Shown here: positions 1-64,000 of the stretch, in pieces
Layout: each line of letters begins with the position of its first letter
Position numbering within the stretch: position 1 is the stretch's first letter
DNA from: Thioclava atlantica
GTDB taxonomy: Bacteria > Pseudomonadota > Alphaproteobacteria > Rhodobacterales > Rhodobacteraceae
Direction: 5' to 3'
DNA length: 64,000 bases
Assembly (NCBI RefSeq): GCF_000737065.1
Contig: NZ_AQRC01000017.1
Coordinates: 1-64,000 of the forward strand
The notes under the pieces: model-generated
Databases searched by the model: none
What the model saw: only the letters and a program-made list of their open reading frames with translations
Told to the model about the DNA's origin: nothing
Made by a program: the position numbers and the translations under genes

Positions 1-1485
1 GACCGGCTCGGGGCGGTGGGCTATGTCCGCCGCCCCGTCGCGCAGCAGGCCGCGCCAGATCGCTCGGACTGGACGCTCAACGCCCACCGCGCCCGCATGC
101 GGCTCTCCCGCGCCATCCAGTCCCGGATCGCGGGCCAGCCCGGCGCGATCGCGGCGGCGCTGCTCACCGGCGACCGCTCGGGGCTGACCGAAGCCACGCG
201 CGAGGCGATGCGGAGTTCGAACCTCGCGCATCTGATCGCGATCTCGGGGCTGCATATGGGGCTCCTAACGGGGTTCGTCTTCGCGCTGGTGCGCTCCGCG
301 CTTGCTGCCGCCGGTCGGCCCGCGCTGATCTGGCCCGCGAAGAAGATCGCGGCGCTCTGCGCGCTTCTCGCCGCCACCGCCTATCTCTGGCTCGCAGGGC
401 CGGCCGTCTCGACCCAACGCGCCTGGATCATGGTTTCGGTGATGCTCGCGGCGGTTCTCGTCGATCGCCGCGCGTTGAGCTTGCGCACGGTGGCCCTCGC
501 CGCGAGCCTGCTGCTGATCTGGCAGCCCGAGAGCCTGACCGAGCCGGGCTTCCAGATGTCCTTCGCCGCGACTACCGCGCTGATCGTGGCGCTCGGGCCC
601 TGGACGCGGCTCTCTCGCCGCCTGTCCCCGCTTCTCCGCCCCGTGCTGATGCTTGTCGCGACCTCTCTGATAGCCGGGCTCGCCACCGCGCCCATCGTTG
701 CCGCGCATTTCCATCGGATCTCGGAATACGGGCTCGTGGCCAATCTGCTCGCGGTGCCCGCCATGGGGCTGGTGGTGATGCCGATGGGGGTGGTCGCGGC
801 GCTCCTCGCACCGCTCGGGCTCGCCGGCCCCGCGCTCTGGGCGATGGGGATCGGTACCGGCTGGATCCTCGCCGTGGCCGAACGGATCGCGGCGCTCGAG
901 GGCGCGGTTCCCGGAATCGCGCAGCCCGGCCCGCTCGTGCTGCCGCTGCTTGCGCTCGGCGCCCTGGGCATGGTTCTGGCGCGCGGGGCAGGGCGGAGCC
1001 TCGGGGCGATGATGATCGGGGCGGCCGGGTTTCTCTGGGTCGACGCCGCCCGCGCGCGCCCGGCGCTTCTCATCGCCCCCGAAGCCCAGCAAGTGGGGCT
1101 GCTGACCCCGAGCGGCCGGGTCCTCTCGAAGGAGGGGGCCGGCTTCATCGCCGGTCGATGGCTCGAAGCCGATGGCGACGCCGCCCCCCTCGCGCAAGCC
1201 GCGGCCCGAGCGGGCTTTTCCGGTCCCGGCAACGCGCGCGCGGGGATATTCCGGGACGCGCCACTCACCCATCTGAGCGGGAAAGGGGCCACGGACCGCC
1301 TGCTCGAGACCTGCATTCGCGGCGGCATCGTGATCCTTGCCGCGCGCGCGCCCGCGATGGACGGGCCCTGCGAGGTCTGGGATCAGCGCCGATTGCGCAA
1401 GGCCGGTGCCGTCGCCTTTGACGCGCAGGGGCAGGTCACGACGACCGTGCAAACCAAGGGCCGCCGTCTCTGGACGAAGCCCTGA
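1..1485 (+). CDS. comEC: ComEC/Rec2-family DNA uptake channel protein (5' end outside window)
   Basis: The reading frame is open from base 1, so the gene begins upstream and only the C-terminal part is present. ComEC is the inner-membrane channel that brings single-stranded DNA into the cell during transformation. The family signature is seen around the first GTG in frame (base 16): AALLTGDRSGL, then AHLIAISGLHMGL, followed by many hydrophobic helices and the QMSFAATTALI segment of the Competence domain. The remaining C-terminal part, after about residue 330, is short and looks like a degenerate metallo-beta-lactamase-like region without an HxHxDH motif, as is common in alphaproteobacterial homologues. 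It converges on lexA. Whether the host is naturally competent cannot be told from this gene alone. Confidence 0.93.
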   Translation, partial: DRLGAVGYVRRPVAQQAAPDRSDWTLNAHRARMRLSRAIQSRIAGQPGAIAAALLTGDRSGLTEATREAMRSSNLAHLIAISGLHMGLLTGFVFALVRSALAAAGRPALIWPAKKIAALCALLAATAYLWLAGPAVSTQRAWIMVSVMLAAVLVDRRALSLRTVALAASLLLIWQPESLTEPGFQMSFAATTALIVALGPWTRLSRRLSPLLRPVLMLVATSLIAGLATAPIVAAHFHRISEYGLVANLLAVPAMGLVVMPMGVVAALLAPLGLAGPALWAMGIGTGWILAVAERIAALEGAVPGIAQPGPLVLPLLALGALGMVLARGAGRSLGAMMIGAAGFLWVDAARARPALLIAPEAQQVGLLTPSGRVLSKEGAGFIAGRWLEADGDAAPLAQAAARAGFSGPGNARAGIFRDAPLTHLSGKGATDRLLETCIRGGIVILAARAPAMDGPCEVWDQRRLRKAGAVAFDAQGQVTTTVQTKGRRLWTKP

Positions 1486-1499
1486 CTTCCAAATGCCGG

Positions 1500-1520
1500 A
1501 AAATATCCCCGCCGGAGGCA
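1500..1520. repeat. Intergenic AAATATCCC-type repeat, copy 1
   Basis: An AAAATATCCCCGCCGGAGGC element lies just after comEC in the space where it converges with lexA. Related copies sit near 13081, 31676, 45674 and 49488-49561, always outside genes. The function is unknown; position at gene ends suggests a role in termination or mRNA 3' ends. Confidence 0.6.
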
Positions 1521-1598
1521 GACGCGCCCGCGCCGCTCGAGCATCGCCATGAAAAAGGGCGCCCGACCGGACGCCCCGCTTTCTCGTATCCCCTCGGA

Positions 1599-2309
1599 TC
1601 AGTAGCTGCGGATCAGCCCGACGAGCCTTCCCTGCACCTTCACCTCGTCATCGCGCAGAAGCCGTGTCTCGTAGGCGGGGTTCGCGGCTTCCAGCGCGAT
1701 CATCCCGCTGCGGCGGTAGAAACGCTTGAGCGTTGCTTCATGGCCCTCGACCAGCGCGACGACGATATCGCCATTATCGGCCGTGCCCTGTTCGCGGATC
1801 ACCACGATATCGCCATCGTTGATCCCGGCCTCGATCATCGAGTCGCCCTTGACCTCGAGCGCGTAATGCTCGCCCCGGCCCGACAGCATTGAGCCCGGAA
1901 CGGCGACGTGATGCGACACTTCCGAGATCGCCTCGATCGGCACACCGGCCGCGATCCGGCCCATCACCGGCAGTTCGAGCGCGTGCACCACCTCGACCGG
2001 CATCGCGGCAGGCGGCGGGGCCACCTTGTCACCCGCGATCACCTGCGGGGCGAAGCCGCTCGTCTCCGCCGGTTTGCCGAGCTTCTTCTCCAGCGCCTCG
2101 GGCAGTTTCACGATCTCGATCGCGCGGGCCCGATGGGCGAGGCGACGAATGAACCCGCGCTCCTCGAGCGCGGTGATCAGCCGATGAATGCCCGATTTCG
2201 ACCGCAGGTCGAGCGCATCCTTCATTTCGTCGAACGAGGGCGGAACCCCGTCCTTCGCCATCCGCTTCTGGATGAATTCCAGCAATTCCAATTGCTTGCG
2301 CGTAAGCAT
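1599..2309 (-). CDS. lexA: LexA, SOS-response repressor and self-cleaving S24 protease
   Basis: LexA represses DNA-damage genes and cleaves itself when stimulated by RecA-ssDNA. The first 65 residues form the winged helix ([15 protein letters not shown]). The cleavage bond Ala-Gly is in [11 protein letters not shown] (about residue 121/122), the nucleophile Ser is in [11 protein letters not shown] (about 157) and the general-base Lys in [10 protein letters not shown] (about 195). The length (236 aa) is normal for alphaproteobacteria. I chose the ATG at 2309 rather than 2315 because GGAGAG is 6 bases or so ahead of it but directly abuts the upstream ATG. Its own promoter region carries two overlapping SOS boxes, so it is very probably autoregulated. 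Confidence 0.97.
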
Positions 2310-2342
2310 TCGCATCTCTCCGATCGCGGTCGCGGGCAGTCT

Positions 2343-2368
2343 GTTCAGCGAATGTTCTAGCCCTGTTC
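2343..2368. promoter_or_regulatory. Two overlapping LexA (SOS) boxes upstream of lexA
   Basis: GTTC occurs at 2343, 2354 and 2365, each separated by exactly 7 bases, giving two overlapping GTTC-N7-GTTC sites, the known alphaproteobacterial LexA consensus. They lie 34-59 bases upstream of the lexA start. The phased triple repeat would allow two alternative LexA dimer registers. Confidence 0.9.
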
Positions 2369-2399
2369 CACGTCGCTGTCAACGCATCCGGGACGGATC

Positions 2400-3584
2400 T
2401 CAGCGCAGAGGCAGGATCTCGACGATCTCGCCGGCGCGGCGCGGGCCGTCATCCTTGGGACGGATCAAGAGGCAGGCCGCGTCGCTCAGCACGCTCAGCA
2501 TCGCCGAATCCTGGTTGTCGCAGGGCGTGACGCGGGGCATCGGCGTGCCCGGTTCGAGACGGGCGCGCATGTAGTGGGTGCGCGGGCCGGTCGGGCCGGT
2601 ATCGCAGGCGAGTTCTGCCTCCCGGGTGCGGGTCTGCGCGGGCAGGTCCTGCAGGCGTGCGAGCATCGGGCGCAGGAAGAGCTCTGCGCAGACCGTGGCC
2701 GAGACCGGGTTGCCGGGCAGGCCGAGCATCGCGGCCCCGCCCATCCGGCCCGCCATCAGCGGTTTGCCCGGGCGCATCGCGATCTTCCAGAAGCTGCGTT
2801 CGAGACCGAGTTCCTGCGCCACCTCGCCCACGAGATCATGCGCGCCCACCGAAGCCCCGCCCGAGGTCACCACCAGATCCGCGCCCTTCGCGAGGTCGAA
2901 GACGGTGCGCAGACTGTCGCGGTCGTCGCGCGCGATCGGCAGCATGCGCGTCTCGGCGCCCGCGCTCTCGGCGATCGCGGCGACGATGAAGCTGTTGGAG
3001 CAGATGATCTGGTCGGGGCCCGGCTCTTCGCCCGGCATCACCAACTCGTCGCCGGTCGCGATGATCGCGACGACTGGGCGGCGGCGCACCGTCACCGCGG
3101 CCACATTCATCGCGGCGAGCAGCCCGAGATCGCGCGCGGTGAGCGCCCGGGTCGGGCAGAAGGTCTCGCCCTTTGCGAAATCCTGCCCCTGCGGGCGGAT
3201 ATTGTCATGCGTCTCGAGCGTCTCGCCAAGGGTGATCGTGTCGCCCTCGCGGGTCACATGTTCCTGCAGCACCACCACGCCGCCCGGCGCGGGCACCGGC
3301 GCGCCGGTGAAGATCCGTACCGCCTGACCGGGGGCGAGGGGGCCCGAATAGGCACGCCCGGCCGCCGCCTCGCCCTCGACGCGCAGGGTGGCTCCGGGCT
3401 TGTGATCCTCGGCCGCGATCCAGTAGCCGTCCATCGCCGAGGCCGAGAAGGGCGGCTGGGTCAGCCGCGCAACCGCGGGCTCCGCCATCACCCGGCCGAG
3501 GGCCGAACGCAGCGCGACACGCTCGGTGCCGAGCGGTTCGACCAGCGCCAGAACCTTCTCAAGGGCCTCTTCGACAGAAATCAT
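2400..3584 (-). CDS. moeA: MoeA, molybdopterin molybdotransferase
   Basis: MoeA inserts molybdate into adenylylated molybdopterin to give the molybdenum cofactor. The 394-residue length and domain order fit: N-terminal domain with PPFSASAMDGYW, the MoCF-binding domain with VVTSGGASVGAHDLV and the MLGLPGNPVSATVCAELF signature, and a short C-terminal beta domain. It starts 3 bases after moaC stops and is the last gene of the trpG-trpD-trpC-moaC-moeA string; lexA follows but has its own SOS-controlled promoter. The coupling to moaC makes a molybdenum-cofactor function secure. Confidence 0.96.
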   Translation of the reverse strand: MISVEEALEKVLALVEPLGTERVALRSALGRVMAEPAVARLTQPPFSASAMDGYWIAAEDHKPGATLRVEGEAAAGRAYSGPLAPGQAVRIFTGAPVPAPGGVVVLQEHVTREGDTITLGETLETHDNIRPQGQDFAKGETFCPTRALTARDLGLLAAMNVAAVTVRRRPVVAIIATGDELVMPGEEPGPDQIICSNSFIVAAIAESAGAETRMLPIARDDRDSLRTVFDLAKGADLVVTSGGASVGAHDLVGEVAQELGLERSFWKIAMRPGKPLMAGRMGGAAMLGLPGNPVSATVCAELFLRPMLARLQDLPAQTRTREAELACDTGPTGPRTHYMRARLEPGTPMPRVTPCDNQDSAMLSVLSDAACLLIRPKDDGPRRAGEIVEILPLR

Positions 3585-3587
3585 GGA

Positions 3588-4058
3588 TCAAGCCTCGTAA
3601 CGTCCGGATTTACCGCCATCTTTCAGCACCACGCGGATGCCTTCGATGCGCATCGACTTTTCGACCGCCTTGAGCATGTCATAGACAGTCAGCGCAGCCG
3701 CCGAGACCGCGGTCAGCGCCTCCATCTCGACCCCGGTCTGGCCCGAGGTCTTCACCGTCGCCTCGATCCGCACGCCCGGAAGCGCCTCGTCGGGGGTCAG
3801 TTCCAGCGCGACCTTGGTGATCGGCAGCGGGTGGCAGAGCGGGATCAGATCGGCGGTCTTCTTCGCGGCCATGATGCCCGCGATCCGAGCGATGCCCAGC
3901 ACGTCGCCCTTCTTCGCCGTGCCCTTGAGCACGTGGTCGAGCGTCTCGTGCGTCATCTCGACCCGGCCCTCGGCCACGGCGATGCGGTCGGTCACCTCCT
4001 TGTCGGAGACATCGACCATATGGGCCCGGCCCTGTTCGTCGAAATGCGAAAGGCTCAT
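3588..4058 (-). CDS. moaC: MoaC, cyclic pyranopterin monophosphate synthase
   Basis: MoaC converts the MoaA product 3',8-cyclo-GTP into cyclic pyranopterin monophosphate, an early step of molybdenum-cofactor synthesis. The 156-residue protein is full length and contains [20 protein letters not shown] at its start, [16 protein letters not shown] and [20 protein letters not shown], and the conserved GKSGRY near the C-terminus. Its ATG overlaps the trpC stop by 4 bases (ATGA), so trpC, moaC and moeA are almost certainly cotranscribed. The trpC-moaC-moeA order is a recurring alphaproteobacterial arrangement. Confidence 0.97.
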
Positions 4059-4852
4059 GCGACCTCCAGAAGTTTCGCGGTGGCGCCGGCCACGTCGTCC
4101 TGGCGCATCAGGCTCTCGCCGATCAGGAAGCGGCGCGCGCCGACCTCGGCCATCGCGGCCATGTCGACGCGGGTGCAGATGCCGCTTTCGCAGACCAGAT
4201 CGCGGCCCGCGGCAAGGATCGTCGGCGCGAGCTGGCGGGTGACGTCGAGCGAGACCTCGAAGGTCTTGAGATTGCGGTTGTTCACCCCCAGAAGCGGCGA
4301 TTTCAGCGCCGCGAGCGCGCGCTCGGTCTCGGCCATGTCATGCACTTCGACCAGAACGTCCATGCCCCATCCGAACGCCGCGTCTTCCAGCTCGGCCGCG
4401 AGCCCGTCGTCGACCGAGGCCATGATGATCAGGATGCAATCCGCGCCCCAGGCCCTCGCCTCGGCCACCTGATAGGTGTCATAGAGGAAATCCTTGCGCA
4501 GAGCGGGCAGCGAACAGGCGGCGCGCGCCGCGGTCAGGAATTCGGGCGCGCCCTGGAAGGAGGGCGTATCGGTCAGCACCGACAGGCAGGCGGCGCCGCC
4601 CTGTTCATAGGCCTTCGCCAGCGCGGGCGGATCGAAATCGGGACGGATCAGGCCCTTGGAGGGCGACGCCTTCTTGATCTCGGCGATCAGCCCGTAACCG
4701 CTTTCGGCCTTGGCGCTCAGCGCCTTGGCGAAACCGCGGGTGGGCGGTTGCAGCTTCGCTTGTGCCTCGACCTCGCTCAACGGGCGCGCCGATTTGGCCG
4801 CGGCGATCTCGTCGAGCTTGTAGGCCTTGATCTTGTCGAGGATGGTGCTCAT
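4055..4852 (-). CDS. trpC: TrpC, indole-3-glycerol-phosphate synthase
   Basis: TrpC closes the pyrrole ring of indole in tryptophan synthesis. The 265-residue TIM barrel shows the family motifs: KKASPSKG for substrate binding, [12 protein letters not shown], the VLVEVHD strand, [12 protein letters not shown] and CESGI near the end. It is monofunctional (no TrpF domain). It overlaps trpD by 4 bases upstream and moaC by 4 bases downstream, indicating translational coupling along the string. Confidence 0.97.
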
Positions 4853-5883
4853 GCGCCCACCTCCTGCGTGATCCGGGCCAGCGTTTCAAGGGCGGCCCTG
4901 GCCTTCCCGGAATCGATGCTCTCGGCGGCCATCTCGGCCCCAGCCTTCAGATCGGCGACCTTGTCGGCCACGACCAGTGCAGCCGCCGCATTCAGCAGAA
5001 CCGCGTCGCGATAGGCCGAGCTCTCGCCTTCGAGCAATGCGCGCAGCGCCGCCGCGTTCTCGGCCGGCGTGCCGCCGATGATGTTCTTGAACGGATGCAC
5101 CGGCAGGCCCGCATCTTCGGGATGGACCTGGATCGACTCGATCCGGCCGTTCTCCAGCGCGGCCACTTCGGTCGTGCCGGTGATGGTGATCTCGTCGGTC
5201 CCGTCCGAGCCATGCACGAGCCAGGCCTTCTCCGCGCCGAGCATCTGCAATGTCTCGGCCATCGGGAAGATCAGGTCGGGCGCGAAGGCCCCGGTCAGCT
5301 GCCGCGTCACGCCCGCGGGATTGGTCAGCGGCCCGAGGATGTTGAAGATCGTCTTGCAGCCCAGCTCGAGCCGCACCGGCATCACATGGCGCATCGCCGG
5401 GTGATGGATCTGCGCCATCATGAAGCCGATCCCCGCCTCGGCAAGCCCGCGTTCGGTGGCCTCGGGGCCGGCCATCACGTCGATGCCCAGTTCCGTCTGC
5501 ACATCCGCCGTGCCCGAGCGCGACGAGGCAGCCCGGTTGCCGTGCTTGGCGACCGGCACGCCCGCGCCGGCCACGACGAAGGCTGTGGCGGTCGAGATGT
5601 TGAGCGTGTGCATCCCGTCGCCGCCGGTGCCGACGATGTCGATCGCGCCCTCGGGCGCCTTCACGGGGACGCATTTCGCGCGCATCGCGGCGGCGGCGGC
5701 GGCATATTCGGAGACCGACTCGCCGCGCGCCCGCAGCGCCATCAGCAATCCGCCGATCTGCGCGGGGCTCGCCTCGCCGTTGAACAGGATCTCGAAGGCG
5801 GTCTCGGCCTGCGCGCGGCTCAGCGGGCCCTCGCTTGCCGCGAAGATCAGCGGCTTCATCGCCTCGCTCATCGGTTGGCTCAT
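4849..5883 (-). CDS. trpD: TrpD, anthranilate phosphoribosyltransferase
   Basis: TrpD transfers the phosphoribosyl group from PRPP to anthranilate. Motifs seen are DIVGTGGDG for PRPP binding, [12 protein letters not shown] for anthranilate and Mg, and [12 protein letters not shown]. The frame remains open upstream to 6237, but the ATG at 5883 ([12 protein letters not shown]) is chosen because it overlaps the trpG stop as ATGA and gives the usual length of 344 aa. The operon order trpG-trpD-trpC is standard for the group. Confidence 0.97.
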
Positions 5884-6473
5884 GCGGGCACCTTCAGGCT
5901 CACGCCTGCCTCTGTGAGGAAATTCCGGAGCATCGCGTGGCCGTGTTCGGAGGCGATGGATTCGGGGTGGAACTGCACGCCCTCGATCGGCAGCTCGCGG
6001 TGGCGCAGCCCCATGATCGTGCCGTCCTTGAGTTCGGCGGTCACCTCGAGGCAGTCGGGCAGGCTCTCGCGCTCGACCACCAGCGAGTGATAGCGGGTCG
6101 CCTGAAGCGGCGAGGGCAGGCCCTTGAACACGCCTTTGCCCTCGTGATGGATCTCGCCCATCTTGCCATGCACGATCTCGGAGGCGCGCACGACGCGGCC
6201 GCCGAAGGCCTGACCGATCGTCTGATGCCCCAGACACACGCCGAAAAGCGGCAGTTTCGCCTCGGCCGCGGCCATCACCAGCGGCAGGCAGATCCCGGCC
6301 TGATCGGGGTCGCAGGGCCCGGGCGAGAGCACGATCGCCTCGGCGCCCATGCCCATCGCTTCCTGCACGTTGAGCGCGTCGTTGCGCCAGACTTTCACAT
6401 CCGCGCCCAGCTCGCCGAAATAATGCACGAGGTTGTAGGTGAAGCTGTCATAATTGTCGATGAGCAGCAGCAT
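5880..6473 (-). CDS. trpG: TrpG, anthranilate synthase glutamine amidotransferase subunit
   Basis: TrpG supplies ammonia from glutamine to TrpE for anthranilate synthesis. It is a class I amidotransferase of 197 aa with [14 protein letters not shown] at the N-terminus, the nucleophile Cys80 in [11 protein letters not shown], and the catalytic His-Glu in QFHPESI. The start at 6473 fits homologues and has an AAAGG about 8 bases ahead; ATGs at 6491 and 6518 would add an atypical extension. It is the first gene of the trpGDC-moaC-moeA string; trpE is 2 kb away in a different unit. No trp leader peptide is visible in the 185-base upstream gap. Confidence 0.96.
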
Positions 6474-6658
6474 GGCCGGGCCTTTCTTCATGTGCCCCCG
6501 AGCTATGCCCGCCGTCATCGGCCTGCAAGGGGCCGCATATTGGGGGTGAACCGGGGATCGGGTCGGGCTATAGATGCAATTAGCGATGTGCCGGGGTCAA
6601 GGGCAGATGCCCCCGGCGGGCCGTGCGAGGACGGCCTTGAAGGCGTGGAGGCAGGCAA

Positions 6659-8371
6659 ATGTTCGGTTCTGTGATCAGAGGCGGTTTGGCGGGCATCGTG
6701 GTCGCGGTGCTGACGATCGCGGGCCTTTCGCTCGTGCTGCCGCGCCCGAAGGAGCCGGGGGAGCAGTTCGAGGAAGGGCTCGTCGCCTACGCCCCCAAGC
6801 CGCAATCCGACACGGTCATGGTCCCGGCGGGCTCGGATTTCACCCGTGCCGCGACTGATCGCGCGCCGCGGATGCCGGCACCTGCGGGCGCGCCGCTCAC
6901 CGCCCCCACCGCGCCGCCGAGCGCGCCGCTGAGCCAGCCGAGCCTCGCGCCCCCGCCGCAGATCGCCGATACCCAACCCGCAGCGCGCCCCGAAGCGGCG
7001 CCCGAGACGCCCGAACCGCAGCCCAACCCCGAAGGCGAGGTGGCCGCGCTCGAGGCGCCGGTCACGCCCGAACAACCCATCCCGGTGCCGCCGCCCGGTG
7101 ATGTGAACGTGCCCGCACTCGGCCCGGCGGCGGCCCCTTCGAAGGCGCCAAGCATACCCGAAGCGCCGCAGCCCCCTGCCGGGGCCCCGACATTGCCCGT
7201 CTCGCCCGAGGCAGGCCCGCTTGTCGATGCGGGGATCGGAAGGGAGGCCGCGTTGCAAACCGGGGAGGGGGCCTCCGGTCCGGTCACGCTCAGCGGGGCT
7301 GGCATGAAAGCGCACAGAGTGCCCGAGACCCAACCGGATGCGGCTTCTCCGGACCGATCCGCGGCGATGCCCGCGTTACCCGAAGCCGCGCCCCTGACGC
7401 CGGATTTTGCAGCGCCTGCGCCCGAGATGGCGCCGCCCGCCAGTGAGCCGGACATGGCCCCGGACGCGACGCCTGACCTGACACCTCAGAAACCGCGGGT
7501 TCTCACCCTCGATCCTGCGCCGAGCCTTCCGGGCAAGTCGATCGGCGGGTTCAAATCCGCCCCCGGCGTCATCGTCGACCGGCTCCCGCAGGTCGGGGCC
7601 GCGCCGCCGACCGATGCGGCACCGGGCGCGACACCTGCGGACGTCGCGCCGCCGTCAGCCCCCGACACGCGCGCGATGACCCCGCTCGAGCGGTTCGCCG
7701 CGCCTGTCGTCCCCGACCCAACCAAGGCCCGCGTCTCGATCGTGCTGATCGATCCGGGTATCGCGGCGGGCGCTCTCGACCCCGACACGATCACCTCGCT
7801 CGGCCTGCCGATGACGATCGCGATCGACCCGACGCGGCCCGGTGCGGCCGAGGACGGGCAAGCCTTCCGCGAGGCCGGTTACGAAATCGCGATCCTCGCG
7901 GCCGACCTGCCTGAAAATGCGACCCCGGCCGATGTCGAGGTCGCGCTCGAAGCGTGGCGCCACACGCTGCCCGAGGCGGTCGCGGTGGTCGAGCGGCGCA
8001 AGCCCGAGTTCCAGAACAACCGGCCGCTCGCGCGGCAGATGGTCAGTGCGCTGGCACGCGACGGGCTCGGGCTTGTGACGCAGAAAGTGGGCTTCGACAG
8101 CGCCAACCAGATCGCGGCGTCCTCGGGTCTTCCTCATACCCAGATCTGGCGGGTACTCGATGCGGGGCGCGAGAAGGCGCCTGCGATTTCGCGGATGCTC
8201 TCGCGCGCGGGCTTCGAAGCCGACCGCGAAGGGCAGGTGGCGGTGATGCTTTCGGCCTGGCCCGAGACGATTTCCGGGATCGACGACTGGTATGTCGCCG
8301 AGCAGAGCCGGTTCGCGCTCGTCCCGGTCTCGTCGCTGGTTCTGTCGAGCGTGCCCGCCGCCGGGCAGTAA
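6659..8371 (+). CDS. Divergent polysaccharide deacetylase family protein (YibQ-like) with long Pro/Ala linker
   Basis: The 570-residue protein has one N-terminal membrane segment (about residues 8-26), then roughly 300 residues rich in Pro, Ala and Glu, and a C-terminal domain from about residue 355 (RVSIVLIDPGI...LPMTIAIDPTRPG...GYEIAILAADLP) typical of the divergent polysaccharide deacetylase family, formerly DUF610. The architecture implies a membrane-anchored protein that reaches through the periplasm. Substrate and catalytic activity are not established for the family. GGAGG precedes the ATG. It is divergent from trpG and convergent with trpE. Confidence 0.85.
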   Translation: MFGSVIRGGLAGIVVAVLTIAGLSLVLPRPKEPGEQFEEGLVAYAPKPQSDTVMVPAGSDFTRAATDRAPRMPAPAGAPLTAPTAPPSAPLSQPSLAPPPQIADTQPAARPEAAPETPEPQPNPEGEVAALEAPVTPEQPIPVPPPGDVNVPALGPAAAPSKAPSIPEAPQPPAGAPTLPVSPEAGPLVDAGIGREAALQTGEGASGPVTLSGAGMKAHRVPETQPDAASPDRSAAMPALPEAAPLTPDFAAPAPEMAPPASEPDMAPDATPDLTPQKPRVLTLDPAPSLPGKSIGGFKSAPGVIVDRLPQVGAAPPTDAAPGATPADVAPPSAPDTRAMTPLERFAAPVVPDPTKARVSIVLIDPGIAAGALDPDTITSLGLPMTIAIDPTRPGAAEDGQAFREAGYEIAILAADLPENATPADVEVALEAWRHTLPEAVAVVERRKPEFQNNRPLARQMVSALARDGLGLVTQKVGFDSANQIAASSGLPHTQIWRVLDAGREKAPAISRMLSRAGFEADREGQVAVMLSAWPETISGIDDWYVAEQSRFALVPVSSLVLSSVPAAGQ

Positions 8372-8399
8372 CGCACGGACGCCGCCGGGCGCAGGCCCC

Positions 8400-9911
8400 T
8401 CAGCCGTTCCCGCGGGTGGAGACGAACAGGCCTGCATCCTCGGCTGCGCGGCGCAGCGCCTTGGACTTGTTGACCGTCTCCATCCATTCGGCTTCCGGAT
8501 CGCTGTCATAGACCACGCCGCCGCCCGCCTGAATGTAGAGGGTCTTGTCCTTCACGACCGCAGTGCGCAGCGCGATGCACATGTCCATCTCGCCATTGGC
8601 CGCGAAATAGCCCACGCCGCCGCCATAGATGCCGCGCTTCTCGGGCTCCAGCTCGTCGATGATCTCCATCGCCCGCACCTTCGGAGCGCCCGAGACGGTG
8701 CCCGCGGGCAGACCCGCCAGAAGTGCCGAGAGGGCGTCCTGATCGTCCGCCAGCTCGCCCACCACGTTGGAGACGATATGCATGACGTGGCTGTAGCGCT
8801 CGATGATGAATTTCTCGGTCGGATGCACGGTGCCGATCTTCGAGACGCGCCCCACATCGTTGCGCCCCAGATCCAGGAGCATCAGGTGTTCGGCCAGTTC
8901 CTTCTTGTCCGAGAGCAGATCCTCTTCGAGCGCCTTGTCCTCGGCGGGCGTCGCCCCGCGCGGACGGGTGCCCGCGATCGGGCGGATCGTCACCTCTCCC
9001 TCGCGCACGCGCACGAGGATTTCAGGGGAAGCCCCGACGATCTGGAACCCGCCGAAGTTCAGGAAGAACATGAAGGGCGAGGGGTTGGTGCGCCGCAGGC
9101 TGCGATAGAGCGCGAAGGGCGGCAGCGGGAAATCGGCCGACCAGCGTTGGGCCGGGACCACCTGGAAGATATCGCCCGCGCGGATGTAATCCTTGGCCTT
9201 CTCCACGGCGGCCTTGTAGCCCTCCTTGGTGAAGTTCGAGCGCATCTCGCCGACCTGCAGGCTCTCGCCCAGATCGCGGCTCTCGACCGGCGTGCGGTCG
9301 AGATCGCGCAGCGCGTCAGACACCCGCTCGGCGGCCTGCGCATAGGCGGCGCGCGCCGACAGACCGGAGGACTGGAAGGCGGGCGCACAGAGGATCACGT
9401 CGCCCTTCACCCCGTCGAGCACCGCCACCACCGAGGGCCGCAGCAGAACCGCGTCGGGCACGCCGATCGGGTCGGGGTTCACGTTGGGCAGCTTCTCCAC
9501 GAGCCGGATCGTGTCATAACCGAGATAGCCGAAGAGACCGGCCGCGGCGGCGGGCAGCCCTTCGGGCATCTCGATACGGCTCTCGGCGATGAGCGCGCGC
9601 AGGGATTCGAACGGATGGCCGGGCAGATCCTCCCAGGCTTCGTCGAAACGGGCCTGCCGGTTGATCCGCGCGTTCTCGCCCCGGCATTCCCAGATCACGT
9701 CGGGTTTCATCCCGATGATCGAGTACCGTCCGCGCACCTCGCCGCCGGTCACCGATTCCAGCATGAAGGAGTTGGGCTGGGCCTCGGCGAGCTTCAGCAT
9801 CAGCGAGACGGGCGTGTCCAGATCGGCGGCCAGACGCGCATAGACGAGCTGGTTTTCACCCTTGGCCCAGCGGGCCTCGAATTCCTCGAAGGAGGGAGAG
9901 AGCGCGACCAC
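8400..9911 (-). CDS. trpE: TrpE, anthranilate synthase component I
   Basis: TrpE makes anthranilate from chorismate using ammonia from TrpG. The 503-residue protein has the LES allosteric element (SFMLESVTGGEVRGRYS) that binds tryptophan for feedback inhibition, RPIAGTRPRGATP, and the chorismate-site block GTVSGAPKVRAMEIIDELE. It starts 12 bases after the foldase gene stops, so the two are probably cotranscribed, a placement seen in other Rhodobacterales. It is separated from trpGDC, so control of the pathway here probably relies on feedback; no leader peptide is seen. Confidence 0.97.
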   Translation of the reverse strand: MVALSPSFEEFEARWAKGENQLVYARLAADLDTPVSLMLKLAEAQPNSFMLESVTGGEVRGRYSIIGMKPDVIWECRGENARINRQARFDEAWEDLPGHPFESLRALIAESRIEMPEGLPAAAAGLFGYLGYDTIRLVEKLPNVNPDPIGVPDAVLLRPSVVAVLDGVKGDVILCAPAFQSSGLSARAAYAQAAERVSDALRDLDRTPVESRDLGESLQVGEMRSNFTKEGYKAAVEKAKDYIRAGDIFQVVPAQRWSADFPLPPFALYRSLRRTNPSPFMFFLNFGGFQIVGASPEILVRVREGEVTIRPIAGTRPRGATPAEDKALEEDLLSDKKELAEHLMLLDLGRNDVGRVSKIGTVHPTEKFIIERYSHVMHIVSNVVGELADDQDALSALLAGLPAGTVSGAPKVRAMEIIDELEPEKRGIYGGGVGYFAANGEMDMCIALRTAVVKDKTLYIQAGGGVVYDSDPEAEWMETVNKSKALRRAAEDAGLFVSTRGNG

Positions 9912-9922
9912 CTGGGGCCTCC

Positions 9923-11767
9923 TTACTGCATCTGCGACTGCACCGCCGTCACCGCCTGATTGTCGAGCGACAGACCGGCCTCGCTCTCGATGGCGTTGGC
10001 GTAGAAGGTGAGCAGATCGTTGGCGAGCGCCTGCGAGAGCTGGCTGCCGACCTGTCCGGAGATCAGCTTGGTGTCGCTGTCGTTCATGTCGGCGGGGATC
10101 ACCTTGTCGGTCACCAGCACGTAGACCTTGCCCTTCGCGGTCACCTGCGCGGGCTTGCCCGGCTCGGTGGCGAAGACCTTGGAGACGACCTGCGGGGGCA
10201 CCTCGTCGTTGAACCCGCCCCGCGCGATGCTGGGCACCGTCGTGGTCAGCAGACCGGTCTCGCCGAGCGACTTGCCGCCCTCGAGCGCCCTGACGACTTC
10301 ACCCGCCCGGGCTTCCTCGGCCTTCACGAGCTGGTCCTGATGCCAGGCCGTCGCGACCTCGTCCTTGACCTTGTCGAAGGGCTTGGGGGTCGGCGGCACG
10401 ACCTTGTCGAGACGCAGCGCGAAGACACCGCCATCCGAGAGGTTGTCGAGTTCGGGATAGTCGCCGACCTGCGCGGCATCGGCGGCCTTGCGGAACTCCT
10501 CGTAGCCCGCGATCCCGTCGGAACTGTCGGCGGTATAGGGGATCTGGCCGATTTCCATGTCGGTTTCCTTGGCCATGTCCTCGAGCGTCGCCCCGCCCGC
10601 CAGCATATCCTGCAGCTTCTCGGTCTCGCTGCTGATCTCGCGGCGCGCCATGTCGGTTTCCGCCTCGCCCGCGAGTTCCTCGCGCGCCTGCTCGAATGTG
10701 GTCGTCTGCGCGTCGATGATCGCGTTCATCTTGAACAGCGCAGGGCCCAGATCGGTGTCGATCGGTCCGACCACACCCGGCTCCTTGAGCGCGAAGACCG
10801 CATCGCCCGCCTTGCCGAGCTGCGCCTTGCTCACGTCGCCAAGATCCGCATCATCGAGCGAGAGGCCACGCTCCTTGGCGAGATCGGCGAAGCTCGCCTT
10901 GCCCGCATCCAGTTTGTCCTTGGCGGCTTGCGCCTCGTCCATCGACGGGTAGACGAGCCGTTCCACCAGCCGCTTTTCGGGTTGCTGGAACTCGTCGATG
11001 CGGCGCTGGTACTCGGCCTTGAGCGTCGCGTCGTCGATCTTGACCTTGTCCTTGAGCATCTCGGGCGTCAGCCACGCATAGGTGATCTCGCGCGTCTCGG
11101 GCGCGGTGAACTGGTCGATATGGTCGTTGTAATAGGCCTGAAGCTCCTCGTCGGTCGGCTTCGCGACCGGGGTCGTCAGGTCGCCCTCGGTAATCTCGGC
11201 CCAGGTGAAGGCGCGATGCTCGCCTACATATTTCGTATAGGCGTCGATCACCTCCTGCGGCGCCTTCACGCCACCCGCGATCGCACCTTGCAGGATCGAG
11301 CGGGCGAGATCGCCGCGAAGCTGGGCCTCGAACTGGGTCTCGGAATAGCCCTGCTGACGCAGCGCGAACTTGTAGGTCTCGCGGTCGAACTTGCCGGAGG
11401 CGTTCTGGAAGGCCTGGATGTCGAAGATCTGCTTTTGCAGCTGCTCGTCGCCCACCGACACGCCAAGCCTGCTCGCAGCTTCGGAAAGCGCGGCCTGGCC
11501 GATCAGGCGGCCCAGCACCTGCTGGTCGAGGCCGCTCGCGCGCATCTGCGCCATCGTGACCGGCTGGCCGATCTGCTGGCTGCGGGTCTGCATCTCCTGA
11601 CGCAGGGCGCGCGCATATTCGTCGACCGAGATCTTGGTGTCGCCCACCGATCCGACCGACTTGATCTGCCCGGAGAACGAGCGCAGCCCGAAACCGCCAA
11701 GTCCGAGGATCAGCATGGCCAGCAAGATCCAGACGACGACACTCTTGCCGTGGCTGCGCAGCTTCAT
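9923..11767 (-). CDS. PpiD/SurA-type membrane-anchored peptidyl-prolyl isomerase (parvulin)
   Basis: The 614-residue protein has a short cytoplasmic N-terminus, one transmembrane segment (about residues 10-28, VVWILLAMLILGLGGFGL), a SurA-N-like chaperone region (about 30-190), a parvulin-like region at about 245-360 (PEKRLVERLVYPS...FADLAKERG...PIDTDLG), and a second SurA-like half. This is the layout of PpiD, a periplasmic folding factor for outer-membrane and secreted proteins. The parvulin region is diverged, so isomerase activity is not certain; chaperone activity is more secure. It sits between an aminotransferase gene and trpE. Confidence 0.9.
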   Translation of the reverse strand: MKLRSHGKSVVVWILLAMLILGLGGFGLRSFSGQIKSVGSVGDTKISVDEYARALRQEMQTRSQQIGQPVTMAQMRASGLDQQVLGRLIGQAALSEAASRLGVSVGDEQLQKQIFDIQAFQNASGKFDRETYKFALRQQGYSETQFEAQLRGDLARSILQGAIAGGVKAPQEVIDAYTKYVGEHRAFTWAEITEGDLTTPVAKPTDEELQAYYNDHIDQFTAPETREITYAWLTPEMLKDKVKIDDATLKAEYQRRIDEFQQPEKRLVERLVYPSMDEAQAAKDKLDAGKASFADLAKERGLSLDDADLGDVSKAQLGKAGDAVFALKEPGVVGPIDTDLGPALFKMNAIIDAQTTTFEQAREELAGEAETDMARREISSETEKLQDMLAGGATLEDMAKETDMEIGQIPYTADSSDGIAGYEEFRKAADAAQVGDYPELDNLSDGGVFALRLDKVVPPTPKPFDKVKDEVATAWHQDQLVKAEEARAGEVVRALEGGKSLGETGLLTTTVPSIARGGFNDEVPPQVVSKVFATEPGKPAQVTAKGKVYVLVTDKVIPADMNDSDTKLISGQVGSQLSQALANDLLTFYANAIESEAGLSLDNQAVTAVQSQMQ

Positions 11768-11834
11768 AGGGGGTCCTCCTCGGAGCGGTCAGGTCTTCGC
11801 GGCTGTTTAGGGCTTTGCCCGATAGGCTGCAAGG

Positions 11835-13016
11835 CTATGGGTGCGCGTAAGCCGCGAGCCGGTCGCGCAGCGCCGCGATCCCGGCGGTATCGACATTGGC
11901 GAAGGCGATCCGCATCTGCCGCGCGCCCGCTTCGGCATCGGTCGGCATGAACATCGTGCCCGGCAGCATCAACACCCCCGCCTCGCGCACCAGCGCGCGG
12001 GCGAATTCGGGGGCGGGGCGCGGATCGGGATGGGTGACATAGGCGAAATAGGCGCCGCAGCCGAGCAGGTCCCAGCCCTCGAGCGTCCCCACCGCCTGTT
12101 CCATCGCGGCCCGCCGCGCGAGGATCTCCGCACGCTCGCCCGCCACCCATTGCGAGAGGTGCAGCATCCCCCAGAGCGCCGCGATCTGGCCCAGTTGGCC
12201 GGGGCAGATCGCCACCGTGTCGAGGAATTTCTCGATCTCGGCGAGACGGTCCTCGCCCGCGACGATCGCGCCGACGCGGTGGCCGGTCAGGCGATAGGCT
12301 TTCGAGAAGCTGTAGAGATGGATGAAGTACCTGGCCCAGTCGGGATCGGCGAAGAGATCGTGGGGCGCGCCCGTCCGGCTGTCGAAATCGCGATAGGTCT
12401 CGTCCACGATCAGCGCGATCCGGTGATGCCGCGCAAGTTCGGCGAAGGCGCGGATCAGCTCGGCCGGGTATTCCGCCCCGCCCGGATTGTTGGGCGAGAC
12501 GAGCACGATCGCGCGGGTGCGCCCGGTGATCTTCGCCGCCGCCTCCTCGGGGTCGGGCAGGAGCCCCGCGCCGGGGGCGAGCGGCACCGTGGTCACGCCC
12601 GCCATGTCGAGCCACATCTTGTGATTGAAATACCACGGCGTCGGCAGGATCACCTCGTCGCCGGGGCCCGCCAGCGTCGCGAGCGCGGCGCAGAAGGCCT
12701 GATTGCAGCCCTGGGTGATCGCGACCTGCGCCGCCCCGATCGTGCCGCCATAGGCGAGAGACCATTGACGGGCGAGTTCTGCGCGCAGCTCCGGCATGCC
12801 CAGGACCGGGCCGTAGAGATGCGCCTGCGGATCGTTCAGTGCGGCCTCCGCGATCGCCTGGCGTAGCGCCTCGGGCGGGGGATCGACGGGCGCGGCCTGG
12901 CTGACATTGATCAGCGGGCGGTCGGAGGGGAAGACGACGCCCTCGAGCCAGCGCCGCGCCTCCATCACCGGGGGGGCGAAGGTACGGGCGAAGGCGGGAT
13001 TGAGCGGATGGGGCAT
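11835..13016 (-). CDS. PLP-dependent class I/II aminotransferase
   Basis: A 393-residue fold-type I aminotransferase. Key residues are visible: SPNNPGG (Asn about 177), DETYRDFDS (Asp205, Tyr208), the PLP lysine in YSFSKAYRLTGHRVG (Lys239) and Arg247. The start at 13016 is chosen because GAGGA sits 8 bases upstream; an upstream GTG-type extension to 13070 would be rich in Arg and Pro. Substrate is not identifiable from sequence; the group includes aspartate/aromatic/alanine aminotransferases. It precedes the ppiD-like gene and trpE on the same strand. Confidence 0.9.
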   Translation of the reverse strand: MPHPLNPAFARTFAPPVMEARRWLEGVVFPSDRPLINVSQAAPVDPPPEALRQAIAEAALNDPQAHLYGPVLGMPELRAELARQWSLAYGGTIGAAQVAITQGCNQAFCAALATLAGPGDEVILPTPWYFNHKMWLDMAGVTTVPLAPGAGLLPDPEEAAAKITGRTRAIVLVSPNNPGGAEYPAELIRAFAELARHHRIALIVDETYRDFDSRTGAPHDLFADPDWARYFIHLYSFSKAYRLTGHRVGAIVAGEDRLAEIEKFLDTVAICPGQLGQIAALWGMLHLSQWVAGERAEILARRAAMEQAVGTLEGWDLLGCGAYFAYVTHPDPRPAPEFARALVREAGVLMLPGTMFMPTDAEAGARQMRIAFANVDTAGIAALRDRLAAYAHP

Positions 13017-13080
13017 CGGTGTCCTCGTTGCTGGCCGGGCGAGATCAGCAGAGCGGGGCGGCCTTGGCAAGGGGCAGGAG

Positions 13081-13115
13081 CCTCCGGCGGGGGTATTTCG
13101 ATCCAGGTGAAGGGG
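13081..13115. repeat. Intergenic AAATATCCC-type repeat, copy 2
   Basis: CCTCCGGCGGGGGTATTTCG followed by ATCCAGGTGAAGG is the reverse-oriented form of the element seen near 1500 and 31676. It lies between DUF2127 and the aminotransferase gene, which are co-directional, so it is intercistronic here. Confidence 0.55.
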
Positions 13116-13121
13116 TGATCG

Positions 13122-13625
13122 TCACCGATGCCACCAGGCGCGCCCGTGCCGTACCGTCCATTCGCGCCAGGTGAGCGCGATCACCACGAGATCGAGCAGC
13201 GTCAGCAGCAGCATCGAGATGTCGTGATGCAGGCTCCAGACATAGAGCTGATAGGCGACGAAACCGAACAGGAGCGCGATCGCCCCCGGATAGGCCCACA
13301 GGATGCCGCGCATCAGCAGGATCACCACGATCAGCTTCAGCGCGCCGTGGCTGGTGAAGTAGAAGCCGTAGAAGCTCTGCGTCTGAATCGAGAAATGCTG
13401 TGCCGCGTTCAGGAGCGCCGAGGCGATCGCGTCCTTTGGATCCTCGCTGAGCTCGCGCCGGGTGATCCATTGCGCGATATTGAAGACGGCATTCCCCGGC
13501 AAGCCCCAGAGCGCGAGCCCCGAGAGCGTCTCGGCCAGCGCGAACAGGCCCTTGAGGATCAGGCTCGCCTCGAAGAGCCAGTGCAGGAACCGCCCGAGCG
13601 CGGTTCCGGGAGCGCCCAGCCGCAA
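13122..13625 (-). CDS. DUF2127 domain membrane protein
   Basis: A 167-residue integral membrane protein with about four hydrophobic segments (LHWLFEASLILKGLFALAE, HGALKLIVVILLMRGILW, GAIALLFGFVAYQLYVW, MLLLTLLDLVVIALTW). The spacing and the FEASLILKG and YQLYVW motifs match the DUF2127 family, whose function is unknown. It lies 4 bases downstream of gpt's stop and is likely part of the fabI-lysE-gpt string. No catalytic motif is visible. Confidence 0.85.
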   Translation of the reverse strand: MRLGAPGTALGRFLHWLFEASLILKGLFALAETLSGLALWGLPGNAVFNIAQWITRRELSEDPKDAIASALLNAAQHFSIQTQSFYGFYFTSHGALKLIVVILLMRGILWAYPGAIALLFGFVAYQLYVWSLHHDISMLLLTLLDLVVIALTWREWTVRHGRAWWHR

Positions 13626-13629
13626 GGGA

Positions 13630-14136
13630 TCAGTCCGTGCCGCGATAGGGCTGCACGTATTGCAGCGCCATGTCCCAGGGGAAGAAGATCCAGGTGTCCT
13701 GGCTGACCTCGGTCACGAAGGTATCGACCAGCGGCGCGCCCATCGGCTTGGCATAGACGGTGGCGAATTGCGCCTTGGGGAAGAGGTCGCGCACGAGCTT
13801 GAGGGTATTGCCGGTATCGACGAGATCGTCGACGATCAGCACGCCCTCGCCGCCATTTTCCATCAGATCAGCCTGGGTCGGCTTGAGGACCTGCGCGGCG
13901 CGCTGGTCCTGATGGCTGTAGCTCTTGATCGAGATCGTGTCGACGGTGCGGATATCGAGCTCGCGCGCGACGATCGCCGCGGGAACCAGCCCGCCGCGGG
14001 TGATGCCCACCACCGCGCGCCAGTTGCCGTCATCGGGCCCCTTGCCGTCGAGCCGCCAGGCGAGGGCGCGCGCGTCGCGGTGGAGCTGGTCCCAGCTGAC
14101 ATGGAAGCCTTTTTCGTGGGGCAAACGGTCGGACAT
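13630..14136 (-). CDS. gpt: Gpt, xanthine phosphoribosyltransferase
   Basis: Gpt salvages xanthine, guanine or hypoxanthine by joining them to PRPP. The 168-residue protein starts [20 protein letters not shown] and carries the PRPP-binding motif [18 protein letters not shown], with the hood and C-terminal WIFFPWDM segment of the Gpt subgroup. It lies between the LysE exporter gene (10-base gap) and DUF2127 (4-base gap) on the same strand, indicating a shared transcript. Confidence 0.95.
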
Positions 14137-14146
14137 GACGATTTCC

Positions 14147-14764
14147 TCAGGTCAATGCGAGTTTGAGACCGAGCAGGGCGAGGAGGCCGCCGAAGACGCG
14201 CTCGATCACGGATTTCAGGTTGAGATAGGCCCTGCGCGTCTTCTCGAGCGAGAAGATCCGCGCCACGATCACGTTCCAGCCGGCATCGTTGAACATCACG
14301 ATGGCGAGGATCGCGGCATAGGCCCAGCCGGGCGCCGAGGGCGGGATGAAGGTCAGGAAGATCGTGCCGAAGAACACGGCGGGTTTCGGATTGGCGAGCT
14401 GGGTCGAGACACCGAGCCAGACGAGGCGCGGGATCGAGCGGGCGCGGGGCAGCTCGGCGATGTCCTGATCCATCGGCTCGCCCGCATGGCGCCACATCTT
14501 GAAGGCCAGCCAGAGCAGATACGCCGCGCCCGCGAATTTGAGCGTGGTCAGGAGCGCCGGGGCGATCTTGAAGACGAGCGCGAGGCCGAAGAGCGCCGCC
14601 GCAGCCCAGATCACCGCGCCGAGCCCGATCCCCACCGCGAGCCAGATCCCGCGCGAGAAGCCCTCGCGCAGGCTGGTGCGGGCCGCGAGCAACACGGCGG
14701 GCCCCGGCGACATCGCGGCCGCCAGATGCACGAAATAGATCGCCGTGAAGGCCGCGAGGCTCAT
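14147..14764 (-). CDS. LysE/RhtB family amino-acid exporter
   Basis: A 205-residue membrane protein with six hydrophobic segments and the RhtB-type N-terminal signature [20 protein letters not shown]. Members export amino acids or related small molecules. The frame is open much further upstream, inside fabI, but the ATG at 14764 lies 8 bases after the fabI stop and gives the usual family length. [10 protein letters not shown] is the second conserved family motif. The substrate is not predictable. Confidence 0.92.
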
Positions 14765-14772
14765 CGCTTTGC

Positions 14773-15594
14773 TCAGTCCTTGCGGCCGGTGACCACGTCG
14801 ATATCGGGCGCGTCCACCGCCTTCATGCCGACGACATGATAGCCCGCATCGACATGGAGCGTCTCGCCGGTGGTGCCGGAGCCGAGATCCGAGAGCAGGT
14901 AGAGCGCGGCCTTGCCGACCTCTTCCTGGGTCACATTGCGGCGCAGGGGCGAGTTCAGCTCGTTCCACTTCATGATGTAGCGGAAGTCGCCGATGCCGGA
15001 GGCCGCGAGCGTCTTGATCGGGCCGGCCGAGATTGCGTTGCAGCGGATGCCGTCCTTGCCCAGATCCTCGGCGATATATTTCACCGAAGCTTCCAGCGCG
15101 GCCTTGGCGACGCCCATCACGTTGTAATGCGGCATGACCTGCTCGGCGCCGTAATAGGTGAGCGTCAGGAGCGAGCCGCCCTCGGTCATCATGTCGGCGG
15201 CGCGCTTGCACACGGCGGTGAAGGAGTAGACCGAGATGTCCATCGTCATCGCGAAATTGTCGCGGGAGGTGTCGACATAGCGGCCGCGCAACTCGCTCTT
15301 GTCGGAGAAGCCGATCGCATGAACGACGAAGTCGAGCTTGCCCCATTTCTCCTTGAGCGTGTCGAACAGCGTGTCGATCGAGCCGCTATCGGCCACATCG
15401 CACTCGATCAGGATATCCGAGCCGAGTTCGCCGGCCAGCGGCCCCACGCGTTTCTTCAGGGCCTCGCCCTGATACGAGAAGGCCAGTTCCGCGCCCGCAT
15501 CCGCAAGCGCCTTCGCAATTCCCCAGGCGATTGATTTGTCATTCGCGAGGCCCATGATCAGCCCGCGCTTGCCCGCCATCAGGTTGTTCGACAT
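14773..15594 (-). CDS. fabI: FabI, enoyl-[acyl-carrier-protein] reductase (NADH)
   Basis: FabI reduces the enoyl-ACP in the last step of each fatty-acid elongation round. The 273-residue SDR-type protein has GLANDKSIAWGIA for cofactor binding, the catalytic pair Tyr157-x6-Lys164 in HYNVMGVAKAAL and a second Tyr at 147-148 in LTYYGAEQV. This is the triclosan-target type of enoyl reductase. It heads the fabI-lysE-gpt-DUF2127 string and is divergent from pdxH. Confidence 0.97.
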   Translation of the reverse strand: MSNNLMAGKRGLIMGLANDKSIAWGIAKALADAGAELAFSYQGEALKKRVGPLAGELGSDILIECDVADSGSIDTLFDTLKEKWGKLDFVVHAIGFSDKSELRGRYVDTSRDNFAMTMDISVYSFTAVCKRAADMMTEGGSLLTLTYYGAEQVMPHYNVMGVAKAALEASVKYIAEDLGKDGIRCNAISAGPIKTLAASGIGDFRYIMKWNELNSPLRRNVTQEEVGKAALYLLSDLGSGTTGETLHVDAGYHVVGMKAVDAPDIDVVTGRKD

Positions 15595-15746
15595 GTCAGG
15601 TTTTCCCCCGCTTCGCTCTGGTAAGTTCGAATGCTTTAGGCGAAAGGTGAGGACGCATCAAGGCTGCTGACCCATCGTCAGACGCGCGCCCGGCGCGCCG
15701 AAGGGCGCGGGATCGGCGGCGAGACCTGCGGGCACAGGAGGGTAGG

Positions 15747-16370
15747 ATGAGCGACCGGAGCGGTATTTTCGCGGGCGACGACCCGTTCGCGATCGCGCAG
15801 GCCTGGCTGAGCGAGGCCGAGGGCAGCGAGATCAACGATCCCAACGCGATCGCATTGTCGACCGTCGACGCGACGGGCCTGCCCAATGCGCGCATGGTTT
15901 TGCTCAAGGAAATCGAGGAAATGGTGGCGCCCTCGGGCGGGGCCTTCGTCTTCTATACCAATTACGGGTCGGTAAAGGCGTGCGAAATCGAGGCGTCGGG
16001 CAAGGCCGCCTTCGTGATGCACTGGAAGTCGCTGCGGCGCCAGATTCGGGTGCGCGGCCTCGTCGAACGCGAAGAGGGGCCGCAGGCGGATGCCTACTAT
16101 GCCTCCCGTTCGCTCAAATCGCGGCTCGGCGCCTGGGCCTCGCGGCAAAGTGAGCCGTTGTCATCGCGCGCGAGCCTGATGGGGGAGGTCGCCAAGCTCA
16201 CCGCGCAGCTCGGACCCAATCCTAAGCGGCCTCCCTTCTGGGGAGGGTTCAGAATCAAGCCCTTGGAGATCGAATTCTGGGCCGACGGCGCCTTCCGCCT
16301 GCATGACCGCTTCCGCTGGCGGCGGCAAAGCGTTGCCGATCCTTGGGAAATTTCGCGCCTCAACCCCTGA
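15747..16370 (+). CDS. pdxH: PdxH, pyridoxamine/pyridoxine 5'-phosphate oxidase
   Basis: PdxH is the FMN-dependent oxidase that yields pyridoxal 5'-phosphate. The 207-residue protein shows [42 protein letters not shown] and the C-terminal dimer domain ending in HDRFRWRR and WEISRLNP, which provides substrate and FMN contacts. The length is typical. It is divergent from fabI and probably monocistronic, since a hairpin with a T-run follows its stop. Confidence 0.96.
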
Positions 16371-16376
16371 GCCCGG

Positions 16377-16421
16377 CCTCGCGCCCTCGGCCTAGGGTCT
16401 TGAAACGCGAGGTTTTCTCTT
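16377..16421 (+). terminator. Candidate Rho-independent terminator after pdxH
   Basis: CCTCGCG (16377-16383) pairs with CGCGAGG (16406-16412) and is followed directly by TTTTCTCTT. The loop is long (22 bases) with an internal CCT/AGG pair, so the call is moderate. Confidence 0.45.
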
Positions 16422-16488
16422 GAACAGTCCCCGCAGCGGCGCAAGTTCTCGACAGAGCGCCGCGGAGTAGATCCGGGAACACCCGAAG

Positions 16489-17043
16489 ATGCAGACGGGA
16501 TGGAAAATGCCAGGCGAGGCGGCGAGCGCGCCGCATGAGGTCGCGGGAACCGTGAAATGGTTCGACGCGGTCAAGGGGTTTGGCTTCATCCTCGACGATG
16601 CGGGCGGTCCCGACATTCTCCTTCATGCCAATGTGCTGCGCAATTTCGGGCAGGGCTCGGTCGCGGATCAGGCGCAGATCCGGGTGACCGTGCAGATGAC
16701 GCCGCGCGGGGCGCAGGCGGTCGAGGTGCTCGAGATCCAGCCGCCCGAGGGCGAGAGCCTCGTCCCGATCGAGGATCTCGGGGAGAACGCCTCCGCCGAG
16801 ATCGCGGCCCTGCCGCTCGAACCGGCGCGGGTGAAGTGGTTCGAGAAGGCCAAGGGGTTCGGCTTCGCCAATGTCTTCGAGCGGGCCGAGGATGTCTTCA
16901 TTCACATGGAGGTGCTGCGGCGTTCGGGCTTTGCCGATCTCGCGCCAGGCGAGGCGGTCTGCCTTCGCGTGGTCGACGGCAAGCGCGGGCGCATGGCGGC
17001 GCAGGTTCTCGCATGGGATGCCGGTCTGAAATCGGGGCGCTGA
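16489..17043 (+). CDS. Double cold-shock-domain protein
   Basis: A 184-residue protein built from two cold-shock domains, at about residues 18-84 and 110-178. Each has an RNP-1 core: VKWFDAVKGFGFI and VKWFEKAKGFGFA, followed by DILLHANVL and DVFIHMEVL. Such proteins bind single-stranded RNA/DNA; two-domain forms are typical of alphaproteobacteria. The ATG at 16507 has a better GGATGG ahead of it and may be the true start. The stop overlaps the start of the DUF192 gene, implying translational coupling. Confidence 0.93.
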   Translation: MQTGWKMPGEAASAPHEVAGTVKWFDAVKGFGFILDDAGGPDILLHANVLRNFGQGSVADQAQIRVTVQMTPRGAQAVEVLEIQPPEGESLVPIEDLGENASAEIAALPLEPARVKWFEKAKGFGFANVFERAEDVFIHMEVLRRSGFADLAPGEAVCLRVVDGKRGRMAAQVLAWDAGLKSGR

Positions 17044-17510
17044 GCGCCTGTCTCCTTCTGGCCTTCGCCGTGCCCGGCCCGGTCCGGGCGGGGGAGGGGG
17101 CGCAATGCAGCGAGGATGTCGCCATCCTGCGGACGGATGGCAAGCTCGCGCAGTTCCGGGTGGAGATCGCCGATGACCCGGATGAGCGCGCCCAGGGACT
17201 GATGGGGCGCGAATCGATGCCGACCGGGGCGGGGATGCTGTTCGTCTATCCGACGCCGCGCGAAGTCGCCTTCTGGATGCATGACACACCGCTGCCGCTC
17301 GACATGCTCTTCATCGACGAGGCCGGGCGGGTCGTGAAGGTCGCGGCGCAAACCCGGCCCAATGACGACACCCCGATTCCCTCCGACATGCCGGTGCGCT
17401 TCGTGCTCGAGATCAATGCGGGCCTCGCCGCGCGGCTCGGCCTCGGCCCGGGCGCGCAACTCGCCCATCCCGCGATCGACCCGGCGCGGGCGGTCTTTCC
17501 CTGCAAATGA
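17013..17510 (+). CDS. Secreted DUF192 family protein
   Basis: A 165-residue protein with an N-terminal signal peptide (ALSACLLLAFAVPGPVRA, cleavage predicted after VRA) and the DUF192 core: ERAQGLMGRESMP, GMLFVYPTPREVAFWMHDT, PLDMLFIDEAGRVVKV. The family function is unknown, though it is common and usually periplasmic or extracellular. The ATG at 17013 lies inside the end of the cold-shock gene (31-base overlap in another frame), giving coupled translation. tRNA-Pro follows. Confidence 0.88.
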   Translation: MGCRSEIGALSACLLLAFAVPGPVRAGEGAQCSEDVAILRTDGKLAQFRVEIADDPDERAQGLMGRESMPTGAGMLFVYPTPREVAFWMHDTPLPLDMLFIDEAGRVVKVAAQTRPNDDTPIPSDMPVRFVLEINAGLAARLGLGPGAQLAHPAIDPARAVFPCK

Positions 17511-17550
17511 CCCTTTTCTTGACGGGGATCGCTCGCTAAGGAGAGGGCGT

Positions 17551-17627
17551 CGGGGCGTAGCGCAGCCTGGTAGCGCGTCTGTTTTGGGTACAGAAGGTCG
17601 TGAGTTCGAATCTCGCCGCCCCGACCA
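17551..17627 (+). tRNA. tRNA-Pro (anticodon TGG)
   Basis: A 77-base cloverleaf: acceptor CGGGGCG pairs with CGCCCCG (17617-17623), discriminator A, encoded CCA at 17625-17627. The anticodon stem TCTGT/ACAGA encloses TTTGGGT, giving anticodon TGG at 17585-17587, which reads CCN proline codons. The T-arm contains GTTCGAATC. Confidence 0.97.
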
Positions 17628-17738
17628 TCTTCGCATCGCTCTGAAATGATCCCCAACATGTTGTGGTTCGCCGCGAGACCGGGTCCGCCGGCACGGTTGT
17701 GCATCATGCCCAAAAATTGAGCGCCTCGTTCCCAGGCT

Positions 17739-17765
17739 ATCCACAAAATATTGCGGTTTGTGGAT
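17739..17765. promoter_or_regulatory. Perfect inverted repeat with an NrdR-box-like core
   Basis: ATCCACAAA (17739-17747) and TTTGTGGAT (17757-17765) are perfect inverted copies separated by 9 bases. The stretch 17741-17756 matches 12 of 16 positions of the NrdR consensus acaCwAtATaTwGtgt. It lies about 375 bases before nrdJ, so it may serve a distal promoter or be unrelated. Confidence 0.35.
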
Positions 17766-17950
17766 CGAATGGCACGGATTTCCCCTGCAGGGGCCCTAAG
17801 CCCAAAGAAAAACGTCATTTTTTCATGCCGCGTCGCGGCACCCGCCCATTAACCAAATGTGGATGAATCGGGCAGGCCTTCTGACTCCGGCCCGGTCAAC
17901 CGGAAAATGCATTTCGACAGGGTGAAAGTTTCGTTGACGCGTTGTCGAAG

Positions 17951-17998
17951 CTACGGCAGGTTGTGTTCTACCAGCGGCAAACCCACCACATGTAGTGG
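17951..17998 (+). promoter_or_regulatory. Candidate tandem NrdR operator upstream of nrdJ
   Basis: CTACGGCAGGTTGTGT (17951-17966) and CCACCACATGTAGTGG (17983-17998) match the NrdR consensus at 9 and 11 of 16 positions by eye. They are spaced 32 bases start to start, the three-turn phasing known for NrdR box pairs. The second box is itself a near-palindrome (17982-17999). A similar pair precedes the second RNR at 54980. Confidence 0.5.
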
Positions 17999-18139
17999 GA
18001 GCGGCGGGGCAAGGAACAGCAACGGTTTTGACGGGGGCAAATACCCCCGTTTTCCCTCGCAGCGCCGGTTGCGGGCTGTCGGTTCGTCTTTGCCCGTCGA
18101 AAGGTCGCGATTGATTGGACATTGAACGGGGACTGGGCA

Positions 18140-21100
18140 ATGAAGATCGAACGCAAGTTCACCACGGAAGACACCGGCGCCTACGGAGCGCTCGCTTTCA
18201 CCACGACGGCCTCGGAGATTCGCAATCCCGACGGCAAGGTGGTGTTCCGCAACGAGTCGGTCGAGGTCCCCGAAGGCTGGAGCCAGGTCGCTTCCGACGT
18301 GCTCGCCCAGAAATATTTCCGCAAGGCCGGTGTCCCCGCCGCGCTCAAGAAGGTGCGCGAAAAGGGCGTGCCGGAATTCCTGTGGCGCTCGGTGCCCGAT
18401 GAAGACGCGCTTGCCCAGCTCCCCGAAGAGGCGCGTTTCACCGGCGAGAGCTCGGCCAAGCAAGTCTTCGACCGTCTCGCAGGCGCCTGGTGCTACTGGG
18501 GTTGGAAGGGGGGCTACTTCTCGACCGAGGCCGACGCCCAGGCCTATTACGACGAGATGCGCTACATGCTCGCCGAGCAGATGGCCGCGCCGAACTCGCC
18601 GCAATGGTTCAACACCGGCCTGCACTGGGCCTATGGCATCGACGGCCCCGGTCAGGGGCACTTCTATGTCGATCACAAGACCGGAAAGCTGACCAAGTCG
18701 AGCTCGGCCTATGAGCATCCGCAGCCCCATGCCTGCTTCATCCAGTCGGTTTCGGACGATCTGGTGAACGAGGGCGGGATCATGGATCTCTGGGTCCGCG
18801 AGGCGCGTCTGTTCAAATACGGATCGGGCACCGGCACCAACTTCTCGAGCCTGCGCGCCGAGGGGGAATCGCTCTCGGGCGGCGGCAGATCCTCGGGCCT
18901 GATGGGGTTCCTGAAGATCGGCGACCGCGCGGCAGGTGCGATCAAGTCGGGCGGCACCACGCGCCGCGCGGCGAAGATGGTGATCTGCGACATGGACCAC
19001 CCCGATGTCGAGCAATTCGTGAACTGGAAGGTGATCGAGGAGCAGAAGGTGGCCTCGCTGGTCGCGGGCTCGAAGCTGCACGAGCGCGAACTCAACAAGA
19101 TCTTCGAGGCGATCCGTGTTTTCGACGGTTCGGACGAGGGCTCGGTCGATCCGGTGAAGAACCCGGCGCTGAAAGAGGCGATCAAATCCGCCAAGCGCGT
19201 GATGATCCCCGAGACCTATATCAACCGCGTGCTGCAATATGCGCGGCAGGGCTATGGCTCCATCGAATTCCCGACCTATGACACGGATTGGGACAGCGAA
19301 GCCTACGTTTCGGTCTCCGGCCAGAATTCGAACAACTCGGTGCGTGTCACCAATGCCTTCCTGAAGGCGGTGAAGGACGATGCCGATTGGGAACTGATCC
19401 GCCGCACCGACGGCAAGGTCGCGAAAACCGTGAAGGCGCGCGATCTGTGGGAGCAGGTCGGCCACGCGGCCTGGGCCTGTGCCGATCCGGGCATCCAGTT
19501 CCACGACACCGTGAACGAGTGGCACACTTGCCCCGAGGACGGCCCGATCCGCGGCTCGAATCCGTGCTCGGAATACATGTTCCTCGACGACACGGCGTGC
19601 AACCTCGCCTCGATGAACCTGCTGACCTTCTACAAGGACGCCAAGTTCGACGCGGAGGCCTATATCCACGCGACCCGTCTCTGGACGGTGACGCTGGAAA
19701 TCTCGGTGCTGATGGCGCAGTTCCCCTCGAAGGAGATCGCGCAGCGCTCTTACGACTTCCGGACGCTGGGTCTCGGCTATGCCAATATCGGCGGGCTGCT
19801 GATGAACATGGGCCTCGGCTATGACAGCGACGAGGGCCGGGCGCTGTGCGGCGCGCTCACCGCGATCCTGACCGGCGTGTCCTACGCGACCTCTGCCGAG
19901 ATGGCGGGCGAGCTCGGGCCGTTCCCGGGCTACGAGAAGAACGCCAAGCACATGCTGCGCGTCATCCGCAACCACCGCACCGCCGCGAACGGCAAGAGCA
20001 CGGGCTATGAGGCGCTCGAGGTGAAACCGGTCGCGCTCGACCACAAGAACTGCCCCGATCAAGATCTGGTCCAGCTCGCGGTGCAGGCCTGGGACGAGGC
20101 GCTGAGCCTGGGCGAGAAGCATGGATACCGCAACGCGCAGGTCTCGGTGATCGCGCCCACCGGCACGATCGGACTGGTGATGGATTGCGACACCACCGGC
20201 ATCGAGCCCGATTTCGCGCTGGTGAAGTTCAAGAAGCTCGCGGGGGGCGGTTATTTCAAGATCATCAACCGCTCGGTGCCCGCGGCGCTCGAGACGCTCG
20301 GCTACGGCCCGGCGGAGATCGAGGAGATCATCGCCTATGCCGTGGGCCACGCCTCGCTTGGCAACTGCCCCGACATCAACACCACCGCACTGATCGGCCA
20401 CGGCTTCGGCCCGCGCGAGATCGAGAAGATCGAGGCGGCGCTGCCCACGGCCTTCGATATCCGCTTCGTGTTCAACCAGTGGACGCTGGGCGAGGAGTTC
20501 TGCACCCAGACTCTCGGCATCCCGGCTGCGAAGCTCAACGATCCGACCTTCGACATGCTGCGCCATCTCGGCTTCACCAAGAAGCAGATCGAGGCCGCGA
20601 ACGATCATGTCTGCGGGACAATGACGCTCGAGGGCGCGCCGCATCTGAAGGACGAGCATCTGATCGTGTTCGACTGCGCCAACCCCTGCGGCAAGAAGGG
20701 CAAGCGCTACCTCTCGGTCGACAGCCACATCTACATGATGGCGGCGGCGCAAAGCTTCATCTCGGGCGCGATCTCGAAGACGATCAACATGGCCAACCAT
20801 GCCTCGATCGAGGACGTGAAGGCGGCTTACGAGTTGAGCTGGTCTCTCGGGATCAAGGCCAATGCGCTCTACCGCGACGGCTCGAAGCTGAGCCAGCCGC
20901 TCGCCGCGGCGCTCGTCGAGGATGACGAGGAGGCCGAGGAAATCCTCGCCACCGGTTCGGCGCAGGAAAAGGCGGCCGTTCTGGCCGAGAAGATCGTCGA
21001 GAAGGTGGTGGTCAAGGAGCTGGTGCGCAGCCACCGCGAGAAGCTTCCCGATCGCCGCAAGGGCTACACCCAGAAGGCGGTCGTGGGCGGCCACAAGGTC

Positions 21101-21790
21101 TATCTGCGCACGGGCGAATACGAGGACGGCAATCTCGGCGAGATCTTCATCGACATGCACAAGGAAGGTGCGGGCTTCCGGGCGATGATGAACAACTTCG
21201 CGATCGCCGTCTCGGTCGGCCTGCAATACGGGGTGCCGCTCGAGGAATTCGTGGACGCCTTCACCTTCACCAAGTTCGAACCCGCCGGCATGGTCCAGGG
21301 CAACGACTCGATCAAGAACGCGACCTCGATCCTCGATTACGTGTTCCGCGAACTCGCCGTGTCCTATCTCGACCGCACGGATCTCGCGCATATCAAGCCG
21401 CAGGGCACGACCTTCGACGATCTGGGCGGCGGCGTGGCCGAGGGCAAGCGCGAGGGCAATGTCGAGCCGGTCTCGGAGACCGCGTCGAAATCGCTCGAAG
21501 TGCTGCGCCAGATCTCCTCGACCGGCTATCTGCGCAAGCGGATGCCGCAGGAGCTGATGGTGCTGCAGGGCGGCGCGGGCATCGAGACCCTGCGCGCACA
21601 AAGCCTGCAGGCGAGCGTGACCACCACCACCGCGGTCGCGACCGGATCGGTGCAGATGGATGCGCGCACCAAGGCGAAGATGCAGGGCTACGAGGGCGAG
21701 GCCTGCGGTGAATGCGGCAACTACACGCTCGTGCGCAACGGCACCTGCATGAAGTGCAATACCTGCGGGGCGACCAGCGGTTGTTCCTGA
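18140..21790 (+). CDS. nrdJ: NrdJ, vitamin B12-dependent class II ribonucleotide reductase (long form)
   Basis: This 1216-residue enzyme reduces ribonucleotides to deoxyribonucleotides using adenosylcobalamin as radical generator and works with or without oxygen. Motifs include [15 protein letters not shown] and HACFIQSV near the N-terminus, [20 protein letters not shown] around residue 473 (catalytic Cys and Glu region), and a C-terminal zinc-ribbon tail [20 protein letters not shown] with a terminal Cys for re-reduction. The ATG at 18140 (MKIERKF) is preferred over the TTG at 18122. It appears monocistronic, followed by a strong hairpin. A second, shorter class II RNR lies at 54980. Confidence 0.97.
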
Positions 21791-21796
21791 GGGACA

Positions 21797-21822
21797 GGGG
21801 CTCCGGGTTCGCCCGGGGCCCC
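21797..21822 (+). terminator. Strong UUCG-loop hairpin after nrdJ
   Basis: GGGGCTCCGGG (21797-21807), loop TTCG, CCCGGGGCCCC (21812-21822) form an 11-bp stem with one G-T pair, starting 7 bases after the nrdJ stop. No T-run follows, so it may be an mRNA 3' stabiliser or a weak terminator. Confidence 0.5.
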
Positions 21823-21879
21823 GACGACGAATGCGGGGGCGTGTGCGCCTCGGCGCGCAAGAACGGAACGGAGAAACGC

Positions 21880-22125
21880 GTGGAACTGATCGTCGGAAAC
21901 AAGCGGGTGACGCCGAAATCGCTGCGCCGGATCCCCGGCGGGGTCGAGGCGGAGCTTGCGGGCGAGGGGCTCACCTCGGTGCTCGATGCGACCTTCGGCG
22001 GCACCTCGATCGCGCTCTCGGGCGGCGATCTCGACCATCACGCGCTCGACGTGACCGATATCCGCATGGCCGGCGCCACGACCACCGTGACGCTCCTCGC
22101 GACCCGCGAGATGGCTTTGCATTGA
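21880..22125 (+). CDS. Small hypothetical protein (81 aa) downstream of nrdJ
   Basis: From a GTG at 21880 with a GGAG about 8 bases upstream, the frame encodes 81 residues beginning VELIVGNKRVTPKSLRRIPG and ending TLLATREMALH. The sequence has alternating hydrophobic strands and no recognised motif. The frame continues open upstream into nrdJ's end, but that part is Arg-rich and out-of-frame in character. A strong terminator follows at 22223. I do not recognise the family. Confidence 0.55.
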   Translation: MELIVGNKRVTPKSLRRIPGGVEAELAGEGLTSVLDATFGGTSIALSGGDLDHHALDVTDIRMAGATTTVTLLATREMALH

Positions 22126-22222
22126 GATCCGGGGCGGGTGCGCTCGCCCCAGACGCTGAGAAGGCCCAGGCAAAACGACGATAAGCTCGGGCGGTCAACG
22201 AATGAGCCTGATCGGCGAAACT

Positions 22223-22257
22223 GGCCCCCTCCCACCCCACGGGAGGGGGCCGCTTTA
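22223..22257 (+). terminator. Rho-independent terminator
   Basis: A perfect 11-bp stem, GGCCCCCTCCC (22223-22233) with GGGAGGGGGCC (22241-22251), loop of 7, followed by CGCTTT. It ends transcription from nrdJ and the small gene. Confidence 0.75.
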
Positions 22258-22315
22258 TGCCGCAGGGTGACGAATTTTCTGGCGATCGCTCGCCCGTGGG
22301 CCTATGGGCCTGTTC

Positions 22316-22657
22316 ATGACCGAGACCCCGCCTCCGTGCCCCGAATGCAAATCCCTCTATACCTATCAGGTGGACGCGCTGCTGATCTGCCCCGAATGCG
22401 GCCATGAATGGTCCGCCGAGGCACCGCCGGAGTCCGGGACGCAGGTGCGCGACAGCGTGGGCAATCTCCTCGCCGATGGCGATACGGTCACGGTGATCAA
22501 GGATCTCAAGGTGAAGGGATCGTCCTCGGTGGTGAAGGTCGGCACCAAGGTGCGCGGCATCCGGCTTGTCGATGGCGATCACGATATCGACTGCAAGATC
22601 CCCGGGATCGGGCAGATGGGGCTGAAGTCCCAATTCGTGAAGAAAGTCTCCGACTAG
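22316..22657 (+). CDS. yjdM: YjdM/PhnA-family zinc-ribbon protein
   Basis: A 113-residue protein with an N-terminal zinc ribbon ([11 protein letters not shown]...[11 protein letters not shown]) and a C-terminal barrel-like domain ([25 protein letters not shown]). The layout matches the YjdM (formerly PhnA) family. The old name alkylphosphonate utilization protein is not well founded; function is unclear. I chose the second ATG at 22316 ([11 protein letters not shown]). It is convergent with the flippase gene. Confidence 0.9.
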
Positions 22658-22699
22658 GGGCGCGCGGCTTTCGTCCGCGGCCACCGCGCGCCGGTTCTC

Positions 22700-24103
22700 T
22701 CAGAGTTCGCCGGGGAGGCGCTCCGCGAAATAGCCCCGCAATCCCTTCATCGAGAGCGCCTGCAACGCGATCAGGACCAGCACGAGGGGGAGCGCGAGAA
22801 CGAGCCCCCGGCCGCCGGACGGCGCGAGCCATGTGACCAGCGGGATTGCCAGCAGCGTGATCGCGGTGGCAAGTGCCGCGCCCTGGATCGGGGGCAGGGG
22901 GGCGACGCGGCGCAAACGCCACAGGCCGAGCGCGAAGCCCGCGAGTTCCGCCGCGGCCCCGAGCCAGATCACTGCGGCAAACGATCCGGTCTCGCGCAGC
23001 ACCCAGTAACTCAGCGGCAGCACCGCCACGCGCGGCAGGTTCCCCCACAATCCGTTGCTGCTGTCGCCTGCCGATAACGCGGCCACGGCGGGGCCGGATT
23101 TGAACACCCGCAGCGCATGGAGCACCGCGAACGGGATCAGGAGCGGGATGAGCGGCGCGTATTTCGCCCCGAGCAGCCAATGCACCACCGGGGCGCCCAG
23201 CAGAAAGGTGCCCAGCACGAGCGCCGCTCCGGTCAGCAGCGCGGCCTCGAAGGTTGCGGCCGACAGGCGCCCATACGCGACTGCGTCGCCCGCGGCATGG
23301 GCGGTCGAGATACGCGGCAGGAACAGGTTCTGGATCGTCTTCGCGCCGATCAGCGTGGGCGTGAGTGTCAGCGTCACGCCCATCGCGTAGACCGCGAGCG
23401 CCTCCATCCCCGAGACGCGCCCGACGATGATCTTGTCGCCCTGAAAGACAAGATACATCAGCCCCGCATTGACCAGCATCGGCATCCCGAAGCGCAGGCT
23501 CTCGCGGATTACCATGCGCTCGAGGCTCAGACGGTAGGGGCGTTCGGCCATGACATGCGACGTGACGAGCCCGAGCCCCGCGTAAAGCAGCATCGCCCAG
23601 AGCGCGACCCGCCAGTCACCGAAGAGATGCGCGAGCGGCCAGAGCGAGATCAGCGCCCCGAGTGCGGGCAGGTTGCCGGTCAGCAGGATCGGCAGGTAGC
23701 GCCCGCCCCGCTGTGCGCGGTGAATATCGAAATGCTGAAGCGCGTTGATGAGCGGGATCAGCGCGAGCCAGCGATAGGCCGAGACGGCCTCGCTCACGTC
23801 GAGGAAGGCGGCGATCGGCCCGGCCAGCGCGAAGAGCACCGCCGCCGCGATCGCGCCGCGCAGCACCTGGAACCCCTGTAGCGCAGCCTGAAACCGGGGC
23901 TCGTCGCCCTTGGGCGATTGGACGATCTGCTGGTGCAGCTCGAGCGTCGAGGCCATCTCGATCATCGCCATGACCATCGCGAAGGTCGCCGCGATCCCGT
24001 AATCGGGCACCGGGATCAGCCGCGCCACCATCAGGTTGCGCGCCAGCAGCAGCGCGGAGGTCGCGGCATTTCCCGAAAGGATCAGAAGGGCGGTGCGCAG
24101 CAT
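22700..24103 (-). CDS. Oligosaccharide flippase (Wzx/MATE-like polysaccharide exporter)
   Basis: A 467-residue membrane protein with about 12-14 hydrophobic segments, starting MLRTALLILSGNAATSALLLARNLMVARLI and containing PVPDYGIAATFAMVMAM, the usual polysaccharide-biosynthesis-protein pattern. Wzx proteins flip lipid-linked glycan units across the inner membrane. The ATG at 24103 is chosen because upstream residues are Arg/Pro-rich. It is divergent from a GT2 gene and borders a cluster of glycan genes running to 31.1 kb. Confidence 0.9.
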   Translation of the reverse strand: MLRTALLILSGNAATSALLLARNLMVARLIPVPDYGIAATFAMVMAMIEMASTLELHQQIVQSPKGDEPRFQAALQGFQVLRGAIAAAVLFALAGPIAAFLDVSEAVSAYRWLALIPLINALQHFDIHRAQRGGRYLPILLTGNLPALGALISLWPLAHLFGDWRVALWAMLLYAGLGLVTSHVMAERPYRLSLERMVIRESLRFGMPMLVNAGLMYLVFQGDKIIVGRVSGMEALAVYAMGVTLTLTPTLIGAKTIQNLFLPRISTAHAAGDAVAYGRLSAATFEAALLTGAALVLGTFLLGAPVVHWLLGAKYAPLIPLLIPFAVLHALRVFKSGPAVAALSAGDSSNGLWGNLPRVAVLPLSYWVLRETGSFAAVIWLGAAAELAGFALGLWRLRRVAPLPPIQGAALATAITLLAIPLVTWLAPSGGRGLVLALPLVLVLIALQALSMKGLRGYFAERLPGEL

Positions 24104-24288
24104 GCTCGGTCCGGCTGGGCGGGCCTTTCGCGGCCGCGCGGTTCGAGGCGCATCATCCGGTCGCGCGGGTGGAGAGGTCAAGAAGGCTGTGGCGCTCGCG
24201 CCATCGCTGTGCCCTGAGCGCCGCGGTCGGGCTTGCCTGCGGTCGGGCATTGCTGTTCAACTCGCCGCAAAACCGAGACAGATCGAGC

Positions 24289-25155
24289 ATGACCCGCCCC
24301 GAAGCCGCCGTCATCATCCCGCATTACAATGACGTGGCGCGCCTGATGCGCTGCCTCGACGGGCTGGTGCCGCAACTCGACGACCGGATCGAACTGATCG
24401 TGGTGGACAACGGCTCGAGCGCCGATCTCTCGCCCTTGCGCGCGGCCTATCCCGACTTGCGCATCGTCACCGAGCCGAAGCGCGGGGCGGCCGAGGCACG
24501 CAATCGCGGCGTGGCCGAGACCACGGCGGAGCGGCTCTTCTTCATCGACAGCGATTGCGTGGCCGATCGCGACTGGATCGCCACCGCCTTCGCCGTGGCC
24601 GGACGGGGTGATCTCGTGGGCGGACATGTCGCGGTCTTCGACGAAACGCCGCCCCCGCGTTCGGGCGCGGAAGCTTTCGAGACCGTCTTCGCCTTCGATT
24701 TCCGCCGCTATATCGAGGAGAAGGGCTTTTCGGGCACTGGCAACCTGCTGACGCGGCGCGATGTCTACGCGGCGACGGGGCCTTTCATCGCGGGGCTCTC
24801 GGAGGATCTCGACTGGTGCCGCCGCGCGACCGCGAAGGGCTATACGCTCGTCTATGCGGATGAGTTGCGCGTGGGCCATCCCTCGCGACAGGACTGGGCG
24901 GCGCTGGCGCGGAAATGGCGACGGCTCACCGAGGAGGGGTTCGGGGTGAATGGCGCGGGGCCGCGCGACCGGCTCCGCTGGGCGGGCAAGGCGCTCCTGA
25001 TGCCGCTCTCGATCCTCGCCCATGTGCCGAAGGTCCTCAGGCATCCCGGGCTCCGCGACGGGGGCGAGCGGATACGGGCTGTCGGCACGCTGGCGCGCCT
25101 GCGGCTGGCGCGGATGGTCTGGATGCTGCGGCAGGCGCTTTTCGGGAAACTGTAG
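24289..25155 (+). CDS. Glycosyltransferase family 2
   Basis: A 288-residue GT-A enzyme. Motifs: AAVIIPHYNDVARLMRCLDG, ELIVVDNGSSADLS, and the DxD-type metal/nucleotide-sugar motif FFIDSDCVADRDW. After the catalytic domain the SEDLDWCRRATAKG acceptor motif (ED) is present, then an amphipathic C-terminal region. It starts at ATG 24289. First gene of the plus-strand part of the glycan cluster; sugar specificity is not predictable. Confidence 0.93.
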   Translation: MTRPEAAVIIPHYNDVARLMRCLDGLVPQLDDRIELIVVDNGSSADLSPLRAAYPDLRIVTEPKRGAAEARNRGVAETTAERLFFIDSDCVADRDWIATAFAVAGRGDLVGGHVAVFDETPPPRSGAEAFETVFAFDFRRYIEEKGFSGTGNLLTRRDVYAATGPFIAGLSEDLDWCRRATAKGYTLVYADELRVGHPSRQDWAALARKWRRLTEEGFGVNGAGPRDRLRWAGKALLMPLSILAHVPKVLRHPGLRDGGERIRAVGTLARLRLARMVWMLRQALFGKL

Positions 25156-25293
25156 CGGCTCAGGGGCCACAGACCGCGACCAAGCCCTTGCGCGCGGCCC
25201 GAAAACCTTGCCCGACCGCGCAACGGCCGACTATCGTCGCGGGCAACGATATCTCGAGAGCCGCAGCCAAGCGGCCGTGATGGGCAGGTCGCG

Positions 25294-27438
25294 ATGGAGC
25301 AAATCGCACAACGCTGGGGACAATTCGCCCGCGCCGCACGGCGTGGCCTTTTCGGGTGCGCGCTGGCGCTGGTCGCTGTCACGCCGGGATTTGCGAAGGA
25401 TTGGCGGGTGGCGGCGCCCGGGGAGCTTGCGCAGGTCCTTGAGCGCGTCGTACCGGGAGATGTGGTCGACCTGGCGCCCGGCCGGTATCCGGAGCTCGTT
25501 CTTAACAAGGTCGCAGGCGCCCAGGGCGCGCCGATCACCATCCGCTCCGCCGAGCCTGGCCATCCCGCGCAGATCGCGCGCATGGATCTGCGCGAGGTGA
25601 GCCATCTCGTGCTCGACCGCCTGATCTTCGACTACCGCCATTCGCAGGGGGATGCCGCCAATCTGCGCCCTTTTCAGGTCTTCACCACCCGCGACCTGAC
25701 GATCCGTGACAGCCTCTTCGACGGCGATCTCGCGCCCCCTGACCCTGCGCTGACCGAACTGGGCCCGCTGCCCACGGCTTTCGGCCTTGCCGTGCGCGCC
25801 TCGACCGGGATCACGATCGAGGACAACGAGTTCCGGCTGTTCTATCGCGGCGCGATCGTCACCGATTGCACAGATGTGGTCCTGCGCGGCAACGACATCC
25901 ACGACATGCGCATGGACGGGCTCAATTTCGCGCAAGTCGAGCGGGTGCGGATCGAGAAGAACCATATCCACGATTTCCGCCGCGCGCTCGGCTCGGGCGA
26001 TCATGCCGACATGATCCAGTTCTGGACCGCGCGCACCGAGCGCCCGACCCGCGACGTGGTGATCGCGGAGAACGTTCTCAATTCGGGCTTCGGCGGCTTC
26101 ACCCAGTCGATCTTCATTCGCAACGAGATGGTCGATCGCGGCGAGGCGGGGCGCGAGATGTATTACCGCAATCTCGACATCCGCGACAACGTGATCGTCA
26201 ATGCGCATCTGCACGGCATTTCCGTGGGCGAGACCGACGGGTTGCGCATCGAGAACAACACGCTGATCCATGATGTCTTCTCCGAGGGAGAGAAACGCGA
26301 CCCGCGGCTCTGGATCCCGCAGATCCGGGTCGCGAAATCGGCGCGCAACGTCACCATCGCGCGCAATGCGGTGGGCGAGATAAGCGGCCCCGTGGGGCAG
26401 AGCGACTGGAGGGTGACGGGCAACCGGATCATCCAGGACCTGACCCCGGGCCGCCCGGATTACTACGACGCGCTTTTCGTGGCCGCGCGCACCGGACTGC
26501 CGACCGATCTGCGCAACTTCGCCTATCTTCCGGGCGGCGCACTGGCGGGCACTGGCGTGGGGGCGCCGCAACTCGATACGCTCGGGGCCGGGAACAGTTT
26601 CCAGCCGGTCATGCGCGTCGCGAAGGATGCCTCGGGGGGCACCGCGCTCGAATTCGATGCCAGCGGATCGGTGCTGCCGGAGGGGATCGCTTCAGGCGAT
26701 GTTCGCTACGTCTGGCAGATCGCCGAGGCCGCGCCGGTCGAGGGGGCGAGGGTGCCGATGCGCTTTACCCATCCCGGCAGCTATGACGTGACGCTGAGCG
26801 CGACGCTTCCCGACGGGCGGGTGGCGAAGAGCCAGGGCCGGGTGGTGGTGCGCGACGACCGGATCCTGAGCTACGATCCGCAGCTCGGGCGGATCATCTC
26901 GCATGCGGGGGCCGAGCCGAAAGCGCTCGACAGCATCCAGATCAGCCCCGGCGCGCTCGAATTCGGCCTGGGCGGCGGTTCGATCGACATCCCGCCCGAG
27001 ATGATCGCCCCCTTCTTCGGTGCGGATCATTTCGAGATCCATCTGAAGCTGCGCGCGCAGGGGGGCTACAAATCGGCGGGCGAGGTCCTGCGGGTCCATC
27101 AATCGCTGATCGTGACGGCCTCCGGACGCGGTACGCTCCGGGTCGAGTTCTGGCCCGCGAACGGTCAGAGGCTGTTGCTGCGTACCCGCTCGGTGCCGCT
27201 TTACGACGGGAACTGGCACGATATCACGCTGCGCTATTCCTCGGCCGAGACGCTTTTCGAAGTGCTGGCGGATGACGAGGTGATCGGCAAGGGCACCGTA
27301 TCGGGACGGGTGCGGCCGATGGAATATTGGGGGCTTTCGCTTGGCAATCCCTTCGGCGACCGCCCCAGCTTCCACGGCGAGATCCGGGCGCTCGATCTGC
27401 GCGCCACCGGCCCCGCGGTGATGGGAGCGCAGCGGTGA
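25294..27438 (+). CDS. Secreted right-handed parallel beta-helix protein with C-terminal beta-sandwich regions
   Basis: A 714-residue protein with a signal peptide (residues 1 to about 34, LFGCALALVAVTPGFA) and a beta-helix at about 40-390 made of Asn/Asp-rich turns such as ITIEDNEFRLFYRGAIV, DVVLRGNDIHDMR, VRIEKNHIHDF and LRIENNTLIHD. It is followed by a PKD-like stretch (about 455-520) and a LamG/concanavalin-like region (about 550-710). Beta-helix proteins of this kind are often polysaccharide lyases, epimerases or carbohydrate-binding proteins; no catalytic residues could be assigned. It overlaps the next gene by 4 bases and so belongs to the glycan operon. Confidence 0.85.
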   Translation: MEQIAQRWGQFARAARRGLFGCALALVAVTPGFAKDWRVAAPGELAQVLERVVPGDVVDLAPGRYPELVLNKVAGAQGAPITIRSAEPGHPAQIARMDLREVSHLVLDRLIFDYRHSQGDAANLRPFQVFTTRDLTIRDSLFDGDLAPPDPALTELGPLPTAFGLAVRASTGITIEDNEFRLFYRGAIVTDCTDVVLRGNDIHDMRMDGLNFAQVERVRIEKNHIHDFRRALGSGDHADMIQFWTARTERPTRDVVIAENVLNSGFGGFTQSIFIRNEMVDRGEAGREMYYRNLDIRDNVIVNAHLHGISVGETDGLRIENNTLIHDVFSEGEKRDPRLWIPQIRVAKSARNVTIARNAVGEISGPVGQSDWRVTGNRIIQDLTPGRPDYYDALFVAARTGLPTDLRNFAYLPGGALAGTGVGAPQLDTLGAGNSFQPVMRVAKDASGGTALEFDASGSVLPEGIASGDVRYVWQIAEAAPVEGARVPMRFTHPGSYDVTLSATLPDGRVAKSQGRVVVRDDRILSYDPQLGRIISHAGAEPKALDSIQISPGALEFGLGGGSIDIPPEMIAPFFGADHFEIHLKLRAQGGYKSAGEVLRVHQSLIVTASGRGTLRVEFWPANGQRLLLRTRSVPLYDGNWHDITLRYSSAETLFEVLADDEVIGKGTVSGRVRPMEYWGLSLGNPFGDRPSFHGEIRALDLRATGPAVMGAQR

Positions 27439-28904
27439 GCGGCTCGGGAACGCTGCGCTACACCCGCGCGGGCGGGAATGCGGCCAGCGCGGCTGCGGCC
27501 CCTCCGGCGGGGGGGCGCGCGCCGCAAGAGGCGGGACGATCCGGCCCGTTTCTCCCCGATGCGGCGCTGGCAGGCGCGAAACTTCCCAGGCCCGTTCTCC
27601 TCTTCCTGATCGCGATCCTCGTGCCGGTCTCTTTCAAGCTCGGCCCGCTCGCTCTGACCGGCGTACGGCTCGTGCTGATGGTGATGGTGCTTCCGTTGCT
27701 CGCGGGGCTCTTTTCCGGGCGCTACGGGCGGATGCGGGGGGTCGACTGGCTGTTTCTCGCGCATTTCGGATGGCTCACCCTCGCGCTTGCGGTGAACAAT
27801 TTCGACCGGGTGATCCAGCAATCGGGCTCGGTCGGGATCGAGTTTCTCGGCGGCTACCTGTTGGGTCGGGCCTATATCCGCACGCGCGAGGATTTCGCCG
27901 CGCTCTCCCACGCCCTCGTCCTGTCGCTCCTGCTCCTGCTGCCCTTCACGCTTTACGAGACGAAGACCGGGATCGCCCTGATCCCGACGCTGATAGGCAA
28001 GCTGCCGGGGTTGGGCTCGATCACCCTCGTCGTGACCGATCCGCGTCTCGGGCTCGAGCGGGTGCAGAGCTCCTTCGATCACCCGATCCATTTCGGGCTT
28101 TACGCCTCGGTCGCCTTCTCGCTGGCATTCCTCGCCTTCAAGGGCATCCGTTCGCGGCAATGGCGCGTCCTCATGGCTGCGACCGTCGGTGCCTCGGGGA
28201 TGCTCGCGCTCTCTTCCGGTGCGATCCTCGCCGTGCTGCTGCAAATCGGGCTGATCGGCTGGTTCCTGATGTTCCGGCGGATCGTCTGGCGCTGGTGGTT
28301 GCTGGTGGGGCTCGTCGTGCTCGCCTATGTCGCCATCGACCTGCTCTCCAACCGCAGCCCGATCAAGGTCTTCATGTCCTATGCGACCTTCTCGGCCCAT
28401 ACCGCCTATTGGCGGATGCTGATCTTCGAATGGGGGATGGTGAATGTCTGGGCCAATCCGGTCTTCGGCCTCGGGCTCAACGACTGGGTGCGTCCGGCCT
28501 GGATGCATTCGCCGAGCGTCGACAATTACTGGCTGCTGATGGCGATGCGCTACGGGATACCGGGCTTCGCGCTGGTCGCGGGCGGCTATGCGCTTGGCCT
28601 CGCGCAGATCATGCGGCGCAACTTCACCCATGATCTGAGGCTTCGGGTGTTCCGGCGCGCCTGGGTCTTCACCTTCGTCGGCCTGTCCTTCACGCTCTGC
28701 ACGGTGCATGTCTGGGGCTCGGTCTATGCCTTCGTCTTCTTCATGTTCGGCGCCGGGATGTGGCTGCTCGACGCGAAGGAAGAAGCCGCGCCCACGGCAA
28801 ATTCCGAACCCGCCCGGGACCGGCCCGAGCCGCGCCCGCGTCGCCCTTCCGCCCAGCTTCCCTATAGCCGCTTTCCCGCGCGAAAGGCGCGCTCCGCCAA
28901 ATGA
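27435..28904 (+). CDS. O-antigen ligase / Wzy-type polymerase family membrane protein
   Basis: A 489-residue protein starting at GTG 27435, which overlaps the previous stop as GTGA. A Pro/Ala-rich N-terminal 60 residues is followed by about ten hydrophobic segments and a large loop (about 330-365) carrying the family's conserved TAYWRMLIFEWGMVNVWANP and FGLGLNDWVRP. These proteins polymerise repeat units or ligate glycan to an acceptor. The C-terminal 45 residues are Pro/Arg-rich and cytoplasmic. The gene overlaps the next glycosyltransferase by 4 bases. Confidence 0.88.
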   Translation: MSGSGTLRYTRAGGNAASAAAAPPAGGRAPQEAGRSGPFLPDAALAGAKLPRPVLLFLIAILVPVSFKLGPLALTGVRLVLMVMVLPLLAGLFSGRYGRMRGVDWLFLAHFGWLTLALAVNNFDRVIQQSGSVGIEFLGGYLLGRAYIRTREDFAALSHALVLSLLLLLPFTLYETKTGIALIPTLIGKLPGLGSITLVVTDPRLGLERVQSSFDHPIHFGLYASVAFSLAFLAFKGIRSRQWRVLMAATVGASGMLALSSGAILAVLLQIGLIGWFLMFRRIVWRWWLLVGLVVLAYVAIDLLSNRSPIKVFMSYATFSAHTAYWRMLIFEWGMVNVWANPVFGLGLNDWVRPAWMHSPSVDNYWLLMAMRYGIPGFALVAGGYALGLAQIMRRNFTHDLRLRVFRRAWVFTFVGLSFTLCTVHVWGSVYAFVFFMFGAGMWLLDAKEEAAPTANSEPARDRPEPRPRRPSAQLPYSRFPARKARSAK

Positions 28905-30106
28905 GCGATAGGCTGCGGGTTCTCCTGATCGCGCCCTTCCTGTCGCGCGAGGCGACGGGCGAGGCCTTCGTTGCCTTCAAATGGGCGGAGGCGCTGGCCG
29001 AGCGGGTCGATCTGACGGTGGCCGCCTTCGAAAGCCCCGGCCACACGCCTCTGGCCGAGCAGCTTCCGACCGTGCGCGCGATCACCTGGCCCGCGCCGCG
29101 CATCTTCGACGCGGCGCCGCGGCTGCGCGCGATGCTCAAGCCCGAATGGCCGGTCTTCATGCGCCGGGTCCGGGGCTGGCTCGAAGAGCACGCGGATGAG
29201 TTCGACATCGCCCATCAGATCATGCCGCAGGCGATGCGCTACGCGACGCCGCTGCGCGGGTATGGTCTGCCTTATGTGATCGGCCCGCTCGGCGGTTCGC
29301 TCTCGACGCCGCCCGCCTTCGCCGTCGAGGCGGGGCGGGCGAAATGGTATACGCGGCTGCGCGGGCTCGACCGGCTGCGGCTGCGCTTCGATCCGGCGCT
29401 CCGGGCCTCCTATTCCGACGCGGCGCTCGTGCTCGGCGTCGCCCCCTATATCCGCGACCAGCTCGCCCCGGTGCCGATCCACGCCTATGAGAACGTCCTC
29501 GAGCTTGGCGTGGACGGAGCCGCCCCCGAGCGTCCGGCGCGCAGCGATGGCCCGATGCGGCTTCTGCATGTGGGGCGTGGCGTGCGCACCAAGGGTCTGC
29601 GCGACGTGGTGCGGGCGATGGGACTGCTGAAGGGGCGGACGGATCTGCATCTGACGAGCGCCGGGGCAGGGGAAGAGATCGCGATCTGCCGCGCCGAGGC
29701 CGAACGGCTGGGTGTCGCGGATCGCTGCCGTTTCCTCGGTCCGATCCCGCGTGCCGAGGTGGAGGCGCTCTATGCCGAGGCCGATATCTTCGTGTTCCCG
29801 AGTTGGCGCGAACCCGCGGGCAATGTGCTCTACGAAGCGATGCGCTGGGGCCTGCCGGTGATCGCCGCGGCGCGGGGCGGGCCGGACTGGATCGTCGAGC
29901 AGGGCGTGACGGGGCTCAAATGCCCGGTCACCACGCCCGAGGCGCTTGCCCGCGATGTCGCCGCCGCCATCGCGGCCCTCGCCGACGATCCCGACTTGCG
30001 CGCGCGGTTGGGGGCAGGGGGGCGGGCGAAAGTGCTGCGCGAAGGGCTCTGGCCGGGCAAGGCCGAGAGGCTGGTGCGGCTCTACGAGGGCGCGCTCGGA
30101 GGCTAG
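28901..30106 (+). CDS. Glycosyltransferase family 4
   Basis: A 401-residue GT-B retaining enzyme. The C-terminal donor domain has LLHVGRGVRTKGLRDVVRAM, the FLGPIPRAEVEALYAEADIF block and the EX7E-type motif in PSWREPAGNVLYEAMRWGLP. The N-terminal acceptor domain contains IGPLGGSLSTPP. It overlaps the polymerase gene by 4 bases and ends in a 4-base convergent overlap with the minus-strand GT2 gene. Substrates cannot be told from sequence. Confidence 0.93.
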   Translation: MSDRLRVLLIAPFLSREATGEAFVAFKWAEALAERVDLTVAAFESPGHTPLAEQLPTVRAITWPAPRIFDAAPRLRAMLKPEWPVFMRRVRGWLEEHADEFDIAHQIMPQAMRYATPLRGYGLPYVIGPLGGSLSTPPAFAVEAGRAKWYTRLRGLDRLRLRFDPALRASYSDAALVLGVAPYIRDQLAPVPIHAYENVLELGVDGAAPERPARSDGPMRLLHVGRGVRTKGLRDVVRAMGLLKGRTDLHLTSAGAGEEIAICRAEAERLGVADRCRFLGPIPRAEVEALYAEADIFVFPSWREPAGNVLYEAMRWGLPVIAAARGGPDWIVEQGVTGLKCPVTTPEALARDVAAAIAALADDPDLRARLGAGGRAKVLREGLWPGKAERLVRLYEGALGG

Positions 30107-31074
30107 CGGCCGATCTTCTGCCGCGCCTCGGGGCTGAGCGCCGCGAGAACGGCTCTCGGCGGCGCCATCCCGAAGAAGCCGCGCAACAGCGCCGCCGCCT
30201 CAGCGCGATGCCCCTGGCCCAGAAGCTGGGCGGCTTTCGCCAGCGACCAGGCCGCGCCCCCGATCAGGCCCGAGGGAAAATGCCGGCGCAGGAAGATCGC
30301 CCGTGCCCGATGCTTGAAATATTGCGAGAAGGGCGAGGCGACCGAGCCCATCCGCTGCGAGCCGATCGCGGTACCCGCCATGTGATGCACCACCGCCCCC
30401 TCGCAGAAAGTGATCGGCAGGTCGCCCCGGCGCAGCGCCCAGTCCACCTCTTCGTAATAGAGGAAATAGTCCTCCGCCATCGGCCCGGCACGCTCAAGGA
30501 AGGCGCGCGTCGCGACAAGGCTCGCGCCGGTCACGAAATCGATCTGGGCCGGGTCCGGGGCAGGGCAGTGCGCGGGCGCGAACTGGTTGAGGTTATGCGT
30601 CACCCCGGTTCGCCGGTCGATCACCCCGCCATCGATCTGGATCCGGCCCGGCTCGTCGCCATAGACCACCCGATGGGCGATCATCGCGGCACCTTTCGGG
30701 CCGGGATCGTGGGTCGCGAGACGGCGCGGCGTATCGCGCGGCACGGTGCAGTCGGGATTGAGCAGCCAGAACCGGTCGAGCGCCGGGTTGGCCGCGAGCC
30801 GGGCGAGCCCGAGATTGACCCCGGCTGCGAACCCGCCATTCGCACCCGCCTCGATCAGGGCGACCCCCTCGCTCCCGGCCTGGGACGCGGGTTTCAGATC
30901 GGGTACGGCGATCCGGATCGCGGCGAGCGTGTCATCGGGCGAGGCGTTGTCGACAACGACCACATGCAGCGCGACGTCGTCGATCGCGCGCAGCGAGGCG
31001 AGGCAGGCCCCGATCACATCCGCCGAGCGGTAGGTGACGATGACGACGCCGATGGCGGGGCGCTGATCGGGCAT
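30103..31074 (-). CDS. Glycosyltransferase family 2 (rhamnosyltransferase-like)
   Basis: A 323-residue GT-A enzyme with GVVIVTYRSADVIGACL, HVVVVDNASPDDT, NGGFAAGVNLGL, the LLNPDCTV donor motif and YYEEVDWALR acceptor motif, a combination typical of rhamnosyltransferase-type GT2 enzymes (WbbL-like). It converges with the GT4 gene and closes the glycan cluster; ilvH starts 8 bases beyond its start codon on the same strand, so read-through from the ilv operon into this gene is possible. Confidence 0.92.
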   Translation of the reverse strand: MPDQRPAIGVVIVTYRSADVIGACLASLRAIDDVALHVVVVDNASPDDTLAAIRIAVPDLKPASQAGSEGVALIEAGANGGFAAGVNLGLARLAANPALDRFWLLNPDCTVPRDTPRRLATHDPGPKGAAMIAHRVVYGDEPGRIQIDGGVIDRRTGVTHNLNQFAPAHCPAPDPAQIDFVTGASLVATRAFLERAGPMAEDYFLYYEEVDWALRRGDLPITFCEGAVVHHMAGTAIGSQRMGSVASPFSQYFKHRARAIFLRRHFPSGLIGGAAWSLAKAAQLLGQGHRAEAAALLRGFFGMAPPRAVLAALSPEARQKIGR

Positions 31075-31082
31075 CGGGGGGC

Positions 31083-31643
31083 TCAGGCCCCGCGCGAAAG
31101 CGCCGCCACCCCGGTCCGCGCGATCTCGGCGAGCCCCAGCGGACGCATCAGATCGGCGAAGGCATCGATCTTCTCGGGCGTCCCGGTGATTTCGAAGACG
31201 AAACTCTCGAGGGTGGAATCGACCACGTTGGCGCGAAAGATCTCGGCCAGGCGCAGCGCCTCGATCCGCTTGTCGCCCGTGCCCGAGACCTTGATCAGCG
31301 CCAGCTCGCGCTCGACCGGAGAACCCTCCACGGTCAGGTCCTTGACCTCGTGAACCGGCACGATCCGCCCGAGCTGCGCCTTGATCTGGTCGATCACCGC
31401 CTCGGTGCCGCGGGTGACGACGGTGATCCGGCTCTTGTGGCCCTTGTGATCGACCTCGGCGACGGTGAGGCTGTCGATATTGTATCCGCGCCCCGAGAAG
31501 AGCCCGATCACCCGGGCGAGCACGCCCGCCTCGTTATCCACGATCACCGCGAGCGTATGCGAACTCTCGACCTGGGAATGGCTGTCACGCAGGTCGTAGG
31601 CCGAGTGGCTCGACGAGCCTTTCTTGATCTTCAGAGCGGCCAT
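31083..31643 (-). CDS. ilvH: IlvH, acetolactate synthase small regulatory subunit
   Basis: IlvH activates the IlvB/IlvI catalytic subunit and confers valine feedback inhibition. The 186-residue protein has the N-terminal ACT domain (SHTLAVIVDNEAGVLARVIG, LFSGRGYNIDSLTVAEVD) and the ALS_ss_C domain (ELALIKVSGTGDKRIEAL...FVFEITGTPEKIDAF). It follows ilvB by 90 bases containing a repeat element and a hairpin, which may reduce its expression relative to ilvB. Confidence 0.97.
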   Translation of the reverse strand: MAALKIKKGSSSHSAYDLRDSHSQVESSHTLAVIVDNEAGVLARVIGLFSGRGYNIDSLTVAEVDHKGHKSRITVVTRGTEAVIDQIKAQLGRIVPVHEVKDLTVEGSPVERELALIKVSGTGDKRIEALRLAEIFRANVVDSTLESFVFEITGTPEKIDAFADLMRPLGLAEIARTGVAALSRGA

Positions 31644-31675
31644 CGCCTCTCTCCTTTTCTATCTTTGGACCAGAT

Positions 31676-31704
31676 CTTCCTCTTGATCCAAATATCCCGG
31701 GGGG
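31676..31704. repeat. Intergenic AAATATCCC-type repeat, copy 3
   Basis: A 28-base stretch beginning CTTCCTCTTGATCC and ending AAATATCCCGGGGG is identical to 49532-49559. It lies between ilvB and ilvH, two genes of one operon. Confidence 0.75.
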
Positions 31705-31705
31705 T

Positions 31706-31725
31706 CTGGGGGGCTGGCCCCCCAG
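31706..31725 (-). terminator. Intercistronic hairpin between ilvB and ilvH
   Basis: CTGGGGGG (31706-31713), loop CTGG, CCCCCCAG (31718-31725), 8 bases after the ilvB stop. There is no U-tract, so partial attenuation or mRNA stabilisation is more likely than full termination. Confidence 0.5.
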
Positions 31726-31733
31726 CCTGCACA

Positions 31734-33479
31734 TCACACCAGCGCGGCGCCTTCCTTGAAGACCTCGGCATCGGCCGCGAGCAGCATCTCGTTATGGGGC
31801 TTGCCGCTCGGGATCATCGGGAAGCAGTTCTCGTGCTTCTCCACGAGGCAGTCGAACAGCACCGGCCCGTCATGCGCGATCATCTCCATGATCGCATCGT
31901 CGAGATCGGCGGGGTCGGAGACCTGCATCCCCTTCCAGCCGAAGCTCTCGGCGAGCTTGACGAAATCGGGCAGGCTTTCGGACCAGCTATGCGAGTAGCG
32001 CTCGCCATGCAGCAGTTCCTGCCACTGGCGCACCATCCCGAGGCGTTCGTTATTGAGGATGAACTGCTTCACCGGCACGCGGAACTGGGTCGCGGTGCCC
32101 ATCTCCTGCATGTTCATCAGCCAGCTCGCCTCGCCCGCGACGTTGATCACCAGCGCGTCGGGATGCGCGATCTGCACGCCGATCGAGGCCGGGAAGCCGT
32201 AGCCCATGGTGCCCAGACCCCCGGAGGTCATCCAGCGGTTCGGATCCTCGAAGCCGAGGAACTGTGCGGCCCACATCTGGTGCTGGCCCACCTCGGTCGT
32301 GATGTAGCGGTCGTATTTCTTGGTGAGTTCCTCGAGCCGCTGCAGCGCATATTGCGGTTTGATGGTGTTCTCCGAGGCGGTGTAGGCGAGGCAGTTGACC
32401 TTCTTCCATTCCTCGATCTTCTTCCACCACTTCTCGAGCCCGGATTTGTTGAGCTTGCGCCCGCGCGATTTCCAGACCTTGAGCACGTCCTCGAGCACAT
32501 GGCCGATATCGCCGAGGATCGGCAGGTCGACGGGGATGATCTTGTTGATCGAGGAGGCGTCGATATCGACATGGACCTTGGTCGAGCGCGGCGAGAAATC
32601 CGCGATCCGCCCGGTGATCCGGTCGTCGAAGCGGGCGCCGAGATTGATCATCAGGTCGCAGCCATGCATCGCGAGATTGGCCTCGTAGAGCCCGTGCATC
32701 CCGAGCATTCCGAGCCACGACTTGCCGGAAGCCGGATAGGCGCCAAGCCCCATCAGGGTCGAGGTGATCGGGAAGCCGGTCGCCTCCACCAGCTCGCGCA
32801 GAAGCTGGCTCGCGGCGTTGCCGGAATTGATGACGCCGCCACCGGTGTAGAAGATCGGGCGCTCGGCGGTTTCGATCAGCTCGACGAGCTTGGTGATCGC
32901 ATCGAGATCGCCTTTCACCTTCGGCTGATAGTGGTCGGTCTTCGCGGCTTTCGGTTCGGTATAGGTCGCGACGGCGAATTGCACGTCCTTGGGCATGTCC
33001 ACCAGAACCGGGCCGGGGCGGCCAGAGGTGGCGACATGGAAGGCCTGATGGATCGTCTCGGAGAGCTTCGCGGGGTCCTTCACCAGCCAGTTATGCTTGG
33101 TGCAGGGGCGGGTGATGCCCACCGTATCGGCCTCCTGGAACCCGTCGGTGCCCACGAGGAAGGTCGGAACCTGGCCCGTCAGCACCACGACCGGGATCGA
33201 GTCCATCAGCGCGTCGGTCAGGCCGGTCACCGCGTTGGTGGCGCCGGGGCCCGAGGTCACCAGCACCACGCCCGGCTTGCCGGTTGAGCGAGCATAGCCC
33301 TCGGCCATGTGGACGGCGGCCTGTTCGTGGCGCACGAGGATGTGGCGGATATCGTTCTGCTGGAAGATCTCGTCATAGATCGGAAGGACCGCGCCGCCCG
33401 GATAGCCGAAGATCGTATCGACCCCCTGATCCTTCAGCGCCTGCACCACCATCTTCGCGCCGGTCATCTGCCGTGCCAT
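31734..33479 (-). CDS. ilvB: IlvB/IlvI, acetolactate synthase large catalytic subunit
   Basis: This ThDP enzyme condenses pyruvate with pyruvate or 2-ketobutyrate in branched-chain amino-acid synthesis. The 581-residue protein shows the three domains: FGYPGGAVLPIYDE and RHEQAAVHMAEGYA (catalytic Glu), GPGATNAVTGL, and the C-terminal ThDP domain with TMGYGFPASIG. The usual GDGSF ThDP motif is replaced by AGEASWLMNMQE, a GEA variant. Upstream lie an attenuator terminator, a leader peptide rich in Ile, Leu and Val, and a good promoter, so expression is probably set by charging of those tRNAs. Confidence 0.97.
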   Translation of the reverse strand: MARQMTGAKMVVQALKDQGVDTIFGYPGGAVLPIYDEIFQQNDIRHILVRHEQAAVHMAEGYARSTGKPGVVLVTSGPGATNAVTGLTDALMDSIPVVVLTGQVPTFLVGTDGFQEADTVGITRPCTKHNWLVKDPAKLSETIHQAFHVATSGRPGPVLVDMPKDVQFAVATYTEPKAAKTDHYQPKVKGDLDAITKLVELIETAERPIFYTGGGVINSGNAASQLLRELVEATGFPITSTLMGLGAYPASGKSWLGMLGMHGLYEANLAMHGCDLMINLGARFDDRITGRIADFSPRSTKVHVDIDASSINKIIPVDLPILGDIGHVLEDVLKVWKSRGRKLNKSGLEKWWKKIEEWKKVNCLAYTASENTIKPQYALQRLEELTKKYDRYITTEVGQHQMWAAQFLGFEDPNRWMTSGGLGTMGYGFPASIGVQIAHPDALVINVAGEASWLMNMQEMGTATQFRVPVKQFILNNERLGMVRQWQELLHGERYSHSWSESLPDFVKLAESFGWKGMQVSDPADLDDAIMEMIAHDGPVLFDCLVEKHENCFPMIPSGKPHNEMLLAADAEVFKEGAALV

Positions 33480-33544
33480 TTGCTCACTCCATATTCCCGC
33501 CGACGGGTCTCTCCCGTCTGTCGCTGCCGCATCGTCCTGTCAAG

Positions 33545-33572
33545 AAAAAGCCCCCGGCTTTCAGGCGGGGGC
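33545..33572 (-). terminator. Attenuator terminator of the ilv operon
   Basis: Read on the minus strand, a GC-rich 5' arm (33572-33565) and 3' arm (33558-33550) form a stem of about 8 bp with a one-base bulge and a small loop, followed by TTTTTC (33549-33544). It lies 66 bases before ilvB and 27 bases after the leader-peptide stop, the layout of a classical attenuator. Confidence 0.85.
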
Positions 33573-33614
33573 GCATGGGAACCTTCATGGTCAAACCGTT
33601 ACCGGCCCATGCGC
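33571..33614 (-). promoter_or_regulatory. Alternative (antiterminator-type) stem in the ilv leader
   Basis: GCGCATGGG in the last codons of the leader peptide (33614-33606) is perfectly complementary to CCCATGCGC (33579-33571), whose end overlaps the first two pairs of the terminator's 5' arm. The two stems are therefore partly exclusive. A ribosome terminating at the leader stop would cover the first arm and free the terminator. Confidence 0.65.
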
Positions 33615-33649
33615 TTGGCTCCTACGACGACAAGAAGAATCGCATCCAT
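33599..33649 (-). CDS. ilv leader peptide (16 aa, Ile-Leu-Leu-Val-Val-Val)
   Basis: A short frame from ATG 33649 to TAA 33599 encodes MDAILLVVVGAKRMGR. Six consecutive codons are for the three branched-chain amino acids (ATT CTT CTT GTC GTC GTA). AAAGGGA lies 7 bases upstream of the ATG. Together with the promoter 30 bases upstream and the attenuator downstream this is a textbook branched-chain leader peptide: when Ile/Leu/Val-tRNAs are scarce the ribosome stalls and ilvB-ilvH are read. It is unlikely to have a function as a protein. Confidence 0.9.
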   Translation of the reverse strand: MDAILLVVVGAKRMGR

Positions 33650-33678
33650 TGCGGATCCCTTTCGAATGCTTCGGGCGG

Positions 33679-33707
33679 ACATTAGGAGCGGCGGATTTGG
33701 GCGTCAA
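33679..33707 (-). promoter_or_regulatory. Sigma70-type promoter of the ilv leader and ilvB
   Basis: On the minus strand TTGACG (33707-33702) and TAATGT (33684-33679) are separated by exactly 17 bases. Initiation about 7 bases downstream (near 33672) would leave a 5' leader of roughly 23 bases before the leader-peptide ATG. Confidence 0.75.
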
Positions 33708-33943
33708 TGGCAAAAGCTGAATAAAATGTCGCGTCAGGCGGTGAAATCTTCCTGATTGTTGCGCCGCTGCGGCGCAAGGTCGCAATTTTGGGAAAAAACG
33801 GGGTGGTTCGGAAGGGCCTTGCGCGTGGATTGCCGGTCACTTCGGCCGGAACCGCCGGAAAAACCGGGCTCAACTCGCGAGTTTGCTTCTCGCCCAATCA
33901 GCCGCAGGTGGTAAGGTGAATAGACCGCATCGGCCCTTAAACG

Positions 33944-33971
33944 CTTGACCTTTTCGGGCTCCTCGGTCAAG
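33944..33971. promoter_or_regulatory. Inverted repeat CTTGACC-N14-GGTCAAG upstream of the TRAP permease genes
   Basis: CTTGACC (33944-33950) and GGTCAAG (33965-33971) are perfect inverted copies 51 bases before dctQ. The rest of the ilv-dctQ gap (33708-33943) holds no gene. It could be an operator for a dimeric regulator of the transporter or part of the promoter; no regulator gene is adjacent. Confidence 0.4.
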
Positions 33972-34021
33972 GACAGGCAACGGCCCGAAGCCGGGTGGGA
34001 AACCAAGGGAGGAAGTGGAAA

Positions 34022-34594
34022 ATGGGCGCTTTACTTGCCCTTTCACGTCTTATCGACACGATAAACGAGAAGATCGGAAAGGCTGTCGCCTGGCTGATCC
34101 TGGTGTCGATCATCGTGAGTGCGACAAACGCCATTGTCCGGAAGCTGTTCGACATGTCGTCGAATGCGTGGCTGGAACTGCAATGGTATCTTTTCGGTGC
34201 AGCGTTCCTCGGGGCCGCGGCCTATACGCTCAAGCAGAACGAGCATATCCGCATCGACATCGTCTACGGTGCCTTCTCGCGCAAGGTGCAGCACTGGATC
34301 GACCTGCTCGGGCACATCTTCTTCCTGATGCCCTTCGTGATCCTGATGCTCTTCAAGCTCGTGCCCTACGTTCTTCTCTCGGTCCATTCGGGCGAGATGT
34401 CGACCAATGCCGGCGGCCTGATCCTGTGGCCTGCCAAGATGCTGCTGCTGATCGGCTTCATGCAGCTCTTCTTCCAGGGCATTTCCGAGATCATCAAGAA
34501 AATCGCGGTGATGCGCGGCCTGATCGAAGACCCGCATGCGCTCTCGGCGGGCCATCACGGCCATGATCCGATCGCGGAAGAGGAGGCGCTCTGA
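34022..34594 (+). CDS. TRAP transporter small permease (DctQ family)
   Basis: A 190-residue protein with four membrane segments (about 20-40, 53-75, 95-117, 139-160), containing the DctQ motif WLELQWYLFGAAFLGAAAYTLKQNEHIRID. TRAP transporters import organic acids driven by sodium. The ATG at 34022 has GGAGGAAG 8 bases upstream. Its stop TGA shares one base with the start of the large permease (TGATG), a typical dctQM coupling. The C-terminal tail is His-rich (GHHGHDP). Confidence 0.93.
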   Translation: MGALLALSRLIDTINEKIGKAVAWLILVSIIVSATNAIVRKLFDMSSNAWLELQWYLFGAAFLGAAAYTLKQNEHIRIDIVYGAFSRKVQHWIDLLGHIFFLMPFVILMLFKLVPYVLLSVHSGEMSTNAGGLILWPAKMLLLIGFMQLFFQGISEIIKKIAVMRGLIEDPHALSAGHHGHDPIAEEEAL

Positions 34595-36330
34595 TGCTCG
34601 AGCTTATCGCTCAGAACATGGCGCCGATCATGTTCGTGTCGCTGATCGTGTTCCTTCTGATCGGCTACCCGGCCGCCTTCGCCCTGGCGGCGAACGGCCT
34701 GTTCTTCTTCGTGATCGGCGTCGAGCTGTCGGGCTATTCCGGCGGCGCGATCAACCTCAGCTGGCCCTTGCTCAGCGCGATGCCGGAACGGTTCTGGGGG
34801 GTCTTGAGTAACGAGACGCTTCTGGCCATTCCATTCTTCACATTCATGGGGATCGTGCTCGAGAAATCGGGCATGGCCGAGGATCTGCTCGACACGATCG
34901 GCCAGCTGTTCGGCCCCGTGCGCGGCGGTCTCGCCTATGCGGTGATCATCGTGGGGGCGCTTCTCGCGGCCACCACCGGCGTCGTTGCGGCCTCGGTGAT
35001 CGCGATGGGCCTGATCTCGCTGCCGATCATGCTGCGCTATGGCTATGACCGGAAGGTGGCGACAGGCGTGATCGCGGCCTCAGGCACATTGGCGCAGATC
35101 ATTCCGCCCTCGCTGGTGCTGATCGTCCTGGCCGACCAGCTCGGCCGCTCGGTGGGCGACATGTACAAGGGCGCGATGATCCCGGGTCTCGTGCTGACCG
35201 GCATCTATCTCGGCTATGTCGCGCTGATGTCGATCATCCGCCCGCACTCGATGCCGGCCCTTCCGAAGGAAGCCCGGACGCTCGGCTCGGGCGTGACCTC
35301 GCTCGTTGTCGCGCTGGTCGGCGCGGGCGTGATCTACTATCTCGGTCTGGCGTATTTCGAGAAGACCGGATCGAGCGTCAACAATGCCGAGATCCTCGCC
35401 GCGGGCGTCGCCGTGATCGCGATCTACATCGTCGCCGTGCTCGACAAGGCGCTGAAGACGAACGTGATGAGCCGTCTGGCCCAACAGGTCGTGATCGTGC
35501 TGATCCCGCCGCTGGCGCTGATCTTCCTGGTGCTCGGCACCATCTTCCTCGGCGTTGCGACCCCGACCGAAGGCGGCGCGATGGGTGCGGTCGGTGCGAT
35601 CGTGCTCTCGGCGATCAAGAAGCGCCTGAGCTACCAGGTTGTGCGCGACGCGCTCGCGGCCACGACGCGGCTCTCGGCCTTCGTGCTCTTCATCCTTCTG
35701 GGCGCGCGGATGTTCTCGTTGACCTTCTACGGGGTGAACGGGCAGATCTGGGTCGAGCATCTGCTGACCTCGCTTCCGGGTGGCCAGCTGGGCTTCCTGA
35801 TCGTGGTCTCGCTGCTGGTGTTCTTCCTGGCCTTCTTCCTCGACTTCTTCGAGCTGGCCTTCATCATCGTGCCGCTTCTGGCGCCGGCCGCCGAGAAACT
35901 GGGGATCGACCTGATCTGGTTCGGCGTCATCCTGGGCGTGAACATGCAGACCTCGTTCATGCACCCACCCTTCGGCTTCGCGCTGTTCTACCTGCGATCG
36001 GTCGCGGCCAAGGTGCCTTATATCGACAAGGTCACGGGCAAGAAGATGGAGCCGGTGAAGACCTCCCAGATCTACTGGGGCGCCATTCCCTTCGTGTTCA
36101 TCCAGATCGCGATGATCGCCATCGTGATCGCCTTCCCGGGCATGGTGATGCATTACAAGGGCAAGGTGGTGGATCCCTCCACGGTCGAGATCAAGCTGCC
36201 GACGATGCCGGGCCTCGATGGCAGCGGTCTGGGAGGCCTGGGCGGGCTGCCGCCCCTGGCGCCTCCGGGTGGTGCGCCTTCGTCGGATGGAGGCGGTCTG
36301 CCTCCGCTTCCGGCACCGGGCAGCAACTGA
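34594..36330 (+). CDS. TRAP transporter large permease (DctM family), long form
   Basis: DctM forms the transmembrane transport channel. The 578-residue protein has the family motifs IPFFTFMGIVLEKSGMAEDL, SLPIMLRYGYDRKVATGVIA and SGTLAQIIPPSLVLIV, and ends in hydrophobic segments FLAFFLDFFELAFIIVPLLA. It is over 100 residues longer than a classical DctM: an extra hydrophobic region at about 220-320 and a Gly/Pro-rich C-terminal tail (GSGLGGLGGLPPLAPPGG...). Long-form DctMs pair with TakP-like binding proteins, two of which lie 0.6-3 kb away on the opposite strand. Confidence 0.93.
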   Translation: MLELIAQNMAPIMFVSLIVFLLIGYPAAFALAANGLFFFVIGVELSGYSGGAINLSWPLLSAMPERFWGVLSNETLLAIPFFTFMGIVLEKSGMAEDLLDTIGQLFGPVRGGLAYAVIIVGALLAATTGVVAASVIAMGLISLPIMLRYGYDRKVATGVIAASGTLAQIIPPSLVLIVLADQLGRSVGDMYKGAMIPGLVLTGIYLGYVALMSIIRPHSMPALPKEARTLGSGVTSLVVALVGAGVIYYLGLAYFEKTGSSVNNAEILAAGVAVIAIYIVAVLDKALKTNVMSRLAQQVVIVLIPPLALIFLVLGTIFLGVATPTEGGAMGAVGAIVLSAIKKRLSYQVVRDALAATTRLSAFVLFILLGARMFSLTFYGVNGQIWVEHLLTSLPGGQLGFLIVVSLLVFFLAFFLDFFELAFIIVPLLAPAAEKLGIDLIWFGVILGVNMQTSFMHPPFGFALFYLRSVAAKVPYIDKVTGKKMEPVKTSQIYWGAIPFVFIQIAMIAIVIAFPGMVMHYKGKVVDPSTVEIKLPTMPGLDGSGLGGLGGLPPLAPPGGAPSSDGGGLPPLPAPGSN

Positions 36331-36336
36331 GTGATC

Positions 36337-36367
36337 GAGGCGGCCCTGCGGGGCCGCCTCTTGCTTT
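36337..36367 (+). terminator. Rho-independent terminator after dctM
   Basis: GAGGCGGCCC (36337-36346), loop TGCG, GGGCCGCCTC (36351-36360), then TTGCTTT. A perfect 10-bp stem 6 bases after the dctM stop. Confidence 0.8.
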
Positions 36368-36418
36368 CGCGCTGACCGCGCATTCGCCGGCGGCGAGTTT
36401 CAACGGAGAATAGAAACG

Positions 36419-36589
36419 ATGCGGATCTTGGGTTTGGTCTTCACGGGGATGGTGGCGCTCGGACTGGCGGGCTGCGGGAGCACGACCGAGCAGCGCGCGG
36501 CCACCGGTGGGGTGGCGGGGCTCGTCGTGGCGGGCCCGGTCGGCGCGGCGGTCGGGGCCGGTCTCGGCGTCGTCACCAAGAAGAACTGA
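36419..36589 (+). CDS. Tiny lipoprotein A (56 aa) with glycine-zipper tail
   Basis: The frame encodes a signal peptide MRILGLVFTGMVALG ending in the lipobox LAGC (Cys19), then GSTTEQRAATGG and a Gly/Ala-rich hydrophobic tail (VAGLVVAGPVGAAVGAG) ending VTKKN. GGAG lies about 10 bases before the ATG. A paralogue follows 105 bases downstream with the same STTEQRAATGG core, so both are real genes although short. Similar small glycine-zipper lipoproteins exist in many proteobacteria; function unknown. Confidence 0.8.
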   Translation: MRILGLVFTGMVALGLAGCGSTTEQRAATGGVAGLVVAGPVGAAVGAGLGVVTKKN

Positions 36590-36610
36590 GAAGAGCCGCA
36601 GGCCGCCCGC

Positions 36611-36630
36611 GCCCCGGTGGGAACCGGGGC
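36611..36630 (+). terminator. Hairpin between the two lipoprotein genes
   Basis: GCCCCGGT (36611-36618), loop GGGA, ACCGGGGC (36623-36630). The TTTT at 36646 is too far for a standard terminator, so this may be a weak or processed 3' end. Confidence 0.4.
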
Positions 36631-36694
36631 AGGGGCTGGCGCGTCTTTTCCCCGGGTGGCCTAATACGGCCTTGAAACGGGAAAGGACGAAGAC

Positions 36695-36862
36695 ATGCGT
36701 ATCTTGGCACTTCTGATGGCGGGCGGGATGCTCGTCTCGCTCGCGGCTTGCGGGAACACGACCGAACAGCGCGCGGCCACCGGCGGCGTGGGCGGACTGC
36801 TTGTTGCGGGGCCCGTGGGGGCGGCGGCGGGCGCGGCGGCCGGAGCGGCCACGACGAAGTAA
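36695..36862 (+). CDS. Tiny lipoprotein B (55 aa), paralogue of the preceding gene
   Basis: MRILALLMAGGMLVSLAAC carries a signal peptide and lipobox LAAC (Cys19), followed by GNTTEQRAATGGVGGLLVAGP and an Ala/Gly zipper (VGAAAGAAAGAATTK). It shares the cores MRIL, TTEQRAATGGV and VAGPVGAA with its neighbour at 36419 and has GAAAGGA upstream of the ATG. It is likely anchored in a membrane facing the periplasm. The pair arose by tandem duplication. Confidence 0.8.
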   Translation: MRILALLMAGGMLVSLAACGNTTEQRAATGGVGGLLVAGPVGAAAGAAAGAATTK

Positions 36863-36905
36863 TCTCGTGCCCCGCGCCCTTCTCGGGGCCCAGGCAGTGC
36901 AAACG

Positions 36906-36932
36906 AAAAAGGCCCCGGATCTCTCCGGGGCC
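36906..36932 (-). terminator. Terminator of the first dctP gene
   Basis: GGCCCCGGA (36911-36919), loop TCTC, TCCGGGGCC (36924-36932); on the minus strand the stem is followed by TTTTT (36910-36906). It lies 24 bases after the dctP stop and may also act on the plus-strand lipoprotein transcript. Confidence 0.85.
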
Positions 36933-36955
36933 TTCGCGATTTGTTGGAAGTCGCC

Positions 36956-38134
<1,179 letters not shown>

Positions 38135-38275
38135 TCACGGACGATCATGGCGGTCACTTTACTTGACCGGTTCGGCCTGTAAACCGGCGAGTTTCGCCTT
38201 TTGCGGATTTTCGGTCAGATTGATGGCCCGATACCTTTTTGGCTTGAGCCCCACCTGACCAAAAGGACAGGGATG

Positions 38276-38306
38276 AAAAAGCCCCGGCGCCTGTTGGCGC
38301 CGGGGC
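38276..38306 (-). terminator. Terminator of the second dctP gene
   Basis: GCCCCGGCGCC (38281-38291), loop TGTT, GGCGCCGGGGC (38296-38306), followed on the minus strand by TTTTT (38280-38276). A perfect 11-bp stem 35 bases after the stop. Confidence 0.88.
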
Positions 38307-38341
38307 GGGGTCAGTGACTTGACCGCTTGAAGCGGGGCGGA

Positions 38342-39574
<1,233 letters not shown>

Positions 39575-39679
39575 TCACCTGAGATCACGGAAAGTTTTTT
39601 GGAAATCGTGTTGACCGGGCCTTGTCTGCCGAGGTTTTTCTCGCACGCTTGCGAATCCCGCAGGGGCGAGATGCGACGA

Positions 39680-40510
39680 TCAGCCGCTGCGGGTATCGGG
39701 GAGCTGGATCCGGGCCACCTGTTCGGCGATCGGGTCGACCGAGAGGGGATGCGTCTCGGTCTCGTGGTCCTTCGGGTCGCCGATATCGACCCAGCGGCCG
39801 CCCTTGTAGATCTCGAGCGCCGCGAAATTCGCCTTGTAGCCCATCTTGCGCGAGCCCGGCACCCAGTAGCCGAGATAGACATAAGGGAGCCCGAGCCGCT
39901 GCGCGATCGCGACGTGATCGAGGATCAGATAGGTGCCCAGCGAGTCGCCGATGCGTTCGGGTTCGTAGAAGGAATAGACCATCGACAGCCCGTCATCGAG
40001 CACATCGGTCAGGCAGGTCGCGATCAGAGCGCGTACCGAGCCCGGCGTCTCGGCGCTCTCGCGATATTCGATCACGCGCGACTTGACCGGCGTCTCCTCG
40101 ATCATCGCGGCGAATTCGAAGATATCCATGTCCGCCATGCCGCCATCGGCGTGACGCGCATCGAGATAGCGGCGAAACAGCGCGAACTGTTCCTCGGTCG
40201 CCCAGGGGCTCGTCGCGGTGCGCTGGAGATCGGCATTGCGCTTGAGCACGCGTTTCTGCGAGCGCGATTTCTTGAAATCGGCCACCCGGATCCGGGCCGA
40301 CAGGCAGGCGGTGCAATCGGCGCAGGAGGGGCGATAGAGCACGTTCTGCGAGCGCCGGAAACCCTGACGCGAGAGCGCGTTGTTGAGCTTTTCGGCCCCT
40401 TCGCCCTGAAGCGCGGTGAACAGCTTGCGTTCGAACCTGCCGTCCAGATAGGGGCAGGGCTGCGGCGCGGTCACGTAGAACTGCGGGGCAAGCGGAAGCG
40501 AGTGGCGCAT
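39680..40510 (-). CDS. bpt: Bpt, aspartate/glutamate leucyltransferase (N-end rule aminoacyl-tRNA-protein transferase)
   Basis: Bpt adds leucine from Leu-tRNA to proteins starting with Asp or Glu, marking them for ClpS/ClpAP degradation. The 276-residue protein is of normal length and has the ATE1-type Cys cluster [29 protein letters not shown] and [21 protein letters not shown] chose the ATG at 40510 ([13 protein letters not shown]), which matches the family's usual beginning. It lies upstream of, and co-directional with, the dctP genes but is separated from them by 240 bases. Confidence 0.95.
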
Positions 40511-40591
40511 AAGAGCCTCGATCGGGGCGGAATTGCCAGAGGCTAGCAAACCGCCTCCCGACCGCCAAGTGTTTCGTGCGTAGAGATAGAT

Positions 40592-40620
40592 ACCGCCCCG
40601 GTTTCGTCAACCGGGGCGGT
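40592..40620 (-). terminator. Strong hairpin downstream of the DUF2852 gene
   Basis: ACCGCCCCGGTT (40592-40603), loop TCGTC, AACCGGGGCGGT (40609-40620), a perfect 12-bp stem. No clear U-tract follows on the minus strand, but the position between the DUF2852 stop and bpt suits a transcript 3' end. Confidence 0.6.
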
Positions 40621-40678
40621 GCAAGGGAGCGAGAGAATACGCCGTCAGGGATGTGCGTGCCTCTTTCGAGGGCGGTGG

Positions 40679-41140
40679 TCAGGCCCTGTTCTCGTCTTCG
40701 GCAGGCGTGTCCTGCGCAGCGGCCTTGGCGCGGTCTTCCATATACTGGTCGAACTCGGCCTTGTCGCGCGCCTCGCGCAGGCGGCGCAGGAAGTCCTCGA
40801 ATTCCTGCTGTTCGCGCTCGAGCCGTTCAAGCGTGTCGGCCTTGTAGGCGTCGAAGGCGGCGTTGCCGCTCGAGCGCGATACATGCACGCGGGTCGAGCC
40901 CATGCAGCCCCAGTTGCGGGCCTGCACCTGCGCGCCTCCGTTGCGCCAGCGGCGGCCGAAGCGCCCGGTGATGAGGATATAGGCCAGCAGGACCAGACCC
41001 AGCGGCCCGGCGACGATAAAGCCCGCGACCATCAGCGCGATCCAAGCGCCGGGGCCGTGGCCGTCCATCCAGTCGATGGCGCGGGTGAACCAGTTGCCGC
41101 GTGCGACCGGCATCGCGGAATTGGTGGAATAGGTGGACAT
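40679..41140 (-). CDS. DUF2852 domain protein, membrane-anchored
   Basis: A 153-residue protein with one hydrophobic segment (about 34-56, WIALMVAGFIVAGPLGLVLLAY), a Gly/Arg/Trp-rich stretch, and a C-terminal region (about 88-140) rich in charged residues and likely coiled coil (ADTLERLEREQQEFEDFLRR). This is the DUF2852 pattern of alphaproteobacteria; function unknown. Two similar inverted repeats, GATGT-N11-ACATC, lie upstream of the start and suggest specific transcriptional control. GGAGG precedes the ATG. Confidence 0.85.
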   Translation of the reverse strand: MSTYSTNSAMPVARGNWFTRAIDWMDGHGPGAWIALMVAGFIVAGPLGLVLLAYILITGRFGRRWRNGGAQVQARNWGCMGSTRVHVSRSSGNAAFDAYKADTLERLEREQQEFEDFLRRLREARDKAEFDQYMEDRAKAAAQDTPAEDENRA

Positions 41141-41158
41141 GGGAACCTCCGGGTTGAA

Positions 41159-41179
41159 GATGTAAATGCCTTTTACATC
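41159..41179. promoter_or_regulatory. Inverted repeat GATGTAAA...TTTACATC, operator candidate 1
   Basis: GATGTAAA (41159-41166) and TTTACATC (41172-41179) are perfect inverted copies, 19 bases upstream of the DUF2852 start. A second copy of the GATGT-N11-ACATC pattern lies at 41217-41237. Confidence 0.6.
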
Positions 41180-41214
41180 ACTCAAGATCGGTAGCCCTGG
41201 CCGCGCTTGCAAGA

Positions 41215-41239
41215 GGGATGTGAATGTTTTTTACATCCC
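41215..41239. promoter_or_regulatory. Inverted repeat GGGATGT...ACATCCC, operator candidate 2
   Basis: GGGATGT (41215-41221) and ACATCCC (41233-41239) are inverted copies with an 11-base spacer, the same spacing as the copy at 41159 and about 58 bases from it centre to centre. Confidence 0.6.
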
Positions 41240-41268
41240 GCGGAAGAAGTGCGCGATCTCATTGGATT

Positions 41269-41736
41269 TTATTCGGTGAAATCGGCCCGGGCGGCCCCGC
41301 TGATGCGTTCCAGGTCGGTGGGGGCGATGCGGAAGACGTGGCGCGGCGTGCCTGCGGCCGCCCAGACCTCGTCGAAATCGAACAGCCGCGGATCGAGGAA
41401 GGCCCGCACCGGCGAGAGATGCCCGAGCGGGGCGACGCCGCCGATCGCGAACCCGGTCTCGGCCCGGATCAGGGCGGCATCCGCCTTGCCCAGAGGCTCG
41501 CCCGCGACGGCGCTCGCCTTCTCGTGGCACACGCGGTTTCCCCCCGCGGTGATGAAGAGCGTGACCTGGCCGCTGGTCTCGCCGCGAAAGATGATCGACT
41601 TCGCGATCTGGTCGACCTCGCAGCCCACCGCCTGCGCCGCGAGTTCCGCCGTGCGCGCCTCGCCCGCTTCGCGGATTTCATGCGGCTCCCCGGTGGCTTC
41701 CAGTGCCGCGCGGACCCTCTTGAGGGATTTGCTCAT
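41269..41736 (-). CDS. YbaK/EbsC-family aminoacyl-tRNA deacylase (ProX-like)
   Basis: A 155-residue INS/YbaK-domain protein. Such enzymes hydrolyse mischarged tRNAs, for example Cys- or Ala-tRNA-Pro. The conserved lysine in QIAKSIIFRGE falls at residue 46, the position of the catalytic lysine in YbaK/ProX proteins, and the GGVAPLGH loop is present. The start at 41736 (MSKSLKRVRAALE) fits the family. It is divergent from glnE. The precise tRNA target is not predictable. Confidence 0.9.
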   Translation of the reverse strand: MSKSLKRVRAALEATGEPHEIREAGEARTAELAAQAVGCEVDQIAKSIIFRGETSGQVTLFITAGGNRVCHEKASAVAGEPLGKADAALIRAETGFAIGGVAPLGHLSPVRAFLDPRLFDFDEVWAAAGTPRHVFRIAPTDLERISGAARADFTE

Positions 41737-41871
41737 CCTGCCTGTTCCTCGATTTGCCTCGCCGCGGCGCCGGGTCGGTCCCGGCACCGCCTCATGTGGG
41801 GAAACTATCGCTAAGGGGGGACGTGTCCAATCGCCATTGACCCTTGCCGCAGGCGGGGTAACGATGCGCCC

Positions 41872-44646
41872 ATGCCCTTCGTGTCCCGCCTGAACCGCTG
41901 TCCGATCCCGTTCGAACCCGAAAGGGGGAGCGAAGCCCGCGCGCGCTTCTCCGACTTCGCTCCGGAACTGGGCGAGCTGATCGCCGGGGCGGCCGGATGC
42001 AGCCCATATCTGAAGGGGCTCATCGAGTCTGAGGAGGACTGGCTGCGCGCGGCGCTCGCGATCCATCCCGAAGCTGCGCTGGCCGAGGAATTCGCGCGGC
42101 TCGCGCCGGTTCCGGTCGCCGAACTTCCCTCGGAGCTGCGCCGCGCCAAGCGCCGGGTGGCCCTTCTCGCGGGGCTGGCCGATCTGGGGGGCGTCTGGTG
42201 CCTCGAAGAGGTGACCGGCGCGCTGACCCGGCTTGCCGATCTGGCGGTCGATCTGGCGCTCAAGCGGCTCGTGGGCGAGGAGATCCGGCGCGGAAAGATC
42301 CCCGGCGCGGGCGAGGGAGATGCCGAGACGGCGGCTGGGATGGTGGCGCTGGCGATGGGCAAGATGGGGGCAGGGGAGCTCAACTACTCCTCGGATATCG
42401 ACCTGATCTGCCTGTTCGACGAGCAGCGATACGATGCGGGCGACCGGATGGAGGCGCGCGCGGCACTGATCCGGGCGACGCGGAAAATGGCGGCGATGCT
42501 CAACGACCGGACCGCGGAGGGCTATGTCTTCCGCACCGATCTGCGGCTGCGTCCCGATGCAAGCGTGACCCCGGTCTGCATCTCGATGGGGGCGGCGGAG
42601 CTCTATTACGAGGCCGAGGGGCGCACGTGGGAGCGGGCCGCCTATATCAAGGCGCGGCCCTGCGCAGGCGATCTCGCGGCCGGCGAGCGGTTTCTCGAGA
42701 CGTTGCGCCCCTTCGTCTGGCGCAAGCATCTCGATTTCGCGGCGATCCAGGACGCGTATGACATGCGGCTGCGGATCCGCGAGCACAAGGGCCTGCACGG
42801 CCCGATCGAGGTGCGCGGCCACGATATCAAGCTCGGGCAGGGCGGCATCCGCGAGATCGAGTTCTTCACCCAGACCCGCCAGCTGATCGCCGGGGGGCGC
42901 GACGAATCCTTGCGCGATCGCACCACCGTGGGCGGGCTGCGCGCGCTCGCGGCAAAGAAATGGGTCCCGGGCGAGGTGACCGAGGAACTCATCGCCCATT
43001 ACCGCGAACATCGCGAGATCGAACACCGGGTGCAAATGGTCAACGACGCGCAGACCCAGCGGCTGCCGGGCAACGAAGAGGGGATCGCGCGTATCGCCGC
43101 GATGATGGGCGAGGGCGATCCCGCACGGTGGTCCGAGCGGTTGCGCGACCGGCTCGAGCGCGTCGAGAGCCTCACCGAGGCGTTCTTCTCCCCCGACGAG
43201 GCGGCGGAGCGCCCCGAGCTCTCGGAAGCCGCGCGCGCCATCGTCGAGGGCTGGAGCGGATACCCGGCGCTGCGTTCGGAGCGGGGGCGCGCGATCTTCG
43301 CACGGCTCGAGCCGGAATTGCTGCGGCGGATGGCGCGGGCGGCGAATATGGAAGAGGCGCTTGCCCAGTTCGACGGCTTCCTGCGCGGCCTGCCCGCCGG
43401 GGTGCAGATCTTCTCGCTCTTCGAGGCGAACCCGCAACTGATCGACCTGATCGTGGATATCTGCGCGACCGCGCCGGCGCTCGCGAGCTATCTCTCGCGC
43501 CATTCCGGTGTGCTCGACGCGGTGCTGGGCGGCAGTTTCTTCGCGCCTTGGCCGGGGCGCGCGCAGCTTGCGGCGGATCTCGAACGGGTTCTGGCGCAGG
43601 CGCCCGATTACGAGGCCGCGCTCGATGCGGCGCGCCGCTGGGCCAAGGAGTGGAAATTCCGCGTCGGCGTGCATCACCTGCGCGGGCTTGTCGAGGCGGC
43701 CGAGGCGGCGGGTCAATATGCCGACGTGGCGGGGGCGGTTCTGGCCGCGCTCTGGCCGGTGGTGCAATCCGAATTCGCGCGCCGGTACGGCCCGTGCCCC
43801 GGCAATGGCGCGGTGGTTCTGGGGATGGGGAGCCTTGGCGCCGAGCGGCTCAACGCGCAATCCGATCTCGATCTCATCGTGATCTACGATGCTGCCGGAC
43901 AGGACTGGTCCGAGGGCAGGAAACCCCTGGCGGCAAGGGCCTATTACGCGAAGCTCACGCAAGCCCTGATCACGGCGCTGTCGGCGCCGATGCCGGAGGG
44001 CACGCTGTTCGAGGTCGACATGCGCCTGCGTCCGTCGGGACGGCAGGGACCGGTTGCCACCTCGATCCAGAGTTTCGAGAGCTACCAGATGGAGGAGGCC
44101 TGGACCTGGGAGCATCTCGCGCTGACCCGCGCCCGGTCCGTCGCGGGAAGCCCGGATCTCGCCGCGCGCGTCGAGGAGATCCGGCACAGGGTGCTGAGCT
44201 GTAAAGGGCGCGATCCGAAGGTGCTTCCGGATCTGGCCCAGATGCGGGCGCGGATCTTCGCCGCCAAGGCGCCCGATGCCGAATGGGAGGCCAAGATCGG
44301 GCCCGGGCGGTTGCAGGATATCGAATTGCTGGCGCAGAGTTTCGCGCTGCGCGAAGGCGCGCCTGCGCGCAGGGTCGAAGCGCAGTTGCGGATCGGGCCT
44401 CGGGCGGGATATGTGACCCGCGATGAAGGCGAGCGTCTCGCCTCCGCCTATCGGTTCCTGTGGCGTCTGCAGGCGGGGGGGCGGCTCCTCAGCGACAAGC
44501 CGCTCGACATGGCGGCGATCGGCGAGGGGGGGCGGGCCTTCCTTCTGCGCGAGACCGGGCTCGACAGTCTCGAGGCGCTGGCCGCGCGGCTGAGCGAGGC
44601 GACGACCGATGTCGCCGCGATCGTGGATCGGGTTCTGGAGGGCTGA
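41872..44646 (+). CDS. glnE: GlnE, bifunctional glutamine synthetase adenylyltransferase/deadenylylase
   Basis: GlnE switches glutamine synthetase activity by adding or removing AMP according to nitrogen status through PII. The 924-residue protein has two nucleotidyltransferase domains: the N-terminal one near residues 165-180 (GELNYSSDIDLICLFDE) and the C-terminal one near 650-668 (GSLGAERLNAQSDLDLIVIYD), with the G-S-x-D-x-D metal motif in both. The helical linker bears GIREIEFFTQ. Length is close to the E. coli protein. A small gene starts at the base after its stop. Confidence 0.96.
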   Translation: MPFVSRLNRCPIPFEPERGSEARARFSDFAPELGELIAGAAGCSPYLKGLIESEEDWLRAALAIHPEAALAEEFARLAPVPVAELPSELRRAKRRVALLAGLADLGGVWCLEEVTGALTRLADLAVDLALKRLVGEEIRRGKIPGAGEGDAETAAGMVALAMGKMGAGELNYSSDIDLICLFDEQRYDAGDRMEARAALIRATRKMAAMLNDRTAEGYVFRTDLRLRPDASVTPVCISMGAAELYYEAEGRTWERAAYIKARPCAGDLAAGERFLETLRPFVWRKHLDFAAIQDAYDMRLRIREHKGLHGPIEVRGHDIKLGQGGIREIEFFTQTRQLIAGGRDESLRDRTTVGGLRALAAKKWVPGEVTEELIAHYREHREIEHRVQMVNDAQTQRLPGNEEGIARIAAMMGEGDPARWSERLRDRLERVESLTEAFFSPDEAAERPELSEAARAIVEGWSGYPALRSERGRAIFARLEPELLRRMARAANMEEALAQFDGFLRGLPAGVQIFSLFEANPQLIDLIVDICATAPALASYLSRHSGVLDAVLGGSFFAPWPGRAQLAADLERVLAQAPDYEAALDAARRWAKEWKFRVGVHHLRGLVEAAEAAGQYADVAGAVLAALWPVVQSEFARRYGPCPGNGAVVLGMGSLGAERLNAQSDLDLIVIYDAAGQDWSEGRKPLAARAYYAKLTQALITALSAPMPEGTLFEVDMRLRPSGRQGPVATSIQSFESYQMEEAWTWEHLALTRARSVAGSPDLAARVEEIRHRVLSCKGRDPKVLPDLAQMRARIFAAKAPDAEWEAKIGPGRLQDIELLAQSFALREGAPARRVEAQLRIGPRAGYVTRDEGERLASAYRFLWRLQAGGRLLSDKPLDMAAIGEGGRAFLLRETGLDSLEALAARLSEATTDVAAIVDRVLEG

Positions 44647-44928
44647 ATGGGGCGCAAGCTGATGGATCTGGGTGAGGCCGATCCGAAAGGGCTGATCCGG
44701 GAGAGCTACCGGATCGACGGGATCGGCGACGCCGAATGCCGGTCGATCTTCATGGATTGGGCGCTGAGCCTGCATCCCGGGCTCGATCCCAAGGAGGCCA
44801 TGCGCACCGTGCTGGTCGCCTATCAGGGGCAATCCGAACACCCGATGACACGGGTGCTCGGGGAGGGTCTGACCCGCGAGAGCCGCCCGCCGGCGCGGCG
44901 CGGCGGGGCGCGCGGGCGCCGGTCCTAG
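44647..44928 (+). CDS. Small conserved-looking protein (93 aa) directly after glnE
   Basis: The ATG directly follows the glnE stop, so it is likely coupled to glnE. The N-terminal 70 residues form a compact sequence (GLIRESYRIDGIGDAECRSIFMDWALSLHPGLDPKEAM) and the C-terminus is Arg/Gly-rich (PPARRGGARGRRS). I do not recognise the domain. Placement suggests a link to nitrogen control, but that is only inference from the neighbourhood. It overlaps the end of eda convergently by 4 bases. Confidence 0.7.
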   Translation: MGRKLMDLGEADPKGLIRESYRIDGIGDAECRSIFMDWALSLHPGLDPKEAMRTVLVAYQGQSEHPMTRVLGEGLTRESRPPARRGGARGRRS

Positions 44929-45566
44929 CGCGGCAAGGCGGCGGCTTCGCGGGCGAGCGCCTCGATGCCGTCCCAGTCGCCCGCCTGCACCATCGCATCG
45001 GGCGCGACCCAGGAGCCGCCCGCGCAGAGGACGTTCGGCAGGCTCAGATAGTCATCGGCATTCTTCATGCTGACCCCGCCCGTCGGGCAGAACGAAACCT
45101 GCGGGATCGGCGCACCGATCGCCCTGAGCGCAGGGGCGCCGCCCGAGGCTTCGGCGGGGAAAAATTTCAGCACGTCATAGCCGATCTCGTAGAGCTTCAT
45201 CACTTCCGAGGCGGTGGCGGCCCCGGGCAGGAGCGGCAGCCCCTCGTCCTCGCAGGCCTTGACCAGTCGCTCGGTCGCACCCGGCGAGACGCCGAATTTC
45301 GCACCTGCCGCCTTCGCGGCCTTCACGTCGGCGGGCGTCAGCAGGGTGCCCGCGCCGACCACGCCGCCCTCGACTTCGGCCATCGCGCGGATCGCGTCGA
45401 GCGCGCAGGGCGTGCGCAGCGTGACCTCGAGCGCGGGCAAGCCGCCCGCGACCAGCGCTTTCGCGAGCGGGGCGGCATGGGCCACGTCCTTGACCACGAT
45501 CACCGGCACGATCGGCGCGAGCTGGCAGACCTTGCGGGTGGCCTGGGATTGTTCGGAAGGCGTCAT
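44925..45566 (-). CDS. eda: Eda, 2-dehydro-3-deoxy-phosphogluconate (KDPG) aldolase
   Basis: Eda splits KDPG into pyruvate and glyceraldehyde 3-phosphate in the Entner-Doudoroff pathway. The 213-residue aldolase has the catalytic Glu in PALEVTLRTPCAL, GAGTLLTPADV and the Schiff-base Lys in YDVLKFFPAEASGG. The start at 45566 is preferred because GGAGAG lies 7 bases upstream. It follows edd by 133 bases containing a repeat element; both are probably under the operator near 47590. Confidence 0.96.
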   Translation of the reverse strand: MTPSEQSQATRKVCQLAPIVPVIVVKDVAHAAPLAKALVAGGLPALEVTLRTPCALDAIRAMAEVEGGVVGAGTLLTPADVKAAKAAGAKFGVSPGATERLVKACEDEGLPLLPGAATASEVMKLYEIGYDVLKFFPAEASGGAPALRAIGAPIPQVSFCPTGGVSMKNADDYLSLPNVLCAGGSWVAPDAMVQAGDWDGIEALAREAAALPR

Positions 45567-45673
45567 TGGCTCTCTCCTGTCTCGGATCGCCGCAGGGGCG
45601 GGAATGGCGGAATGCGCCGCAGGGGATGTCTCGGTAAAGTCGAAGGTCATGCAGTCTCGACTTCGACTCCGCT

Positions 45674-45698
45674 CGAATATCCCCCGCGGAGGCAATGG
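45674..45698. repeat. Intergenic AAATATCCC-type repeat, copy 4
   Basis: GAATATCCCCCGCGGAGGC at 45675-45693, immediately after the edd stop and before eda. It is intercistronic within the edd-eda unit. Confidence 0.55.
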
Positions 45699-45699
45699 A

Positions 45700-47505
45700 T
45701 CAGAGGACCACGGAGGCCCCGGCGGTGGACGGGCCGACATGGGTGCGGAAGGCGCCGAAAAGCTCGCGGCCGAGGCCGAACTGGTTGCCGCTCAGATCGG
45801 GTTGGACGGGTGCGCGGCTCTCGAACCCCTCGGTGAGGCAGACAAGCTCGCCCGACTGCGCGTCGAGCCGGACGATATCGCCGTCCTGGAGTTTCGCGAG
45901 CGGCCCGCCATCGGCGGCCTCGGGCGAGACATGGATCGCCGCAGGCACCTTGCCCGACGCCCCCGACATCCGGCCATCGGTGACGAGCGCCACTTTCAGC
46001 CCGCGATCCTGGAGCACCGAAAGGGTCGGGGTGAGCGAGTGCAGCTCGGGCATCCCGTTGGCTTTCGGCCCCTGGAAGCGGACGACCACGACGGTGTCTT
46101 GGGTGAACTCGCCTCGCTTGAAGGCCTCCTTGACCTCGGACTGATCCTGGAACACCCGGCACGGCGCCTCGATCTGGCGGCGCTCTTCGGCCACCGCGGA
46201 GACCTTGATCACGCCGCGCCCGAGATTGCCCTCGAGCTGCTTGAGGCCGCCGGTCTTCTGGAACGGGTCGGCGGGCTTGCGCAGGATCTTGTCGTTCTGG
46301 CTCTCTTCGGGGCCCTCGACCCAGGTGAGACCGTCCTCGGTGATCTTCGGCTCCTGCGTGTAGCGCTGGAGGCCGTCGCCGGCGATGGTCTTGGCATCCT
46401 CATGCAGCAAGCCCGCCTTCAGGAGGTGCCGGATCATGAATTGCAGCCCGCCCGCGGCATGGAAATGGTTCACGTCGGCCAGGCCGTTCGGATAGACCTT
46501 CGCCATGAGCGGCACGACCGAGGAGACCTCGTCGAAATCCTCCAGATCGAGCACGATCCCGGCCGCGCGCGCCATCGCGGGCAGGTGCAGGATATGGTTG
46601 GTCGAGCCGCCCGTCGCCATCAATCCGACCAGCCCGTTCACGAAGGCTTTCTCGTCGAGGATCTCGGAGGCCGGACGATACTCGTTGCCAAGCGCGGTGA
46701 TCTCGGCGGCGCGTTTCGCGCCCGCCACGGTCAGCGCCTCGCGCAGCGGCGTGTTCGGGTTCACGAAGGAACTGCCGGGCAGGTGCAGCCCCATGAATTC
46801 CATCAGCATCTGGTTGGTGTTCGCGGTGCCGTAGAAAGTGCAGGTGCCCGGCCCGTGATAGGAGGCCATCTCGGCTTCCATCAGCTTGTCGCGGCCGATC
46901 TCGCCCAGGGCGAATTGCTGGCGCACGCGCGCCTTCTCGTCATTGGGCAGACCCGTGGTCATCGGGCCCGCGGGGATGAAGATGGCCGGGATGTGACCGA
47001 AGGTCGCCGCGGCCATGATCAGCCCCGGCACGATCTTGTCGCATACGCCCATATAGAGCGCCGCGTCGAACGTGTTGTGCGACAGCGCCACCGCCGCCGC
47101 CATCGCGATCACGTCGCGCGAGAACAGCGACAGTTCCATCCCAGGCTGGCCCTGCGTGACCCCGTCGCACATGGCCGGCACGCCGCCCGCGACCTGCGCG
47201 GTCGCTCCCACGTCGCGCAGCGCCGCCTTGATGAGTTGCGGGAAGGTCTCGTAGGGCTGGTGGGCCGAGAGCATGTCGTTATAGGCGGTGACGATCCCGA
47301 TATTCGGGGCGCGGCCGGTGGCGAGCGCCTCCTTGTCCTCGCCCATCGCCGCATAGGCATGGGCCTGGTTGCCGCAGCTCAGATGCGCGCGGGAGGGCCC
47401 GTTCTCCGCCGCCGCACGCATGCGGGCGAGGTAATCGGCGCGCGGTCCTTCCGAGCGGGCGCGGATCCGGTCGGTCACACGGGCGATCGTGGCATCGAGT
47501 GTCAT
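45700..47505 (-). CDS. edd: Edd, 6-phosphogluconate dehydratase
   Basis: Edd dehydrates 6-phosphogluconate to KDPG in the Entner-Doudoroff pathway. The 601-residue protein belongs to the IlvD/Edd family and has the iron-sulfur cluster cysteines in [23 protein letters not shown] and [10 protein letters not shown]. The ATG at 47505 lies 85 bases downstream of a palindromic operator shared with zwf. The pair edd-eda together with zwf-pgl-pgi 3 kb away gives a complete route from glucose 6-phosphate to pyruvate. Confidence 0.96.
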
Positions 47506-47589
47506 CGGCTGGGCCTTTCCTTGCTATCAGTCCGTCGCGGGTCGCAGCCCCTGGGCTGCCATTGCGGGGAGGTTGCCCGTCTTCTACTC

Positions 47590-47603
47590 CGTTAGCGCTA
47601 ACG
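47590..47603. promoter_or_regulatory. LacI-type operator upstream of edd (CGTTAGCGCTAACG)
   Basis: A perfect 14-bp palindrome with the central CG step typical of LacI-family operators. The identical 14 bases occur at 50222-50235 in front of zwf. No LacI-family gene is in the window, so the regulator must lie elsewhere. Confidence 0.85.
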
Positions 47604-47718
47604 TGGCAACCCGGAAACCCACGCGAATATCTGGGCCGCGGCGCCCGATCGGCAAGGATCGGGCTTTCGCGGGCGGGCGCGAGCGGATAGAGAGGCGCCC
47701 GAGAGCAAGGAGTGCATC

Positions 47719-48912
47719 ATGTCCGAAACCCGCCCCGTCATCCGCCTGCGTCCCAAGGCCGAGGCCCGCGCGATCCGCCACGGGTTCCCCTGGGTCTATG
47801 CCGATGAGCTGGTGACGGACCGGCGCACGAAAGCGCTGGCGTCCGGCACGATCGCGACGCTCGAGGATGCCGAGCGCCGCCCGCTCGCCACCGTGACGGT
47901 GAACCCGAATTCGAAGATCATCGCGCGGGTGATGGAGCGCGATCCGCAGGCCACAATCGACCGCGACTGGATCGCGGCCAAGCTGTCGCGCGCGCTGGAG
48001 ATGCGCGCGCGGCTCTTCGAGGCCCCCTTCTACCGGCTTGTCCATGCCGAGGCCGATGGCCTGCCGGGGGTGATCATCGACCGGTTCGGCGATGCGGCGG
48101 TGATCCAGCCCAACGCCGCCTGGTCCGAGGCGATGATCGGGGAGATCGAGGGCGCGCTCGCCGAGGTGACGGGCGTCACCACGATCATCAAGAACGGCTC
48201 GGGGCGCGCGCGCAGTCTCGAGGGCCTGGCCGAGGAAACCCTGACCCTGCGCGGCGGTGTCGACGCGCCGATCGAAGTGCCGATGAACGGCGCGATCTAT
48301 CTGGCCGACCTGATGGGCGGGCAGAAGACGGGGCTCTTCTACGATCAGCGCCCGAACCACGCCTTCGCGGCGCGGCTTGCCGAGGGGGCGCGGGTGCTCG
48401 ACCTCTTCTCGCATGTGGGCGGTTTTGCCCTGGCGGCGCTCGCGGGCGGTGCGCGCGAGGCGCTCGCGGTCGATGCCTCCGCTCCGGCGCTCGATCTCGC
48501 CGCGCGCGGGGCCGCGGCGATGGGCGCGGCGGATCGGTTCGCGACCCGGCAGGGCGACGCCTTCGACGCGCTCGAAGCGTTGGGCCGGGAGGGTGCGCGC
48601 TTCGATCTGGCGATCTGCGACCCGCCGGCCTTCGCCCCGGCGAAACCCGCGCTTCAGGCCGGGTTGCGCGCCTATGAGCGGATCGCGCGCATGGCCGCGC
48701 CCCTGGTGGCGCCGGGTGGATATCTGGTGCTTTGCTCGTGCTCGCATGCGGCCGACCTCGCGCAGTTCCGCGCCGCCTGCACCCGCGGGATCGGCAAGGC
48801 GGGGCGGGCCGCGCAGTTGATCCATACCGGTTTTGCCGGGCCCGACCACCCGATGCTGCCGCAGCTCGCCGAATCGGGCTACCTGAAATCGCTGTTCTTC
48901 CGGCTGGACTGA
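47719..48912 (+). CDS. Class I SAM-dependent rRNA methyltransferase (RlmI/RSP_2647-like)
   Basis: A 397-residue protein with an N-terminal PUA-like domain (IRLRPKAEARAIRHGFPWVYADEL), a middle domain (HAEADGLPGVIIDRFGD) and a C-terminal Rossmann methyltransferase: SAM motif VLDLFSHVGGFALAAL, catalytic-loop CDPPAFAP and LCSCSH. This matches RlmI-type 23S rRNA 5-methylcytosine methyltransferases. The stop shares one base with the start of the PIN-domain gene, so the two form an operon. Confidence 0.92.
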   Translation: MSETRPVIRLRPKAEARAIRHGFPWVYADELVTDRRTKALASGTIATLEDAERRPLATVTVNPNSKIIARVMERDPQATIDRDWIAAKLSRALEMRARLFEAPFYRLVHAEADGLPGVIIDRFGDAAVIQPNAAWSEAMIGEIEGALAEVTGVTTIIKNGSGRARSLEGLAEETLTLRGGVDAPIEVPMNGAIYLADLMGGQKTGLFYDQRPNHAFAARLAEGARVLDLFSHVGGFALAALAGGAREALAVDASAPALDLAARGAAAMGAADRFATRQGDAFDALEALGREGARFDLAICDPPAFAPAKPALQAGLRAYERIARMAAPLVAPGGYLVLCSCSHAADLAQFRAACTRGIGKAGRAAQLIHTGFAGPDHPMLPQLAESGYLKSLFFRLD

Positions 48913-49457
48913 TGCAGAAGGTCTTGCTCGACGCCTGCGTGCTCTATCCCACGGTGCTGCGCGAGATCCTGATCGGCGCAGCGAAGGCGGGGCTCTACCG
49001 CCCGCTCTGGTCGGCGCGGCTGCTCGAGGAATGGGCGCGGGCCGCGGCCCGGACCGGGCCTGCCGACGAGGCGATCGCACGCGGCGAGATCGCGCTTCTG
49101 CGCGCGGCTTTCCCAAGAGCCGAGGTGCCGCCGCAGCCGGGGATCGAGGCGCGCCTCGTCCTGCCTGACCCGAACGATATTCACGTGCTCGCGGCCGCGA
49201 TCGCGGGTTCGGCCGATGCGATCCTGACCTTCAACGCCAGCGATTTTCCGCGTGGCACGCTTGCCGGAGAGGGGCTGGAACGGCGCGATCCCGACGGTTT
49301 CCTCTGGCAGCTTCTTTCCGAACATCCCGCCGAAATGCGTGCGGTCGTCGAAGCGGTGCGCACAGAGGCCGAGCGTCTCTCGGGAGAGCCGCAGCCGATC
49401 CGACCGCTGATGAAGCGCGCCCGCCTGCCGCGTTTCGGCAAGGCGCTGGCCGGGTAG
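48912..49457 (+). CDS. PIN-domain protein (RSP_2648 family)
   Basis: A 181-residue PIN-like protein. The first acidic residue is in VLLDACVLYPTVLREIL, later acidic residues in LPDPNDIHVLAAAI and the last in LTFNASDFPR, the three-to-four carboxylate pattern of PIN nucleases. It resembles the chromosomal RSP_2648 family rather than a VapC toxin, and no antitoxin gene is adjacent. Pairing with an rRNA methyltransferase suggests a role in RNA processing, as inference from context. Confidence 0.85.
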   Translation: MQKVLLDACVLYPTVLREILIGAAKAGLYRPLWSARLLEEWARAAARTGPADEAIARGEIALLRAAFPRAEVPPQPGIEARLVLPDPNDIHVLAAAIAGSADAILTFNASDFPRGTLAGEGLERRDPDGFLWQLLSEHPAEMRAVVEAVRTEAERLSGEPQPIRPLMKRARLPRFGKALAG

Positions 49458-49487
49458 GGGCTCCGCCCCCGTCTCCCTTGCGGGAGC

Positions 49488-49561
49488 CTCCCCCGGGATA
49501 TTTTCGTCAAGAGGAAGTCAGAGGGCGTTTCCTTCCTCTTGATCCAAATATCCCGGGGGTG
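49488..49561. repeat. Inverted pair of AAATATCCC-type repeats, copy 5
   Basis: The element at 49488-49517 (…CCCCGGGATATTTTCG…AAGAGGAAG) faces an inverted copy at 49532-49561, matching at 26 of 30 positions with a 14-base spacer. The right arm is identical over 28 bases to 31676-31703. The pair could fold into a very long hairpin after the PIN gene. Confidence 0.85.
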
Positions 49562-49575
49562 AGCGCGTCCGCGCG

Positions 49576-49594
49576 AGGGGGCAGCGCCCCCTTT
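49576..49594 (+). terminator. Short GC hairpin with T-run
   Basis: AGGGGGC (49576-49582), loop AGC, GCCCCCT (49586-49592), then TT. It follows the repeat pair and probably ends the methyltransferase-PIN transcript. Confidence 0.5.
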
Positions 49595-49654
49595 GCGGCC
49601 TCGCCGCCTAGGAGCCGTCTTGACCCCGGCGCAAAGCCCCGCCATTGAACTTGT

Positions 49655-50149
49655 ATGCTTGGCTTCATCACCTGCACCGAAAAAGGGGCGGCAGATCGCC
49701 TTCTCGCCCGCTTCGCCGACCGGCTGGTCGCGGCGGGGCGGCCCGTGGTGGGCATGGTGCGGGCGGATGTGCCCCAGCGGTTCGACTGCGAGATGCATCT
49801 GCGGCTTCTGCCCGATCTGGGCGTGCGCTCGATCTCCCAGGCTCTTGGCACTGAGGCCGAGGCCTGTTCTCTCGATGCGGGCGCGCTCGAAGAGGTGGTC
49901 GCGCAGGTGAACCGGGCGCTCGACATGGCGGAGCCGGGAACGGTCGTGATCCTCAACAAGTTCGGCAAGCAGGAGGCCGCGGGGCGCGGCTGTCGTGACC
50001 TGATCGCGCGGGCGCTCGAAACCGGGCTGCCGGTGCTGATTTCGGTGCCGCCCGAGACGCGCGCGGAGTTCGATGCTTTCTCGGCGGGTTTGGGCGAGGA
50101 GCTCGCGCCGGAAATGGATGCGCTCGAAAGCTTCGTCGCGGGCCTATAG
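49655..50149 (+). CDS. DUF2478-like protein
   Basis: A 164-residue protein: MLGFITCTEKGAADRLLARFADRL, CEMHLRLLPDLGVRSISQALG, MAEPGTVVILNKFGKQEAAGRG and PVLISVPPETRAEF. The pattern (N-terminal strand, NKFGKxEAxGxG block) matches the DUF2478 family, distantly similar to NTPases and sometimes found near molybdenum genes. The function is not established. It precedes the zwf operon but is separated by 108 bases containing its operator. Confidence 0.8.
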   Translation: MLGFITCTEKGAADRLLARFADRLVAAGRPVVGMVRADVPQRFDCEMHLRLLPDLGVRSISQALGTEAEACSLDAGALEEVVAQVNRALDMAEPGTVVILNKFGKQEAAGRGCRDLIARALETGLPVLISVPPETRAEFDAFSAGLGEELAPEMDALESFVAGL

Positions 50150-50221
50150 GGAAGGCCGCGATCCTTTGCCTTGAGGGCCGGCAGCGCTAGACTTCGGGAG
50201 CGAAGCGGATTAGAAGACGCT

Positions 50222-50235
50222 CGTTAGCGCTAACG
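50222..50235. promoter_or_regulatory. LacI-type operator upstream of zwf (CGTTAGCGCTAACG)
   Basis: Identical to the 14-bp palindrome at 47590-47603. It ends 22 bases before the zwf start codon, close enough to block initiation. Shared use links zwf-pgl-pgi with edd-eda. Confidence 0.85.
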
Positions 50236-50257
50236 GACCTCAACAACGGAGCATCCC

Positions 50258-51715
50258 ATGGTATCGCGCGTCATTCCGGTGGATCAGTTCGATCTGGTCA
50301 TTTTCGGTGCCACCGGCGATCTCGCCAATCGCAAGATCCTGCCCGGTCTCTATCGCCGCTATTGCGCCGGACAGATTCCCGAAGGCTCGAAGATCATCGG
50401 GGCGGCGCGGACCGAGATGAGCGCCGACGAGTTCCGCGACCAGACGCGGGCGGCGATCGCCGAACATGCCGGCCCGATGGCCGATGACAAGAAAGCCGTC
50501 ACGGCCTTCCTCGAGATCCTCGAATATGTCGCGATCGACGCGAAAGGGGACGGTGGCTGGGATACGCTCAAGTCGCTCGTTCGCACCGAGGCCGTCAATG
50601 CCTTCTACTTCTCGGTCGCGCCCGCGCTTTTCGGCGATCTGGCCGAGCGGCTGCACACGCGCGGCATCGCGGGACCCGATGCGCGCATCGTGGTCGAGAA
50701 ACCCTTCGGGCGTGATCTTGCCTCGGCGCGTGCCCTCAATGCGACGCTCGCGGAGTATTTCGACGAGACGCAGATCTACCGGATCGACCATTACCTCGGG
50801 AAGGAGACGGTGCAGAACCTGATGGCGGTGCGCTTTGCCAACATCCTGTTCGAGCCGCTCTGGAACAGCCAGTTCATCGATCATGTCCAGATCACCGTGG
50901 CCGAGACCGTCGGCGTGGGCGGGCGCGGGTCGTATTACGACAAGTCCGGCGCGATGCGGGACATGGTGCAGAACCACATGATGCAGCTTCTGTGCCTTAT
51001 CGCGATGGAGCCGCCCTATCACTTCGATCCCGACGCGGTACGCGACGAGAAGCTCAAGGTGATCCGCGCGCTCCAGCCGGTCGCACCCGCCGATATCGTG
51101 CGCGGCCAGTATCTCGCGAGCAAGGATGCGCCGGGTTACCTGGAGGATTCCGAAGACCCGGAGTCGACGACCGAGAGCTATATCGCGCTGAAATGCCATG
51201 TCGCGAACTGGCGCTGGACGGATACGCCCTTCTACCTGCGCACCGGCAAGCGCTTGCGGGCCCGTACCTCCGAGATCGCGATCACCTTCAAGGCGCCGCC
51301 GCATTCGATCTTCGACGAGGCCGAGGGCGAATGGCGCGAGAACGTGCTGGTGATCCGGCTGCAACCGAATGAGGGGATGAACCTCAAGGTGATGATCAAG
51401 GAACCGGGGCCGGGCGGGATGCGTCTCGTCCAGGTGCCGCTCGACATGTCCTTCGCCGAGGCGCTCGGGCCGGAGGGGGCGGATATCACCGATGCCTATG
51501 AGCGCCTGATCATGGATGTGATCCGCGGCAACCAGACCCTGTTCATGCGCGGCGACGAGGTCGAGGCGGCCTGGGCCTGGACTGATCCGGTCATCGAGGG
51601 CTGGGAAAAGCGGGGCGACCGGCCGCAACCCTATGACAGCGGCTCCTCGGGCCCCGATGACGCCCTGATGCTGATGCATCGCGATGGCCGCCGCTGGAGG
51701 GATATCCGCGAATGA
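50258..51715 (+). CDS. zwf: Zwf, glucose-6-phosphate 1-dehydrogenase
   Basis: Zwf oxidises glucose 6-phosphate to 6-phosphogluconolactone. The 485-residue protein has the nucleotide-binding IFGATGDLANRKILPGLY and the active-site RIDHYLGKETVQNLM. It overlaps pgl by 4 bases. This is the first gene of zwf-pgl-pgi, which feeds 6-phosphogluconate to the Edd-Eda enzymes encoded upstream on the other strand. Confidence 0.97.
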   Translation: MVSRVIPVDQFDLVIFGATGDLANRKILPGLYRRYCAGQIPEGSKIIGAARTEMSADEFRDQTRAAIAEHAGPMADDKKAVTAFLEILEYVAIDAKGDGGWDTLKSLVRTEAVNAFYFSVAPALFGDLAERLHTRGIAGPDARIVVEKPFGRDLASARALNATLAEYFDETQIYRIDHYLGKETVQNLMAVRFANILFEPLWNSQFIDHVQITVAETVGVGGRGSYYDKSGAMRDMVQNHMMQLLCLIAMEPPYHFDPDAVRDEKLKVIRALQPVAPADIVRGQYLASKDAPGYLEDSEDPESTTESYIALKCHVANWRWTDTPFYLRTGKRLRARTSEIAITFKAPPHSIFDEAEGEWRENVLVIRLQPNEGMNLKVMIKEPGPGGMRLVQVPLDMSFAEALGPEGADITDAYERLIMDVIRGNQTLFMRGDEVEAAWAWTDPVIEGWEKRGDRPQPYDSGSSGPDDALMLMHRDGRRWRDIRE

Positions 51716-52383
51716 ACTTCACGACCTACCCTGACCGCGAGGCGCTGATGATGGGCCTCGCCGACCGTATCGCAAGCGAATTGCGCGCCGCGATCCGCAG
51801 CGATGGGCGCGCGACGCTTTCGGTTCCGGGCGGAACCACGCCGGGTCCGATTTTCGACATCCTCTCCGATCTCGATCTCGAATGGGACAAGGTCGCGGTG
51901 CTGCTTAATGACGAGCGCTGGGTGCCAGAAAGCTCCGAGCGGTCGAACACGCGGCTGATCCGGGAGCGGTTGCTGACCGGCCGCGCGGCGAAAGCGAAGC
52001 TGGTGCCGCTCTATTGCGAGGCGCCGCGCCCCGAGGACAAGATGGATGAGCTGGCCGAGGGGATCGCGCCGCATCTGCCGATTTCGGTCCTGCTGCTGGG
52101 GATGGGCGGGGACATGCATACGGCAAGCCTCTTTCCCGGCGCCGACCGGCTCGCGGAGGCGCTCTCCGAAGCCGCGCCGATCCTGCTGCCGATGCGCGCC
52201 GAAGCGGCTGGCGAGCCGCGCATCACCCTCTCGGCACCGGTGCTGCGCGATGCGATGCACACGCATATCCTGATCACGGGCGCCGAGAAACGCGCCGCGA
52301 TCGAAGCGGCCGAGAGCCTCCCCGTCGAGCAGGCGCCGGTGCGCGCCGTTCTGAAAAATGCGACCGTTCACTGGGCCGAATGA
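51712..52383 (+). CDS. pgl: Pgl, 6-phosphogluconolactonase
   Basis: Pgl hydrolyses 6-phosphogluconolactone to 6-phosphogluconate. The 223-residue DevB-type protein has [32 protein letters not shown] and [20 protein letters not shown], all typical family blocks. Its ATG overlaps the zwf stop by 4 bases and it ends one base before the pgi start codon, so the three genes are translationally linked. Confidence 0.96.
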
Positions 52384-52384
52384 C

Positions 52385-53992
52385 ATGACGATCTGGCAAG
52401 ACCTTCTCGAGAAATCCACCGCTGTGAAATCCCGCCCCCTTGCGGAATTGTTCGAAAACGACAAGCGAGCCGCCGAGTTCACCCGGGAATTCGGGCCATT
52501 CCTGTTCGATTTCTCCAAGACCAATATCGACGCTGCAACATTGGAGATGCTCGTCGACCTGGCGCGCGAGCGGGATGTCGCGGGCCGCGCCGAGGCGATG
52601 TTCTCCGGCGAGAAGATCAACGACACCGAGCATCGGGCGGTTCTTCACACGGCGCTGCGCAATCTCGAAGCCGAGATCCGCGTCGACGGCCAGGACGTGA
52701 TGACCGAGGTGCGCGCGACCCATGAGCGCATGGTCGCTTTCGCCCGCGACGTCCGCGACGGCCGTTTCACGGGGCAGGGGGGCAAGATCACCGATATCGT
52801 CAATATCGGTATCGGCGGCTCCGATCTCGGGCCCGCGATGGCGGTGCTCGCGCTCGCGCCCTATCATGACGGGCCGCGCTGCCATTTCGTCTCCAACGTG
52901 GATGGTGCGCATATCCACGATACGCTTGAAGATCTGAACCCGGAAACGACGCTGGTGATCGTGGCCTCGAAGACCTTCACCACGATCGAGACCATGACCA
53001 ATGCCGAGACCGCCAAGCGCTGGATGGCGCAGAAGGTTTCCAACCCGGCGGCGCAATTCGCCGCGCTCTCGACCTCGGCCGAGAAGACCGCCGCCTTCGG
53101 GATCGACCCCGCGCGGGTCTTCGGCTTTGCCGATTGGGTCGGCGGACGTTACTCGATGTGGGGGCCGATCGGGCTGTCGCTGATGATCGCGATCGGACCC
53201 GAGGATTTCGCGGATTTCCTCAAGGGCGCGGCCGAGATGGATGCCCATTTCCGCTCTGCCGATTATGCCGAGAACCTGCCCGTCCTGCTCGCGCTTGTCG
53301 GGGTCTGGCACAACCAGTTCTGCGATTGCGCGACCCGCGCGGTGCTGCCCTACGATCAGCGGCTCGCCCGTCTGCCCGCCTATCTCCAGCAGCTCGAGAT
53401 GGAGAGCAACGGCAAGCGCGTGAGCATGGATGGCAAGGATCTGGCGGTGAATTCGGGCCCTGTCGTCTGGGGTGAGCCCGGCACGAACGGCCAGCACGCC
53501 TTCTACCAGCTGATCCATCAGGGAACGCGGGTTGTCCCGTGCGAATTCATGGTGGCCGCCGAGGGGCACGAGCCCGATCTGGCCCATCAGCATCTTCTCC
53601 TCGTCGCCAATTGCCTTGCCCAGTCCGAAGCGCTGATGCGCGGTCGCTCGCTCGAAGAGGCGACCGCGATCATGCGCAAGAAAGGGTTCGAGGGGGCGGA
53701 GCTCGACCGGCAGGCGCGCCACCGGGTCTTCCCCGGATCGCGGCCCTCGACCACGCTGCTCTACCCGAAGCTCACCCCGGCGGTTCTGGGCGGGATCATC
53801 GCGCTCTACGAGCACCGCGTCTTCGTCGAAGGGGTGATCCTCGGGGTCAACAGCTTCGACCAGTGGGGCGTGGAACTGGGCAAGGAGCTGGCCCTCGCGC
53901 TCGGCCCGGTGCTCGAAGGCAGCGATAGCGGCGCGGAGCTGGACGGCTCCACCCGCCAGCTCGTCGCCCGCATCCGGAACCTCTGGGGCTGA
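52385..53992 (+). CDS. pgi: Pgi, glucose-6-phosphate isomerase
   Basis: Pgi interconverts glucose 6-phosphate and fructose 6-phosphate. The 535-residue protein has [15 protein letters not shown], the second signature [17 protein letters not shown] near the C-terminus and the SKTFTTIET loop. The start at 52385 (MTIWQD) is chosen; an earlier in-frame ATG at 52358 lies within pgl. In an ED organism Pgi works mainly to return fructose 6-phosphate to the ED route. Confidence 0.97.
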
Positions 53993-54072
53993 CGTCCCGC
54001 GATCGTGACGGAACGCTCTCCCGCATTCGCAGGTTTTCGTGTCGAAACGTGTGAGTGCGAAGGAGGTTTGCG

Positions 54073-54393
54073 ATGATCGAGAAGATGGACAACGCCCCTG
54101 GCGGGATCACCGGCTTCGAGGTTTCGGGCACCGTTCTGGCGCATGACGTGACCGAGGCGCTCCGGGTCGTCGCGCCGAGCGATCGCCTTCTGGTGCAGGT
54201 CGCGCCGCGCTTCGATGGGTACATGGCCGAACTGGTCGGGGGCATGCGCCGGGCCTGCCGCGACGGTCAGGCGGAGCGCTGTGCGCTGATCGTGCCCAAG
54301 GACATGCGCTCCGAAGCGACGATGCAGGGCGAGGGCGACGGGTTTCGCGTCTTCACCGCCCGAGACGAAGCCGAGCGCTGGCTCGCAGCTTAA
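54073..54393 (+). CDS. SpoIIAA-like (STAS-type) protein
   Basis: A 106-residue protein starting 6 bases after a strong AAGGAGG. The pattern (ITGFEVSGTVLAHDVTEALR, RLLVQVAPRFDGYMAEL, CALIVPKDMRSEATM, FRVFTARDEAERWLA) resembles the SpoIIAA-like family, an alpha/beta STAS relative whose members may bind lipid or partner proteins. The function is unknown. It converges with the DUF1489 gene with a 4-base overlap. Confidence 0.75.
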   Translation: MIEKMDNAPGGITGFEVSGTVLAHDVTEALRVVAPSDRLLVQVAPRFDGYMAELVGGMRRACRDGQAERCALIVPKDMRSEATMQGEGDGFRVFTARDEAERWLAA

Positions 54394-54803
54394 CGCAGGC
54401 CGATCTCGGAGAGCGCCACCGCGAGTTCGCGCGGCAGGGTCTCTTCGCGGCCGCGACCCTTCGGCAGGTCGCGCGGGGCGTCTTCGTGCTTGAGGTAGCG
54501 CCAGCCCTGGAAGGGGCGGCGGGTGAGCGCTTCGGTGCGCACGACGTCGCGGTCGAGAACGATGGCGCAGCGCGCGATCCCGTCAGCGCCCATCACCTCG
54601 TCGAGCGCGAGCACCCTCTGGCGCGCCAGCACCGCCCCCTTGAAAACCCAGTAGAGCGAGCCGCCTTCGAGGATTTCCGGTGCGCGTTTGGGCCACATCC
54701 GCGTGACATGCATCGCCGGGCCCGCGCCGTAGCGGCTCGCCTGCCATGCGATGAGATCCTCGACCTTCTCGGCGCCTACGCAAAGTTTGATGAGATGAAT
54801 CAT
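54390..54803 (-). CDS. DUF1489 family protein
   Basis: A 137-residue protein beginning MIHLIKLCVGAEKVEDLIAW and containing the block THVTR-like MHVTRMWPKRAPEILEGGSLYWV and IVLDRDVVRTEALTRRPFQGWRYL, which matches DUF1489, a family almost confined to alphaproteobacteria and of unknown function. It is probably monocistronic and divergent from the second RNR gene. Confidence 0.88.
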   Translation of the reverse strand: MIHLIKLCVGAEKVEDLIAWQASRYGAGPAMHVTRMWPKRAPEILEGGSLYWVFKGAVLARQRVLALDEVMGADGIARCAIVLDRDVVRTEALTRRPFQGWRYLKHEDAPRDLPKGRGREETLPRELAVALSEIGLR

Positions 54804-54884
54804 GCCGACCCCCGCTCTTTTCCCTAGGTAGGGGCTGCCTCCCGCGGCGGCAACCGGGTAAATGGCGTCTGGCCAGAGCCTGCC

Positions 54885-54931
54885 GCCTTATGTATAGTGG
54901 TTGTCCGCCTCCGGCGCACAATATGCGGCGG
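54885..54931 (+). promoter_or_regulatory. Candidate tandem NrdR operator upstream of the second RNR gene
   Basis: GCCTTATGTATAGTGG (54885-54900) and GCACAATATGCGGCGG (54916-54931) match the NrdR consensus at 11 and 10 of 16 positions and are exactly 31 bases apart, the phasing known for NrdR pairs. TATAGT at 54894-54899 could be the -10 element, so box 1 would cover the promoter. The start codon is 49 bases downstream. Confidence 0.6.
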
Positions 54932-54979
54932 GGGTTTTTGGATTCAGCCCCGTCCAGTCCAAACCGTTGAGAGGATAGA

Positions 54980-57244
54980 ATGAGCCGTTTTGCCGCCCCG
55001 ATTGCCGAACAGATCTGGGACATGAAATACCGTCTTAAAGAGCAAGATGGCACGCCGATCGACGCCACTGTCGAAGATAGCTGGCGCCGGATCGCGCGCG
55101 CGCTCGCCTCGGTGGAGAAGGATCCCGCCGAGTGGGAGGCGAAATTCTACAACGCCCTGGAGGATTTCAAATATCTTCCGGCAGGCCGGATCACCGCAGG
55201 TGCCGGGACGGGCCGCGCGGTGACGCTGTTCAACTGCTTCGTGATGGGCACGATTCCCGACAATATGGGCGGGATCTTCGACATGCTGAAGGAAGCCGCG
55301 CTGACCATGCAGCAGGGCGGCGGGATCGGCTATGATTTCTCCACGATCCGCCCGCGCGGGGCCGAGGTGAAGGGCGTGGCGGCGGATGCCTCGGGGCCGC
55401 TGAGCTTCATGGATGTGTGGGATGCGATGTGCCGCACCATCATGTCGGCCGGCTCGCGCCGCGGCGCGATGATGGCGACGATGCGTTGCGACCACCCCGA
55501 TATCGAGAATTTCATCACCGCGAAGCAGGATTCGGCGCGGCTGCGCATGTTCAACCTCTCGGTGCTGGTGACCGATGATTTCATGGAGGCCGTGAAGGCC
55601 GACAAACCCTGGGATCTGAAATTCGGCGGCAAGGTCTATCACACCGTCAATGCGCGCGATCTGTGGAACAAGATCATGCGCGCGACCTACGACTATGCCG
55701 AGCCGGGCGTGATCTTCATCGACCGCATCAACAAGATGAACAATCTCAACTATGTCGAGCAGATCGCGGCCACCAACCCCTGCGGTGAGCAGCCTCTGCC
55801 GCCCTATGGCGCCTGCCTGCTGGGCTCGGTCAACCTCGCGCGGCTCGTGACCGACCCGTTCGAGGCGAATGCCGAGCTCGATCCGGAGAAGCTCGACGAG
55901 CTGGTGCGCCTCGCGATCCGGATGATGGACAATGTCGTCGACGCCTCGCGCTTCCCGCTGCCGCAGCAGGAAGAAGAGGCGCAGAACAAGCGCCGGATCG
56001 GCCTTGGCGTGACCGGCCTCGCCGATGCGCTCCTGATGCTGGGCTTGCGCTACGGCTCGGAAGAGGCCGCGGCGCAGACCGAGTCTTGGATGAAGCAGAT
56101 CGCGCGGGCCTCCTATCTCGCTTCGGTCGATCTGGCGAAGGAAAAGGGCGCCTTCCCGCTCTTCGACGCCGAGAAATACCTCGCTTCCGGCAACATGATG
56201 CAGATGGACGATGACGTGCGCGAGGCGATCCGCGAACACGGCATCCGCAACGCGTTGCTGACCTCGATCGCGCCCACCGGGACGATCTCGCTCTATGCAG
56301 GCAACGTGTCGTCGGGGATCGAGCCGGTCTTCGCCTATGCCTACAAGCGCAAGGTGCTCCAGCCCGACGGCTCGCGCACCGAGGAAGAGGTGGTCGATTA
56401 CGCGGTGCAGATGTGGCGCGACAAGTTCGGCGATGCGCCGCTTCCGGACTATTTCGTCAACGCCCAGACGCTCGCCCCGCTCGATCACGTGCGGATGCAG
56501 GCGGCGGCGCAGAAATGGATCGACAGCTCGATCTCGAAGACGATCAACTGCCCCGAGGACATCTCCTTCGAAGGGTTCAAGGATGTCTATATGGAAGCCT
56601 ACGAGACGGGGTGCAAAGGCTGCACGACCTACCGTCCGAACGAGGTGACCGGGTCGGTGCTGAGCGTGTCGGAAAACTCGGAGAAGACCCCCGAGGCCGA
56701 TAGCGGTGCCGATGTCGTCTATCTGACCGAACCGCTGGACCGTCCGGCGGCGCTCGAGGGCGCGACCTACAAGATCAAGTGGCCGGGTTCGGAGCACGCG
56801 ATCTACATCACGATCAACGACATCGTGCAGGGCGGTCATCGCCGGCCCTTCGAGGTGTTCATCAATTCGAAGAACATGGAGCATTTCGCCTGGACCGTGG
56901 CGCTGACCCGGATGGTCTCGGCCGTGTTCCGCCGCGGTGGCGACGTGTCCTTCGTGGTCGAGGAGCTGAAAGCGGTGTTCGATCCGCGCGGCGGCGCCTG
57001 GGTGCAGGGCAAATACGTGCCCTCGATCCTCGCGGCCATCGGCGGGGTGATCGAGCGTCACCTGATCTCGATCGGCTTCATCGAAGGCGAGGGGATGGGG
57101 CTCAAATCCGACCCGGAAGCCGAGAAGATGATCGTCAACGAGGCCCCGCGCGGCAAGACCTGCCCCTCCTGCGGCTCGTTCTCGATGCGGATGGTCGAAG
57201 GCTGCATGACCTGCGCCGATTGCGGCCACAGCAAGTGCGGCTGA
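54980..57244 (+). CDS. Adenosylcobalamin-dependent class II ribonucleoside-diphosphate reductase (short form)
   Basis: A 754-residue class II RNR, distinct from the 1216-residue NrdJ at 18140. It has LFNCFVMGT, the active-site NPCGEQPLPPYGACLLGSVN around residue 266, and a C-terminal zinc ribbon TCPSCGSFSMRMVEGCMTC ending in CG with a redox cysteine pair. It needs B12 rather than oxygen. GAGAGGATAG precedes the ATG. Having both long and short class II enzymes in one 37-kb span is noteworthy; both have NrdR-like box pairs upstream. Confidence 0.95.
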   Translation: MSRFAAPIAEQIWDMKYRLKEQDGTPIDATVEDSWRRIARALASVEKDPAEWEAKFYNALEDFKYLPAGRITAGAGTGRAVTLFNCFVMGTIPDNMGGIFDMLKEAALTMQQGGGIGYDFSTIRPRGAEVKGVAADASGPLSFMDVWDAMCRTIMSAGSRRGAMMATMRCDHPDIENFITAKQDSARLRMFNLSVLVTDDFMEAVKADKPWDLKFGGKVYHTVNARDLWNKIMRATYDYAEPGVIFIDRINKMNNLNYVEQIAATNPCGEQPLPPYGACLLGSVNLARLVTDPFEANAELDPEKLDELVRLAIRMMDNVVDASRFPLPQQEEEAQNKRRIGLGVTGLADALLMLGLRYGSEEAAAQTESWMKQIARASYLASVDLAKEKGAFPLFDAEKYLASGNMMQMDDDVREAIREHGIRNALLTSIAPTGTISLYAGNVSSGIEPVFAYAYKRKVLQPDGSRTEEEVVDYAVQMWRDKFGDAPLPDYFVNAQTLAPLDHVRMQAAAQKWIDSSISKTINCPEDISFEGFKDVYMEAYETGCKGCTTYRPNEVTGSVLSVSENSEKTPEADSGADVVYLTEPLDRPAALEGATYKIKWPGSEHAIYITINDIVQGGHRRPFEVFINSKNMEHFAWTVALTRMVSAVFRRGGDVSFVVEELKAVFDPRGGAWVQGKYVPSILAAIGGVIERHLISIGFIEGEGMGLKSDPEAEKMIVNEAPRGKTCPSCGSFSMRMVEGCMTCADCGHSKCG

Positions 57245-57558
57245 TCGCGCGCGCGGGGCAAGATATTGAGCGCCGCATAAAATACCCATTCCGGTAGGTT
57301 TTTGTCCATTCCGGAAAGCATAAAGTGACCATCGAAGGTTCTTCCTTCGATGGTTTTTCTTTTGTTTCAATGCTTTGGTTCGTCTCCGGCAAAGGGGCTT
57401 TCTTATCAGTTTTCCGGCGCTCCAGGCCGGTTGACGTCGCCTCGGGAAATCGACTTAACCTCCACCCAAACCCGGGTTCCTCATCATCAACGCCTCGCGA
57501 GCAGCCGTCTCGTGAGGGGCTTCAGCGGCGCGTGCCGCCTGATCAGAAGGAGCCTGCC
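57245..57558 (+). other. 314-base gap between the second RNR and the AAA+ ATPase
   Basis: Contains one strong terminator (57328-57363) and a weak promoter-like pair TTGACG (57431) / TTAACC (57449, 12 bases after the CCTCGG). No gene is supported. Codon-like bias falls away here, and the gap marks the border between core genes and the accessory end of the window. Confidence 0.6.
57328..57363 (+). terminator. Rho-independent terminator
   Basis: ACCATCGAAGG (57328-57338), loop TTCTT, CCTTCGATGGT (57344-57354), followed by TTTTCTTTT. A perfect 11-bp stem with a good U-tract, ending transcription from the second RNR. Confidence 0.92.
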
Positions 57559-58650
57559 ATGTCCGACCATTTCCCGATCTGCGACCTACGCTTCGATCTC
57601 GAGACCTCGCCTGCGAAGATCGAGGCCGAACTCACCAGTTTCCTGCGCAAGCTGCGTTGGGTGGCAAAGGGCCACGATCGGGCTGACTTTGACGCGGTGC
57701 GCGATGATGACCGCTGGGACGACGCGATGCGTGCGTGTCGCCCCAGCTTGCATGATGGCGACAGGATCCGGCGTCGCGCCTCTGCGCTCGCCGATCGGCG
57801 GCTGAGCGCGTCAGGAATGGCGCATTTGGGTCGTGACGCACGGGAGACGCTGACGGGGCTCAAGCACGGCGTGCGCATGGAACAGCTCGCGAGTGAACAC
57901 CGCGCCGACGAGATCGCCGCCGCTCTGCACGAGGAGATGCCCTGGATGTCCCGCGCGAGCGAGATCGCTTGGAATGCGATGCGTGAGAGTGTGCGCTCCG
58001 GAGCGCCCGCGCTGCGCCTGCCGACGCTCCTCCTCGACGGGCCGCCGGGAATCGGGAAGAGTCACTGGGCGCGTCGATTGGCGGAGCTGATTGGCACGCC
58101 CTCGGAACTGATCGATGCCGCAGCAGAGCCGGCGGGGTTCGCGGTGGCCGGAAGCCAGAAAGGCTGGGGGACGGCGCATCCGGGTCGCCCAGTCGAGATG
58201 ATACTACGTGAGCGGGTGGGCAATCCGATCATTGTTATCGATGAAATCGACAAGGTGGGGGAGGTGCGGTCGGACAAGGGCATAAGTTTCGCACTCTCGA
58301 ACGCGCTTCTTCCCCTTCTGGAGCCACTAAGTGCCCGGGCCTGGAGCTGTCCCTTCTTCCGGGTGCGGTTCGATATGCGGTGGATCAGCTGGGTTCTGAC
58401 CTCGAACAACCGCCGCAACGTTCCTGCGCCTTTGCTGAGCCGCTGCCGGGTTGTGGATGTAGCGCCTCTCACGGGCGTGCATTTGGTCCACTTTGCGCGG
58501 AGGGAAGGGGCAAGGCGAGGTTTGTCCGATGGGGCGATCGAGGCGCTATCGGAAGTGCTGGCACGCACCCATCAGAATGTGGATTTGCGGGCCGTTATCA
58601 AGCTGATCGATGGCTTGTTTGCGCGTGAGAACCTGCCACCGCGGCATTGA
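57559..58650 (+). CDS. Lon-like AAA+ ATPase without protease domain
   Basis: A 363-residue protein. Residues 1-150 are alpha-helical and unrecognised. From about 155 an AAA+ module follows: Walker A GPPGIGKSHW (161-170), pore-side region KGWGTAHPGRPVEMIL, Walker B IIVIDEIDK (224-232), sensor 1 TSNN (281-284), a likely arginine finger R295 in PLLSRC, and sensor 2 R344 in VDLRAVIKL. The block between Walker A and B resembles Lon (PG...IIQ...DEIDK), but no LAN or Ser-Lys protease domain is present. An MbcA/ParS-type antitoxin gene follows 151 bases downstream. The function is unknown; a chaperone or remodelling role is inference. Confidence 0.82.
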   Translation: MSDHFPICDLRFDLETSPAKIEAELTSFLRKLRWVAKGHDRADFDAVRDDDRWDDAMRACRPSLHDGDRIRRRASALADRRLSASGMAHLGRDARETLTGLKHGVRMEQLASEHRADEIAAALHEEMPWMSRASEIAWNAMRESVRSGAPALRLPTLLLDGPPGIGKSHWARRLAELIGTPSELIDAAAEPAGFAVAGSQKGWGTAHPGRPVEMILRERVGNPIIVIDEIDKVGEVRSDKGISFALSNALLPLLEPLSARAWSCPFFRVRFDMRWISWVLTSNNRRNVPAPLLSRCRVVDVAPLTGVHLVHFARREGARRGLSDGAIEALSEVLARTHQNVDLRAVIKLIDGLFARENLPPRH

Positions 58651-58801
58651 GGGCAATTCGTATTCAGCCCTGCGCGGCGGACCTCAGCGGCACGCTGCCA
58701 AAGGGCGTCGCCCTTGGCAATCCGGCGCTACTCGTTTGAGCCGAAGACCGAGCCGACCTGGTCGTATCGAAGTGAAAACAACCTGCTTGCGGAGAGAGCG
58801 G

Positions 58802-59188
58802 ATGGAGATCGAAGGCAACAGCTTTTCTCAGGTGGAGATCGAAGTGTTCCTGAAGGCCTATTCGCGCCTTGCGCGCGCATGGGGTCTGTCGGAGCACGAA
58901 GCCTCTGGCCTCCTCGGAATGCCTGGGCCAGTTTGGAGCACCCCACAGGAGCCGGGCGATGCCCCGTCTCTGACGGAGGTTCAACTCCTTCGCCTTTCTG
59001 CTGTGCTCGGGATCTACAAGGCGCTTGAACTCTATTTCTCCAAGCCGCTCGCGCGCACTTGGATGACGCGGCCCAACACCGGGCCGCTGTTTCTCGGAGC
59101 GCGCCCGGTTGATGTAGCGATCAAAGGAGGATTGGAACAGATCCTGGAGATCCGGAAATATCTCAATGCTTGCCTCGCCGGGGCGTGA
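58802..59188 (+). CDS. MbcA/ParS/Xre-type antitoxin (DUF2384) without an adjacent toxin
   Basis: A 128-residue protein. The N-terminal half is a helical HTH-like region (EVFLKAYSRLARAWGLSEHEASGLL), the C-terminal half a toxin-binding domain with the family WMTRPNTGPLFLGARPVDVA block and IKGGLEQILEIRKYL. Such antitoxins normally pair with RES-domain (Xre-RES) toxins encoded directly next to them. None is seen here: the upstream partner is the AAA+ ATPase and the downstream gene is a truncated nuclease. GGAGAG precedes the ATG 58802. An upstream in-frame extension has no coding character. Confidence 0.85.
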   Translation: MEIEGNSFSQVEIEVFLKAYSRLARAWGLSEHEASGLLGMPGPVWSTPQEPGDAPSLTEVQLLRLSAVLGIYKALELYFSKPLARTWMTRPNTGPLFLGARPVDVAIKGGLEQILEIRKYLNACLAGA

Positions 59189-59231
59189 GGAGTGGGCCGC
59201 ACCGTCAGCGGACGGCGCCAGTTCAGTCCCG

Positions 59232-60020
59232 CTATTGAGCGTATCCGGTCCGAAGGGCTTCGGGGCGTGGACTATAGGGGTAATTCGGGCGGAAAGCTGG
59301 CTTTCTCTGCACGTGCGAAGGCGCCCTTGTCGTAGGATGAAAGTGGACAGCGGGGATTCCTTCTGCCAATGGTAGATCGGAGTTCTGTCCGGGGAGCGAG
59401 AGATATAGCCCCTCTCCGACGATCAAGGTGTCGTCGGCATCAGGTTGGACGTTCGTCCAACGCTCAAATGGCCGCCACTCAGAGAGCGTTTTTCCCAAGG
59501 CGCGGCGAACCCACAGTTGGACGGAAACATGTTGACGAAGCCACTGATGGAGAGTGGAGCGATCAAAGAAATCCAACGCAACGGAGCCTGGGGTGACAAG
59601 CTTGTCCACCTCTTCCGACATGAGCTTACGGCGTTCTGTCAGCTTGGCAGGCGCAAGGTCATCTTTTAGGCTGACGATGACGTATGCGCCCTGAGATATA
59701 GCCAACTCTTGAAATAGATCTTTGCTGGTGTCCTTGCCTGAGATCTCTTTCTTGATGGCCGCCTGTGCCATAGATGGCACTTTGGCCTGGTAGACCGTAT
59801 CCCTGCGCCTAATGAAATCACCCACAAAGGTCGGATCTTTGACAGTTACGCGAATGTCGACACCGCCATCCGCCGCTGTGAGACTTCCGCCCCAACGAAC
59901 GCTGCTGATTGCATGGCTTTTTGCGGCGACTTCAGCCTCACAAAGGCGTGCAATCAGCTCCTCTAACTGACCATCATCAAGGCCAAGAAGGTCATCTTTT
60001 TCAATCTCGAAAATTGGCAT
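59232..60020 (-). pseudogene. 3'-truncated PD-(D/E)xK nuclease gene, probable remnant of an STAND/Avs-like defence gene
   Basis: The frame encodes about 210 residues of coherent protein followed by about 50 residues of unrelated sequence to a chance stop. The N-terminal domain has a PD-(D/E)xK-type core: ADGGVDIRVTV with Asp55, then Gln78-Ala-Lys80 (VYQAKV), preceded by LEELIARLCEAEV. The following block RRALGKTLSEWRPFERWTN is like the hinge between effector nuclease and STAND ATPase of large defence proteins; the ATPase and sensor parts are missing. GC is about 49% over 59641-59760, against about 70% in core genes, pointing to horizontal origin. ATG 60020 is chosen; 60038 is also possible. 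Confidence 0.65.
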
Positions 60021-60425
60021 CTTTTCTATACATCTCACTCAAGTAAACGGCCTTCGCATTGACTATTTTGGCCCCAATGGAGGGTGTGCACCTGAGGAAT
60101 ACCGCGCAAATTCAAAATCCGGTTATGCTCTTGAGATGTAAGGGCCTTCGAAACCCTACAGTGCTGAAAACGCTACTGTAAAGACGTCGCCAAGTCCGCG
60201 AGTGGCAGAAGTGTGATCGCGACGCCGCAAATATGGGTCGCCGCGCCAAGGTCAGCTTTGAGGAAGCTGCAATGCAGCATCGATCGTAAAGGCGAAAGTC
60301 CGCAATGGGCCGTGAGCATCACGCAGCACCGCCAGGCTGGTCACGCGGCCCGCCGCAGCGCCGCATGACCGCTTTGAGCCCAACTTGCCCATTCGACAAC
60401 GTGCAGCGAACGGCCGCTTTCTTCA
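60021..60425. other. About 400 bases without a supported gene
   Basis: No gene with good coding character. The first 150 bases are AT-rich like the nuclease gene. From 60300 to 60420 the sequence resembles degenerate fragments typical of Rhodobacterales intergenic DNA: GCGAACGGCCGCTT at 60406-60419 recurs with one change as ACGAATGGCCGCTT at 63226-63239. It probably marks an old recombination site. Confidence 0.5.
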
Positions 60426-60839
60426 TCACTTCCGGGGCGGCAGGCTTCTCGAAATCCCCCGAAACTCCGCGATCAGCGTGCCGTCTCCGGTCACGACAGA
60501 CCCATCATAGACACCGGTTCGCCCACTCTCGGAGCGGTGGGCAATCCTGACCGTGAGCATGTCACCGACATTTGCCGGACGCAGGTAAATGATCGAGCAT
60601 TGCTGTGCGACAGCCGGATGCTCGCCGCTGTTGCAAGCGACCCCGAAGGCGGCATCGGCCAGCGCGAAGATCGTCCCTCCGTGACAGGTGCCATGAGCCT
60701 GCACCATGTTCTTTCCGACCGTCAGCGAAAGAGTAGCTGCGCCGTCCCCCACATCATCCAGCGTCGCCCCGAATTGCCGCATCAACGCATCGCCTTCGAA
60801 CATGCGCCGCGCCGCGCTGTGTTCGTCATTGTCAATCAT
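60426..60839 (-). CDS. PaaI-family hotdog thioesterase (hydroxyphenylacetyl-CoA thioesterase-like)
   Basis: A 137-residue hotdog-fold thioesterase with the PaaI signature AHGTCHGGTIFALADAAFG (active-site HGG...D) and IIYLRPANVGDML. PaaI hydrolyses stuck or unwanted aryl- and acyl-CoA thioesters. The ATG at 60839 has GGAGG 9-10 bases upstream. It is divergent from the MarR-GNAT gene across a 59-base gap containing an inverted repeat, so both are probably controlled together. No phenylacetate genes are nearby, so the natural substrate here is open. Confidence 0.9.
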   Translation of the reverse strand: MIDNDEHSAARRMFEGDALMRQFGATLDDVGDGAATLSLTVGKNMVQAHGTCHGGTIFALADAAFGVACNSGEHPAVAQQCSIIYLRPANVGDMLTVRIAHRSESGRTGVYDGSVVTGDGTLIAEFRGISRSLPPRK

Positions 60840-60861
60840 TGCAAATAACCTCCAAATCAGC

Positions 60862-60880
60862 ATATTGCTAAAAGCAACAT
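60862..60880. promoter_or_regulatory. Inverted repeat TTGCT-AAA-AGCAA, MarR-type operator candidate
   Basis: TTGCT (60865-60869) and AGCAA (60873-60877) with AT-rich flanks form a near-palindrome in the 59-base gap between the divergent paaI-like and marR-gnat genes. Size and position fit autoregulation by the MarR domain. Confidence 0.55.
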
Positions 60881-60898
60881 ATATAAGGAATAGTCAAT

Positions 60899-61822
60899 AT
60901 GTCGGAGGATCGCATTGCGCAGTTCAGGGAGTTCAACCGCTTCCACACGCGCTTGATCGGTGCGCTGAATGAACATCTGCTGGCATCTGACTACACGCTG
61001 CCGCAGGTACGGGTTCTCTATGAAGTGGCCAACGCACCGCGGAAGGCTCCACCTTCGGCCCGCGATCTGGGCGAAGCTCTCGGTATGGACACCGGCTATT
61101 TGAGCCGGATCGTTACCGGCCTGGCCGAGGAAGGATTGATTGACCGTGTGCCTTCGGACGGGAACGCGAAGAGGCTGGCGCTGACGCTTTCCGACAAAGG
61201 CCGCGAGGTCTTCAAGGGACTGAACGACGCCTCAGCCAAGGAAGCGGCCACGATGCTCGAAGGCCTGTCGGACCAGGAACAGCGCGAGCTGATCGGTGCG
61301 ATGTGGAAGGTGCGCCGTCTGCTGGGTAACGGGACAAACGAAGCAACCTTCATACTGCGTGACCCTGAACCGGGTGATCTGGGATGGATCACCTATCAGC
61401 ATGGGCGTCTCTACGCCAAGGAATACGGCTGGGACTGGACCTTCGAGGCTCTGGTTGCGGAAATCGTCGGCCAGTTCGCCAAGACCTATGATCCGTCCTG
61501 TGAACGTTGCTGGGTGGCGGAGCGCGAGGGCGAAGTCATCGGATCGGTCTTCGTCGTCCGGCAGGACGACGACACCGCCAAGCTGCGCCTGCTCTATGTG
61601 GATGAAAGCGCGCGCGGTCTCGGCCTCGGGCGGCGGCTGGTCGAGGAAACCCTGCGCTTCGCCCGCGCTAAAGGCTACAAGCGGATGATCCTCTGGACGA
61701 ATGATGTGCTTGTTTCCGCGAGGCGCATCTACGAGGCGGCCAGATTCGAACTTCTGGAAGAGGAACCCCATCACAGCTTCGGCAAGGATTTGGTCGGGCA
61801 GGTGTGGGGCCGCGATTTGTGA
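60899..61822 (+). CDS. MarR-family regulator fused to a GNAT N-acetyltransferase
   Basis: A 307-residue fusion. Residues 1-142 form a MarR winged helix (GALNEHLLASDYTLPQVRVL, LGEALGMDTGYLSRIVTGL, wing DGNAKRLALTLSDKG). Residues 150-305 form a GNAT domain with the acetyl-CoA motif LYVDESARGLGLGRRLVEE and ARRIYEAARFEL. Such MarR-GNAT fusions are a known class, probably sensing and acetylating a small molecule. It heads an operon with an exporter and a FlK-like thioesterase, with 4-base overlaps. Confidence 0.93.
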   Translation: MSEDRIAQFREFNRFHTRLIGALNEHLLASDYTLPQVRVLYEVANAPRKAPPSARDLGEALGMDTGYLSRIVTGLAEEGLIDRVPSDGNAKRLALTLSDKGREVFKGLNDASAKEAATMLEGLSDQEQRELIGAMWKVRRLLGNGTNEATFILRDPEPGDLGWITYQHGRLYAKEYGWDWTFEALVAEIVGQFAKTYDPSCERCWVAEREGEVIGSVFVVRQDDDTAKLRLLYVDESARGLGLGRRLVEETLRFARAKGYKRMILWTNDVLVSARRIYEAARFELLEEEPHHSFGKDLVGQVWGRDL

Positions 61823-62733
61823 CAGAAACTGGTTCGGGATCGGGGGCCGTCGCGGGGCTATTGACAGGAATACAGGTCGGCGCGGCGCTCTTTGCCAGCC
61901 AGCTCATCGTCAGCGATGTCGGAGTCGGGCTGCTGGGGCTTCTGCGATACGGCATCGCCCTGCTGCTCCTTTTCCCTCTCCTGCTCCTAAGACCATCCGC
62001 GCCGATCGCACGTGCCGATTGGCTCCCGATCATCCTGCTCGGTCTTGGTCAGATCGGGATGATGATCGCCCTGCTCAACACGGCCGTCGCCTATACCAGC
62101 GCCGCACGGGTCGCCCTGATCTTCGCGACCTTGCCCGCCGTCAGTATGTTTATCGACCTTGCTCTTGGTCGTCCGTTCGGGGGCAGGCGCATCGGTCTTG
62201 GGGTCGCGCTGTCGATAGGCGGTGTGGCGGTCCTGGTCGGCGCAGATGCGATGACCGGCGGGGTTCGCACAAACGATGTCATTGGCATGGGTGCCGCCGC
62301 CGGAGCGACACTCTGCGTTGCAGTCTGCTCGTCGCTCTACGCGCCTTTCGTGAGGCGATACGGCCCCGTCAAGATCAGCTCCGTTGCCTTTACAGTCTCG
62401 CTAATTCCGCTTGGACTGATCGCGGTAATCCTGCCATCTGCGCAGACACCGAATGAATGGACGAGTGCAATTTGGTGGCTGATCCTGGCAATCGGCCTGT
62501 CCTCGGGCATCGGCTACCTGATGTGGTTCCACGCCATCGAGAAATTGCCCGCAACCCTCGTCACCGGTTTTCTCGCTCTCAGCCCGATCACCGCTGCGGT
62601 TCTGTCGCTGGTCTCCCTCGCGACGGACATGACGCCCTCGTTGCTGATTGCCGTCGCTATCGTCTGCGGCGGTATCCTCTGCTTCGCCCGCTTCAAGGAG
62701 CGGCCCATCGACCGAAAGGAAAAACACCTATGA
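61819..62733 (+). CDS. EamA/DMT-superfamily transporter
   Basis: A 304-residue protein with ten hydrophobic segments arranged as two EamA halves (SQLIVSDVGVGLLGLLRYGIA; then AVAYTSAARVALIFATLPAV; second half SSVAFTVSLIPLGLIAVIL and ATLVTGFLALSPITAAVLSLV). Members export metabolites or drugs. The start is the GTG at 61819, which overlaps the preceding stop as GTGA; it overlaps the next gene as ATGA. Substrate unknown; it may remove the compound detoxified by its neighbours. Confidence 0.9.
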   Translation: MTETGSGSGAVAGLLTGIQVGAALFASQLIVSDVGVGLLGLLRYGIALLLLFPLLLLRPSAPIARADWLPIILLGLGQIGMMIALLNTAVAYTSAARVALIFATLPAVSMFIDLALGRPFGGRRIGLGVALSIGGVAVLVGADAMTGGVRTNDVIGMGAAAGATLCVAVCSSLYAPFVRRYGPVKISSVAFTVSLIPLGLIAVILPSAQTPNEWTSAIWWLILAIGLSSGIGYLMWFHAIEKLPATLVTGFLALSPITAAVLSLVSLATDMTPSLLIAVAIVCGGILCFARFKERPIDRKEKHL

Positions 62734-63146
62734 AGGACACGCTGAAACCCGGCCTGAAACACGCCGGCACGCTGAAGGTGTTGCCCTCGATGACCGTTCC
62801 AAATGTCAGCGCGGAGCTGACGGCCTTCGCGGATATGCCACCGGTGTTCGCTACGGCGATGATGGTGGGCTTCATCGAAGCCACCTGCATCGAGTGCATC
62901 GCGAATCACTTGGGTGATGGAGAACACACGGTTGGAACGCACATCAATATCAGCCACACCGCTGCGACGCCCGCCGGAATGGGCTTGCGGGCCGAGGTCA
63001 GCCTGACTGGCGTGGAGCGCCGGATGCTTACCTTCAAGGTGGAGGCATTCGATGATGTCGGCCTGATCGGAAAAGGCAGTCACCACCGCGCGGTGATCGA
63101 TCTCGACCGGTTCATGGCGAAAGTCGAGGAAAAGGCGAGAGGATAA
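62730..63146 (+). CDS. FlK-like acyl-CoA thioesterase (fluoroacetyl-CoA-thioesterase family)
   Basis: A 138-residue hotdog-fold protein very close in length and layout to FlK of Streptomyces cattleya. The FlK catalytic residues Thr42, Glu50 and His76 fall at identical numbers here (VFATAMMVGFIE: T42, E50; HINISHTAAT: H76), and R120 is conserved. Of the two lid phenylalanines, F33 is kept and F36 is Met. FlK hydrolyses fluoroacetyl-CoA selectively; with F36 replaced the substrate range may differ. It is the last gene of the MarR-GNAT/EamA operon, overlapped by 4 bases. Confidence 0.88.
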   Translation: MKDTLKPGLKHAGTLKVLPSMTVPNVSAELTAFADMPPVFATAMMVGFIEATCIECIANHLGDGEHTVGTHINISHTAATPAGMGLRAEVSLTGVERRMLTFKVEAFDDVGLIGKGSHHRAVIDLDRFMAKVEEKARG

Positions 63147-63309
63147 TCGCCATGAGCGGACATTGGACGAAGGGCGGCTTTGTCCGCACTGCCGACCTTC
63201 ACCCACGAAAATTGCTGCGCGATTCACGAATGGCCGCTTCGGTGACGGTGCGGTGAGTCATCGACGGTCGCTTCGAACGGCAGGACTGGGCCGATTAGGT
63301 CGACGCGGA
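63147..63309. other. 163-base gap with degenerate Rhodobacterales intergenic sequence
   Basis: No gene. Contains GCGGCTTTGTCCGCACTGCC-like sequence and ACGAATGGCCGCTTC (63226-63240), a relative of the fragment at 60406-60419. It separates the FlK-like gene from the convergent XRE-cupin gene. No terminator hairpin with a T-run is evident. Confidence 0.45.
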
Positions 63310-63921
63310 TCACCAGACTGGCGGTGTGGTCACCCACATGATCTTGCAGATGTCCTGGCCGATATTGCGGAACCGGTGCGGCCGCTTGCTTTCGAAATGG
63401 AATGAATCTCCTTCGCGAAGCCGATAGCTGTCCTCATCCACGAATAGTTCTGCCTCGCCGCAAAGCACGACACCGCATTCCTCGCCTTCGTGGCTATAGG
63501 ATTCATCGCCCGATCCGCCGCCGGGCTCGATCACGATTTCCATGACCTGCAAGCTGCCCTCGTCATGGGCCGTCAGGAAAGACTTCACCATGCCCCGGTC
63601 GCCAAAATCGACCGTGCGTCGATGCCCTGATCGCACGATCAGCCCGTTTTCGCGATCGGCCGACGGTGCCGCTTCGAAGAGCGACATGAAGGGGATGCCT
63701 ATCACCTCGCAGATCGCGCGCAGATTTCGCACCGAGGGGGAGGAAATTCCACGCTCGATCTGGCTCAGCAGCCCCGTCGAGATCCCGACCCCGTCCGCGA
63801 CGGTCTGCAGGGACAGCCGGCGATCCCTGCGCGCGCGGCGCACCGCATCGCCAAGCGACACATCATCGAGACCGCCGAGCGGGTCGGGCTGTAATCTTGC
63901 TTCGGTCGGGGCGAGGGGCAT
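63310..63921 (-). CDS. XRE-family regulator with C-terminal cupin sensor domain
   Basis: A 203-residue transcription regulator. An HTH of XRE type at about residues 22-75 (LGDAVRRARRDRRLSLQTVADGVGISTGLLSQIERG) is followed by a cupin domain at about 125-200 (EIVIEPGGGSGDESYSHEGEECGVVL, RLREGDSFHFESKRPHRFRN), whose His/Glu residues suggest metal or small-molecule binding. Such regulators control amino-acid, polyamine or transport genes next to them. It is convergent with the FlK-like gene; its target genes lie probably to the right, outside the window. The ATG at 63921 is preferred over a TTG at 63951. Confidence 0.9.
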   Translation of the reverse strand: MPLAPTEARLQPDPLGGLDDVSLGDAVRRARRDRRLSLQTVADGVGISTGLLSQIERGISSPSVRNLRAICEVIGIPFMSLFEAAPSADRENGLIVRSGHRRTVDFGDRGMVKSFLTAHDEGSLQVMEIVIEPGGGSGDESYSHEGEECGVVLCGEAELFVDEDSYRLREGDSFHFESKRPHRFRNIGQDICKIMWVTTPPVW

Positions 63922-64000
63922 GGGGAGCTCTTCTTTCACTAGGGAAGGCAACGTCGATCGGAACTTCTTTATATGAAACGTTCAGCTTGTGGATAAGAAA
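63922..64000. other. AT-rich upstream region of the XRE-cupin gene (window end)
   Basis: The last 79 bases hold the ribosome-binding site (GAAAGAAGAG) of the minus-strand regulator and AT-rich sequence typical of a promoter region. No further gene is visible before the window ends. Confidence 0.5.

Follow-up and report, generated by a model that had tools for sequence, protein, structure and literature searches.

A probable ribosome-mediated attenuator upstream of ilvB-ilvH in Thioclava atlantica and related leaders upstream of efflux transporter genes in Alphaproteobacteria

INTRODUCTION

The attenuators of enterobacterial ilvGMEDA, ilvB, and leu combine control codons with an alternative stem and an intrinsic terminator. 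The leader that precedes ilvB-ilvH in Thioclava atlantica, within the 64,000-nucleotide stretch of DNA analyzed here (the window), would work in the same manner, although its leader peptide is shorter than the enterobacterial ones, no conserved pause hairpin (1:2) was seen, and the overlap between its alternative stem and terminator amounts to just 2 to 3 nt. An upstream open reading frame and an attenuator also precede ilvB in the ilvBNC genes of Corynebacterium, for which a three-hairpin model has been proposed (PMC11857589, PMC10272879); these bacteria are unrelated to Thioclava, and we liken the two arrangements by description, an upstream frame and an attenuator before ilvB being common to both. 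For Alphaproteobacteria, PMC1273637 credits the description of an ilvB leader peptide to Vitreschak et al. (2004), and because of that credit we count the attenuator in the window as a member of an already known type of ilvB leader-peptide control. Our comparison with the element of Vitreschak et al. runs through this citation: the likeness lies in a leader peptide before alphaproteobacterial ilvB, and our description of the P1/P2 pairing pattern and of an element shared with efflux genes comes from the sequences analyzed here.

RESULTS AND DISCUSSION

Anatomy of the ilvB leader

A first-pass annotation of the window had proposed a promoter, a ribosome-binding site, a 16-codon frame, a 9-bp alternative stem, and a terminator followed by T5 upstream of ilvB, and each of these was found on the minus strand at the position given for it (Table 1). 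Its further claims, that the frame holds six consecutive Ile/Leu/Val codons and that the first arm of the alternative stem lies within the closing codons of the leader frame, were likewise borne out. The two genes behind the leader belong to the branched-chain pathway, matching the control codons, and the nearest named relatives of the IlvB protein are those of Thioclava pacifica (94%) and T. marina (93%). Over both strands of the 64 kb, the leader is the sole ATG frame of 8 to 35 codons that has a ribosome site and at least five Ile/Leu/Val codons in six; 45 ATG frames of this length with a ribosome site are present in the 64 kb, and just 1 of the 45 contains an Ile/Leu/Val-rich run.

Table 1. 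Features of the attenuator and the genes downstream of it, in window coordinates
Feature	Position	Strand	Evidence or remark
Whole attenuator	33707-33545	(-)	Order: promoter, ribosome site, leader frame, P1/P2, terminator
Promoter, TTGACG (33707-33702), 17-nt spacer, TAATGT (33684-33679)	33679..33707	(-)	Sequence
Ribosome-binding site GAAAGGGA, core GAAAGGG	33656..33663	(-)	Sequence; purine-rich site in most relatives
Leader peptide gene, MDAILLVVVGAKRMGR then stop, 16 codons, ATG 33649, TAA 33601-33599	33599..33649	(-)	Sequence, conservation
Control codons ATT CTT CTT GTC GTC GTA, uninterrupted	33640-33623	(-)	Within leader MDAILLVVVGAKRMGR
P1 5' arm GCGCATGGG, within the leader's final codons	33606..33614	(-)	Sequence; compensated in divergent relatives
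P2 hairpin CCG-GUAA-CGG, leader stop codon in loop	33596..33605	(-)	Sequence, alignment
P3 short hairpin ACC AUGAA GGU, between P2 and P1 3' arm	33581..33591	(-)	Sequence; weak
P1 3' arm CCCATGCGC, complementary to GCGCATGGG, 9 bp	33571..33579	(-)	Sequence, folding, alignment
Intrinsic terminator GCCCCCG/CGGGGGC (33572-33566/33556-33550), then T5 (33549-33545)	33545..33572	(-)	Sequence, folding, alignment
ilvB, acetolactate synthase large subunit, 581 aa	31734..33479	(-)	PRK09107 1117 bits, TIGR00118 770 bits
ilvH/ilvN, acetolactate synthase small subunit, 186 aa	31083..31643	(-)	TIGR00119 172 bits

A generic scanner reported neither the promoter nor the terminator at this site, and we judge this empty scan to be a limit of the scanner. 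The -10 hexamer TAATGT matches the E. coli consensus at only 3 of 6 positions.

Conservation among Rhodobacterales

We gathered 80 named Rhodobacterales ilvB loci by IlvB similarity, so that the leader itself was not used in their selection. Leader, P1, and terminator were present upstream of ilvB in nearly all of them (two leaders, at L067 and L084, were found by eye, and L105 is truncated at a contig end), with 81 to 174 nt between the leader stop codon and ilvB; at L100, leader and terminator are present but the stem is a different one. TTGAC occurs in all 102 distinct upstream regions, compared with 8% of shuffles, and in all 102 the -10 region that comes after it is conserved (T 0.96, A 0.95, then AATGT). 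The P3 pattern ACCATnnnGGT was found again in many relatives when upstream regions were compared, and in the terminator alignment 99.7% of cells are paired, with changes on both sides at two pairs. It is the conservation of TTGAC and of the codon run that excludes a chance origin, not folding energy, which is uninformative as evidence for the attenuator, the natural fold being no more stable than shuffles (z = -0.70).

A covariance model, R1, was built from alignment A1, in which 1 of the 52 rows is a transporter leader (L026 in genome G037). R1 has a match in 169 of 198 Rhodobacteraceae genomes. In the T. atlantica genome it is convincing only at the attenuator (93.1 bits, with the next match at 18.5 bits), and second matches in 13 Rhodobacteraceae genomes are mostly chance (24 to 27 bits), the exception being L246, which stands before a transporter gene. 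Genome G263 carries a second copy of the element upstream of a second ilvB.

The first-pass annotation had suggested looking for the codon run before ilvB in other Rhodobacterales, and had named its absence from relatives beforehand as the outcome that would count against an attenuator. The run is retained: in 100 distinct leaders (one of which is the L026/G037 transporter leader, in the codon counts as in the folding below), Ile, Leu, or Val occupies five codon positions in 97, 97, 96, 96, and 80% of cases. The residues permute freely, with T at the second codon base in 80 to 97% at the five positions. Synonymous codons that are rare in ilvB of the same genome group are enriched in the leaders, namely, GTA (55.7% versus 2.5%), CTA (18.9% versus 0.8%), CTT (53% versus 10%), and ATT (58.3% versus 8.8%). 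Among Rhodobacterales relatives, the peptide end R-M-G-R-stop is conserved, and in nearly all of the 100 leaders the stop codon falls within the P2 loop. This loop is usually a GNRA tetraloop (GUAA or GUGA), and TAG stops occur in only 4 of the 100.

A conserved multihelix core, P1-P2-P3, adjoining a terminator might also suggest a riboswitch-like RNA that binds a protein or metabolite and contains a short frame only incidentally. However, codon-level selection on Ile/Leu/Val, with permuting residues and rare synonymous codons, and the almost invariable placement of the stop codon in P2 both argue against an incidental frame, and an Rfam search of the leader region returned no family, riboswitches included, at gathering score. 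We regard such an RNA as very unlikely here and consider that the leader is, with high probability, a ribosome-mediated transcription attenuator of ilvB-ilvH.

The ilvB upstream regions from 60 genomes of the class were searched for the same leader form; among them the RMGR leader was confined to Rhodobacteraceae, which rules it out as a general feature of alphaproteobacterial ilvB. Upstream of ilvB in other alphaproteobacterial families (L188, L198, L199, and L200), differing short frames with Ile/Leu/Val runs, for example MTTQLVLIRQPLSGRD and MSLLIVPCAPNEGLA, each closed by a stop codon, are followed by terminator-like hairpins. Judging from these sequences, attenuation of ilvB may be wider in Alphaproteobacteria, with other RNA cores. 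Further ilvB upstream regions from several other families (L146, L150, L151, L161, L167, and L173) have in common a promoter-like block, with TAGGGTGCGC or a close variant of it at the end, and lack an RMGR leader.

Pairing of P1 at the base of the terminator

According to the first-pass annotation, stalling and termination of translation would have opposite effects, and it asked whether the two stems exclude each other. We folded the leaders with a constrained ribosome footprint whose limits were assumed (18 nt upstream of the A site and 11 nt downstream). With the ribosome in the codon run of the window leader, the calculated pairing is 0.91 for P1 and 0.34 to 0.36 for the outer two terminator pairs; once the ribosome has moved to the stop codon, P1 no longer forms and terminator pairing is 0.99 to 1.00. 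The predicted opposition is therefore seen in the window only at the outer terminator pairs, since the inner pairs remain near 0.99 even with the ribosome stalled because P1 and the terminator have just two bases in common, the final 2 nt of the P1 3' arm (33572-33571). The calculated exclusion between the two stems is likewise only partial, reaching no further in the window than the outer two pairs. Over the 100 leaders, outer terminator pairs averaged 0.40 with the ribosome stalled versus 0.88 at the stop codon, and a shift greater than 0.1 in this direction was obtained for 83. The overlap grows to 3 nt in leaders whose codon preceding CGC has GG at its end (as in W- or R-R-M-G-R). The swap depends on the stall position, since P1 is already covered by a ribosome that halts on the final Ile/Leu/Val codon. 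On this model, the opposite effects of the ribosome are predicted to act on the terminator base beside the U-tract and not on the whole stem.

A second set of 30 ilvB loci was taken from genomes of the family in which the R1 match is weak or absent. About 20 of the 30 retain both a leader containing a run of Ile/Leu/Val codons and a terminator, in differing letters. In several, P1 pairing is retained with other letters, as in GCGCAGUCGC/GCGACUGCGC and GCGCAUCG/CGAUGCGC, and further compensated stems are GCGCUUG/CAAGCGC and GCGCGGG/CCCGCGC, each found twice. Stems below 0.05 against shuffles number 7 of 18, where about 1 is expected. This excess and the complementarity that persists while the letters change argue for selection on P1 pairing. 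The same observation bears on whether GCGCATGGG...CCCATGCGC, a near-perfect and strongly conserved 9-bp inverted repeat, could instead be the operator of a DNA-binding repressor: an operator would not be expected to vary in its letters while keeping its complementarity, nor to lie some 60 to 100 nt downstream of the start and partly inside the leader frame, and we think this explanation highly improbable.

In the divergent relatives P1 stops 1 to 4 nt short of the terminator without overlap, and the calculated terminator probability does not respond to ribosome position. Strict mutual exclusion of P1 and the terminator is hence not the conserved principle, given an overlap of two bases in the window and none in these relatives. 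As far as the sequences indicate, what has been conserved is the placement of a helix up against the terminator rather than an overlap.

For the attenuator in the window we propose the following sequence of events. RNA polymerase would start near 33672, the expected transcription start, with a ribosome translating the 16-codon leader behind it. In cells well supplied with Ile, Leu, and Val, this ribosome would reach UAA and cover the P1 5' arm, and the terminator would halt transcription ahead of ilvB. When charged tRNAs for the rare Ile/Leu/Val codons are short, the ribosome would stall in the codon run, and P1, enclosing P2 and P3, would form flush against the terminator, taking 2 nt of the terminator base beside the U-tract, so that polymerase would continue into ilvB-ilvH. 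The sequences and calculations show the anatomy, how it is conserved, the bias in codon use, and a computed shift at the terminator base; from these we infer that the promoter is used, that the leader is translated, that transcription terminates, and that starvation relieves this termination. Relief of termination by P1 would most likely come from a helix that stacks on the terminator base and forms before the terminator is transcribed.

The same element before efflux transporter genes

Outside Rhodobacteraceae, R1 matches above 46 bits stand not before ilvB but before genes for a Bcr/CflA-family efflux transporter (TIGR00710, 212.8 bits, cutoff 200.9). The leaders here are Val rich with a basic end, as in MNPKSVVVVVSRRCMVR, MTVTTVVVGAWRLDR, MHLLNTVVVGARRPGR, and MNTGVVLVGSRRMDR, each followed by a stop codon, and leaders of this type occur in many alphaproteobacterial families (L216 to L225, L229, and L246; L111 and L201 to L205). 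One candidate ilvB leader, L026/G037, was rejected when a Bcr/CflA transporter proved to lie downstream of it. As R1 and its alignment A1 include this transporter leader, the clean reciprocal test is a second covariance model, R2, built only from eleven transporter leaders. R2 recovers the ilvB leader of the window (33661-33545) at 72 bits (E = 3e-20), its only match at E values up to 0.001 in this genome. One Rhodobacteraceae genome, G324, carries the element in two places, upstream of ilvB (L239) and upstream of the transporter gene (L246), the latter with a peptide read by eye as MSFLNVVVSVRCVVR and a stop. A protein search for the transporter across Rhodobacteraceae and the class was uninformative, as it also missed known positives at the cutoff used.

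In one Rhizobiales family (L111, L202, L204, and L205), the leader ATG lies only about 10 to 16 nt past the -10 box (as in TTGACC...TTAATCTCTCTCGCCATG). By analogy with what is reported for Sinorhizobium trpL, translation of the Rhizobiales transporter leader may start on a leaderless RNA.

Positions 33650-33535 of the window match the full length of the Rfam model RF02502 (Atu_C8, "Rhizobiales sRNA") with 22.9 bits (E = 0.035), below the model's gathering score of 50. Rhizobiales relatives score well above that (L111, 1501-1620, 98.8 bits; L203, 1501-1619, 82.2 bits), and in the one genome family examined, Atu_C8 members above the cutoff lie just upstream of the Bcr/CflA transporter. Like the window leader, these copies have a short Ile/Leu/Val frame (for example, MRMMQVSVVVGRRMGKAA and a stop), a GCGCAUGGG/CCCAUGCGC stem, a central hairpin, and a terminator in the same order; unlike it, they precede the transporter instead of ilvB, and their peptide has additional residues after R-M-G. 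We infer that Atu_C8 is the released attenuator RNA, or 5' leader, and not a free-standing trans-acting sRNA.

Could the released short RNA or the leader peptide nevertheless act in trans in addition to attenuation in cis? There is precedent in the trp attenuator of Sinorhizobium meliloti, whose rnTrpL and peTrpL act in trans as RNA and peptide (PMC10117765, PMC7298713). The letters of GCGCATGGGCCGGTAACGG and CCCATGCGCCCCCG and the peptide end R-M-G-R are conserved beyond the needs of pairing, and the Rhizobiales relative is filed in Rfam as an sRNA. However, divergent relatives alter both the P1 letters and the peptide end while keeping the pairing, which fits a cis role, and we consider an added trans function unlikely.

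Considering the ilvB and transporter leaders together, we tentatively raise the idea, which we hold to be plausible though short of probable, that a single module (a Val-rich leader, P1 abutting the terminator, and the stop codon in the P2 loop) was recruited in Alphaproteobacteria before both acetolactate synthase and an unrelated Bcr/CflA pump, that stalling of ribosomes at valine codons turns on the pump, and that termination is relieved by stacking on the terminator base and not by arm sharing. In literature that excluded most subscription journals, we found nothing relevant on Atu_C8, on Bcr/CflA attenuation, or on transcription starts of Rhodobacteraceae ilvB, and came across no paper that describes the transporter leaders or equates them with the ilvB leader.

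Significance

The attenuator explains the likely control of the branched-chain pathway across Rhodobacterales, and its relatives form a natural series of compensated stems with and without overlap that makes the mechanism of P1 directly testable. Its links to Atu_C8 and to efflux-pump genes suggest two things: an RNA supposed to be a trans-acting sRNA would instead be an attenuated 5' leader, and valine supply, or translation and ribosome stalling, may be what controls a gene for an efflux pump.
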